This document shows, one piece after another, positions 1 to 40,701 of a DNA stretch of 40,701 nt. The stretch spans positions 1-40,701 of the forward strand of contig JAUXAC010000011.1 of NCBI GenBank assembly GCA_030615035.1, written 5' to 3'. This DNA is from Dehalococcoidia bacterium (GTDB taxonomy: Bacteria; Chloroflexota; Dehalococcoidia; Dehalococcoidales; RBG-16-60-22). The notes under the pieces were generated by a model, which ran no database searches, was not told where the DNA came from, and saw only the letters and a list, made by a program, of their open reading frames with translations. A program made the position numbers and the translations under genes. Numbering within the stretch: the first letter of the stretch is position 1; each line of letters starts with the position of its first letter.

Positions 1-1
1 C

Positions 2-247
2 GTTGAGGATCAGGAGTTTTTCCAATCCAAGGGTTATACTAATGAGCCCAAACGCTGCCCCGAATGCCGTCAGGCAAGGAAAGCACGGCAGTACGGAAAC
101 GGCGGCTACGGCTACAGAGCCCCACGCCAAATGTTCCCTGCAGTATGCGCCGATTGTGGCAAGGAAACTGAAGTACCGTTCGAGCCCAATCAAGGAAGAC
201 CAGTGTACTGTAGAGATTGCTACAGCAAAGTCAGACTGAGCAGATAA
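2..247 (+). CDS. zinc-ribbon protein, 5'-truncated by the window edge
   Basis: The frame is open from base 2 to a TAA at 245-247. It encodes a Cys-rich protein beginning VEDQEFFQSKGYTNEPKRC, followed by CPEC, then a second CADCG...VPFEP..GRPVYCRDCY module. The first part matches the 'probable zinc-ribbon' family (zf-trcl type, with its EFF..KG..NEPKRCPECR signature). The second is the CxxC...GRPVYCxxC ribbon often found behind it. Two zinc sites are therefore likely, with a Gly/Tyr/Arg linker between them. The start lies outside the window. Function is unknown; nucleic-acid binding is only a guess. A strong terminator follows 25 bp later, so this ends its transcription unit. Confidence 0.85.
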   Translation, partial: VEDQEFFQSKGYTNEPKRCPECRQARKARQYGNGGYGYRAPRQMFPAVCADCGKETEVPFEPNQGRPVYCRDCYSKVRLSR

Positions 248-270
248 GTTCGGTTTAGTCTGCAAGAAAT

Positions 271-305
271 ATATAGGCCGGGATATACCCGGCCTATATA
301 TTTTG
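271..305 (+). terminator. rho-independent terminator
   Basis: TATAGGCCGGG (272-282) pairs with CCCGGCCTATA (288-298) around a five-base loop, and TATTTT follows. It sits just behind the zinc-ribbon gene. Confidence 0.8.
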
Positions 306-493
306 CACTATGGATTTATCTTTTTATCATTCCTTTTTTACTTCATAGTTTCACACCTAGACTTCAGGCGTGATATGCGGCGGACCTTTTTAGAGGGATT
401 GAACAATCTGGCTTTTTGTTTAGCGGGAAGCAAATTGTAACTTGATAAGTGTTATAATTATTCGGGCAGGTCAAATGGAAAGGCAGGCGAGAA

Positions 494-778
494 ATGAAAG
501 ACACTGGAGAGCTTATTAAAGACCTTAAACACAAGGATAGCAGTGTTAGGCGACATGCAATAGAAATGCTTGGAATAATAGGAGATGAAAAGGCGGTAGA
601 TGCTCTTATTCTAGTTTTGAAAGATAAAAATAGGTTCGTTCGACAGGAAGCAATTGCAGCACTTGGAAAGATAGGAGGTGAGAGGGTAATGGAATCTCTT
701 ACTCAGGCTCTAGGGGAGGAAAAGGATGAATTTGTCCAAGACTCAATAAGAAAGGTCTTTGAAAAGTTGCGGAAATAG
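494..778 (+). CDS. small HEAT-repeat protein
   Basis: 94 residues forming about two and a half HEAT (PBS-lyase-like) repeats: [20 protein letters not shown], then [20 protein letters not shown], then a partial third near the C-terminus. The D-x-x-VR-x-x-A-x-x-x-L-G-x-I pattern recurs about every 31 residues. Such proteins are usually protein-interaction scaffolds; no catalytic residues are visible. The start has GGCAGGCGAG upstream, and a TATAAT box lies at 453-458 with no convincing -35. It stands alone between the terminator at 271-305 and a group of tiny ORFs. Specific role unknown. Confidence 0.8.
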
Positions 779-933
779 CTTTAATAGCGATGAACTCATT
801 GGGCGTGAAAATTGTAGTATTTTCGGTAAGTATATATAACGTAATTTGGTAATGCTAGTGGTCATTTACCGTAAAACAGCAAGATATCGCTTTTATATAT
901 TGTTAAAAACATCATCTCAAGACGGAGGAAATA

Positions 934-1017
934 ATGGGAGAGAAGGGCAGAAAAAATGTCAAGAAACCTAGGCAGAGTAAAGTGAAGAAGCAAGAGGAAG
1001 TGAAGGCAAAGAAGTAA
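934..1017 (+). CDS. 27-residue lysine-rich small protein
   Basis: ATG at 934 is preceded by GACGGAGGAAATA, a near-ideal ribosome binding site at good spacing. The product is about one-third Lys/Arg (starts MGEKGRKNVKKP) and ends EEVKAKK. It has no hydrophobic stretch, so it is soluble and probably disordered or nucleic-acid binding. The strong SD is the main support. No family is recognised. Confidence 0.55.
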   Translation: MGEKGRKNVKKPRQSKVKKQEEVKAKK

Positions 1018-1155
1018 ATCCTTACATTAATAAAGCAGTGACCTGCTCAAGAGGCAATTATACTGGTAATACTAGCTTAAACGGTGAACCAATGACTGGG
1101 GGCAGGTCAACAAAAATGACGAAAAGTGCAGAAAGGAGTATAGTAGCATATATAA

Positions 1156-1287
1156 ATGAACACGAAGAAGTTGTCAAAATCGATTCGAATATTTATTCGC
1201 AGGGAGAAGGCTCGGATTCGCCGGAATGTTTTTGATTTAAAAGAACAGGAAAAATTAATTAGTGGGTTATATCAACAATTTCATTAG
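1156..1287 (+). CDS. 43-residue basic small protein
   Basis: The ORF starts MNTKKLSKSIRIFIRREKAR and continues RRNVFDLKEQEKLISGLYQQFH. It looks like one basic helix followed by an amphipathic helix with a DLKEQEKLI core, which reads like a genuine small protein rather than a chance frame. Weak point: the nearest purine-rich stretch (AAAGGAG, 1131-1137) lies about 18 bases before the ATG, further than usual. It overlaps another 65-codon frame that looks less protein-like. Function unknown. Confidence 0.4.
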   Translation: MNTKKLSKSIRIFIRREKARIRRNVFDLKEQEKLISGLYQQFH

Positions 1288-1319
1288 GTGTAGATACGCT
1301 TGGTAAGGTAGTAGGAGTA

Positions 1320-1475
1320 TAACGATAGGAGTGAGGGTCCCAGTATCTTGGAGTAGTTGCTGAGGAAGCCTCAGGGGCCTACAAAGAGGTGCCACAAGTG
1401 GTAGGAGTTACCCACAATACCTGCATCTCCAGAATCGTTGCTGGAACAAAACCTATCACGGTAATTAAAGGATGA
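1320..1475 (+). pseudogene. rtcB: rtcB 3'-end fragment (RNA ligase remnant)
   Basis: Frame 1356-1475 translates as VAEEASGAYKEVPQVV, then GVTH..CISRIVAGTKPITVIKG and a stop. This matches the last ~40 residues of RtcB RNA ligases, which end in (D/A)EAPxAYKDVDxVV...H..G(I/L)xRxVAxLxPLxVxKG. Just upstream, in another frame, GVRVPVSW resembles the residues preceding that block, implying a frameshift near 1350. Nothing recognisable as the catalytic body of RtcB lies before it. It is therefore a decayed remnant, and the important active-site residues are gone. Confidence 0.6.
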
Positions 1476-1500
1476 AGCATTACTTTGGAGTGGCGAAACC

Positions 1501-1641
1501 ATGAAACTGTGCATAAAGAAAGTCTATTGCGATAGTTGTCAGAAGTTGGTCAAGTGCCGCGAGCAAGAAGCCGGTAGTGGGACACAAATCCTGTGTTCTA
1601 AATGTGGCCGACCCCTCTGGCTCTTAGACGGCGCTACCTGA
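1501..1641 (+). CDS. 46-residue zinc-ribbon protein
   Basis: Starts MKLCIKKVYCDSCQKLVKC and contains two CxxC knuckles (CDSC and CSKC) about 24 residues apart, the spacing of a single zinc ribbon. A GGAG lies 12 bases before the ATG. The C-terminus reads GRPLWLLDGAT. Stand-alone ribbons this small usually bind RNA or another protein. It follows the rtcB remnant directly. No specific family assigned. Confidence 0.55.
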   Translation: MKLCIKKVYCDSCQKLVKCREQEAGSGTQILCSKCGRPLWLLDGAT

Positions 1642-1932
1642 AAATACATTCTGAAGAGTGCCTCAGCAAAAGGTGCAACCTGAACCCGAACTAGCCTGAC
1701 AAGCGCGAAGAGAATTCACAAGAGTCTATTCATGTCTATACGTCATAAGTGTGAAAGTCTGACCTCGCCTTCGATACCCTTGATACTTCTAAATTAGGCA
1801 CGGGCTAGGGGGATATTTTCCCTGATTTTCGAGCCAACTTTGTCTAGGTTATTCGCCCTAGAGTGCCTAAGACATTTCTTGAAGCCTTTCACGGCGAGTG
1901 AACGCAGAGGGCGGATTTGCAGGAGGTATCGT

Positions 1933-2148
1933 ATGCCAAAGGGTACAATCAAACTAATTTCAGACCGAGGATTTGGCTTCATCCGAACGGCGGAAGGCAA
2001 AGACCTCTTCTTCCACCGCAAGGAGCTTGAAGGAGTGGACTATGATTCTCTTAGAGAAGGAAAAGAAGTAGAATTTGAAGTTGGGCGAGACCGCATTGGT
2101 CGTTCCCAGGCAGTCAGGGTGAGGCTTATACAACCTAAAGGCGAATAG
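1933..2148 (+). CDS. cold-shock-domain protein
   Basis: 71 residues. MPKGTIKLISDRGFGFIRTA carries the RNP1 motif (RGFGFI), and KDLFFHR gives RNP2, so this is a single OB-fold cold-shock domain binding single-stranded RNA or DNA. The start at 1933 is fixed by CAGGAGGTATCGT immediately upstream. The frame extends further upstream but without homology there. The first lysine is preceded by only two residues, normal for the family. It differs from classical CspA in its second half (VEFEVGRDRIGRSQAVRV). Confidence 0.88.
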   Translation: MPKGTIKLISDRGFGFIRTAEGKDLFFHRKELEGVDYDSLREGKEVEFEVGRDRIGRSQAVRVRLIQPKGE

Positions 2149-2181
2149 CATCAAGCCCAGCCAGCGGATTTGGAGAGGGCA

Positions 2182-2379
2182 ATGAGTGAAGAGCGTTGGA
2201 AACGAGAAGAGCAGGAAAGGGAAGCCGTGGGAAAGTTCTATGAAAAACACGCTGGCTGGCATCTGTTGCAAGTTAGCAAGTGTCCTGTTCCTGGCTGCGG
2301 CAAGCGTCTCTACTGCGAAGAGCACCAATATGCTTGTAGAAAATGGTGGGTTAACCTTAGCATAGGACTGAAACGATAA
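2182..2379 (+). CDS. small Cys/His protein, unknown
   Basis: 65 residues with a highly charged N-terminus (EERWKREEQEREAVGKFYEK) that is probably helical. A compact CPVPGC...CEEH block follows and could bind one metal ion. GGAGAGGG sits four bases ahead of the chosen ATG; a TTG four codons earlier overlaps that site and is less likely. It is spaced 33 bp after the cold-shock gene and probably co-transcribed. No family recognised. Confidence 0.5.
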   Translation: MSEERWKREEQEREAVGKFYEKHAGWHLLQVSKCPVPGCGKRLYCEEHQYACRKWWVNLSIGLKR

Positions 2380-2441
2380 GTTCCCCGGCGAGGGGATTTG
2401 GAGAGGATACTAAAGTGAACTATGGTAGGACGAATTAAGCA

Positions 2442-2672
2442 ATGACAGTAAAGGCTTATGTGCTAATCGAGACACAGGTCGGGAAAACAAAACAGGTTGT
2501 TGAGGCTATCGGCAGGCTGCAGGGGGTGGTATCGGTTAATGCTGTAACTGGCCCCTATGACGCTATTGCTATAATACAGGGAGAGACTCTGAATGAGATT
2601 GGAGACCTAATTGTGGCAAAGGTGCACCACGTTGCCGGTATTTCGAGAACCGTGATTTGCCTAGTGCTGTAA
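2442..2672 (+). CDS. Lrp/AsnC ligand-binding (RAM) domain protein
   Basis: 76 residues covering the C-terminal RAM domain of Lrp/AsnC regulators without the DNA-binding half. It has AYVLIETQVGK...V, then the GPYDAIAII core strand and loop, then V..ISRTVICLVL. Stand-alone RAM proteins are known in archaea and bacteria; they bind amino acids as dimers or octamers and may modulate full-length Lrp proteins. Effector unknown. It ends the small-gene cluster. The 203 bp that follow contain nothing recognised. Confidence 0.82.
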   Translation: MTVKAYVLIETQVGKTKQVVEAIGRLQGVVSVNAVTGPYDAIAIIQGETLNEIGDLIVAKVHHVAGISRTVICLVL

Positions 2673-2876
2673 TTGTCCTAAGAGGGACAGTCCTTGTTTA
2701 GGGAGCAGTGAAAAAGAAGGCTTCACCTTGCGTTCAGAGGGAATTCTTTACAATTTCGCTTCTCGTTACATCTATCTTCTGTCGAATTTATTAACTCAAT
2801 GTGGATGAGAAATCACGTGCTGCCCCCGAACTAAGACCGATGTGGACAGTAAGACATCGTCAGATTCTGGATGGAG

Positions 2877-3221
2877 TCATAGCTGTTCTGCCTTAACATA
2901 GATTGTCTCTGGTGCAGTTTCAAAGTACTTGAATAAGGCAGGACACAACCAGCCTTCTGCCGATTGATCCTCTACCCTATACCAATACCCATCATATTCT
3001 TCTTTCACCCGTGTAAGCTCTATTTGATAACCGGGAAAGGGGGCCGACGAGAAAAGTAACCTGAATCCACTGCGAGCGTTAGGTATGTCCTTGACAAGGT
3101 CATCGATCATTTCAGGAACACCTGCCACGAAAGGTTCCTTATTCAATCCCACAGATTCATCATCAAATACCCAAGTGCCTTGATACCAATATGGTGCAAT
3201 GACCATGAGAATATTGGCCAT
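2877..3221 (-). CDS. DUF6717-like protein
   Basis: About 114 residues starting MANILMVIAPYWYQGTWVF, with WLCPALFKYFE near the end. The motifs resemble a conserved family I recall as DUF6717, common in cyanobacteria and environmental bacteria; the family number is from memory. The protein is Trp/Tyr-rich with no signal peptide. The GTG five codons upstream is possible, but the conserved region begins at MANI. No clear SD is present. Function unknown. It is alone on the minus strand here. Confidence 0.7.
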   Translation of the reverse strand: MANILMVIAPYWYQGTWVFDDESVGLNKEPFVAGVPEMIDDLVKDIPNARSGFRLLFSSAPFPGYQIELTRVKEEYDGYWYRVEDQSAEGWLCPALFKYFETAPETIYVKAEQL

Positions 3222-3450
3222 TTTCAACTTAACCACAGAATATCAAACCACCGCGCTATGTCTTCTTATAAATCCTAATTCTAACGAGTGTACTTGTCAA
3301 AACACTCGGTACACATTCTGACGTTCAGTTGCCTAGCTGAACAAAAGTCATTTCTGTTCAGTTAAGGTAACAACAGCTTGGAATGTTACTTCATTACACA
3401 ATCTAGCGTTCTGTTACTTAGAGGATACAAAGGTTCCTTTTTATCTAGCT

Positions 3451-3479
3451 TTGACAAACTCTCAGGAGAGGGCTAAACT
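3451..3479 (+). promoter_or_regulatory. sigma-70-type promoter with dyad in the spacer (copy 1)
   Basis: TTGACA (3451-3456), exactly 17 bp, then TAAACT (3474-3479). The spacer holds CTCTCAGGAGAG (3459-3470), a 5-2-5 inverted repeat. It lies 31 bp before the GIY-YIG gene. The same arrangement recurs at 3833-3861. Just upstream, CTGAACA (3337-3343) and TGTTCAG (3355-3361) form another inverted repeat. Confidence 0.7.
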
Positions 3480-3509
3480 TAAGCTCTAGAATATGTTCAA
3501 CAATGTATT

Positions 3510-3836
3510 ATGCCTATAATAAATGCTTGGCACCGACTTAGCGACCCTGACGCTATAAGGCGTATCCCCCGAAAGGCGGGTGCATATGAATTCGCCAACA
3601 AATACAGGACTGTCATATACATAGGTCACGCCAAGGGTGGCAATCTCTACCGAAGAATAAAGGACCACACCCGCGAATACGCAAATGACTGCATTCGCAG
3701 AAATGCTGTATATTTCCGCTACATGGTTATGAGAGCCTATGCGACCGGAGAGAGAGCACTTTTTAGGGAATACAAAGCTAAACATAATAACAAAATCCCG
3801 CCTTGCAATACTCGTGACCCTTCACTCAGCCATTGA
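3510..3836 (+). CDS. GIY-YIG nuclease-domain protein
   Basis: 108 residues. The family signature is present as GAYEF near residue 24 and VIYIG near residue 35. RRIKDH supplies the conserved Arg, and GERALFREY could supply the metal-binding Glu about 85 residues in, so the core fold appears complete and possibly catalytic. There is no extra DNA-binding domain. The ATG has no obvious SD, and the leader from the predicted transcription start is only about 25 bases. The stop codon overlaps the next promoter's -35 box. Small GIY-YIG proteins can be mobile or repair-related; which applies cannot be told. Confidence 0.75.
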   Translation: MPIINAWHRLSDPDAIRRIPRKAGAYEFANKYRTVIYIGHAKGGNLYRRIKDHTREYANDCIRRNAVYFRYMVMRAYATGERALFREYKAKHNNKIPPCNTRDPSLSH

Positions 3837-3861
3837 CAACCTCTCAGGAGAGCATTAAACT
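3833..3861 (+). promoter_or_regulatory. sigma-70-type promoter with dyad in the spacer (copy 2)
   Basis: TTGACA (3833-3838), 17 bp, TAAACT (3856-3861), with the same CTCTCAGGAGAG dyad in the spacer as copy 1. The gene served is the small membrane protein at 3919. Confidence 0.7.
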
Positions 3862-3918
3862 CAAAGTCCCTTCTTAAAATCATTCCAATAATCAATCAGT
3901 TGAAGGAGGTCAAAAACA

Positions 3919-4119
3919 ATGCTTTTAATCGTGGGGCATATCTTGTTAATTGCAGGCATTTACTGCACTGCATGGGGCCTTAGACTGCCACCCGTGAGCA
4001 GTGTTAAAAAGGCAGCTCTACATGCTTTCGGGCCTACTTTTTGGGGACTGTTCATGATTGGAGCATCGGGTTGCATGCTTTACGGAGCAGCGTTTCAAGG
4101 GAAATACTGGTTCAGTTAA
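3919..4119 (+). CDS. small two-helix membrane protein
   Basis: 66 residues with two hydrophobic segments (about 1-21 and 37-59) joined by a short basic loop (RLPPVSSVKKAALHAF). GAAGGAGGTC stands well placed before the ATG, and a strong promoter lies 58 bp upstream. No family recognised. Its promoter matches that of the preceding nuclease gene, so the two probably answer to the same signal. Confidence 0.7.
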   Translation: MLLIVGHILLIAGIYCTAWGLRLPPVSSVKKAALHAFGPTFWGLFMIGASGCMLYGAAFQGKYWFS

Positions 4120-4200
4120 ATCATAGTGGACCATAGTGTGTTAATCTACACCACCAGAGACTCCCTTCTTATAATGCTTCCTTAATTACGCAATAGAGTA

Positions 4201-4229
4201 TTGACGCAATTGCGCAATTGCGCTATAGT
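4201..4229 (+). promoter_or_regulatory. parA promoter with embedded GCGCAATTGCGC operator
   Basis: TTGACG (4201-4206), 17 bp, TATAGT (4224-4229). The spacer consists of overlapping GCAATTGC palindromes, with the perfect 12-bp GCGCAATTGCGC at 4212-4223. A repressor here would block polymerase. The same palindrome recurs at the far end of the operon (5344-5355). Confidence 0.72.
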
Positions 4230-4250
4230 TATAAGCAAGAGGGATGAGTT

Positions 4251-5039
4251 ATGCCGGTCATCTGCATCGCCAACCAGAAGGGTGGAGTAGGTAAGACAAC
4301 CACCACCGCGACTCTAGCCGAAGGTTTAAGTGAACACGATAAACGGGTACTGCTTATCGATTGGGACCCGCAGGCTTGCCTTACCATCTCACTGGGGATT
4401 AACCCTGACAACCTCAAACGCACCGGCTATGATGTCCTGGCGAGCACGATGAGGAATAAGAAAAGCCCCTCAATCCAGGACGTTATTCTCCCCACCAGCA
4501 ACCCCAATATTGAACTTGTCCCGTCCAATATTGAGCTATCACAGGCACAGCTTGATCTGGTAGGGGCATCTACCCGGGAACTGATATTAAGAGAGATGCT
4601 CCGGCCGGTGCGCCATTCTTATGATTATATACTGGTGGATTGTCTGCCCAGCCTCGGGCTTTTAACTATCAATGCCTTATCCGCCGCCGACAAGACAATC
4701 ATACCTTTGCAGGCCGACTTTCTGGCGATGAAAGGGCTGGTGCGCTTGCTGGGTACGATTATCCGGGTCAAGGATAAGATTAACCCGGCTCTGGAGATTT
4801 CAGGAATATTGTTTACCATGACCAACTCCCGCACCTTGCACAGTAAAGAGGTTATGGAAGTTACCCGCAGAGCCTTTGGTGACCGGATAAGAATATTTGA
4901 TGCCATTATCCCCAGTAGTGTTCGCTTCAAGGAGGCTCCGGCAGCAGGGAAATCAATCCTGACCTATACTCCCAAATCTGACGGAGCCAGTGCCTACAGA
5001 TTATTCACGGAAGAGGTGATGAAAAATGAAAAGGGCTAG
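4251..5039 (+). CDS. parA: ParA/Soj-family ATPase
   Basis: 262 residues. The deviant Walker A (KGGVGKTTTT, residues 10-19) right at the N-terminus, LLIDWDPQ (Walker A') and YILVDCLPSLG (Walker B) identify a short ParA without an N-terminal DNA-binding domain. ParA ATPases position DNA or protein cargo in a nucleotide-dependent cycle on the nucleoid. The gene overlaps its downstream partner by 14 bp, as in two-gene partition operons. No canonical ParB or parS is visible, so chromosomal versus plasmid-derived cargo cannot be decided. The operator within its promoter suggests self-regulation. Confidence 0.9.
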   Translation: MPVICIANQKGGVGKTTTTATLAEGLSEHDKRVLLIDWDPQACLTISLGINPDNLKRTGYDVLASTMRNKKSPSIQDVILPTSNPNIELVPSNIELSQAQLDLVGASTRELILREMLRPVRHSYDYILVDCLPSLGLLTINALSAADKTIIPLQADFLAMKGLVRLLGTIIRVKDKINPALEISGILFTMTNSRTLHSKEVMEVTRRAFGDRIRIFDAIIPSSVRFKEAPAAGKSILTYTPKSDGASAYRLFTEEVMKNEKG

Positions 5040-5358
5040 TATAACTGAAGAGCTTGCTTATGGGACGGCATTGGAGCGGCTCACCGGTACGGAGAAACCG
5101 GCGACGCCAACTCCCAAGAGGGAACCGACCGAACCAGCCAGGAGTGCCATGATTAAGCTATCTGTTTTTCTAAACCGGGAAGAAGATGCTTACCTGGAAA
5201 ACCTGGCGTCAACGGCGAAGTTCAGCGGGGGAAAGAAGCTCAGTAAGACGAAGCTCATTGAGGCGATGGTTCGGGCTTTCCGTACCACCAGGCTGGATGT
5301 CCGCGGGGTGAAGACCGATGAGGAACTATTCAAGAGAGTAACTGCGCAATTGCGCTAA
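5026..5358 (+). CDS. small ParA partner, putative DNA-binding protein
   Basis: 110 residues. The N-terminus is charged and probably disordered, with a Pro/Thr-rich linker (TPTPKREPTEPARS). The C-terminal half, IKLSVFLNREEDAYLENLAS then KLSKTKLIEAMVRAF, looks like a ribbon-helix-helix or similar short DNA-binding fold: a strand, then two helices. GAGGTGAT precedes the ATG inside parA. Position and size fit a CopG/ParB-like centromere-binding protein working with ParA. The GCGCAATTGCGC palindromes at both ends of the operon are its candidate sites. Family assignment is inference. Confidence 0.7.
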   Translation: MKRASITEELAYGTALERLTGTEKPATPTPKREPTEPARSAMIKLSVFLNREEDAYLENLASTAKFSGGKKLSKTKLIEAMVRAFRTTRLDVRGVKTDEELFKRVTAQLR

Positions 5359-5373
5359 TGAGTAACTGCGCAA
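5338..5373. promoter_or_regulatory. 3' operator/centromere-like palindrome cluster
   Basis: GTAACTGCGCAA occurs at 5338-5349 and again at 5362-5373 (24-bp period). The first copy is completed to the perfect palindrome GCGCAATTGCGC (5344-5355), identical to the one in the parA promoter. It overlaps the end of the partner gene. Confidence 0.5.
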
Positions 5374-5375
5374 AA

Positions 5376-6761
5376 TCATTCGTTAGCTCTGGACTTCCCC
5401 CTCACCAGTCCCTTGCTTATCGCTTCCCGTAAGGTGCTGACCGGGATAAGCTCAATATCCTTCTGCCTGACCCCGCCACCGACTTTAGGCACCAGACACC
5501 GCTTGAAGCCCAGCCTGGCTGCCTCGGCTACCCTTCTGTCCAGCTGAGAAACGGCTCTCAATTCACCGCTCAACCCCACCTCCCCAACTACAACCAAATT
5601 AGGGTCAACCCCCGCATCACGGAAGCTGGAGGCAATGGATAAGGCAATGCCCAAATCAGTCGCCGGCTCACCAATCTTAAGCCCGCCGGTAACATTGACT
5701 ATTATGTCCTGATTACCGAGTCTTAAACCGACTCGCTTGGTAAGCACGGCTGCAATCAGAAGCAGCCGGTTAAAGTCAATGCCGTTGGCGGTGCGCCGTG
5801 GCAAGCCAAAGCTGGTGGGAGTGGTCAGGGCTTGAATCTCTACCAGCAGAGGTCGGCTGCCCTCAAGGGTAGGCACTACCGCCGAGCCCATAGCCTCACC
5901 CCACCGTTGTGACAAAAATGCCCGCGAGGGATTATCCACCTCAACCAGCCCCCGCTCCTTCATTTCAAAGACGCCGACTTCATTGGTGGAGCCGAAGCGA
6001 TTTTTCACGCAGCGCAGTAACCGATAGGCACTAAACGGCTCACCCTCAAGGTAGAGCACCACATCAACGATATGCTCCAGAACCCGGGGGCCGGCAATAG
6101 TGCCGTCCTTGGTTACATGCCCGGCAATGAAAGCGGGTACTCCGCTGAGCTTTGCCCAGCGCATAAGTTTCAGAGTGCACTCCCGCACCTGGGTTATGCT
6201 ACCCGGAGTGGCACCCAGCTCAGGGGTATAAACTGTTTGAATGGAGTCAATGACCACCAGACTCGGTGATAACTGCTCAATCTGGTTCAGGATAACCTCT
6301 AGGTCAGTTTCCGCCAGAAGGTAGAGTCCCTCACCCTTTACCCCCAGACGCTCTGACCTGAGCTTAATCTGGTGCAGCGTCTCTTCGCCGGAGATATAGA
6401 CCACCTTACCACCCTTATCCTGCGCTACTGCGGCGGAAGCTTGCAGCAAAAGGGTGGATTTACCAATACCGGGGTCGCCACTGATAAGCACCAAGGAACC
6501 AGATACCAGTCCGCCACCGAGCACCCGGTTAAACTCTACCAGCGGTAGGGGGAAGCGGTCCGCCGCCTGAAGGGTCACCTGAGATAGCTCCTCAGGTGGG
6601 CTGACCGGGGAAAGAGACCGAGATGATACAACCGGAGCAGTTACTACTGTTTCGACAAAGCTGTTCCACTGCTGGCAGTCAGGACAGCGGCCCAGCCATT
6701 TCAGGCTCTCCCTGCCACACTGCTGGCAGACGAAGATAGTTCTCTTTTCTGATTTGCCCAC
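5376..6761 (-). CDS. radA: DNA repair protein RadA
   Basis: 461 residues, full family length. The N-terminal C4 zinc finger is at C12, C15, C26 and C29. The RecA-like ATPase has Walker A GDPGIGKS (95-102) and VVIDSIQT as Walker B, and the RadA-specific KNRFG motif lies near residue 255. The C-terminal third is the Lon-protease-like domain (GGLKIGEPATDLGIALSIAS). RadA is a branch-migrating helicase-like ATPase in recombinational repair. The start codon is GTG with no strong SD. It is the last gene of a minus-strand series and converges on the parA operon with an 18-bp gap. Confidence 0.96.
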   Translation of the reverse strand: MGKSEKRTIFVCQQCGRESLKWLGRCPDCQQWNSFVETVVTAPVVSSRSLSPVSPPEELSQVTLQAADRFPLPLVEFNRVLGGGLVSGSLVLISGDPGIGKSTLLLQASAAVAQDKGGKVVYISGEETLHQIKLRSERLGVKGEGLYLLAETDLEVILNQIEQLSPSLVVIDSIQTVYTPELGATPGSITQVRECTLKLMRWAKLSGVPAFIAGHVTKDGTIAGPRVLEHIVDVVLYLEGEPFSAYRLLRCVKNRFGSTNEVGVFEMKERGLVEVDNPSRAFLSQRWGEAMGSAVVPTLEGSRPLLVEIQALTTPTSFGLPRRTANGIDFNRLLLIAAVLTKRVGLRLGNQDIIVNVTGGLKIGEPATDLGIALSIASSFRDAGVDPNLVVVGEVGLSGELRAVSQLDRRVAEAARLGFKRCLVPKVGGGVRQKDIELIPVSTLREAISKGLVRGKSRANE

Positions 6762-6845
6762 AGATTGACTTTAACTGATTTTAAGCAATAAGGCAAGGGT
6801 AATTTGAAAGGAGTGATTAGTAACCTGTCCCCTGCAGATTTCTAT

Positions 6846-7988
6846 TCAAGAAAACAGGGGCACGAGCATCAACATCGCTCCACCGGCTACCACTGAAGCA
6901 ATCTGACCAGCGACATTGGCTCCAACAGCATGCATAAGCAAATGATTGTAAGGATCAGCCTCTAGTCCCAGTTTTTGCACTACCCGGGATGACATAGGGA
7001 AAGCTGATATCCCGCAAGCGCCGATCATGGGGTTAATCTTTCGTCCTGAGAGAACACTCATTACCTTGCCCAGGAAAACACCGGCTACGGTATCCAGACT
7101 GAAAGCCACTATTCCTAGAGCAAAGACTAGAATGGTCTCGGGTTTGAGAAACTGCGTTCCCGCCATCATTCCCCCCACGGTAAGGCCCAGGAGGATAGTT
7201 ACAATGTTAACCATTTCATTTTGAGCTGTTTCAGAAAGGTTCCTAACCACGCCACTCTCTCGTAACAAATTGCCAAACATGAGACAACCAATAAGTGGAG
7301 TAGCTTTGGGGCAAATCAAACCTACCACGAGTACGGTAATTATAGGGAAGAGTATCTTTGTCCTCTGAGAAATTGCTCCGACAACTACAGGCATTTTCAG
7401 AGTCATTTCCTTTTTGCTACACATTGCCCTTATTATCGGTGGCTGGATAAGGGGTACCATTGCCATGTAAGAATAGGCAGCCACGACAATGGCGGCAATG
7501 TATTTGGTCTGTAGGACACTGGAGACATAAATTGAAGTAGGACCATCGGCGGAGCCAATTATGCCAATAGAAGCAGCATCTCGCAGGGTAAAGTCTAAGA
7601 CGTGGAGCCAGCCATCACCTAACATGTAAGCTAAAAAGAAAGTCCCGAAAATACCAAATTGGGCGGCGGCACCAAGAAAGATGGTATAGGGCCTTTGCAA
7701 GAAGGGCTCAAAATCGATCATAGCCCCAATACCAATAAAGATAAGCAAGGGGAATATTTCAGTATGAATACCGGCTTCTCTTAGAACAGCTAGAAATCCA
7801 CCTTCTTCTGCCGCTCCCCCCAGGGGTATGTTGGCTAGCAAACATCCGACGCCAATGGGCACAAGTAGAACCGGCTCCACCTTTTTAGCAATTCCCAGCC
7901 ACATAAGAACGCCGGCAATAACCAGCATTATTACCGCTTGCCAAGTAAAATTGAGAAAGCCAAGAAGTTCGCCTGTGATTGCGTCCAT
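6846..7988 (-). CDS. oadB: Na+-translocating decarboxylase beta subunit
   Basis: 380 residues with roughly nine to eleven hydrophobic segments. It has the family signatures GIGAMIDFEPFL and IGIIGSADGPTSIYV; the conserved Asp in the latter is the sodium-binding and pumping residue of OadB/GcdB/MmdB proteins. It couples decarboxylation of carboxybiotin to Na+ export across the inner membrane. It lies directly behind a gamma-like gene (9-bp gap) and the biotin-carrier gene. The carboxyltransferase (alpha) subunit, which would name the substrate (oxaloacetate, methylmalonyl-CoA or glutaconyl-CoA), is not in the window. Confidence 0.93.
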   Translation of the reverse strand: MDAITGELLGFLNFTWQAVIMLVIAGVLMWLGIAKKVEPVLLVPIGVGCLLANIPLGGAAEEGGFLAVLREAGIHTEIFPLLIFIGIGAMIDFEPFLQRPYTIFLGAAAQFGIFGTFFLAYMLGDGWLHVLDFTLRDAASIGIIGSADGPTSIYVSSVLQTKYIAAIVVAAYSYMAMVPLIQPPIIRAMCSKKEMTLKMPVVVGAISQRTKILFPIITVLVVGLICPKATPLIGCLMFGNLLRESGVVRNLSETAQNEMVNIVTILLGLTVGGMMAGTQFLKPETILVFALGIVAFSLDTVAGVFLGKVMSVLSGRKINPMIGACGISAFPMSSRVVQKLGLEADPYNHLLMHAVGANVAGQIASVVAGGAMLMLVPLFS

Positions 7989-7997
7989 CGTCTATCG

Positions 7998-8123
7998 TTA
8001 TTCCCCTTTTTTCTCTTTGGGACGGACCAATTTATCCACGTATCTCATGACCAAAAACAGTACTCCCAATACAGCGAAGATAATCGCCATTCCAGAGAGA
8101 ACTATCCATACAGCATTGAGCAT
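7998..8123 (-). CDS. OadG-like small membrane subunit of Na+ decarboxylase
   Basis: 41 residues beginning MLNAVWIVLSGMAIIFAVLG, with one membrane helix (about 5-27) followed by a basic tail (MRYVDKLVRPKEKKGE). AAAGGAGCAAG precedes the ATG. OadG/MmdD gamma subunits have precisely this form: one N-terminal helix anchoring the complex and a soluble tail. It lies exactly between the biotin carrier and the beta subunit, which is strong contextual support. It is shorter than typical OadG (about 80), so the zinc-binding tail is missing. Confidence 0.8.
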   Translation of the reverse strand: MLNAVWIVLSGMAIIFAVLGVLFLVMRYVDKLVRPKEKKGE

Positions 8124-8159
8124 CTTGCTCCTTTACTCGCTAGTTTGGCACGGAAGATA

Positions 8160-8381
8160 TTAGTATTCAATAACAGCGATAATATCGCCGGCCTTAACTG
8201 TCTGATCGACGGCAACCTCTAATTTCGCAACAGTGCCACCTATCGGAGCCAGTATAGGGTTCTCCATCTTCATTGACTCTAGTAGGCAGAGTATATCCCC
8301 CTCGCTAATCTGGTCCCCTACCTTGACATTCACACTGATAATCTTACCAGTTATGGGAACTTCTATAGTCTCTTGTGCCAA
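8160..8381 (-). CDS. biotin carboxyl-carrier protein of the decarboxylase
   Basis: 73 residues forming one biotinyl/lipoyl domain. The biotinylation site is the Lys of ESMKMENP. VKVGDQISEGDILCLLESMK and the mirrored second half (LEVAVDQTVKAGDIIAVIEY) show the two-fold hammerhead. It carries carboxyl groups from the alpha subunit to the membrane beta subunit. Start TTG with AAAGGAG eight bases ahead. It lacks the Pro/Ala-rich linker usual in GcdC. It heads the three-gene set downstream of the clpC terminator. Confidence 0.93.
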   Translation of the reverse strand: MAQETIEVPITGKIISVNVKVGDQISEGDILCLLESMKMENPILAPIGGTVAKLEVAVDQTVKAGDIIAVIEY

Positions 8382-8421
8382 TTCCTGAGCTCCTTTCCAC
8401 GTATTATCTGTTTTTTAGCGC

Positions 8422-8452
8422 ATTAAAAAGGGTGATTGGTTCACCCTTTATA
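8422..8452 (-). terminator. clpC terminator
   Basis: AAAGGGTGA (8427-8435) pairs with TCACCCTTT (8441-8449); on the minus strand the stem is followed by a run of T. It separates clpC from the decarboxylase genes. The plus strand also has a T-run, so it could act both ways. Confidence 0.8.
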
Positions 8453-8502
8453 TTTTTTACCACCCTTATATTACAAAAAACCAGGCTGTCTGTCATTATA
8501 AA

Positions 8503-11190
8503 CTATTTATCATCTCCCATCAAGGCACCCACGGGTTCCGGGTCTGGTACAGGTTTCTTCGCTGTTTTCAGCACAATCTCATTCCCTTCCACATCAACTA
8601 AAGCCTTGGGACTGGACTTATGCACTTCTATATTAACCAGAAAACCACCACTGTCCTTGATTGTCTTTTCTATCTCAGATTTCAAATCCTTAGAGCAGGA
8701 AACGGTCAACAAATCTCCAGCTCTCTCTACCTTTTGGACACCACTCATTCCCTTGATAGCATTAATGACATCTGAAGTGACTTTTGTCATCTCAGCCTTA
8801 ACCTCAAAAAACTTAAATTCGTCTCGGAGCACAGCCTCTGAAAGTTTATCTTCAACCATATCCTGAATCACCCGACGCAGCGGTCGAGCCCCAAAGACTT
8901 CGTCGTAACCCTTCTCACCCAGGAAATCTTTGGCGGCGTCGGTTACTTCCAGTTTTATGCCCTTCTCCGTCAACTGCTGGGTTACCGAAGTCAGCATCAG
9001 GTCGACTATCTGTCGTATCTGCTCCCTGGTCAGGGAATGAAATACAACCACACCATCAACACGGTTAAGAAACTCAGGTCGGAAGGTCTTCTTTAATTCA
9101 CCAAGCAAGTTCTCTTTCATCGTCTCATAGGCCTGCTCCCGGCTTTTGGCCTCATTACTGCGGGACGCAAAACCAATGGAAGTGCCTTTCCGGATAAGCT
9201 CAGCACCCACGTTGCTGGTCATAACAATAATGCTATTGCGGAAGTCAACCCGGCGTCCCTTGGCATCGGTCAGGTGACCATCATCAAATATCTGTAGCAA
9301 CAGATTAAACACATCAGGATGAGCCTTTTCAATCTCATCAAGGAGTATGCAACAATACGACTTGCGCCTCACCGCTTCAGTTAACTGCCCGCCTTCCTCG
9401 TAGCCAACATACCCTGGCGGCGCTCCAACCAGTCGGGATACAGCAAATTTCTCCATAAATTCAGACATATCAAGCCTGATTAGAGTATCCTCACCACCAA
9501 ACATAAACTCAGCCAGGGCTCTGACCAGCTCTGTCTTGCCAACACCGGTTGGGCCGAGAAAGATAAAATTACCAATCGGGTGTCTTGGGTCCTTCAGCCC
9601 GGCTCGGGCTCGTCTTATCGCTTTAGCAATAGTATTAATCGCCTCATCCTGACCAATAATACGGTGGTGCATCACCTCTTCCATATTAAGCAGACGACCG
9701 GTTTCATCTTCGGCTAACTGCACCACTGGAATACTTGTCCACATACTCACCACTTCGGCGATGTCCTCTGCCTTTACCACCACCTCCTGCTGCTCCTGCT
9801 CCGCCCGCCACTCCTCCTCCATCTTCTTTATCTCCTCCTCTTTTTGAAGCTCCCGCTCGCGCAGTTCAGCGGCACGGTCATACTCCTGCGCAGCCAGGGC
9901 AGCATCCTTTTCCTTACGCACATTACCCGCAAGCTGCTTGGCTTCCTTCAGAGCGACAGGCATAGTTCGGTATCCAATCCTTACCCTTGACGCCGCCTCA
10001 TCGACCAGGTCAATAGCCTTATCGGGCAGAAAACGGTCAGGGATATACCTGGCAGCTAACTTGGCTGCTGAATCTAATGCCTCATCGCTTATTGTCAGCT
10101 TGTGATGCTCCTCATAGCGCTCTTTAATCCCGCGCAGAATCTCCAGCGTTTCCTCTACGGAAGGCTCCTCTACCAGAACTGGCTGGAAGCGGCGCTCCAG
10201 AGCTGCGTCCCGCTCCACATGTTTACGGTAATCGTCAAGGGTGGTAGCGCCAATACACTGCAGTTCCCCTCGCGATAGTGATGGTTTGAGGAGGTTAGCG
10301 GCATCAACCGCTCCCTCAGCCGCTCCAGCACCAACCATAGTGTGGAACTCATCAATAAAGAGCACGCAGTTTCCCGCCGTTTTTATCTCGTCAATAATCT
10401 TCTTTACTCGTTCCTCAAACTCGCCACGGTACTTTGTCCCGGCGACCAGTGCTCCCATATCCAGCGCTACTAACCGCTTATTCTCCAATGTCTCAGGGAC
10501 ATCACCGGCGACAATTCGGTGAGCCAGGCCTTCAACGATTGCTGTCTTGCCCACGCCCGGTTCACCAATAAGCGCTGGATTATTCTTTGTCCGGCGACTG
10601 AGGATTTGAATTACCCGCTCAATTTCTTTAGCTCGCCCGATAACCGGGTCAAGTTTACCTTCCCGGGCTTTCACCGTTATGTCAGTGCCTAACTGGTCCA
10701 GAGCCGGAGTACGACTTGTGGTGCGGGTAAGTCTGGACCTGGGCACACCTTGACTGAGGATATTAGTGGTTTCAGCACGTGCCCGTTCCAGAGTAATCCC
10801 CAGGCTCTCCAGTACACCGGCAGCTACTCCTTCTCCCTCATGCAACAATCCCAATAGAAGGTGCTCGGTGCCAATATAGCTGTGACCGAGGTTACGTGCC
10901 TCATCTATAGCCAGTTCAATGACCTTCTTAGCCCTGGGAGTAAGTCCAGTTTCACCGGTACCAGGTCTCTCACCATGTCCAATGATAAATTCCACTGCCG
11001 ACCGTACCTTACTCAAGCCTACACCCAGATTGGTAAGCACCTTAGCCGCTACTCCCTCCTCTTCACGCGTCAAACCAAGCAAAATATGCTCCGTACCAAT
11101 ATAGCTGTGGTTCAGTTGCCGCGCCTCTTCCTGGGCTATGGTGAGAACCCGGCGAGCTCTTTCTGAGAATTTCTCAAATCTGCTGGTCAT
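8503..11190 (-). CDS. clpC: ClpC-type AAA+ unfoldase
   Basis: 895 residues. Two Clp-N repeats are at about 1-75 and 80-150 ([10 protein letters not shown] and [10 protein letters not shown]). The first AAA+ domain has Walker A GEPGVGKT (209-216), a UVR-like coiled segment lies near 420-455, and the second AAA+ domain has GPTGVGKT. It unfolds substrates for ClpP. Typical ClpC ends soon after the [11 protein letters not shown]...LSEAVL block, at about 805-815. Here another ~80 residues follow: a compact alpha/beta stretch ([20 protein letters not shown], then a conserved-looking sheet) and a Pro-rich end. The extension is described among the findings. A promoter lies 48 bp upstream. Confidence 0.96.
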
Positions 11191-11237
11191 TTTTCTCTCT
11201 GCAGGCTACTTATCCCATAATTATTATCAATACCTAC

Positions 11238-11266
11238 AGTATAAAGCAACTAAGGGTAAAGGTCAA
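11238..11266 (-). promoter_or_regulatory. clpC promoter
   Basis: On the minus strand TTGACC, 17 bp, TATACT. It begins five bases after the 5S rRNA gene ends. No CtsR-type or CIRCE-type operator was seen nearby. Confidence 0.65.
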
Positions 11267-11270
11267 AAAG

Positions 11271-11393
11271 CCTCCTGGCAGTGGCATATTTTCCACAAGG
11301 GGTTACCCCCTCAGTATCGTCTGCGCTGGGGTGTTTCACTTCCGTGTTCGGGATGGTAACGGGTGGTTCCGCCCCGCTCTAACCACCAGGAGG
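11271..11393 (-). rRNA. rrf: 5S ribosomal RNA
   Basis: The ends CCTCCTGG and CCAGGAGG pair as helix I. The minus-strand sequence contains the conserved CCCGAACACGGAAGTGAAAC region (loop B / helix III) and the expected helix IV-V hairpin, in about 123 nucleotides. No 23S or 16S gene lies in the window, so it is a detached 5S gene. A promoter-like site is found 45 bp upstream. Confidence 0.95.
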
Positions 11394-11437
11394 CTCACAT
11401 CGGTTCCGCCTGACAAAGTAATGTCAAAGCAAAACCT

Positions 11438-11467
11438 ATAATAGCACAAACAGACTAAAAATTACAA
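11438..11467 (-). promoter_or_regulatory. putative 5S rRNA promoter
   Basis: On the minus strand TTGTAA, 18 bp, TATTAT, placing transcription start about 38 bases before the 5S gene. Between lies a TGACA...TGTCA dyad. Moderate match only. Confidence 0.45.
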
Positions 11468-11663
11468 CCAAAATATATTTTAGCACACTACCCATTATTA
11501 AGAAAAGACTCCCTTACTCCCTTGACAACCTTATGAGACAAGTGATAGCTTATGGGAGGAATTTCAGGAAATGTCGGTCCTTTGACGTGCTTCTATTGAT
11601 TGGTGCGAGCGGTGATTAGGCCTGAGGATGGCTTCATAAAAATAATCTTCTGAGGTGATAATA

Positions 11664-11957
11664 ATGGGCATAGAACTGGTTCACATCGGATTTGGTAACA
11701 TATTAGCTATGAGTAGGGTCATTGCTATGGCCTCACCGAACTCAGCACCTACTAAACGCACTATCCAGGAAGGGAAAAACAAAGGGCTACTAATTGATAT
11801 GACCAATGGCAGAAGAACCAAGGCGGTTATCTTCATTGATAGTGGACATATTGTTCTAGCGGCTCTTGCCCCGGAAACTATCACCGGCAGACTGCAGGTA
11901 AGTCGAGAGAGCCCGGTGCTAAAACCGGAGCAAAGCGACGAAAAAGATGAGCCGTGA
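11664..11957 (+). CDS. remA: RemA/DUF370-family regulator
   Basis: 97 residues beginning MGIELVHIGFGNILAMSRVI, with SAPTKRTIQEGKNKGLLIDM next. This is the signature block of the RemA/DUF370 family, whose Bacillus member activates biofilm-matrix genes as a ring-shaped DNA-binding protein. GAGGTGAT stands six bases before the ATG at 11664, so that start is preferred over a GTG three codons earlier. The C-terminus has a charged tail beyond the usual ~88 residues. The gene overlaps gmk by 11 bp, the same neighbourhood as in Firmicutes. Upstream, TTGACA at 11522 has only a poor -10. Confidence 0.9.
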   Translation: MGIELVHIGFGNILAMSRVIAMASPNSAPTKRTIQEGKNKGLLIDMTNGRRTKAVIFIDSGHIVLAALAPETITGRLQVSRESPVLKPEQSDEKDEP

Positions 11958-12573
11958 AAGTCAGTCCCCAATCAACCCACCAAAAAGACCATTACTCATA
12001 GTTCTCTCCGGTCCCTCAGGAGCCGGCAAAGATGCAGTCTTAACCAGAATAAGGGAATTAAACTATCCTCTTAAATACATTATAACAGTAACCACACGGC
12101 CTCAGCGAGCCACCGAGAGAGATAATATAGACTACCACTTTATCTCAACGAAAAAGTTCCAGAAGATGATTGAAAATAATGAGTTACTGGAGTGGGCAAA
12201 TGTCTATGGCAATTGGTATGGCGTGCCTAAGAAGCCAGTTAAGCAGGCACTGGATAAGGGACAGGATACAATAGTAAAGGTTGACATTCAAGGAGCCACC
12301 ACCATTAAAAAAATACTACCTCAAGCGGTATTCATCTTCCTCACGCCGCCATCAACAGAAGAACTTAGGCTGAGGCTCAAGCAGCGCCATACTGAATCAT
12401 CCTTTGACTTGGCCCTACGTACCAAAACTGCCGAGGAGGAAATAAAACAACTATCCCTATTTGATTATGTGGTATTTAGTCGGCAGAATGAAATTGAACG
12501 GGCGGTAGCCGACATTGAGGCTATTATCACTGCCGAGAAGTGTCGAGTAACCCCGAGAAAAGTTTCTTTCTAA
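11947..12573 (+). CDS. gmk: guanylate kinase
   Basis: 208 residues. P-loop GPSGAGKD (22-29), then TTRPQRATERDNIDYHFIS and the GMP-binding EWANVYGNWYGVP and VKVDIQGATTIK segments. It phosphorylates GMP to GDP in purine nucleotide synthesis. The P-loop ends in Asp where Ser/Thr is usual (GKS/T), a difference worth noting, although other lineages carry the same change. It is translationally coupled to remA and converges on pit with a two-base gap and no visible terminator. Confidence 0.95.
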   Translation: MSRESQSPINPPKRPLLIVLSGPSGAGKDAVLTRIRELNYPLKYIITVTTRPQRATERDNIDYHFISTKKFQKMIENNELLEWANVYGNWYGVPKKPVKQALDKGQDTIVKVDIQGATTIKKILPQAVFIFLTPPSTEELRLRLKQRHTESSFDLALRTKTAEEEIKQLSLFDYVVFSRQNEIERAVADIEAIITAEKCRVTPRKVSF

Positions 12574-12575
12574 AT

Positions 12576-13634
12576 CTAGAATATTAGTTTAATCAGCCAG
12601 GTAAATAAATAACCCAGCACGCCACAGATAGGAAAGGTCAATATCCAGGCAGTAATAATGTTACCGGCTATTCCCCATCGCACCGCCGAAAGCCGCCTGG
12701 TAGCACCCACCCCCATAACCGAGGCACTTATGCAATGGGTGGTGCTTACCGGCATACCCCAGGGCCATATAAATGCTCCGTGTGAGGCAATCTCGATAAC
12801 TGTAGCGGCTGCGGCTTGAGCGGTAAAGCCATGAACCGGTCTGAGTGTAGTCACTCTTATTCCCACTGTTTTAATGACTCGCCAGCCTCCCATTGCCGTA
12901 CCCGCGCTAATTGCCAGGGCTGATATGACTATTATCCACCACGTGTTGGGGTCCAGCAGAGAGAGACGATCCCACAAGGCGGCAGCCTGTTCAATCTGCC
13001 CAATCTGCTCATAATAAATCACCAGCGCCATAGTGATGACACCTATGGGCATCTGACCATCATTCTTACCATGACTATAAGCCATAAAAGCGGTACTCAA
13101 ATATTGCAATTTGCTGAAAACTCTTCGCATATTGTCTGGGGCACTGTGCCGAAGCAGCCAGTAAAGACCGACCATCCCCACAAAGCCACCGGCAAAACCG
13201 AGCAAAGGAGCTATAATCACCGCGGCCAGAATCCACTGCATGACACTCCATACCACCGCCTTACTGCCGGCCACCGCTATCCCGGCTCCAGCTAGCCCGG
13301 CAATAAACCCGTGATGCAGGCTTATTGGCATACCCATGTAAGTAGCCAGAGTGCCCCAGATAATAATTGCGGCTACGGCGGCAATTACCACTGGATATGA
13401 GATTACTTCCTGAACTAGAATCCCCTTGCCGATGGTGTGGGCAACGGCGATGCCGGTAGCCGCACCGGCGAAATTTGCGAAGGCAGCTATTATGAGGGCA
13501 TTTCGGGGAGAAAGAGCCCGTGTGCCAATTGCCGGAGCAATGGCATTAGCCGCATCATTGAAACCGTTAACTACCCCAAAGCCAACCGCCAGAATAATAA
13601 TGAGGATAAGGAGCCCGAGAGAGGAATCAGGCAT
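12576..13634 (-). CDS. pit: PiT-family inorganic phosphate transporter
   Basis: 352 residues with about ten hydrophobic segments. The PiT signature GFNDAANAIAPAIGTRALSP is near residue 24, and a second related motif (VSTTHCISASVMGVGA) lies in the C-terminal half, giving the inverted duplication of the family. It imports phosphate (as metal-phosphate or Na+/H+ symport). It overlaps the DUF47 gene by 8 bp (ATGCCTGA), so the pair is one operon. Confidence 0.95.
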   Translation of the reverse strand: MPDSSLGLLILIIILAVGFGVVNGFNDAANAIAPAIGTRALSPRNALIIAAFANFAGAATGIAVAHTIGKGILVQEVISYPVVIAAVAAIIIWGTLATYMGMPISLHHGFIAGLAGAGIAVAGSKAVVWSVMQWILAAVIIAPLLGFAGGFVGMVGLYWLLRHSAPDNMRRVFSKLQYLSTAFMAYSHGKNDGQMPIGVITMALVIYYEQIGQIEQAAALWDRLSLLDPNTWWIIVISALAISAGTAMGGWRVIKTVGIRVTTLRPVHGFTAQAAAATVIEIASHGAFIWPWGMPVSTTHCISASVMGVGATRRLSAVRWGIAGNIITAWILTFPICGVLGYLFTWLIKLIF

Positions 13635-14256
13635 GCTTGAGCGCTACCCCTTCCAGGACATTAGCCACATCCTCACACCTATCGGTTGCGCTCTCCATAT
13701 GTTCATAAATCTCGCGCCATTTAATGACCTGAGTAATATCTACCGTATCATCAAAAAGCTCAGCCATCGCCGAGCGGAATATCCTGTCGGCCATATTCTC
13801 CAGCCGGTTAATCTCCACACATAGCTCAAGAATCTGCTTTAACTTAGCCCGGTGACGTAGCCCGGCTACTGCCTTTTCCACCTCGGCCACCTGCTGGACT
13901 ATGATATTGGCTAGCTCCTTAGCCCTCTGGCTGGGCTGGTCTATCTTGTAGATGAGCATAGCGTCAGCCGCAGCATGGATAAAGTCGGTCACATCATCCA
14001 TGGTATGAGCTAGCAGGGCAATATCCTCCCTATCAAAAGGAGTGACAAAGGTGCGGTGTAATTGTGCCATAATCTGGTGGGTAATCGTGTCTCCCTGGTG
14101 CTCCAGCTCCGTTATTTCAGCTACTCTCCCCTCCACGACTTCCCAGACGTCAAGCATCTCTTTTAATGTCTGGGATGCTTTCACCATATTTCGGGCACTC
14201 TCCTCAAAAAGGTCAAAAAATTTCTTCTCCTGGGGGATAAAGGGAAACCTAACCAT
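13627..14256 (-). CDS. DUF47 (PhoU-like) partner of PiT
   Basis: 209 residues starting MVRFPFIPQEKKFFDLFEES. All-helical, with two PhoU-like metal-binding patches: EGRVAEITELEHQGDTITHQ and the matching NRLENMADRIFRSA. DUF47 proteins sit next to PiT genes and are thought to regulate phosphate uptake. GAGGAGGAGCAGTT before the ATG at 14256 decides the start over an ATG ten codons upstream. Confidence 0.93.
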   Translation of the reverse strand: MVRFPFIPQEKKFFDLFEESARNMVKASQTLKEMLDVWEVVEGRVAEITELEHQGDTITHQIMAQLHRTFVTPFDREDIALLAHTMDDVTDFIHAAADAMLIYKIDQPSQRAKELANIIVQQVAEVEKAVAGLRHRAKLKQILELCVEINRLENMADRIFRSAMAELFDDTVDITQVIKWREIYEHMESATDRCEDVANVLEGVALKHA

Positions 14257-14446
14257 AACTGCTCCTCCTCTGCTGGCAAAAGACATGTTGAAATAACCAC
14301 GGATTAGAAATTAGGAGATGAGAAAAGAAATTACAATGAAAAGCGGAAAGCATAAAAAGACCAGGAATTCTTTCTACATACCGACACATAGAAGACAAAA
14401 TACTTCTATACCAGTCTGACCACAAATTCAACTTACTCTCACTATG

Positions 14447-14475
14447 AGTTTAGATAAGATGCAGTCGATTGTCAA
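14447..14475 (-). promoter_or_regulatory. promoter of the DUF47-pit operon
   Basis: On the minus strand TTGACA, exactly 17 bp, TAAACT. This leaves a leader of about 180 bases before the DUF47 gene. No Pho-box-like direct repeat was seen. Confidence 0.7.
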
Positions 14476-14520
14476 GGCACTATGCTGAAATTATTTATTA
14501 CCCCCCCTTAATTTATTTAG

Positions 14521-14670
14521 TAACCCCATCCCCCTTTATCCCCCTCTCCTTGATTCACTTTATTCTGGATTAGAAACGCAGGGTGTTTAAGAGGGGCGTC
14601 AGCCCCTCTTTCTAAAATCTTCCCCCTCTCCTTACCAAGGAGAGGGGGATACAGGGGGTGAGGTCACCAA
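14521..14670. repeat. mosaic hairpin repeat, locus 1
   Basis: Blocks in order: CCCCATCCCCCTTTATCCCC, an AAGAGGGGCGTCAGCCCCTC hairpin, then CCCCCTCTCCTTACCAAGG with its complementary AGAGGGGGAT, ending GGGGGTGAGGTCACC. It lies between the DUF47 promoter and the 3' end of rarA. Two repeat units face each other. Confidence 0.85.
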
Positions 14671-14692
14671 GCAATCTCTTTAGAGACCTGAA

Positions 14693-16060
14693 TTATTCCG
14701 TTTCGTCTGGTTTTTCCGTTTCGTCTGGTTTTTCCCTCTTCTGCCTCCAGTCTTTAAGCCGGTCTATAACTTGCTTCTCATATCCCTGGTCACTGGGGAT
14801 ATAGTAACGCTTGTCTTGCTGAGAATCAGGTAGATGTTGTTGCTCAACGAAGTGCCCTGGGTAGTCGTGAGCATATTTATAACCCTCGCCGTAGCCTAAC
14901 GCTTTCATTAGCCCGGTTACCGGGTTGCGCAGGTGCAGAGGCACCGACTCACTGGGACCCTGTTTAATATCTTCCTGAACTTTGGAGTATGCCTCATACA
15001 GGGAGTTACTTTTAGGGGCGGTAGCCATGTAGACGGCTGCCTCAGCTAGAGCCAGATTGCCCTCGGGCATGCCGATGAAGTGGACGGCTTGCTGTGCTGC
15101 CATGGCTATTACTAGTGCCTGGGGGTCAGCCATACCTACATCCTCGGAAGCAAAGCGAACCAAACGGCGGGCAATATACAGGGGGTCTTCTCCGGCTTCC
15201 AGCATCCTTGCCAGCCAGTACAGGGCAGCATCCGGGTCCGAGTCCCGCATCGACTTGTGCAGGGCGGAAATGATGTCGTAGTGCTGCTCGCCACCCTTAT
15301 CATAGAGCAAAGCCCGGTGCTGGAGGGCATCTTCAATAGTCGGTAGTGATATATTGCGCTTTCCATCAGCATCAGGCGAAGTACTCTGGGCGGCTATCTC
15401 CAGAGTATTGAGAGAAACTCGGGCATCGTTATTGGACATAGTGATAAGATGGCCCAGGGCTTCGGGAGCTATCTCTACGTTTAACTCACCGAGACCCTGC
15501 AAGCTGTCCTTTAGCGCTCTCAGGATTATGGATTGCAGTTCAGTTTCGGTAAGGGGCTTCAGCTGGAGAACACGGCAGCGGGAGAGAAGGGGGGAGGTAA
15601 CCTCAAAGGATGGGTTTTCGGTGGTGGCGCCAATGAGGGTGACAGTGCCATCCTCAATGAAGGGCAGGACTGAGTCCTGCTGGGTTTTATTGAAGCGGTG
15701 AATCTCGTCTATGAACAGAATGGTTTTCTGCAGGTTCATGGCGCGGCGTCCTTTGGCCTCTTCTATTATCCGCCGCAGGTCATTAACGCTGGCACTGGCC
15801 GCACTTACCGGGCTGAAGTGTGCACCGGTGATGTTGGCAATAATGTAAGCCAGCGTGGTTTTACCGCAGCCGGGCGGACCCCACAATATCACTGATGGTA
15901 TCCGGTCGGATTCAATAGCCTTCCTCAGCACCCGTCCTGGACCGATAATTTGTTCCTGCCCGACAAAGGTGTGGAGGCTGGTAGGTCTCATTCTGGTGGC
16001 AAGTGGTGCCTCTTGCTTCAGTTTTTCCTCAAACTGCTTTTCAAACATGTCCATATTCAT
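14693..16060 (-). CDS. rarA: RarA/MgsA replication-associated AAA+ ATPase
   Basis: 455 residues. RMRPTSLHTFVGQEQIIGPG then Walker A GPPGCGKT, the SAASASVNDLRRIIEEAKGR segment, and FIDEIHRFNK (Walker B) give the clamp-loader-like AAA+ core. The C-terminal half contains the tetramerisation and helical domains (HYDIISALHKSMRDSDPDAA is highly characteristic). RarA acts at stalled forks with SSB. The last residues are two copies of EKPDET encoded by an 18-bp tandem repeat (14701-14736). The N-terminal ATG has a weak SD. Confidence 0.95.
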   Translation of the reverse strand: MNMDMFEKQFEEKLKQEAPLATRMRPTSLHTFVGQEQIIGPGRVLRKAIESDRIPSVILWGPPGCGKTTLAYIIANITGAHFSPVSAASASVNDLRRIIEEAKGRRAMNLQKTILFIDEIHRFNKTQQDSVLPFIEDGTVTLIGATTENPSFEVTSPLLSRCRVLQLKPLTETELQSIILRALKDSLQGLGELNVEIAPEALGHLITMSNNDARVSLNTLEIAAQSTSPDADGKRNISLPTIEDALQHRALLYDKGGEQHYDIISALHKSMRDSDPDAALYWLARMLEAGEDPLYIARRLVRFASEDVGMADPQALVIAMAAQQAVHFIGMPEGNLALAEAAVYMATAPKSNSLYEAYSKVQEDIKQGPSESVPLHLRNPVTGLMKALGYGEGYKYAHDYPGHFVEQQHLPDSQQDKRYYIPSDQGYEKQVIDRLKDWRQKREKPDETEKPDETE

Positions 16061-16116
16061 AATGCACCTTCTTTAGGTTAACATAAATCCTTAACCTTTC
16101 ACAAGGCTTCTTGTCT

Positions 16117-16202
16117 ACCTCACCCCCTTTGTCCCCCTCTCCTTCAAAGGAGAGGGGGAGGTGTTATCTGAGAGGGGCTTCGCCCCTCTAAAACTCCCCT
16201 CT
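16117..16202. repeat. mosaic hairpin repeat, locus 2
   Basis: One complete unit: CTCACCCCCTTTGTCCCC, then CCCCTCTCCTTCAAAGGAGA (hairpin A), then GAGAGGGGCTTCGCCCCTCT (hairpin B), then AAAACTCCCC. It separates rarA from the rearranged junction at 16203-16253. Confidence 0.88.
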
Positions 16203-16253
16203 TTACTTATACCTCTTCACCTCAAAATTATGTTCAAACATATCCATGATGCA
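16203..16253 (-). other. chimeric scar: rarA 5' start joined to amrA 3' end
   Basis: On the minus strand this spells GTGCATC then a 14-codon frame MDMFEHNFEVKRYK and a stop. The first part copies the beginning of rarA (GTGCAT..ATG, GGACATGTTTGAA in rarA against GGATATGTTTGAA here). The last 22 bases (16205-16226) are identical to the final coding bases of the amrBA gene at 17702-17723. The changeover is at TTTGAGG, a stretch the two genes share. It is probably not a gene; it is a recombination product. Confidence 0.65.
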
Positions 16254-16259
16254 CATCTC

Positions 16260-17618
16260 TCATCTTCTTGGAGCCCGGTTGTGTTGTCTGCATAGTAATC
16301 TGCCATTTTCGAGTGAGGTTGGACCACCATCATTCCATTTAACAATATGGTCGGCTTCAGCCTCTCGGAAATCAGCGAAACGCTCTTGACATCTCTGGTC
16401 GTCTTCAAATATCCACTCACATTGTCTGTCTGCCCTATCCCAAATAGCTATTTTCTGGGGTTCTGTAAAACCTCGCCTCCTGTCCCTTGGAGTTATTGTC
16501 GGATACTTGCTCATGATGTAGGGCATAAGTATTTCGTGTCGTGTCCGTATTCGATGCTGGGCATAGCCGGCATTACTGAGGGCAGCACTAAAGTTAATCC
16601 AAGGTGTCTCCTCCGGGTTCTCTTGTCTTTGAGTTTCAAATGTGCGGACTATTTCAGCAAACGAGAAATCTTGGGGTAGTGGATATTCCTCGGTGATTTC
16701 CCGCCATGCTTTGAAAAAGCTCAAAATGAGGAAGGCAGTCCGAAGTTGAGGAAGCATTACTCGCTGACCACTTTCTACAATCTCTACTGCACGCTGAAAA
16801 CGTCCTAAAATGGTCCTGAACCTCGATTGTTCATCCTCTGTCAGAGTTGTCGCCTTCTCAAAATACATGGCTTCGAGACTACTCCAATGCTTATCCTGAC
16901 CAGTGTAGAGGAATTCATGTAAGAGGATATCACAAATATTCCTGTGCGCTTTACGAACATTGCGGAGATTCACTTTCTGGAAGAAAGGGTGCCGTGAAGG
17001 TAATTCTTCCTCATCGGATTCGTCTATTACCATCCTAACTTCACTAGTTAGTTCAGTCACGAAGTCACATAGTTTGCCGCCCAAAGCTGCTCTAACTTCG
17101 GTCTTTGTCAGACTCTTCCCACCCTGTAGCTTGACGAAAATGTCCATAGCTGAAGCTTCCTCGATATCATCGTACTGAACTATAGAAGGTTCATAGTCAT
17201 CAAATATCTCTCGATAACTCATGTCGAGTCGTCTAAAACCTCTTTCTTCATCCCCCTCAACTAGTTTGTATTTTGTATTCTTAAACTCTTCCGAGATGCT
17301 TCTTAAAGATGGAATAGCTATCCTACCTTCAGCGAACTCTCTGATAGCTCTGAGCCTTTGTCTTCCATCGATTGGTATGCGTATTCCATCTGGCTTTTTC
17401 CAGAGTACCATCATGCCAATGGGATAGTTTCGTATAATGCTATAAGCTAGAAGCCCCATATCCTCCGGAGTCCAGACTATTTGACGTTGCCAAGGTGGTA
17501 CGTCAAAGTCTTCCGTAGAAATAAGAATATCTCTTTCCGTTTCTCTGTTCGCATTGAGGCGATTGATAAGTTGTTTTATGGCTCGAAACTCGACTGGATG
17601 AGGAGTATTCACTGGCAT
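16260..17618 (-). CDS. DUF262-HNH nuclease (GmrSD-related, putative defence protein)
   Basis: 452 residues. The N-terminal DUF262 domain has VPPWQRQIVW and IPIDGRQRLRAIREF, the ParB-like NTPase motifs also found in GmrS. The C-terminal HNH domain reads ADHIVKWNDGGPTSLENG then LLCRQHN, with the two His and Asn of the beta-beta-alpha-metal site intact. DUF262-nuclease fusions belong to the type IV modification-dependent restriction group, so cleavage of modified phage DNA is the likely role (inference). AAGGAGGTAATGCA precedes the ATG; a 17-codon leader frame overlaps it. The gene is bracketed by direct repeats and breaks the rarA-amr order. Confidence 0.85.
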   Translation of the reverse strand: MPVNTPHPVEFRAIKQLINRLNANRETERDILISTEDFDVPPWQRQIVWTPEDMGLLAYSIIRNYPIGMMVLWKKPDGIRIPIDGRQRLRAIREFAEGRIAIPSLRSISEEFKNTKYKLVEGDEERGFRRLDMSYREIFDDYEPSIVQYDDIEEASAMDIFVKLQGGKSLTKTEVRAALGGKLCDFVTELTSEVRMVIDESDEEELPSRHPFFQKVNLRNVRKAHRNICDILLHEFLYTGQDKHWSSLEAMYFEKATTLTEDEQSRFRTILGRFQRAVEIVESGQRVMLPQLRTAFLILSFFKAWREITEEYPLPQDFSFAEIVRTFETQRQENPEETPWINFSAALSNAGYAQHRIRTRHEILMPYIMSKYPTITPRDRRRGFTEPQKIAIWDRADRQCEWIFEDDQRCQERFADFREAEADHIVKWNDGGPTSLENGRLLCRQHNRAPRR

Positions 17619-17699
17619 TGCATTACCTCCTTGATAAGTTGTTTATATTCGTTAGCACTCATAGGTAAACCTAGAGTTAGCCCAATCCGCTCTGGCTAG

Positions 17700-19016
17700 T
17701 CACTTATACCTCTTCACCTCAAACCGGTAAAGGTTCACCGGCTCATCGGGGTCTATGCCCGCCTTCTGGCGGCAGATGTCAATCTGATAGTCCACCGTAT
17801 CCACCCCCTCGAGGTCGGGAAGGAGTAAGCCCCGCCTGAACCCGCACTGCACGATAACCCCGTACTTCTTGGGGTCTAGCCGGCTTTTATCCTTTACTGG
17901 CTTGGGTTCGGTAAGGACATCCACACTGTATTCAAGCTGCCCGAGCTCGTCAGGGCCGACGGGTGGGAAGCGGGGGTCTCTGGTAGACGAGCTGATAGCA
18001 TTGCTGATAATCTCCTCGGCTACATTCTTCGCCGCCGGCTCAAAGGTGCCGATACAGCCCCTCAGTTCACCGGACTTGTGCAGAGAAACAAAGACCCCGG
18101 CTTTCTCCTTCATCTCCGGGGTAAGTTCATCTGGGGGTGGGGGAACCTTGCCTTCCTCAACATACGTCTCAACCGTATTCTTGGCTAGTTTCACCAGCGG
18201 GTGCATCTCAACCGCCGATATGATTATGCCCGCATAGCCAACTACCGCGGAGTAATCGCCGGTGGTATCGCCGCTGGTCTGGTATTTGACCAGTTCTGCC
18301 GACTTCGCTCCCAGTTCTTTGGCGGCGGAGATAAGACTGGCTGTTGGCGCATAGCCGCACATCGATATATTTAATTCATCGACCCGCCTTAACAGTTCAT
18401 CCTCATCCAAGTCCAGTATGGCATCTATAGCTTGGGTATCCTTCTTCTGTGCCGACTCCTGTGGTTCATAGTGGGTCATGTCACTGCTGGCGATGATGAC
18501 GACCTCTCTATTCAGTTTCCTGACCGCTTTAGCTATCTCTCTGCCGATTTCCTTGTAGGTATCACCGCTGGCGTAACCGAGAATGATAGGCACTATCCGG
18601 AAGTCCGACTTGAAATATTGCAGAAATGGTATCTGGACCTCAATGGAATGTTCGTACTGGTGGGCGATGTCGTCTTCTTGCAGGTGACTGGAAGTGGTTA
18701 AAATCTGCTTGCCGAGTTCTGAGTCAATCTCTACCTCGCCCAGGGGTGTTTTCCATTTGCCCTGGGTCATGATGCTGAGCGGTTTTCCCATTCCGCTGTG
18801 GTTGGGACCGATGATAATGAAGGTATCTTTAAATTTGATTCTGGAGATAACCGCACCGGCTACCGGTCCGGAGTAGATATATCCGGCATGGGGTGAGACG
18901 AGACCGATTACATCCTGTTTCTCTGCCTTCTCATCAACGAGCGTCTCAATCATTGCCTCAAGCTGCGAGGCTGACCCGGGATAGAATTGCCCCGCCACGA
19001 CTGGTTGCCTTATCAT
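17700..19016 (-). CDS. amrB: AmmeMemoRadiSam protein B-A fusion (Memo + AMMECR1)
   Basis: 438 residues with two domains. Residues 1-265 are Memo-like ([20 protein letters not shown], then [12 protein letters not shown] and GPNHSGMG, with the metal-binding His residues). From about 270 onward is AMMECR1 ([31 protein letters not shown]). These proteins normally come as separate AmrB and AmrA subunits beside a radical SAM enzyme, AmrS; together they are thought to carry out a radical modification whose substrate is unknown. It overlaps amrS by four bases. The last eight residues are the source of the duplicated 22 bp downstream. Confidence 0.93.
17702..17723. repeat. 22-bp direct repeat, copy 2
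   Basis: ACTTATACCTCTTCACCTCA plus AA, identical to 16205-16226. It forms the authentic 3' end of the amrBA coding sequence. The spacing between copies is 1,497 bp. Confidence 0.85.
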
Positions 19017-20044
19017 CTTGTCCCCTCCTTCATCCTGAAATTAAGTTCCGCTCCACAGTATTTGCATTTTGAATCTGCCAGACCTACCACTTTAGTCTGG
19101 TAGCCAAACCTCTGCACAACAGGCTTGCCACAGGAATAGCAGGTGGTACTCTCACTCTGGTGTCCGGGAACATTGCCCGCATAGATGAACTTGAGACCGG
19201 CTTTTCGCCCGATATCATAAGCGCGCTCCAGGGTGGAGATGGGGGTGGCGGGCAGGTGCATCATATTGTGATGGGGATAGAATCTGGTTACATGCCAGGG
19301 GGTGAGCTCTCCCAGCTCATCCCGTATCCACTTGGCCAGGCCTTCAAGTTGCTGGTCATCATCATTCATGGTGGGTATGATGTTGGTAACCACCTCAACA
19401 TGCATGTTCCACTTGGCTTTAGCCCGCTTGGCAACCTCAAGTATTCCCCGCCAGCGGGGTATCTTGGATAGGTCACGATAAAAGGCGTCAGAGAAGCCCT
19501 TGATATCAACGCGCCAGGCATCCAGATAGGGTCCGATAGTATCCAGTGCTTCCGGGGTCATATAACCGTTGGTTACATAGACTGTATATAAATCATTCTC
19601 CTTGGCCAGCTTGGCTGAGTCCAGGGTATACTCAAACCAGATGGTCGGCTCATTGTATGTCCAGGCAATGCCCTGGCAGTTATAACGTTTGGTCAGTTCA
19701 ACAGCTAACTGGGGCGGAACGTCCTGGGAGCCACGCCACGGCTCACCGTTTTCCGGGCAGGAAATTTCCCAGTTCTGGCAGTGCTGGCAGTGGAAATTAC
19801 AGCCCCACCCACCTATAGAAAAGGCTAAACTACCGGGAAAGAAGTGGAACAAGGGCTTCTTTTCAATCGGGTCGGCAGCTACTGATGACGCCTTGGCATA
19901 ATTCATGTTATACAGGGCGCCGTCCCTGTGCTGATACATGTGGCAAACGCCGGACTTATCCGCGGCTATTTTGCAGCGCCACTGGCAGATATTACACCTT
20001 AGCCTGGAGTTGGGTAGCTTTTCATAGAGCATTGCCTCATGCAT
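19013..20044 (-). CDS. amrS: AmmeMemoRadiSam radical SAM enzyme
   Basis: 343 residues. An N-terminal CNICQWRC...GVC motif precedes the radical SAM cluster motif in [17 protein letters not shown] (CxxxCxxC). Then come [13 protein letters not shown] and [11 protein letters not shown], typical of PflA-like AmrS proteins. A C-terminal zinc ribbon (CYSC...CKYC) closes the protein. Start ATG at 20044 with MHEAMLYEK. It heads the operon amrS-amrBA. The -10/-35 region was probably displaced by the repeat that begins 75 bp upstream. Confidence 0.94.
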
Positions 20045-20119
20045 AATTTAACCCTGCCTGTATCTTGACTTAATTATATCACTCAACCATTGTCAATTAT
20101 AGCCTGTTTTTTATTATCT

Positions 20120-20345
20120 CCCTATCCCCCTTCCTCTTATCTGGATGAACCAGGCGGGGTGTCTAAGAGGGGCGCCAGCCCCTCTTTTCAACACTTTCCC
20201 CCTCCCCTTATAATTATATGGAGCGTCCAAGAGAGGCGAAGCCTCTCTTACACAACCATTCCCCCTTCCCCTTCTTAAGGGGAAGGGGGATAAAGGGGGA
20301 TGGGGTTTAATAATAATAAAAGGCTAAAGAGGGTGAGGTCACCAA
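20120..20345. repeat. mosaic hairpin repeat, locus 3
   Basis: Several blocks: CTAAGAGGGGCGCCAGCCCC hairpin, a GTCCAAGAGAGGCGAAGCCT hairpin, CCCCTTCCCCTTCTTAAGGG with its complement, then GATGGGGTTTAATAATAATA and GAGGGTGAGGTCACC. It lies between amrS and the 100-bp inverted element. Confidence 0.85.
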
Positions 20346-20358
20346 ATATCCTGGAGTA

Positions 20359-20458
20359 AAAGGGATTTGTTTTTCCCCGCCACCTTTGCTTAAACGAGCG
20401 TAGGCTTAACATAACTCTAAAAACAATTCAAAGCTAACCCCCCTACGAATTGTTTCCC
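20359..20458 (-). repeat. 100-bp inverted element, copy 1
   Basis: The reverse complement of this stretch matches 23043-23141 with only a few mismatches and a short indel. Shared blocks include GGGAAACAATTCGTAGG, TTTGAATTGTTTTTAGAG and CAAAGGTGGCGGGGAAAAAC. It sits 130 bp before the DRTGG gene. It is unrelated to the hairpin family that adjoins it. Confidence 0.85.
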
Positions 20459-20588
20459 TGAATTTTTTTATAGTATCGTTTTCCCCCAAAACAAATGACA
20501 ATCGCGATGCCGGATTTACTTTACGATTGAAATGTAAGGGATTATAATAGATTGGTCAGTTTTACGATAATGTAACCGGAGGTGAAGC

Positions 20589-21614
20589 TTGGTTGCTTTA
20601 TATGTAGCCTCTTCAGAAGAAGCCGCAGGCAAGACCACTATTTGCGCTGGTGTAGGCAAGCATTTGCTGGATGAGGGCAAGAAAGTAGGTTTCCTTAAAC
20701 CGATTCTCGCTGATAAAAAATCGGAGGGTAGTGACAGCGATGCTGTATTTATGAAGCAGGTTCTGGCTTTATCGGAGCTTGTAGACTCTCTTTGTCCGCT
20801 TATTAGCGGCGAGGGGGTTCTGACCAATAAGGTTAAACAAACCTATGCCAAGGTTTCTCAGGGTAAAGATGTAGTTATTATAGAGGGCATGTGTGGACAC
20901 AGTCCGGATGACAATCTAAGTAAGACTTCTTACGAAATAGTAGAGGCACTGAAGGCTAGGGTGATTATTGTGGAAGGCTATTCCAATCAATCATCTACGG
21001 CGAAGTTTATTAACACCTATAAGGGATTTGGGGAGAACTTATTGGGTGTCGTATTGAATAAGGTACCGAGCAGTCAACTAAAGCGTGTGCACGATGAGAT
21101 ACCGCCTCAGTTTGATGCAGCGGCGATAAATATTTTAGGGATACTTCCTGAGGATAGGGCTTTATTTACTTTAACCATAGGCGAGCTGGCCGACTATATT
21201 CAGGGAGAAATATTAAACAACGCTGAGAAATCGGCAGAGTTGGTGGAAAACTTTATGGTGGGGGCAATGTATGTTGACTCTGGTCTAGAGTACTTCGGTC
21301 GTAAAAGAGGTAAGGCGGTAGTGGTTAGGGATGACCGTCCGGATATGCAGCTGGCAGCTCTGGAGACCCCGACAAAGTGCCTTGTCATCAGTGGCAATAC
21401 CGCTCCAGTTTATTCTGTCCGTTATCGGGCGGAAGATAAGGGCGTTCCTATTATTTTAACCAAGAGTGATACTAGCACCATACTAAAAAGCATTGAAGAT
21501 GCTCTGGACAAGACCAGATTCAGCCAGGAGAAGAAATTACTGAAGCTTGCTGAAATTACAGAGCAGCACCTCAGCTTTCAAGCTATATCCAAAGGACTGG
21601 GTTTAGCTGACTAG
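20589..21614 (+). CDS. BioD-like ATPase with DRTGG domain (COG0857-type)
   Basis: 341 residues. N-terminal dethiobiotin-synthetase-like P-loop domain with a variant Walker A (ASSEEAAGKTT) and KVGFLKPI. The C-terminal ~120 residues form a DRTGG domain (VGAMYVDSGLEYFGRKRGKA then a degenerate DRPDMQLAAL). This architecture equals the N-terminal part of long phosphotransacetylases without the catalytic Pta part, so a sensory or regulatory role in acetyl-CoA metabolism is possible but unproven. Start TTG, supported by CGGAGGTGAAGC directly ahead. A TATAAT at 20543 with TTTACG 17 bp upstream may be its promoter. Confidence 0.85.
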   Translation: MVALYVASSEEAAGKTTICAGVGKHLLDEGKKVGFLKPILADKKSEGSDSDAVFMKQVLALSELVDSLCPLISGEGVLTNKVKQTYAKVSQGKDVVIIEGMCGHSPDDNLSKTSYEIVEALKARVIIVEGYSNQSSTAKFINTYKGFGENLLGVVLNKVPSSQLKRVHDEIPPQFDAAAINILGILPEDRALFTLTIGELADYIQGEILNNAEKSAELVENFMVGAMYVDSGLEYFGRKRGKAVVVRDDRPDMQLAALETPTKCLVISGNTAPVYSVRYRAEDKGVPIILTKSDTSTILKSIEDALDKTRFSQEKKLLKLAEITEQHLSFQAISKGLGLAD

Positions 21615-21650
21615 AAAAAGTATTGATAAAAATAGGAATAGTGTTATGGT

Positions 21651-21846
21651 GACCTCACCCCCTGTGTCCCCCTCTCCTTGAAAGGAGAGGGGGATTCATT
21701 TAAAGAAGAGGGGCTAACGCCCCTCTTGAACACCCTTATACTTGACGGAGTAAATATCATAAGGAGAGTCCAAGAGAGGCGAAGCCTCTCTTATATATAA
21801 TTCCCCCTCCCTTGGTGAGGGAGGGGGATAAAGGGGGTGGGTTGCT
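21651..21846. repeat. mosaic hairpin repeat, locus 4
   Basis: GACCTCACCCCCTGTGTCCC, CCCTCTCCTTGAAAGGAGAG hairpin, AAGAGGGGCTAACGCCCCTC hairpin, then GTCCAAGAGAGGCGAAGCCT hairpin and CCCCCTCCC...GAGGGAGGGGG, ending GGGGGTGGGTTGC. It ends about 80 bp before the purM reading frame and fills most of the 312-bp gap. Confidence 0.85.
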
Positions 21847-21926
21847 AAACAATCTCCTTTATATTTGAGTTAAAGCTCGGTTTCTGGTAATCTAAAGAAG
21901 GATATCTTGGCACGGGGGTAAGGCAG

Positions 21927-22928
21927 ATTAAGCACACTTATGCCGCCGCTGGTGTTAATATTGATATTGCGGTTAAAGCCAAGGAGCTAATTGGCAAGCA
22001 GGCTTGGTCTACCCACCGCCCTGAGGTCTTGAGTGGCTTCGGGTTCTTTGGCGGGCTTTTTGAATTCCAGGGATATAAGCAGCCAGTTCTGGTGTCTAGC
22101 GTGGATGGGGTAGGTACCAAGCTGAAAATTGCCAGTGCCTTAGACAAGCATAATACCATTGGCATTGATCTGGTTAATCACTGTGTTAATGATATCCTTA
22201 CCTGCGGTGCTGAGCCGCTCTTCTTTCTGGACTACATTGCTATGGGTAAGCTGGTGCCAGAGCAGGTAGAGGCTATTGCTCAAGGGTTAGCTCAAGCCTG
22301 CCGTGAGGTTGGCTGTGCCCTTATCGGTGGCGAGACCGCCGAGATGCCCGGTCTATATGCCGGGGAAGATTACGACTTGGTGGGTTTTATCATCGGCGTG
22401 GTGGAGAAAGAAAAGATTATCATGGGGAAGACAACTGTGGCTGGTGATACCATTATCGGCTTACCCTCCAGTGGGCTGCACACCAATGGCTATTCTCTGG
22501 TACGCAAGATTTTTGGTGTTGACCAATTAGAAAAATATTACCCCGAGTTGAGGCGGACTCTAGGCGAGGAGCTTCTGGAACCGCACCGGTGCTATTATAA
22601 TCAGTTGAAGCCTTTACTGCCGCTGGTTAAGGGCATGGCACATATTACCGGCGGCGGCTTGATTGATAATGTGCCCCGGGTACTGCCTCAAGGTTTGGCG
22701 GCAAAATTCCACAGTCAGGCTTGGACTATCCCCCCTATCTTCCAGCTCATCCAGCAACGGGGCAAAGTTGCTCGTGATGAGATGTACCGTGTATTTAATA
22801 TGGGTATTGGCATGGTGCTCATTTGCTCACCTGATAATGCTAACAAGCTGGTTAAAGCCCTGCCGGATGCGAAGCTTATTGGTGAGGTGGTAGGGCAGGC
22901 GGGGAGGGCGAGAGTGGTTATAGAATAG
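21927..22928 (+). CDS. purM: phosphoribosylaminoimidazole synthetase (AIR synthetase)
   Basis: 333 residues if begun at the ATT at 21927. The conserved N-terminal segment HTYAAAGVNIDIAVKAKELI is in frame with the body (SSVDGVGTKLKIA, VNHCVNDILTCGAEPLFFLD, GGETAEMPG, GLPSSGLHTNGYSLVRKIF). Beginning at the first canonical codon (TTG, 22029) would delete 34 residues, including family-conserved ones. The frame is closed by TAA just upstream, and no ATG, GTG or TTG lies between. PurM converts FGAM to AIR in purine synthesis. GGGGGTAAG before the ATT is a weak SD candidate. Confidence 0.88.
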   Translation: MKHTYAAAGVNIDIAVKAKELIGKQAWSTHRPEVLSGFGFFGGLFEFQGYKQPVLVSSVDGVGTKLKIASALDKHNTIGIDLVNHCVNDILTCGAEPLFFLDYIAMGKLVPEQVEAIAQGLAQACREVGCALIGGETAEMPGLYAGEDYDLVGFIIGVVEKEKIIMGKTTVAGDTIIGLPSSGLHTNGYSLVRKIFGVDQLEKYYPELRRTLGEELLEPHRCYYNQLKPLLPLVKGMAHITGGGLIDNVPRVLPQGLAAKFHSQAWTIPPIFQLIQQRGKVARDEMYRVFNMGIGMVLICSPDNANKLVKALPDAKLIGEVVGQAGRARVVIE

Positions 22929-22930
22929 CT

Positions 22931-22984
22931 AGCGGGGCGTTTGAGAGGGGCTTTGCCCCTCTACTTAAAAGGAGGGGGAGGTCA
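22931..22984. repeat. mosaic hairpin repeat, locus 5 (partial)
   Basis: GCGGGGCGTTTGAGAGGGGC, the TTTGCCCCTCT half, then AAAAGGAGGGGGAGGTC. It is a truncated unit directly after purM. Confidence 0.8.
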
Positions 22985-23042
22985 AGCTAGGAAACGGGAA
23001 TTGTTTATCGTTTTCACACGCCTAAAGTACTAATTTTTTAGT

Positions 23043-23141
23043 GGGAAACAATTCGTAGGTGGTTAGCTTTGAATTGTTTTTAGAGTTATGTTAAGTCTAC
23101 GATTGTTTAAGCAAAGGTGGCGGGGAAAAACAAATCCCTTT
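23043..23141 (+). repeat. 100-bp inverted element, copy 2
   Basis: Inverted counterpart of 20359-20458. It ends about 20 bp before the first codon with homology to AlkD-like proteins, and its last ~45 bases are an open frame continuous with that gene. Confidence 0.85.
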
Positions 23142-23211
23142 CCCCAGGAAGGAAGAGACGCAGTATAACGATATTATCCAAAAAATAAAGTCTCTGGCTG
23201 ACCCCGAGGCA

Positions 23212-23841
23212 GTGAAGGGTATGGCACGGTTTGGCATCAACCCGGAAAACACCTACGGGGTGTCTATTCCGAACCTGAGAAAGATAGCCAGGGAAACAGG
23301 CGAAGACCATACTATGGCGCAACAACTCTGGGCATCCGGCATCCATGAAGCGCGGATACTCGCCAGTTTTATTGACCAGCCGGAAACGGTAACCGAGGCG
23401 CAAATGGAAAGCTGGGTCAAGGACTTTGACTCCTGGGATGTTTGCGACCAATGTTGCAGCAACCTCTTTGATAAAACTAAATTTGCTCACGGAAAAGCCG
23501 CTGAGTGGAGTAAAAGGGAAGAGGAATTTGTCAAGCGGGCAGGATTTACGCTGATGGCGGCACTGGCGGTTCATGATAAAAAGGCAGCCGATGAGGATTT
23601 TCTAAAATTCCTGCCGATAATAAAAAGAGAGTCTACTGATGGTAGAAACTTTGTCAAGAAGGCGGTAAACTGGGCATTAAGGCAAATCGGGAAGAGAAAC
23701 TATAATCTGAATCAGATGGCGCTCAAGACTGCCGAGGAGATTCAGCAAGTCAACTCAAAGAGTGCCCGGTGGATTGCCGCTGATGCCATTCGTGAGCTAA
23801 CCAGTGAGGCGGTTCAAAAGAAGCTGACCAAAGCGAAATAA
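23212..23841 (+). CDS. AlkD-like DNA alkylation repair (HEAT-like) protein
   Basis: 209 residues from the first canonical start (GTG). Family hallmarks: MARFGINPENTYGVSIPNLR, LWASGIHEARILAS, DSWDVCDQCC, and NFVKKAVNWALRQIGKRN, whose Trp-Ala-Leu-Arg helix is conserved. AlkD proteins are HEAT-like alkylpurine DNA glycosylases. The usual N-terminus is plainly encoded upstream in frame (QYNDIIQKIKSLADPEAVKG, from 23161) but has no ATG, GTG or TTG; the frame runs back into the inverted element and closes at 23092. Either an ATT (23173) or ATC start is used, or the gene is 5'-damaged. Confidence 0.85.
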   Translation: MKGMARFGINPENTYGVSIPNLRKIARETGEDHTMAQQLWASGIHEARILASFIDQPETVTEAQMESWVKDFDSWDVCDQCCSNLFDKTKFAHGKAAEWSKREEEFVKRAGFTLMAALAVHDKKAADEDFLKFLPIIKRESTDGRNFVKKAVNWALRQIGKRNYNLNQMALKTAEEIQQVNSKSARWIAADAIRELTSEAVQKKLTKAK

Positions 23842-23863
23842 GAATATATTGGAGGGATTATTT

Positions 23864-25408
23864 ATGCGAGCCATTATCAGCGTCTCTGACAAAGCCGGGG
23901 TAACTGATTTTGCCAAAGACTTGAGCCAGTTGGGATTTGAGATATTCAGCACCGGCGGCACCAAAAAGGCACTGGCAGAAGCTAAGGTGCCAGTTAAAAG
24001 TGTCTCTGAGATTACAGGGTTTCCAGAGATTCTTGATGGTCGGGTAAAGACCCTGCACCCGATGGTTCACGGCGGTCTTCTGGCTAAACGCAACCTGCCC
24101 GCCCATATGGCAGAGCTAGCCGAAAATAAAATTGAGCCTATTGACCTGGTGGCGGTTAATCTTTACCCGTTTGTCCAGACAGTAACCAAGCAGGGAGTTA
24201 CCCTTGATGAGGCATTAGAGAATATTGATATTGGCGGACCAACCATGATTCGGGCGGCTGCCAAGAACTTCCCCAGCGTTATCGTGGTGGTAGACCCGGT
24301 TGACTATAAATTAGTAGTGGAGAAGTTGAAGCAGGGAGATCTGGCGCTGGATGAGCGTAAACGGCTGGCGCAGAAGGCATTCCAGCACGTAGCTGCTTAT
24401 GATACTGCTATTTCACAGTACCTGAGGCAGGATATGGAAGGTTTTCCCGAGGAGATGACCGTAGCCCTAAAGAAGCGCTACGAACTTCGCTACGGTGAGA
24501 ACCCCCACCAGATGGCTGCCTTCTATGCCGAGCAGGTGGTTGGCACCGGGCAGGAGACCGGTATTACCCGGGCAGAGCAGCTATGGGGAAAGGAACTATC
24601 GTTTAACAATATTCTGGATGCCGACGCCGCCTGGGGTGCGGTCACCGACTTTTCCGCACCAGCAGTAGCTGTTATCAAGCATACCAATCCCTGCGGTCTG
24701 GCGAGTCATAGTGATATTGCCGAGGCTTATCGGCGGGCACTCAGTGGCGACCCGGTGGCTGCCTTCGGCGGCATTGTCGCTTCAAACCGGGCGGTTACTC
24801 CGGCTATGGCGGAAGAAATGAAGTCAGTCTTCTACGAGATAGTTATCGCTCCCGAGTATGAAGTCGAGGCACTAAGAATATTAAAGCGTAAAAAGAACCT
24901 TCGGATTCTGGTGGCTGAATTACCGGCGGACTATGGTACTGTTCCGGCTGGCTACCTTGATTTCCGCCGGGTAAAGGGTGGATTTCTTATCCAGGACTCG
25001 GATTCTCTCCCCGAAGATAGCGTTAAGCTTGAAATGGCAACCAAGCGCGAGCCAACCAAGGCGGAAGTAGAAGACCTGCTTTTTGCCTGGCGCGCAGTTA
25101 AGCATGTAAAGTCAAACGCCATTGTGCTGGTGAAGGACAAGACACTTTTAGGAATGGGAGCCGGACAACCCAGTCGGATTGTCAGTGCCCAGGTAGCCAA
25201 GGAGAAGGCTGGAGGGAAGACTAAAGGCAGTGTCCTGGCTTCGGATGCCATGTTCCCATTTCCTGACGTGGTGGAGGCAGCCGCTGCTGCCGGGGTAACC
25301 GCCATTATCCAGCCCGGTGGCTCAATAAGGGATGAAGACTCAATTAAGGCGGCGGATAAGCACAATATAGCAATGGTCTTTACCGGAGTGAGGCATTTCA
25401 GACATTAA
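23864..25408 (+). CDS. purH: bifunctional AICAR formyltransferase / IMP cyclohydrolase
   Basis: 514 residues. The N-terminal MGS-like IMP cyclohydrolase domain (AIISVSDKAGVTDFAKDLSQ, STGGTKKAL, DGRVKTLHPMVHGG) and the transformylase domain (LRYGENPHQMAAFYA, KHTNPCGLA, GAGQPSRIVSA, IIQPGGSIRDEDSIKAAD) are both complete. It performs the last two steps of IMP synthesis. The ATG at 23864 follows TTGGAGGGATTATTT; a TTG five codons earlier overlaps this SD. It is the second purine gene in the stretch. Confidence 0.97.
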   Translation: MRAIISVSDKAGVTDFAKDLSQLGFEIFSTGGTKKALAEAKVPVKSVSEITGFPEILDGRVKTLHPMVHGGLLAKRNLPAHMAELAENKIEPIDLVAVNLYPFVQTVTKQGVTLDEALENIDIGGPTMIRAAAKNFPSVIVVVDPVDYKLVVEKLKQGDLALDERKRLAQKAFQHVAAYDTAISQYLRQDMEGFPEEMTVALKKRYELRYGENPHQMAAFYAEQVVGTGQETGITRAEQLWGKELSFNNILDADAAWGAVTDFSAPAVAVIKHTNPCGLASHSDIAEAYRRALSGDPVAAFGGIVASNRAVTPAMAEEMKSVFYEIVIAPEYEVEALRILKRKKNLRILVAELPADYGTVPAGYLDFRRVKGGFLIQDSDSLPEDSVKLEMATKREPTKAEVEDLLFAWRAVKHVKSNAIVLVKDKTLLGMGAGQPSRIVSAQVAKEKAGGKTKGSVLASDAMFPFPDVVEAAAAAGVTAIIQPGGSIRDEDSIKAADKHNIAMVFTGVRHFRH

Positions 25409-25428
25409 GCTCAATACGAAGGCGTGTT

Positions 25429-25962
25429 ATGGCTAATGCAGTTTTAGTGATAGATATGCTCAGAGGCTTTCTGGAGGAAGGTTATCCCTTATACTGTGGA
25501 GTTAAAGCGCGCCGCATAATTTCTAACATTCAAAGTCTTCTGGAGCGGGAGCTCGCTCTGGGCGCCAAGGTCTTCTTTATCTGCGACCACCATGATCCCG
25601 ATGACCCTGAGTTTAAGATGTTTCCTCCCCACTGCATTGCGGGCACCGTTGAGGCAGAGGTCATTCCTGAATTAGCTAAATATTCAGGTGAAATAATACC
25701 TAAAAAACGCTACAGTGCCTTTTTCGGTACGCCACTTGAGGCAAAGCTGAGAGAGCTCAAACCCGAAAAGATAATTGTTTGCGGGGTATGCACCGATATT
25801 TGCGTGTTGCATACTGTGGCTGATGCCAGGAATCGCGATTATCAAGTAGAAGTGCCGATTGACGGCGTTGCCTCCTTTGATGAAAAGGCGCACCAATTTG
25901 CCCTAGAGCACATGGAGAAGGTACTGGGCGCAAAACTGACCAGCATTGGGGGTGCCAAATGA
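25429..25962 (+). CDS. pncA: nicotinamidase/isochorismatase-family hydrolase
   Basis: 177 residues. The catalytic triad is visible as Asp9 (VLVIDM), Lys92/93 (IIPKKRYSAF) and Cys125 in GVCTDICVLHT; the CDHHDPDDP segment near residue 52 fits the metal-binding site. It overlaps a nicotinate phosphoribosyltransferase by four bases (ATGA), which makes nicotinamide to nicotinate conversion the most likely reaction, feeding NAD salvage. Family alternatives such as isochorismatase are less likely in this context. Confidence 0.85.
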   Translation: MANAVLVIDMLRGFLEEGYPLYCGVKARRIISNIQSLLERELALGAKVFFICDHHDPDDPEFKMFPPHCIAGTVEAEVIPELAKYSGEIIPKKRYSAFFGTPLEAKLRELKPEKIIVCGVCTDICVLHTVADARNRDYQVEVPIDGVASFDEKAHQFALEHMEKVLGAKLTSIGGAK

Positions 25963-26957
25963 AACTACCTAAATTTGAACCGAGTAAGGCTGTCCTGTTC
26001 GGGGAGACGACTGATATTTACTTTGCCCGTACAATAGATATATTGCGTCGTGAGGGGCTTAACCCGGTAGCCACCATGCAGGTATTCCCCGGTCGGGCGG
26101 GGATACTCTGCGGCATAGAAGAGGTCAAGGCGCTGCTGGCTAAAGTCTTGCCTGAAGATAACCGTGAGGTATGGGCTCTGGCTGAGGGTAAGACAATGGC
26201 AGCCAAGGAAGTGGTATTGCGCATCACTGCCCCCTATCAGAGCTACGGGCTATATGAAACAGCTATAGATGGTATTCTAGCCCACTGTAGCGGTTGGGCA
26301 ACGGCGGCCAGGGAGTGCGTGGAAGCAGCCAAGGGGATACCTCTCATCAGCTTCGGTGTTCGGGGTGTCCACCCCTCAGTAGTCGGAGTAGCGGATTATG
26401 CAGCTGTTGTTGGTGGTTGCGCTGGCTGTTCCAGCATCATCGGGGCTAAATTGGCTGGTATTGAGCCATCAGGGACTATTCCCCATGCCATGATTATAGT
26501 TATGGGTGACACGGTTAAGGCGACGGTAGCCTTTGATAAGCATACGCCGCCTGAGGTACCCCGCATCTCTCTGGTTGATACCTTTAAGGATGAGGCTGAG
26601 GAAAGCCTGCGGGTAGCTGAGGCACTGGGAGAGAAGCTGAATAGTGTGCGACTGGATACCCCCAGCGAGCGGGGTGGGGTTACCGCTGATTTAGTCAAAG
26701 AGGTGAGAGCCAGGCTGGACTTAGCCGGCTTCAAGCACGTAAAGATTTTTGTCAGCGGTGGCATTGACCCGGAGCGCATCACCTACTTTCTGGAGAGTGG
26801 AGCGCCGGTTGATGGTTTTGGTGTCGGCAGGTATATCAGCGGGGCTAAGCCGATTGATTTTACCGCCGACCTGCATGAGGTGGACGGCAAGCCAATCGCC
26901 AAACGGGGCAGAATCCCGGGCATAACGCCCAATCCCAGGCTCAAGCGGGTGATGTAA
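25959..26957 (+). CDS. pncB: nicotinate phosphoribosyltransferase
   Basis: 332 residues, the short archaeal-type form. Landmarks: ETTDIYFARTIDILRREG, QVFPGRAGILCG, the histidine region GILAHCSGWATAARE, FGVRGVHPSV, GTIPHAMIIV, SVRLDTPSERGG, KIFVSGGIDPERI, and DGFGVGRYIS for phosphate binding. It joins nicotinate and PRPP to give NaMN. It is translationally coupled to the nicotinamidase. Confidence 0.92.
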   Translation: MKLPKFEPSKAVLFGETTDIYFARTIDILRREGLNPVATMQVFPGRAGILCGIEEVKALLAKVLPEDNREVWALAEGKTMAAKEVVLRITAPYQSYGLYETAIDGILAHCSGWATAARECVEAAKGIPLISFGVRGVHPSVVGVADYAAVVGGCAGCSSIIGAKLAGIEPSGTIPHAMIIVMGDTVKATVAFDKHTPPEVPRISLVDTFKDEAEESLRVAEALGEKLNSVRLDTPSERGGVTADLVKEVRARLDLAGFKHVKIFVSGGIDPERITYFLESGAPVDGFGVGRYISGAKPIDFTADLHEVDGKPIAKRGRIPGITPNPRLKRVM

Positions 26958-26972
26958 CATAATGTAATGAGA

Positions 26973-27127
26973 TTATTTTCTACCTCACCCCCTTTATCCC
27001 CCTCTCCTTCAAAGGAGAGGGGGAAGGTTTTTGAAAGAGGGGCTTCGCCCCTCTTAGACGCCCGCTAAGTCAAAGGAGAGGGGGAATATATTAGGAAGAG
27101 GGGCTTCGCCCCTTCAAGCTTCCCTTT
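26973..27127. repeat. mosaic hairpin repeat, locus 6 (two units)
   Basis: The first unit begins TTATTTTCTACCTCACCCCC and includes both hairpins (CCTTCAAAGGAGAGGGGG; GAGGGGCTTCGCCCCTC). A second, shortened unit begins TCAAAGGAGAGGGGGAATA. The first 68 bp are almost identical to locus 7 in the same orientation. Confidence 0.88.
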
Positions 27128-27175
27128 AGGTGGGATTATCTTTACCTGGTGCATTGAAATTCCTTGCAAAAAGAC

Positions 27176-27228
27176 TTGACAAAACAGTCTTTTCAGTTTA
27201 TACTGAATTATCAGATAAGGATGATAAT
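27176..27228 (+). promoter_or_regulatory. promoter and operator of the HgcC-like/arsM operon
   Basis: TTGACA (27176-27181), exactly 17 bp, TATACT (27199-27204). Overlapping the predicted start point is ATTATCA (27207-27213), 8 bp, TGATAAT (27222-27228), a perfect 7-bp inverted repeat that suits a dimeric repressor. The binder is unknown: an ArsR-type protein or the encoded AbrB-like protein. Confidence 0.72.
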
Positions 27229-27260
27229 CCTGAATTAATACATTAGAAGGAGGTGGAGCT

Positions 27261-27551
27261 ATGACCGAAAAAAGTGAGTCAAAAAGTGTGGCATGCTGTG
27301 AAACGGAACCAATGCTGAAAAGTGGCAGGTGTTGTCAGGTTGAAGCGCTCATAACTATTGATGGGCGGGGACAGATAGTTCTTCCCAAAGATGTGAGAGA
27401 GAAACGCAAGATAAAAGCAGGTGATAAATTTGTGGTAATAAACTATGAATCAGATGAGCAAGTATGCTGTATCTTCCTAATCAAAGCTGACGACTTCGGC
27501 GAAACCGTAAAGGGCATGCTTGAACCAATGATGAAAGAAATGCTACAGTAA
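27261..27551 (+). CDS. HgcAB-associated (HgcC-like) AbrB/MazE-fold protein
   Basis: 96 residues. A Cys-rich N-terminus (VACCETEP, GRCCQVEAL) is followed by a swapped-hairpin AbrB fold (ITIDGRGQIVLPKDVREKRK, then AGDKFVVINY) and a C-terminal helix with EPMMKEMLQ. CC pairs at the N-terminus and VCCIFLIKADD in the second half match the family annotated beside hgcAB and arsM. A metal- or metalloid-responsive transcription factor is the natural reading. AAGGAGGTGGAGCT precedes the ATG. hgcA and hgcB are not in the window. Confidence 0.82.
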   Translation: MTEKSESKSVACCETEPMLKSGRCCQVEALITIDGRGQIVLPKDVREKRKIKAGDKFVVINYESDEQVCCIFLIKADDFGETVKGMLEPMMKEMLQ

Positions 27552-27567
27552 TTAAAGGAGTCATGAA

Positions 27568-28398
27568 ATGAAAGAAGCGGAAATAAAGAAAGTGGTAAGA
27601 GAAGGCTATGCCGAAATAGCCAAAAAAGAGAGTTCTTGCTGTGTTCCAGCCGATACCTGTTGCGGAAGTACCGACCTGGCACAAAGTATAAGTAAGACGA
27701 TAGGTTATTCAGATGAGGAACTCACCTCTGTTCCCGAAGGTGCCAATCTGGGGCTTGGCTGTGGCAATCCGGTGGCTCTGGCATCTTTAGTAGAGGGAGA
27801 GACTGTTCTTGACCTTGGCTCTGGCGCTGGTTTTGATTGTTTCCTGGCGGCAAGCAAGGTTGGGGGGAGGGGGAAAGTCATTGGTGTCGATATGACGCCA
27901 GAAATGATTGATAAAGCCAGAGAAAATGCCCGAAAGGGCAACTACGAAAACATAGAATTCAGGCTGGGGGAGATTGAAAATATACCTGCTGCCGATAATT
28001 CCATTGATGCGGTCATTTCCAATTGCGTCATTAATCTCTCACCCAATAAGAAAAGGGTTTTTGCCGAGGCGTTCCGGGTACTTAAATCTGGCGGCAGGCT
28101 GATGGTATCAGATATTGTCCTGTTGAAAGAACTCCCCGATTTCATAATAAACTCCATCGAGGCATATGTCGGTTGTATTTCGGGTGCAATGATGAGAGAC
28201 GAGTATATAGAAACGATAAGAGAGGCCGGTTTTGGCGAGGTCAAAATAGTGGATGAGACAGTTTTCCCTATTGAGTTAATGGCCAACGACCCTACCGCAC
28301 AGGCAATTATCAACGAGTTAGACATAACAACAGAGGATATAAAAGATATAGAGAATTCTGTTGTTAGCATAAAGGTTCAGGGGATAAAGACAAGGTGA
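27568..28398 (+). CDS. arsM: arsenite S-adenosylmethionine methyltransferase
   Basis: 276 residues. SAM-binding motif I is LDLGSGAGFD (81-90), followed by VIGVDMTPEMIDKAR. The arsenite-binding cysteines expected in ArsM are present: Cys65 (LGLGCGNP), Cys153 (ISNCVIN) and Cys203 (VGCISGA). Two extra CC pairs near the N-terminus (SSCCVPADTCCG) are common in bacterial ArsM. It methylates As(III) for detoxification. It lies 16 bp behind the HgcC-like gene. There is no arsR, arsB or arsC here. Confidence 0.95.
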   Translation: MKEAEIKKVVREGYAEIAKKESSCCVPADTCCGSTDLAQSISKTIGYSDEELTSVPEGANLGLGCGNPVALASLVEGETVLDLGSGAGFDCFLAASKVGGRGKVIGVDMTPEMIDKARENARKGNYENIEFRLGEIENIPAADNSIDAVISNCVINLSPNKKRVFAEAFRVLKSGGRLMVSDIVLLKELPDFIINSIEAYVGCISGAMMRDEYIETIREAGFGEVKIVDETVFPIELMANDPTAQAIINELDITTEDIKDIENSVVSIKVQGIKTR

Positions 28399-28404
28399 TG
28401 GGGG

Positions 28405-28484
28405 TTATTTTCTACCTCACCCCCTTTATCCCCCTCTCCTTCAAAGGAGAGGGGGGAAGGTTTTTGGAAGAGGCGGAGCCCCTT
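28405..28484. repeat. mosaic hairpin repeat, locus 7
   Basis: TTATTTTCTACCTCACCCCC, CCTTCAAAGGAGAGGGGGG, then TTTTTGGAAGAGGCGGAGCC. It is a direct repeat of locus 6 on the other side of the arsM operon. Confidence 0.88.
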
Positions 28485-28521
28485 AAATCTACCTAGACAA
28501 ACGGCTTGGTGTAAGGCTAGC

Positions 28522-28818
28522 CTAGCTCCGCTTAAACTCTAAACGCAGAACCTGTTTTGTGTCTCGGGTAACCTTTATCCGCTCGTCTATGCGCCAGCCG
28601 ACCACCCACAGGATATGCTCGGGAGAGCAGACGATAGGGATTCTTTCCCGCCAGGCGTGGGGGATCTTGCTGTCAATCATAAACTCATTTAATTTCTTGG
28701 GCTGGCTCATACCCAATGGCTGGAACCTGTCGCCGGGCTTACGAGTGCGCACGGTCAGTTTATTGCCAGCTTTATCCAGGTCAAAGTAGGCAGTAAAGAG
28801 ATTGTCTATCAACCTCAC
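28522..28818 (-). CDS. tilS: TilS C-terminal part (split gene)
   Basis: 98 residues from GTG at 28818 (or the downstream half of a readthrough product). FDLDKAGNKLTVRTRKPGDR, FQPLGMSQPKKLNEFMID and WRERIPIVCSPEHILWVVGW are the TilS C-terminal domain that grips tRNA-Ile. It is in the same frame as the upstream part, separated only by TAG GGG. The repeat supplies GGAGAGGGGG, which could act as a ribosome binding site for the GTG. Expression as a separate chain is therefore possible. Confidence 0.85.
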   Translation of the reverse strand: MRLIDNLFTAYFDLDKAGNKLTVRTRKPGDRFQPLGMSQPKKLNEFMIDSKIPHAWRERIPIVCSPEHILWVVGWRIDERIKVTRDTKQVLRLEFKRS

Positions 28819-29005
28819 CCCCTATATCCCCCTCTCCTTCAAAGGAGAGGGGGAAGGTTTTTGGAAGAGGGGCGAAGCCCCTCTTAGACACCCCGTTAGC
28901 TTAATCGCCTTCAAAGGAGAGGGGGAAGAATAGTTGGTGAAGGGGCGGAGCCCCTTCACGCTTCCCCCGCTCGGGGTAGGGTCCTCGCCCTTCTCGGATT
29001 CCCCT
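28811..29005. repeat. mosaic hairpin repeat, locus 8, inside tilS
   Basis: Both hairpins are present (CCTTCAAAGGAGAGGGGG; GAGGGGCGAAGCCCCTC), plus a second unit with AAGGGGCGGAGCCCCTT. It is read through by tilS as SPSPLKAIKL and PSPSPLKERGI. The consensus GATAAAGGGGGTGAGG is changed here to GATATAGGGGGTGAGG (plus-strand complement CCCCTATATCCCC), which is the in-frame TAG at 28822-28824. The outer boundary near 29005 is approximate. Confidence 0.85.
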
Positions 29006-30135
29006 TTTTGGTCTATAATTGTTGCTTCAATACACCATCCCGGTAGCTGTGTCTCTCCCGGTATCTTCAGGGCAAACTCAGCCTCCAGAATGGGGAAGGG
29101 GGATAAAGCGGCGGGGTCTGAGCCCAGCAGGTATTTATTATATTCTATGGAAAAGGTTAAGCCTTCAGGCAGGCTGATTCTTTTTCCAGCCGGCTTGTTT
29201 AAAGTCGCCATTATTTCTTCAATGTGGCGCGCCTCAATATCCTTAAGATTACCTATCAACTTTTCTATAGAAGCTCGAAGCAGTTGTCGTTTCAGGGCGG
29301 GGGGTAATTGACCAAACCTTTTCTTATCTAAAATAATCGTGTTTTCCTGTTCTTGAGCAACTTCACCCCATAGTCGGGCGACTTCTTTATCCAGAAAGGC
29401 AAGGTCATCAGCCGCAATCCGAGCAGTTCGGAGCAAGGTCTCAGTTACCTGTGGGTTATAGCTCTGGAGCAGCGGCAGGAGCTGCTGACGGATTCTGTTT
29501 CTCAGTGGTGATAGCGATAGGTTAGAGGCATCGATCCGGAACATAAGCTGATGCTGCCGACAATAGCCCTCCGTCTCCTGTCGGCTTATCTGTAGTAGTG
29601 GTCTTATTATAGTGAGGCTATTCCCCAGAGATTGCCACTGGCTCGATGGTTGTAGTCCCCGCAGGCCTCTGGTTCCAGTTCCCCGTATCAGGTGCATCAG
29701 TATGGTTTCTATATGGTCGTCAACAGTATGCCCTGCCGCAGCTCGGTCGGCTCCGATAGAATCAGCGACCTGAGCCAGGAAAGTGTAACGCACCTCACGT
29801 GCAGCTTCCTCCAAGGAAAGACGCTGCCGGGCTTGATAGGCTTTGACATCATACTGTTCTATAGTAGCCGGGGTGTTTAATTGGTTAGCCAGGTCAGCAA
29901 CATACCGGGCATCAGCCTCAGACTCAGCACCTCGCAGCTGGTGGTCAAGGTGAGCCACATGCAGCGTTATGCCCAGTTCCTCTCGCAGCTTAACCAGAAT
30001 ATGGAACAGGCAGACTGAATCCGGGCCACCGGATACAGCCACCACCAGCTTCTGCTGCCCTGATACCAGGTGTTGCTCTTGGATAAAGCGTAGTACTCTC
30101 TGCTCCAGTGTTGCCGGTCTCTTGCTGGTCCCCAA
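28822..30135 (-). CDS. tilS: tRNA(Ile)-lysidine synthase, N-terminal part, interrupted
   Basis: 437 codons before TAG. The PP-loop SGGPDS is at residues 35-40, followed by HVAHLDHQLRGAESEADARY, RLSLEEAAREVRYTFL, HTVDDHIETILMHLIRGTG and NRIRQQLLPLL: a complete catalytic domain for lysidine formation at C34 of tRNA-Ile(CAU). After about residue 370 the family sequence stops, and ~65 residues of repeat-encoded, Pro/Ser/Lys-rich sequence follow to the stop. The true C-terminal domain resumes in the same frame at 28818. Start TTG, with AGAGGGGAAA immediately ahead. Confidence 0.9.
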   Translation of the reverse strand: MGTSKRPATLEQRVLRFIQEQHLVSGQQKLVVAVSGGPDSVCLFHILVKLREELGITLHVAHLDHQLRGAESEADARYVADLANQLNTPATIEQYDVKAYQARQRLSLEEAAREVRYTFLAQVADSIGADRAAAGHTVDDHIETILMHLIRGTGTRGLRGLQPSSQWQSLGNSLTIIRPLLQISRQETEGYCRQHQLMFRIDASNLSLSPLRNRIRQQLLPLLQSYNPQVTETLLRTARIAADDLAFLDKEVARLWGEVAQEQENTIILDKKRFGQLPPALKRQLLRASIEKLIGNLKDIEARHIEEIMATLNKPAGKRISLPEGLTFSIEYNKYLLGSDPAALSPFPILEAEFALKIPGETQLPGWCIEATIIDQKGESEKGEDPTPSGGSVKGLRPFTNYSSPSPLKAIKLTGCLRGASPLFQKPSPSPLKERGI

Positions 30136-30189
30136 TTTCCCCTCTTTACAATTAATAAGCGTTCGCCAAAGCTATTAGCTAGGTATTGT

Positions 30190-30537
30190 TTACTAACCCC
30201 ATCCCCCTGACCCCCTTCCCCTTGGTAAGGGGAAGGGGGAAAGTATGATTTCCGAAGGGGCTAACGCCCCTTCGGGCTTCCCCTTACTCTATGGGGGAAT
30301 GGTTATGTAAGAGGAGCTTCGCCCCTCTAAAACTCCCAGAGCTTGTTTGAAGATCTCGTCCCTCTAAAATTCCCAAAAGACTGTTTGGAGGCTTCGCCTC
30401 TTTTTGTAAGATTGCCTAGCAACCCATCCCACCTATAGGTTTTCATTAGGTGACCCTATCCCCTTTATCCCCTTCCCCTTGATGAGGGGAAGGGGAAGAT
30501 TTCATAAAGAGGGGCTTCGCCCCTCTAAAACTCCCTG
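30190..30537. repeat. mosaic hairpin repeat, locus 9 (several units)
   Basis: At least three units: CCCCTTCCCCTTGGTAAGGG; GAAGGGGCTAACGCCCCTTC; GAGGAGCTTCGCCCCTC; GGAGGCTTCGCCTC; CCCCTTCCCCTTGATGAGGG; GAGGGGCTTCGCCCCTC. It fills the 416-bp space between tilS and the DUF2344 gene, with no other feature seen. Confidence 0.85.
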
Positions 30538-30551
30538 TGAAAAGATATTGG

Positions 30552-31199
30552 TCAGCTTGTCCTTAAAACAAGTTTGGTGCGGTGTAGAGACCGTGGATAA
30601 TGCGTAAAGCCCAAGGCAGCGGCAACCTGTTCCGGTCTCCCCGAGCCATTACTATCACAGTGTAACCTCATCCCTATCGTGCAATAACCGCTACGCCAAT
30701 CAATGAGCCACAGGTCATCAATTAAAGCCCTCAGGTCGTATTTTCGTGGTCCGGTATCTCTCTGGTGTTGCCACGGTAGATGCTCTACTGAAAGTAAGGA
30801 AGCAAGCGCTGACTCTACGTCCTTTTGCTCTTTTTCGGTTTCCACTTCAACTTTATATTCGACATAGCGGACCTGAGATTGCAAAGACGGCAGAGTCGGA
30901 GCTACCGGATACGCCTGCAATATTTCAATTCCGGGCGGTAACTGCTGACCTACGGCAGAGGTGAAAAAGTGGGGGGATACGAACCTGGTCAGGGTGATAT
31001 CCATTAACTCGGCTTCGCTGGTTACTCCCACAGCGAGGGGTGCCGCCAGTGATATTCGGGGATGGGGACTAAACCCTTCTGAGTAGGCCAATGATATTCC
31101 AGCCCGGTTAAGCGCCCTCTGCCATAAGCGCATTATATCCAGATGAGAGATGAATTTCACCTCCTGTCCTCGGCTGAACCTGATGCGCAGACGCTGCAT
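30552..31199 (-). CDS. DUF2344 / TIGR03936-type radical-SAM-associated protein
   Basis: 215 residues from MQRLRIRFSRGQEVKFISHL. DIMRLWQRALNRAGISLAYS, EGFSPHPRISLAAPLAVG and TSEAELMDI are the family signature. It normally accompanies or is fused to a B12-binding radical SAM protein (often beside rplU/rpmA or rng). No such partner is present in this window. The ATG at 31199 lies 7 bases after the stop of the CNNM gene, so coupled translation is likely; a longer frame upstream runs inside that gene and has no homology. Role unknown, possibly tRNA or ribosome related. Confidence 0.88.
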   Translation of the reverse strand: MQRLRIRFSRGQEVKFISHLDIMRLWQRALNRAGISLAYSEGFSPHPRISLAAPLAVGVTSEAELMDITLTRFVSPHFFTSAVGQQLPPGIEILQAYPVAPTLPSLQSQVRYVEYKVEVETEKEQKDVESALASLLSVEHLPWQHQRDTGPRKYDLRALIDDLWLIDWRSGYCTIGMRLHCDSNGSGRPEQVAAALGFTHYPRSLHRTKLVLRTS

Positions 31200-31206
31200 A
31201 ATCCCC

Positions 31207-32496
31207 CTATTTTTCGGCTGAACCTTCTGTACTGACGCTGCCCGTCTTTTCCTTGGTAAGCAGAATTTTTTCAAGTTTTAACCCGCGCATTTCGGTTATC
31301 ACCAGCTTCAAGCCCTTATACCTCAACTGTTCATTTGGTTTAGGTATATGCCCTAAAAGGTGGAGGACAAAGCCAGCCACAGTTTCATAGTCGCCTTCGG
31401 GCAACTCCAGTTCCATCTCTTCGTTAGCTTCCTCAATACGCATACTGCCGTCAATCTGGAAGGTGTATTCATTGATTACCTCGTACTCCTTTTCTATCTC
31501 AGCTAGCTCATCCCCTACCGGGCCAACAATCTCCTCAACTAGTCGGGTGAGGCTAACTATACCGGCGGTGCCACCATACTCATCTACCACCACACACATC
31601 CGGTAGTTTTTATCACGCATCTCGGCAAAGAGCTCGTTAATACGCTTGGTCTCAGGAGCAAAGTAAGCCGGGCGGACCAGGTCATCAATAGTGCTCTGGT
31701 CAGTGATACTACCTTTAGCCTGAGCCATAAGCACATCCTTTTCAGAGAGAATGCCGACTACATTGTCCATATTTTCCTGATATACCGGGAAGCGGGAGAG
31801 AGGAGATTCAGCGTAGAGGGCGAGGAAATCGGCTATCTTGGAACCCTGTTCTATACTTATAACTTCCGGGCGCGGCACCATGACCTCACGCACCGGGCGG
31901 TCGCCAAACTCAAATACCTTGTGCAGCATTTCGGCCTCAGCCTCCTCCACCGTCCCCTCTTTGTGTCCCACCGATATCATAGTGCGAATCTCCTCCGGGC
32001 TGGCCAGCGATCTGGGAACAGGTTTCCCGCCTACCAACCTGGTGAATCCTGAGGCTATCCAGCTCAGGGCGATGACAAAGGGGGCAAGCAGCCAGGATAG
32101 CCACTCTATTGGTCGGGCAAGTATTAGCGATAGCCTCTCCGCATGCCGAGTAGCTATGGTCTTGGGGGTAGTCTCAGCAAATATCAGGAGAAGAATGGTT
32201 ACGGCTATAGTGGCAATGAGGACGCCTTTCTCTCCCCAGAGGGAGACTGCCACCATCGTGCCCAGGGCAGCGGCGGCTACGTTGGCAAAGTTGCTGCCCA
32301 GGAGGATGGTGGAGAGAAGCTTCTCCGGTCGCTCAATCATTCTGGCGACTCGCCTGGCGCCTTTGACATTATTCTTAACCAGGTGCTCTAATCTTATTCT
32401 CTGCAAGGCAATGAAGGACGTTTCTGAGGCGGAGAAGAAGGCGGCTAGCAGCAGACAAATGACAAAAAGCACCAGGTATAATTCAATATTTGACAT
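31207..32496 (-). CDS. CNNM/CorC-HlyC family membrane protein
   Basis: 429 residues. The N-terminal CNNM (DUF21) domain has hydrophobic segments at about 5-25, 60-80, 90-110 and 125-150, with FFSASETSFIAL. A CBS pair follows from about 200 (VREVMVPRPEVISIE, SRFPVYQENMDNVVGILSEK, VVDEYGGTAGIVSLTRLVEE), then a CorC_HlyC domain from about 345. Such proteins mediate Mg2+ or other divalent-ion transport and were historically called hemolysins. GGGGTGAT precedes the ATG. It is the first gene of a pair with the DUF2344 gene. Confidence 0.93.
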   Translation of the reverse strand: MSNIELYLVLFVICLLLAAFFSASETSFIALQRIRLEHLVKNNVKGARRVARMIERPEKLLSTILLGSNFANVAAAALGTMVAVSLWGEKGVLIATIAVTILLLIFAETTPKTIATRHAERLSLILARPIEWLSWLLAPFVIALSWIASGFTRLVGGKPVPRSLASPEEIRTMISVGHKEGTVEEAEAEMLHKVFEFGDRPVREVMVPRPEVISIEQGSKIADFLALYAESPLSRFPVYQENMDNVVGILSEKDVLMAQAKGSITDQSTIDDLVRPAYFAPETKRINELFAEMRDKNYRMCVVVDEYGGTAGIVSLTRLVEEIVGPVGDELAEIEKEYEVINEYTFQIDGSMRIEEANEEMELELPEGDYETVAGFVLHLLGHIPKPNEQLRYKGLKLVITEMRGLKLEKILLTKEKTGSVSTEGSAEK

Positions 32497-32576
32497 ATAG
32501 TATCACCCCGCTCACATTACTTCCTTGAAATAATCATAGCATTGGTCTATAGGGGTGTCAAAGGAGATTATCCGTC

Positions 32577-32770
32577 AACCCCATCCCCATTTTGGTTTTT
32601 ATCAGGTAACCTATCCCCCTGACCCCCTTCCCTTGTTATTGGTTAAGGGAAGGGGGAATTATGGTTTTCGAAGGGGCGTCAGCCCCTTCGAGCTTCCCCA
32701 GAGTGCAGTTAATGAGAGGCTTCGCCCCTCTCCTTTTAAGGAGAGGGGGACCAAGGGGGTGAGGTCAATA
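32577..32770. repeat. mosaic hairpin repeat, locus 10
   Basis: CCCCCTTCCCTTGTTATTGG with GGGAAGGGGG, GAAGGGGCGTCAGCCCCTTC hairpin, AGAGGCTTCGCCCCTCTCC, then AAGGAGAGGGGGACCAAGG and GGTGAGGTC. It occupies most of the space between the CNNM gene and the end of nrdJ. Confidence 0.85.
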
Positions 32771-32775
32771 AAAAA

Positions 32776-35364
32776 TCAGCACTTGGTATAGCCGCAGGCG
32801 CGGCAGATGAAGCAGCCTTCCTGATAGATGAGCAGATTGCCGCATTCCGGGCACTGCCCGGCAAGGTTTTTGGCTAAGCCGTAGTCCTCCAGCCTGGGCT
32901 TATTGCCGTCATCGCCACCACCGGTAAGTTTTTCCAGAACGCTGGCAATGGCATCGGCGCAGGAGAGGATGGACTTGCCCTCTTCCCAGGCAATGGAGGG
33001 ACAACGGATACCACGAAGCTGCCTGACCACTGAAGCCACATCCACTCCAGACCTTAATGCCAGGGAGATAAGTCGGCAGCTGGCTTCAAGCTGGGCAGAA
33101 GCACAGCCTCCGGCTTTACCCAGACTGGAAAATACCTCACATATGCCACTCTCATCAGAATTCACGGTTACATAGATATAACCGCAACCGGTAGTTACTC
33201 TTTCGGTTACTCCGGTGGTTACTTTTGTCCTTTTCCTGGGAGTACGACTGATATCTTCGGCTTTCTCTTTCTTACCGGTGGTCAACACCTGGGCGTCACG
33301 ACTTCTATCACGGTAAATAGTTATTCCCTTTAGTCCTTCCTCATAAGCGAGCATATACACCTTAGCTACATCTTCCCGGGTAGCCTTCTGGGGGAAGTTA
33401 ACCGTCTTGGATACAGCGTTGTTGGTGGACTTCTGGAAGGCAGCCTGCATCCCGACATGCCATTCCGGACTTATCTCATGGGCAGTAACAAATAATCGCC
33501 TGACTTCGTCGGGCGCGTCCTTAATATTGCCGAGATGAGTGCCGTCAGCCAGCTTCTGCATGAGCTTCTCGGAGTAGAAGCCGCCGTTTCTGGCAACTTC
33601 CTCGAAATAGGGATTCACCTCTATTAACCGGGCACCATCCAGAATATTTCTGGTGTAACTAAGGGCAAAAAGAGGCTCAATACCGCTGGAGGCGCCAGCT
33701 ATCATACTCAATGTGCCGGTGGGAGCAATGGTAGTGCGCGAGGCATTTCTTACTCTGGAGCCACCAGGAACATCATAGCTACTCCCCTTAAAGGCAGGAA
33801 AGACGCTGCGCTCTTTGCCCAATTCTACCGAGGCTTTAAGCGCCTCTTCATCTATGAATTGCATAACGCTGGTGGCAATCTTTAGCGCCTCCTCCGAGTT
33901 ATAGGGGATACCCAGCTTAATCAGCATATCAGCAAATCCCATTACCCCGAGCCCAATTTTCCTGGTCTTTTTGGTCATATCGGCTATCTGCGGCAATGGG
34001 AATTTATTGACATCAATAACATTATCCAAGAACCTGACGGCAAGCTTTACGGTCTCGGCGAGCCTGGGATAGTCAATCTCCACAGTCCCGTTTGTATCTC
34101 GCAGCATCCTGGCTAGATTGATGGAGCCCAGGTTACATGACTCGTAGGGAAGCAGTGGCTGCTCGCCGCAAGGATTGGTGCTCTCAATACTGCCCAGCCT
34201 TGGCGTGGTGTTATCTCGATTTACGCGGTCAATGAAGACGATGCCCGGGTCACCTGTTTTCCAGGCCATATCCACTATCTTGTCAAATACCTCTTTGGCA
34301 TTAAGCGTAGACTCAATCTCTTTAGTATAGGGATTTACGAGATTATAGTCGGTGCCTGCCTCGACTGCCTTCATAAATTCAGCAGTTACCGCTACCGAGA
34401 GATTAAAATTAGTCAGGACAGTCGGGTCCTCCTTAGCGGTTATGAACTTCATGATGTCGGGGTGGTCAACGTTAAGGATAGCCATATTGGCGCCACGGCG
34501 CATGCCTCCCTGTTTAATGACATCAGTAGCCGTATCAAAGACCCGCATAAAGGAAACCGGTCCACTGGCGACTCCTCCTGTGGAACCGACCCTATCTTTT
34601 TCCGGCCTCAGTCTGGAGAAGGCAAACCCGGTCCCGCCACCGCTTTTGTGGATGAGCGCCGTATACTTTACCGCATTAAAGATGGACTCCATTGAGTCCT
34701 CAACGGGAAGGACAAAGCAAGCTGACAGTTGCCCCAACTCCCTCCCCGCGTTCATCAGGGTAGGGGAGTTAGGCAGGAACTCCAGATTAGCCATTAACCG
34801 GTAGAATTCATCTTCTACTGCCTTGACATCTGCCTTGGGGTTGTAAGTGAGTTCGGCTGAGGCAATCGCCTGTGCCACACGGCGGAACATCTCCTCCGGC
34901 GTCTCGATAACCTGCCCCTGTTTATCCTTCTTCAGATATCTCCTTTCCAGAACACGGAGAGCATTTTCGGTAAGATTAACGCCAGCAGTGGGTTTGACCT
35001 TTTGCTTAACAGTGGCAGTTGTTTCCATTTTGGGTTTAGCCTCCTTTGCGTGCTTTAGTTCTTCGGCAGCCAAGATTTCCTCCACCATGGTCCGGATTTC
35101 AGAATCGGCTGGTAAGCGCATCTTTTCCTGACGAGGCTTCAGCACCAGATGTTCCATTCCAGGTAAGGGTTGCCGCTGTTGCGGGGATTCCGCTTCTGGT
35201 GGTGGTGACTGTTCCAAGCGTTTAATTACCTGAGCGGTGAGCCGCTCAATTAGTTTCCGGTCGGGCATGCCCATAGACTCGGCAGCCTGAAAGACAACCC
35301 TGGCAATCCGATTGCGCTTGAGGGAGGTTGTTCGTTTTCCTTCCGGTTGATTAGCCGTGTCCAC
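32776..35364 (-). CDS. nrdJ: class II (B12-dependent) ribonucleotide reductase
   Basis: 862 residues from GTG. The body has [20 protein letters not shown] (first redox Cys), [46 protein letters not shown] (radical Cys and catalytic residues) and [20 protein letters not shown]. The C-terminus ends in a zinc ribbon CPECGNLLI...CRACGYTKC. It reduces ribonucleotides using adenosylcobalamin, oxygen-independently. AGGAG lies 6 bases before the GTG; the in-frame TTG two codons earlier abuts the SD and is less likely. It is 21 bp downstream of nrdR in the same operon. Confidence 0.96.
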
Positions 35365-35385
35365 TGGCAACTCCTGTTTCAGGCC

Positions 35386-35952
35386 TCACTTTTTGCTGGT
35401 TTCTCCTGATTTAGCTTTACCTTTCTTCCGGCCTCTTTTAGCCAGTTCCTCTAATTTCTCGGTGGAGAGCAGGGGTAGCTGGCTGGTGGGCTGAGGTACT
35501 TCTGATTCACCACTGGCCAGGGTATCCACAACCTGTTTCAATGTGGTGATGTCAGTAAATTCTCGGTAGACACTGGCAAAACGGATATAGGCAATATGGT
35601 CTAAATTCTTCAGCCTTTCCATTACCATGTCACCGATGACAGAGCTGGGTATCTCTACCTTGCCCGAGTGGTAAAGCTCAACTTCTATATCATCAGCAAC
35701 CTTACCCACAGTACCACTGGGTAGCGGTCGTTTTTCACAGGCCTTGCGGATGCCGGTCAGCAATTTATCCCGGCTAAATTCCTCACGCCTCTGGTCTTTC
35801 TTAATCACGAACAGGCCAGCTGGTTGCAATCGTTCGTAGGTGGTGAAGCGGGAGCTGCACTTCAAGCACTGGCGCCGACGACGTACACCGTCATTTATGT
35901 TACGAGAGTCTATAACCTTGGAATCATGATAACCACAATAAGGGCAGTCCAT
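35386..35952 (-). CDS. nrdR: transcriptional repressor NrdR
   Basis: 188 residues. The N-terminal zinc ribbon is MDCPYCGYHDSKVIDSRNIN...RRRQCLKC (CxxC...CxxC), followed by RFTTYER, then an ATP-cone (VIKKDQRREEFSRDKLLTGI). NrdR senses dATP/ATP and represses ribonucleotide reductase genes through NrdR boxes. The C-terminus is longer than the usual ~150 residues by a Lys/Arg-rich tail (AKRGRKKGKAKSGETSKK). It is co-transcribed with nrdJ. Confidence 0.95.
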   Translation of the reverse strand: MDCPYCGYHDSKVIDSRNINDGVRRRRQCLKCSSRFTTYERLQPAGLFVIKKDQRREEFSRDKLLTGIRKACEKRPLPSGTVGKVADDIEVELYHSGKVEIPSSVIGDMVMERLKNLDHIAYIRFASVYREFTDITTLKQVVDTLASGESEVPQPTSQLPLLSTEKLEELAKRGRKKGKAKSGETSKK

Positions 35953-35961
35953 AACAAAATC

Positions 35962-36016
35962 CTACATTATGTAGTGCAACGAAGGGTATACTACCACAAT
36001 ATATAGTGCTTGTCAA
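35962..36016 (-). promoter_or_regulatory. nrdR-nrdJ promoter with two NrdR boxes
   Basis: On the minus strand: TTGACA (36016-36011), 17 bp, TAGTAT (35993-35988). The spacer is almost entirely GCACTATATATTGTGG (36009-35994), a good NrdR box. A second, GCACTACATAATGTAG (35977-35962), lies 32 bp downstream centre to centre, about three helical turns, as known for NrdR targets. Autorepression of the operon is the clear prediction. Confidence 0.85.
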
Positions 36017-36072
36017 GGGGGCTTTAGCTTAGTTTTAGGGATTTTTTTCTGGCGTAAGAAATTGTTTATTTA

Positions 36073-36289
36073 TCTCACCCCGTTAGGTTTTGATGGTTGT
36101 TGTCACCCTCACCCCCTTTATCCCCCTCTCCCTTGAGGGAGAGGGGGAAGAATATTAGAAGAGGGGCTACGCCCCTCTTAAACGCCCCTATTACCTCAGG
36201 GCAAGGAGAGTTAAAGAGAAGCAAAGCCTCTCTTACACATAATTTCCCATCCCTTATCAAGGGAGGGGGACAAAGTGGGTAAGGTCACC
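36073..36289. repeat. mosaic hairpin repeat, locus 11
   Basis: CTCACCCCCTTTATCCCC, CCCTCTCCCTTGAGGGAGAG hairpin, GAGGGGCTACGCCCCTC hairpin, then AGAGAAGCAAAGCCTCTCT and CCCATCCCTTATCAAGGGAG. It lies in the intergenic region between divergent nrdR and folC. Confidence 0.85.
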
Positions 36290-36320
36290 ATATATCCTAA
36301 GCAGAAGGGGCTGGGGGCAT

Positions 36321-36352
36321 AAGTTTCTAACCCCCCCTGATGTGAGAAACTT
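36321..36352 (+). promoter_or_regulatory. hairpin in the folC leader
   Basis: AAGTTTCT (36321-36328) and AGAAACTT (36345-36352) form an 8-bp stem with a loop of 16 bases, about 30 bp before the folC start. It is not followed by a T-run, so it is not a standard terminator. A leader structure is possible. Confidence 0.35.
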
Positions 36353-36379
36353 TACCTGATATGCCTCAGGGGTTAAGAT

Positions 36380-37735
36380 ATGACAGAAAAAAGATTCTCT
36401 ACACAACATCCGGAAGGCAGTGAGCAAGTGGACTACCAGACGGCTTTGGATTACATTTTAAGCTTCGCTGATTATGAGCGGCTTCCACGTTCAGCGCTCG
36501 TTTTTGATTTAAGACGCATTGAGATGTTGCTGGAAAGATTGGGGGGCCCCCAAGAAGCGGCCAAGTCAATTCATGTCGCCGGCACCAAGGGAAAGGGGAG
36601 CACGGCAGCGATGATTGCCTCCATCCTGACCCAGGCTGGCTACAGAACAGGGCTTTATACCTCCCCCCACCTTCGTAGTTTCACGGAAAGGATACAGGTT
36701 GATGGGAGGCCTATTGCCGAAGGTGCGTTCGGCAGGCTGGTAGAGTTGATAAAACCTGAGACGGAAGCTGTAAATAACTTCGGTGCCTTTGGCGAGCTTA
36801 CTACCTTTGAATTACTAACAACGCTGGCCTTCACCCATTTCAAAGAGGGGAAGGTAGATTATCAGGTATTGGAGACGGGACTAGGGGGACGCCTTGATGC
36901 TACCAATGTGGTGAAGCCGGAGGTTTGCGTCTTAACTTCCATAAGCTTTGACCACACAGACGTTCTGGGGGACACCCTTGCTCAGATAGCCACGGAGAAA
37001 ACCGGCATTATCAAACAGGGAAGCGTTGTGGTATGCTCCCCTCAATTCCCAGAAACAATGGAAGTGATAGAAGGGGTATGCCGCGAACAGGGGACAAGGC
37101 TGGTCAGGGTAGGCAGCGATGTCACCTGGCACCGGAAAGACTTCAGCCCTGAGGGGCAGTCGTTTGAGTTGAGAGGGATGACAGGCGAATATGACCTTAA
37201 TATCCCCCTGCTTGGTGAGCATCAGCTGGAGAATGCCGCCACGGCGGTAGCTACGGTGGAGGTTCTAGCCGAGCTGGGTGCAAAGGTCTCACCAGAGAGC
37301 ATTGCTACCGGACTGAGGCAGGCGCACTGGCCGGGACGACTTCAGATTCTGCGACGTGAGCCCTGGGTTATCGTTGATGGTGCCCATAATGCTGACTCAG
37401 CAAAAAGGCTAGCTGAGGCACTTGAGCAATATTTTGATTTTGACCGGGTGGTTCTTATTCTTGGAGTTTCCTCTGACAAGAACATTGCCGGGATGGTTGC
37501 TGAACTGGCAGCTCTCTCCGACGCAGTTATTGTTACCCGTTCTCAACACCCCCGCGCCGTAGAACCCGCCAGGCTTGCCAGCGAATTCTCAAAGCGGGGA
37601 ATAATCCCTGAGGTGGCAGAAAATGCTGCCTCAGCAGTAGAGCTGGCCTTGAACAAGGCAATGCCGGGAGACCTTATCTGTGCCACCGGTTCACTGTTTA
37701 TAGTGGCTGAAGTGATGGAATATATGTCGGATTAG
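36380..37735 (+). CDS. folC: folylpolyglutamate / dihydrofolate synthase
   Basis: 451 residues. HVAGTKGKGSTAAMIASIL (Mur-ligase ATP-binding loop) and GLYTSPHLRSFTERIQVDG, then LETGLGGRLDATNVV, SFDHTDVLGDTLAQIATEKT, LLGEHQLENAATAVA and VDGAHNADSAKRLAEAL are diagnostic of FolC. It adds glutamate to (dihydro)pteroate/folates. AGGGG lies ahead of the ATG. The gene stands between two repeat loci, alone on the plus strand. Confidence 0.95.
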   Translation: MTEKRFSTQHPEGSEQVDYQTALDYILSFADYERLPRSALVFDLRRIEMLLERLGGPQEAAKSIHVAGTKGKGSTAAMIASILTQAGYRTGLYTSPHLRSFTERIQVDGRPIAEGAFGRLVELIKPETEAVNNFGAFGELTTFELLTTLAFTHFKEGKVDYQVLETGLGGRLDATNVVKPEVCVLTSISFDHTDVLGDTLAQIATEKTGIIKQGSVVVCSPQFPETMEVIEGVCREQGTRLVRVGSDVTWHRKDFSPEGQSFELRGMTGEYDLNIPLLGEHQLENAATAVATVEVLAELGAKVSPESIATGLRQAHWPGRLQILRREPWVIVDGAHNADSAKRLAEALEQYFDFDRVVLILGVSSDKNIAGMVAELAALSDAVIVTRSQHPRAVEPARLASEFSKRGIIPEVAENAASAVELALNKAMPGDLICATGSLFIVAEVMEYMSD

Positions 37736-37775
37736 CTAGAGATTGGAACCAAGACCCTTATTACGAGATTGTTTA

Positions 37776-38125
37776 GCAACCTATCCCCCTGCCCCCCTTC
37801 CCATTAGGACATTTGGTGACCTCACCTCCTGTGTCCCCCTCTCCTTATCAAGGAGAGGGGGAAGATTTTAAAAAGAGGGGCTGGCGCCCCTCTTAAACAC
37901 TCCCGCATTATTAAATCCAGAGCAAGGGGAGGCGAAGTCCCCCTTAAACTCCCCTCTGAAAAGAGTAAATATAAGGGAGAGTCCAAGAGAGGTGAAGCCT
38001 CTCTTCTAAATCCCTCCCCCTTCCCCTTATCAAGGGGAAGGGGGATAAAGGGGGATGGGGTTACCTATTAAATAACTAAAGGGGGATGGGGTTACCCATT
38101 AAATAACTAAAGGGGGTGAGGTCAA
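37776..38125. repeat. mosaic hairpin repeat, locus 12, with 31-bp tandem duplication
   Basis: Several units: CCTCTCCTTATCAAGGAGAG, GAGGGGCTGGCGCCCCTC, GTCCAAGAGAGGTGAAGCCT, CCCCTTCCCCTTATCAAGGG. At the end are two tandem 31-bp copies (38047-38077 and 38078-38108) beginning AAAGGGGGATGGGGTTACC, differing at one base. It fills the gap between folC and ribD; no gene is seen there. Confidence 0.85.
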
Positions 38126-38170
38126 TAGACAATCTCTCATTATGGAGAATGGCATTGCCATTGAGGCGGT

Positions 38171-39280
38171 TTATTCTGGTTTAATATCGGCAGGAGGATT
38201 GACCCTGGCTTCAATAACCAGGTCTTCTCCCATTCGATATATCTTTCCAAATGATAACTTTAAAGCTTTACCCACCTCACGGATGTTTAACTCACCTACC
38301 GCTTCAATGCCCTTACCCATTATCTTTGGCGCCACGGCGATTACCATCTTATCCACTAAATTCCGGCGCAGTAGCGAAGTTATAACCCCGGCACCTCCCT
38401 CCACCAGAACCGAAGAAATACCCCGCTCCCCCAGTATGCTGAGCAGGTGCTTGAGGTCAACCTCCCCATCCTCATCCTCCTTGACTACCAGAACCTCAAT
38501 TCCCTTCTCACGCAAACGGGCTAACTTCTTCCCATCAGCGCGAGAAGTGGTGGCGATAATTGTGGGAGCCATTTCCCGACTTGTGACTAGCTTGGCGTCC
38601 AGCGGGATTCTTAACGTGGTATCCGGGATAATCCTGGTCGGGTTTCTCCCCTTGACCAGGCGTACGGTGAGCTGAGGGTCATCAGCCAGTACCGTGTCTA
38701 TCCCCACCATGATGGCGTCGTTGCTAGCCCGCAATTTGTGAGCCAGCCGCTGGAACTTTTCCGAACTTATCCGCCGAGAATTTCCGGTTGCGGTGGCAAT
38801 CCTGCCATCCAGTGTCTGGGCGAACTTTAAGGTGACCAGAGGCAGTCCAGTAGTCATATACTTGAAATGGGCTTCATTCAGGTCACGGCACTCTTTTTCA
38901 AGCACGCCGACTCTGGTCTCAATCCCCTGCCGCTTCAATATCGCTACGCTCTTTCCGTTAACCAGCGGATTCGGGTCCAGGGTTCCCACAACGACTCGTC
39001 CAATGTTGTTCCGGGTTATAGCGTCCACACAGGGAGGTGTTTTACCATGATAGCAGCAGGGCTCCAAAGTAACATAGAGAGTCGCCCGGTCTATGTTCTC
39101 ACTGGCGCTTTGGATGGCATTGATTTCAGCATGCTTTCCCCCATAGTGGTGGTGATAACCCTTACCAATTATTCGGTTCTCTTTAACGATGACAGCGCCC
39201 ACCACAGGATTCGGGCTGGTCTTTCCCAGACCCCTGCGGGCTAGCTGTAAAGCCTGTTTCATGTAATCTTCATCAAGCAA
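38171..39280 (-). CDS. ribD: bifunctional riboflavin deaminase-reductase RibD
   Basis: 369 residues. Deaminase domain: KTSPNPVVGAVIVKENRIIG, zinc site GGKHAEINAI and EPCCYHGKTPPC, all present. Reductase domain from about 150: PLVTLKFAQTLDGRIATATG, DAIMVGIDTVLADDPQLTVR and VEGGAGVITSLL. It performs the second and third steps of riboflavin synthesis. The start is TTG, which keeps the conserved DEDYMKQALQLA; GGGG lies ten bases ahead. ribE, ribBA and ribH are not in the window. It follows the membrane-anchored protein gene by 28 bp. Confidence 0.95.
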   Translation of the reverse strand: MLDEDYMKQALQLARRGLGKTSPNPVVGAVIVKENRIIGKGYHHHYGGKHAEINAIQSASENIDRATLYVTLEPCCYHGKTPPCVDAITRNNIGRVVVGTLDPNPLVNGKSVAILKRQGIETRVGVLEKECRDLNEAHFKYMTTGLPLVTLKFAQTLDGRIATATGNSRRISSEKFQRLAHKLRASNDAIMVGIDTVLADDPQLTVRLVKGRNPTRIIPDTTLRIPLDAKLVTSREMAPTIIATTSRADGKKLARLREKGIEVLVVKEDEDGEVDLKHLLSILGERGISSVLVEGGAGVITSLLRRNLVDKMVIAVAPKIMGKGIEAVGELNIREVGKALKLSFGKIYRMGEDLVIEARVNPPADIKPE

Positions 39281-39308
39281 GTTTCTTTTGCCCCTTTGTT
39301 TTGATGAC

Positions 39309-40031
39309 TTACGCTATTGGTTTTATTATTATGGTAAAAGTCATCTGTTCCTGTTGAATATTGATATTGGTAAACTCAAGGTCAACTTTTCCCGCACTGT
39401 CGGTTTCGCCCTCAATTAGCTGAACCAGTAAATCGTCAGTATTTTGCGTAATAAGCTCAATAAATTTGTCTTTTAGTACGGCATCGAGTAGTGGATTACC
39501 AGAGCTAATATCAGTTACTTCCACCCCGGGTTTGCCCTCTTTGACGCCGACTTTTGTTTTTATATCGATGGTAACCTCAATGCCATAGCTAGTAGCTCCC
39601 ACTTTAGTTACCAGATTGTTATCTGTCTGCAGGTCTATATGGACACTCTTTACCTCTAGTGGAATATCCCCGGGCATTTCGAACTGGGTTACTCGTTTCC
39701 CCGCCTGCTGATTAATTTCAGCTTCGGTGAAGACCAGGGTTACCTCTTTACTCTCACCAGAGGCGTAAACGTCAGCTATAGCTTGCTTAAAGTTTTCTAT
39801 CTTTTCTTCGAAGCTTGGGGCCGGTGGCTTAGCTGGTGGTTCACTCTCTTTAACCGGTGCTGGCGGCTCAGGTGGTGCGCTTTCACTCGGCGGAGGTGGC
39901 GGCTCGGCTGCTGCTGGGCTTGGTGTGGGCGGCTCTGGTGGGGAGAGATTGCTAAGGATAAAGTAACCGACACCGGCTATGATGAGCAAAGCGGCAACAG
40001 TAATGCTCGTAATGACTAGCGGACTTTTCAT
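39309..40031 (-). CDS. membrane-anchored protein with Pro-rich linker, unknown
   Basis: 240 residues. One N-terminal hydrophobic helix (about 7-29, ITVAALLIIAGVGYFIL) followed by a ~45-residue Pro/Ala/Ser/Glu linker, then a ~165-residue alpha/beta domain with an FTEAEINQQAG motif and alternating hydrophobic strands (VHIDLQTDNNLVTKVGA, VTIDIKTKVGV). The fold suggests a lipid-binding or LmeA/DUF2993-like extracytoplasmic domain, by analogy only. The ATG at 40031 follows AAGGTGAAGAAGTG. It has its own promoter and reads into ribD. Confidence 0.75.
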   Translation of the reverse strand: MKSPLVITSITVAALLIIAGVGYFILSNLSPPEPPTPSPAAAEPPPPPSESAPPEPPAPVKESEPPAKPPAPSFEEKIENFKQAIADVYASGESKEVTLVFTEAEINQQAGKRVTQFEMPGDIPLEVKSVHIDLQTDNNLVTKVGATSYGIEVTIDIKTKVGVKEGKPGVEVTDISSGNPLLDAVLKDKFIELITQNTDDLLVQLIEGETDSAGKVDLEFTNINIQQEQMTFTIIIKPIA

Positions 40032-40089
40032 CACTTCTTCACCTTCAATAGTCTTTCAATTTTAGATTTTGGCTGGTGCTGGCAGAGGA

Positions 40090-40118
40090 ATTATATACAA
40101 AAGTAAGTCTTGTGTCTA
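40090..40118 (-). promoter_or_regulatory. promoter of the membrane-anchored protein gene
   Basis: On the minus strand TAGACA, 17 bp, TATAAT. Upstream of it, GGGACA (40132-40137) and TGTCCC (40144-40149) form an 18-bp dyad of unknown purpose. Nothing else was seen in 40150-40239. Confidence 0.62.
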
Positions 40119-40239
40119 TTATATGCTGTCTGGGACAATTTGGTGTCCCGGCTTGGGCATAAAGGTTAAGGATAATCCTGAACTATACGTTGTGTGGGAG
40201 GCTTAGTCACCGCGAGGAATTGACTGTGGTATAGTGCGC

Positions 40240-40268
40240 TTGCGTTGGCGGCGCTGATTTGCTAAAAT
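40240..40268 (+). promoter_or_regulatory. putative tRNA-Lys promoter
   Basis: TTGCGT (40240-40245), 17 bp, TAAAAT (40263-40268). It lies about 80 bp before the tRNA. Moderate match. Confidence 0.45.
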
Positions 40269-40355
40269 CCAGAGAGTCGAAACCTCAGGGGCAAGCCAAA
40301 GATTAACACGCTAACTCTCCCAAAGAGGGCGCCAATTTGGCTGTTTGCTAAATAA

Positions 40356-40431
40356 GGGCCGTTAGCTCAGTTGGCAGAGCACCTGACTTTTAATCAGGGT
40401 GTCACAGGTTCGAGACCTGTACGGCCTACCA
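40356..40431 (+). tRNA. tRNA-Lys (anticodon TTT)
   Basis: Acceptor GGGCCGT pairs with ACGGCCT (one G-T), the D-arm is GCTC...GAGC, the anticodon stem CCTGA/TCAGG carries loop CTTTTAA, and the T-arm is ACAGG/CCTGT with TTCGAGA. The discriminator A is followed by an encoded CCA, giving 76 bases in total. An integrase fragment lies just beyond on the opposite strand, so the 3' end is a candidate attachment site. Confidence 0.97.
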
Positions 40432-40443
40432 TTTTTTGAGGCT

Positions 40444-40483
40444 AAAAAGCCCCTACTTCCTTAATGAAGAGTAGGGGCTTTTT
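40444..40483. terminator. bidirectional terminator between tRNA-Lys and integrase
   Basis: AAAAAGCCCCTACT (40444-40457) pairs with AGTAGGGGCTTTTT (40470-40483). With T-runs on both strands it can stop both the tRNA transcript and the oppositely oriented integrase. Confidence 0.85.
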
Positions 40484-40502
40484 CATTTTAGCTAACGGAT
40501 AG

Positions 40503-40701
40503 CTAACGCAGGATTTCTTTCGTCTCGTTTTCTGAAACGCCGTGAACTATATCATCAAAGCGGTTAGCGGCGGCTTGCTGCAGACCAGGAGTAACGTGGC
40601 TATAGGTATCAAGCGTAATCTGTATACTTGCATGACCCAGTCTCTCCTGTACTATCTTGGGGTGTATGCCTTGCTTCAGCATCAATGAGGCGTGGGTATG
40701 C
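40503..40701 (-). CDS. tyrosine recombinase/integrase, C-terminal fragment at window edge
   Basis: The frame is open to the window end and reads HTHASLMLKQG, then VQERLGHASIQITLDTYSHV. The His of HTHAS, the LGH block and the nucleophile Tyr in DTYSH belong to the catalytic domain of phage-type integrases (HxxR...H/W...Y). The upstream Arg and the rest lie outside the window. The C-terminal tail (QQAAANRFDDIVHG) is typical of phage and ICE integrases. It converges on tRNA-Lys, as integrases of islands do. Confidence 0.92.
   Translation of the reverse strand, partial: HTHASLMLKQGIHPKIVQERLGHASIQITLDTYSHVTPGLQQAAANRFDDIVHGVSENETKEILR

What the first reader, a model, noticed from the sequence alone, without database searches (positions are those of the whole stretch)
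28522..30135. A mobile repeat is translated inside tilS, and a single substitution within it now splits the gene
Seen: the catalytic TilS part runs in frame into ~65 codons of the same repeat found between other genes, hits TAG, and the true TilS C-terminal domain resumes in the same frame two codons later. Other copies read GATAAAGGGGGTGAGG; here GATATAGGGGGTGAGG makes the stop. With the usual base the frame would be open through the whole element, so the original insertion was coding-compatible, as with the palindromic elements of Rickettsia. TilS is normally essential, so either two chains are made (the repeat offers GGAGAGGGGG before a GTG), the TAG is read through, or the assembly has an error at this base.
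Basis: partly seen in the sequence, partly recalled or inferred. Interest (0 to 1): 0.82.

Follow-up and report, generated by a model that had tools for sequence, protein, structure and literature searches.

The report
Mobile repeat splits essential tilS gene
A small repeated DNA element of an environmental bacterium has been taken up into the protein sequence of a key tRNA-modifying enzyme, at a surface loop where relatives gain and lose the same element again and again, and in this strain a stop codon inside it appears to have turned the one-piece enzyme into two pieces.

Summary
In a Dehalococcoidia-like metagenome contig, tilS is read in frame through a partial and a full copy of a ~103-nt two-hairpin repeat, meets TAG, and continues in the same frame from GTG as a 98-residue ORF. 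The stop is probably real: a 412-aa N part (P0001) and a 98-aa C part (P0125), each 96% identical, come from ENA contigs both 1,867 bp long and end and start at the same points, around one repeat copy. The repeat occurs in 113 of 156 genomes of the order. The tilS turn is the only place inside a gene where I found it convincingly; there its presence changes at least 14 times on a tree of 89 tilS genes. The 88 relatives examined are open from N to C. The turn lies inside CTD2, so chain 1 holds all that a type II TilS has. Best reading: an RPE/MITE-like element lands repeatedly in a tolerant loop; here it supplies a stop and a nearby start and makes a two-piece TilS. That both chains are made or needed is inferred.

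The parts
28822..30135 (-). tilS N part, 437 aa: PP-loop catalytic domain, CTD1, first strands of CTD2, then 62 repeat-derived residues (376-437)
   Evidence: domain limits by analogy with the L013 model
28905..28967 (-). first, partial copy of the repeat (HMM positions 5-66), translated
   Evidence: 29.0 bits; P0001 has only one copy
28794..28897 (-). second, full copy of the repeat (HMM positions 2-104, 94.2 bits), translated up to the stop; its right end spans VRLIDN of the C part
28829..28852 (-). hairpin 2 of the repeat, ending 4 nt before the TAG; holds AAGGAG in its 3' arm
   Evidence: RNA fold of 28790-28970, z -5.9
28822..28824 (-). in-frame TAG stop inside the repeat
28828..28837 (-). 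purine-rich GGAGAGGGGG, 9 nt before the GTG (possible ribosome binding site; inferred)
28522..28818 (-). C part: 98-aa ORF from GTG, rest of TilS CTD2 (TIGR02433, PF11734)
   Evidence: close twin P0125
28401..28492 (-). separate intergenic copy of the same repeat, downstream of tilS
   Evidence: 70.5 bits

Best explanation
A two-hairpin mobile repeat (about 103 nt, MITE/RPE-like) of this order repeatedly enters, and is lost from, one surface turn inside the CTD2 domain of TilS, where it is translated in frame as a disordered loop. In the window's lineage a stop codon has arisen inside the translated repeat, and the repeat also carries a purine-rich stretch and a GTG just after it. tilS is therefore expressed as two pieces: chain 1 (catalytic domain, CTD1, first CTD2 strands, repeat tail), which has all parts of a natural type II TilS, and chain 2 (the rest of CTD2), made by termination and reinitiation at the GTG 3 nt after the TAG and probably packing back onto chain 1. 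SHOWN by sequence or model: repeat in frame, stop, both ORFs open, a twin pair of ORFs in the databases, repeated presence and absence in relatives, position within CTD2. INFERRED: mobility, reinitiation, assembly of the two chains, activity.
For: Split and domains. Twin: P0001 (412 aa, ends ...SPSPLKERGI) and P0125 (98 aa, starts MRLIDN), both from ENA contigs of 1,867 bp, each 96% identical to the window's; that they are one contig is inferred from the equal length. N and C parts differ at about the same rate (4 of 98 residues in C; 96% identity in N). Window C dN/dS against 13 genomes 0.05-0.18, mean of 55 intact pairs 0.159; many dS values are near or above 1. Gain and loss: 19 of 87 tilS carry repeat residues, some of them short remnants; at least 14 changes on the tree, while 100 shuffles of the labels need 14-19, mean 17.5. 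At least two reading frames. Location: turn 367-378 between strands 359-366 and 379-383 of a model with pLDDT 90.3; CTD2 spans 341-468 by match to 3hj7, while Aquifex TilS matches 1-329. Insert disordered in P0002 (pLDDT under 50 at 382-421). Need for the enzyme: AUA is 213 of 679 Ile codons and occurs in 26 of 26 genes. Passages of PMC12514573: type II TilS lack CTD2 and are about 30% of TilS.
Against: No expression data. Passages of PMC12514573 say CTD2 residues are essential in a type I enzyme, so splitting CTD2 could harm. P0125 has lysine in place of a nearly invariant arginine (GDRF), a possible hint of relaxed constraint on C. No other genome is seen to have this split, though only 88 were examined whole; 17 rows have C frames under 400 codons, and I looked into three of those genomes only (G071, G041, G047). 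AAGGAG lies 15 nt from the GTG, long for a ribosome binding site. As I read the peptides, all tilS copies have one orientation, and scoring the two frames apart adds no change on the genome tree: both fit shared descent and exchange between alleles as well as many fresh insertions.
Confidence: 0.55

Rival explanations
1. Chain 1 alone does the work as a type II-like TilS; the C ORF is an untranslated or idle relic of recent origin.
For: Chain 1 holds the region that matches the whole Aquifex TilS (model 1-329); type II enzymes without CTD2 are common (passages of PMC12514573). P0125 has a change at a nearly invariant position.
Against: The C ORF is open in window and P0125, keeps the same start, and diverges no faster than N. 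The split may be too young for decay to show.
Confidence: 0.28
2. Read-through of the TAG makes one long chain.
For: The frame is the same on both sides.
Against: TAG is an ordinary stop here: 9 of 29 ORFs end with it. Only tRNA-Lys(TTT) is found in the window; suppressor tRNAs elsewhere could not be checked.
Confidence: 0.06
3. Assembly or base error, or a chimera of strains joined at the repeat.
For: Repeats break assemblies: in G041 tilS is cut by contig ends (N hit at C4:1-1176; C hit at C1:2-292). N and C identities are out of step between close relatives, e.g. P0002-P0003 97.3% and 88.2%, as chimeras or recombination would give.
Against: P0001 and P0125 show the same end and start with a different number of repeat copies.
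Confidence: 0.06
4. tilS is dead here and AUA is read some other way, or an intact tilS lies elsewhere in the genome.
For: The window's genome is not held, so a second gene cannot be excluded.
Against: AUA is used in 26 of 26 genes; both parts keep low dN/dS; of 140 genomes of the order with a C-part hit, 136 have a single one.
Confidence: 0.05

Closest known systems
Rickettsia palindromic elements (RPE) and Wolbachia palindromic elements
   Same: 100-150 bp palindromic repeats, some translated in frame inside conserved proteins at exposed sites; for RPE-4, -6 and -7 the same site can hold different elements in different species (passages of PMC3767692; PMC2229807).
   Different: Other phylum; here one site in one gene takes the in-gene copies found, with at least 14 presence changes, and a copy splits the gene. 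RPE are reported in 19 reading frames (passage of PMC2229807).
GTAG/CGTC REPs with in-gene copies (PMC3733652)
   Same: Palindromic repeats, present in Chloroflexi among others; some lie in ORFs, GTAG REP ends often give TAG stops to flanking ORFs, and in some species a single gene is hit (passages).
   Different: The consensus here (103 nt, two hairpins) holds neither tag.
Bacterial MITEs that carry ORFs (Correia/NEMIS 107 bp, ERIC/RU-1)
   Same: Small, hairpin-rich, open frames fused in frame to genes (passages of PMC2229807).
   Different: Terminal repeats, target duplication and a transposase partner are not established here.
Type II TilS (Aquifex aeolicus)
   Same: Chain 1 covers the whole of it, by analogy with the L013 model.
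   Different: Chain 1 has extra CTD2 strands and a repeat tail, and the rest of CTD2 is kept as an ORF next door.

Membership tests
TilS | catalytic domain above curated cut-off | tested here: met
   TIGR02432 190.5 bits against cut-off 93.6
TilS type I | CTD2 on the same chain | tested here: not met
   TAG at 28824-28822; TIGR02433 and PF11734 hits lie in the next ORF
TilS type II | no CTD2 at all | tested here: not met
   chain 1 keeps the first CTD2 strands; the rest of CTD2 is an open ORF
Rickettsia palindromic element | palindromic repeat of about 100-150 bp in many copies | tested here: met
   103-position HMM, 20 merged copies in the window, 43 in 800 kb of G040; fold z -5.9
Rickettsia palindromic element | in-frame copies in many different genes | tested here: not met
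   only tilS is convincing among the copies examined
Rickettsia palindromic element | inserted residues at an exposed site | tested here: met
   turn between two strands; insert disordered; exposure itself was not computed
Rickettsia palindromic element | sequence related to an RPE family, host in Rickettsiales | not tested
   no RPE sequences were compared; nearest named genomes are Dehalococcoidia
GTAG/CGTC REP | GTAG or CGTC at one end | tested here: not met
   absent from the HMM consensus
MITE | terminal inverted repeats and target-site duplication | tested here: inconclusive
   copies often lie in tail-to-tail pairs with right ends outward; a TTTAC stretch on both sides of the insert in L001, L009 and L019 fits a duplication; no statistics

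The most novel reading that the evidence does not exclude
The repeat's right end is a portable stop/ribosome-site/start module: the turn of TilS is a standing landing pad where it first lengthens an essential enzyme and then, by one stop codon, converts it into an obligate two-chain enzyme that is inherited as such. The stand-alone second CTD2 ORF in G071, which starts at a repeat right end, would be a second product of the same module, made by recombination at the repeat.
Probability: 0.3. Interest if true: 0.82.

Novelty: new variant of a known kind. Interest (0 to 1): 0.62.

Why it matters
Translated palindromic repeats are best known from Rickettsia, where the authors of one genome paper lean to common origin for shared sites but do not exclude hotspots (passages of PMC3767692). 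Here one site in one essential gene offers some 95 filled and 113 empty alleles, in at least two frames, so the question can be tested. The split allele shows a path by which selfish DNA could turn a one-chain essential enzyme into a two-chain one without loss of the gene, and it is a natural test of how far CTD2 of TilS must be joined to the rest.

Tried and rejected
Own genome: not held, so a second tilS, suppressor tRNAs and copy counts of this strain could not be checked. Genome-contig scan with the N part: 3 loci, of which L002 (Crocinitomicaceae) was dropped. Protein search with only the repeat residues 376-437: 10 hits at E up to 10, all TilS by Pfam domain, among 64 candidates of about 240-765 aa; it needs shared 5-residue words, so frames unlike the query's are missed. 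The model of P0002 had a poor CTD2 (pLDDT under 50 at 436-491); the model of an empty relative (L013) was used instead. P0133 looked like another split C part, but matches the second copy 2 kb downstream of an intact tilS in G071 (contig length 12,375 in both). Other stand-alone C ORFs that begin MRL or MGL (P0129, P0135, P0138, P0139, P0142, P0164, P0188) may be splits or fragments of short contigs; not resolved. Papers: the titles and abstract starts listed show no paper on this repeat or on a split tilS; the library lacks most subscription papers; PMC186582 and PMC11947777 are not held. Passages were seen of PMC12514573, PMC3767692, PMC2635572, PMC2229807, PMC3733652, PMC3120642 and PMC4227106; no paper was read whole.

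Labels came from a hand-made pattern; at least P0067 was wrongly called empty there, and P0035 and L025 may be remnants; L025 was set to present by hand. L029 and L047 were left out of the counts as unassignable, L090 because its CTD frame is disturbed, P0121 (290 aa) from the tree because it is short, and P0001 because it has no C part. The database proteins are the 120 listed of 6,067 hits plus three. In one search some loci overlap (L007 and L139), so a few copies are counted twice, and its 40 sampled sites are the best repeat hits, not a random draw.

Full report
The window is a 40.7-kb contig with 49% G+C. Its TilS is nearest, among named genomes, to a Dehalococcoidia MAG (L001, 72% identity). 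No whole genome is held for it.

Observation. tilS lies on the minus strand. The N part (30135-28822, 437 aa) matches TIGR02432, PF01171 and PF09179; after TAG and one codon the C part (28818-28522, 98 aa, GTG start) matches TIGR02433 and PF11734 in the same frame. Residues 376-437 are translated repeat: an HMM of 103 positions, built from window and G040 copies, finds one partial copy at 28967-28905 and one full copy at 28897-28794, both in tilS sense. The palindrome at its heart is found at 8 places in the window and in none of 100 shuffles. The insert folds far better than shuffles as RNA (z -5.9).

Is the stop real? The best hit of the N part is P0001, 412 aa, 96% identical, which ends at the same ...SPSPLKERGI but with a single repeat copy. 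The best foreign hit of the C part is P0125, 98 aa, 96% identical, which starts MRLIDN as here. Both are from ENA contigs of 1,867 bp, so I take them to be one contig; this is inferred, and the contig itself was not seen. The window's own C ORF (P0124) stands for 17 member sequences; what those are was not seen. TAG is an ordinary stop in this window: 9 of 29 ORFs. Among 12 window copies found with a strict pattern only the tilS copy has this reading; in G040 2 of 15 have a TAG in the corresponding frame, in 40 other loci 0 of 38. The stop is thus probably an inherited feature of at least two strains.

Relatives. TilS of the order was searched in 156 genomes; 143 match. I fetched the better-ranked part: of 96 loci, 5 lacked N or C, and L002 (other phylum), L004 (duplicate) and L090 (CTD frame disturbed) were set aside, which left 88. 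All 88 run from N to C in frame without a stop; only the window has one. Linkers called empty are 7-18 codons long; in the genomes repeat-bearing ones reach 54 (L010, L024), and 68 in the window. Among 210 rows (88 genomes, the window and 121 database proteins, which are biased towards the window), 95 were called repeat-bearing, 113 empty and 2 unassigned, by a hand-made pattern that missed at least P0067. The repeat is read in at least two frames (compare ...SPSPLKERGIKGVRLIDN with ...LPPPFPREGDKGGGLPNN) and, as I read the peptides, in one orientation. Presence changes at least 31 times on that tree (FastTree; 70 of 205 inner branches weakly supported) and at least 14 times on the tree of 89 genome rows, where 19 of 87 are filled, the window and short remnants (such as L008, L014, L025, L033) included; shuffled labels give 14-19, mean 17.5; scoring frames apart also gives 14. 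Close relatives differ: P0005 (frame 1) sits in a 99% set with P0002 (frame 2) and with P0003 and P0007, which keep only the ends of the insert. In L001, L009 and L019 a TTTAC stretch stands on both sides of the insert, as a target duplication would. N and C identities are out of step between close relatives, so exchange between alleles, or chimeric assembly, may add to the turnover.

Elsewhere in the genome. The repeat is found in 113 of 156 genomes. In 800 kb of G040, 43 merged copies: one lies in an open frame with 30 or more codons on both sides, a 143-codon frame with a run of N. In the window, 18 of 20 merged copies lie between the main ORFs and two are in tilS. In 133 further loci with 109 merged copies, 14 copies lie in tilS and 11 in other open frames with 25 or more codons on both sides. 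Ten of these 11 were scanned with Pfam (the eleventh, in L139, is the same sequence as in L007): nine have no domain, and in L160 a methyltransferase domain starts at residue 99 or later, downstream of the repeat (residues about 45-76), so the repeat may precede the gene's true start. The test asks for an open frame, so copies that wreck a gene are not counted. A protein search with the repeat residues alone found TilS only.

Function. AUA makes 213 of 679 Ile codons and is present in 26 of 26 genes examined, so lysidine, or a substitute, is needed. Window C part: dN/dS 0.05-0.18 against 13 genomes, as for N (0.13-0.20) and as for 55 intact pairs (means 0.159 C, 0.171 N). These values mostly reflect time before the split, and many dS are near or above 1. 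Between the window and P0001/P0125 both parts differ by about 4%, with no excess in C, although one of the four C changes hits a nearly invariant arginine. The likeliest mechanism is translational coupling: ribosomes that reach the TAG have opened hairpin 2, which frees the purine-rich stretch, and reinitiate at the GTG 3 nt on. That is inference. Chain 1 alone, as a type II-like enzyme, is the main rival.

A second product. G071 has an intact repeat-bearing tilS and, about 2 kb on, a second stand-alone CTD2 ORF of 98 aa that starts GTG at a repeat right end; 268 nt are 95.5% identical from about that point, and dN/dS of the two copies is 0.17. The repeat thus seems also to have served as a recombination joint and, again, to hold the start.

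Known kinds. By passages read, RPE do the same in Rickettsia genes, and for RPE-4, -6 and -7 common origin is favoured but hotspots are not excluded (PMC3767692); a guanylate kinase with an RPE insert is active (PMC2229807); GTAG REPs can give TAG stops, and in some species a single gene is hit (PMC3733652). This is therefore a new variant of a known kind: it works like an RPE, but is not shown to be one.

Noticed in passing
L177:3893-4189 (G071:C27): Second, stand-alone TilS CTD2 ORF about 2 kb downstream of an intact tilS, starting at a repeat right end, after two other ORFs, the first of them sigma-factor-like by my reading.
   Followed up: partly
window 14514-14681, 21639-21859, 32601-32775, 36095-36298, 37805-38065: Repeat copies often stand in tail-to-tail pairs with their GGTGAGGT ends outward, as a composite unit with terminal inverted repeats would.
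   Followed up: no
L160 (G041:C33): A repeat copy runs in open frame into the 5' end of a methyltransferase ORF; it may supply or precede the start.
   Followed up: partly
G106 contigs C31 and C53: Two tilS-like loci in one genome bin, the one on C31 hit in separate pieces.
   Followed up: no
G047:C7 (L090): tilS with a disturbed frame in the CTD, apparently unrelated to the repeat.
   Followed up: no
L047 (G005) linker: A 58-residue charged insert at the same turn that does not resemble the repeat over most of its length.
   Followed up: no
window 11273-11390 (-): 5S rRNA gene upstream of an ORF that reads like clpC (my reading); no 16S or 23S match at Rfam's threshold in the window.
   Followed up: no
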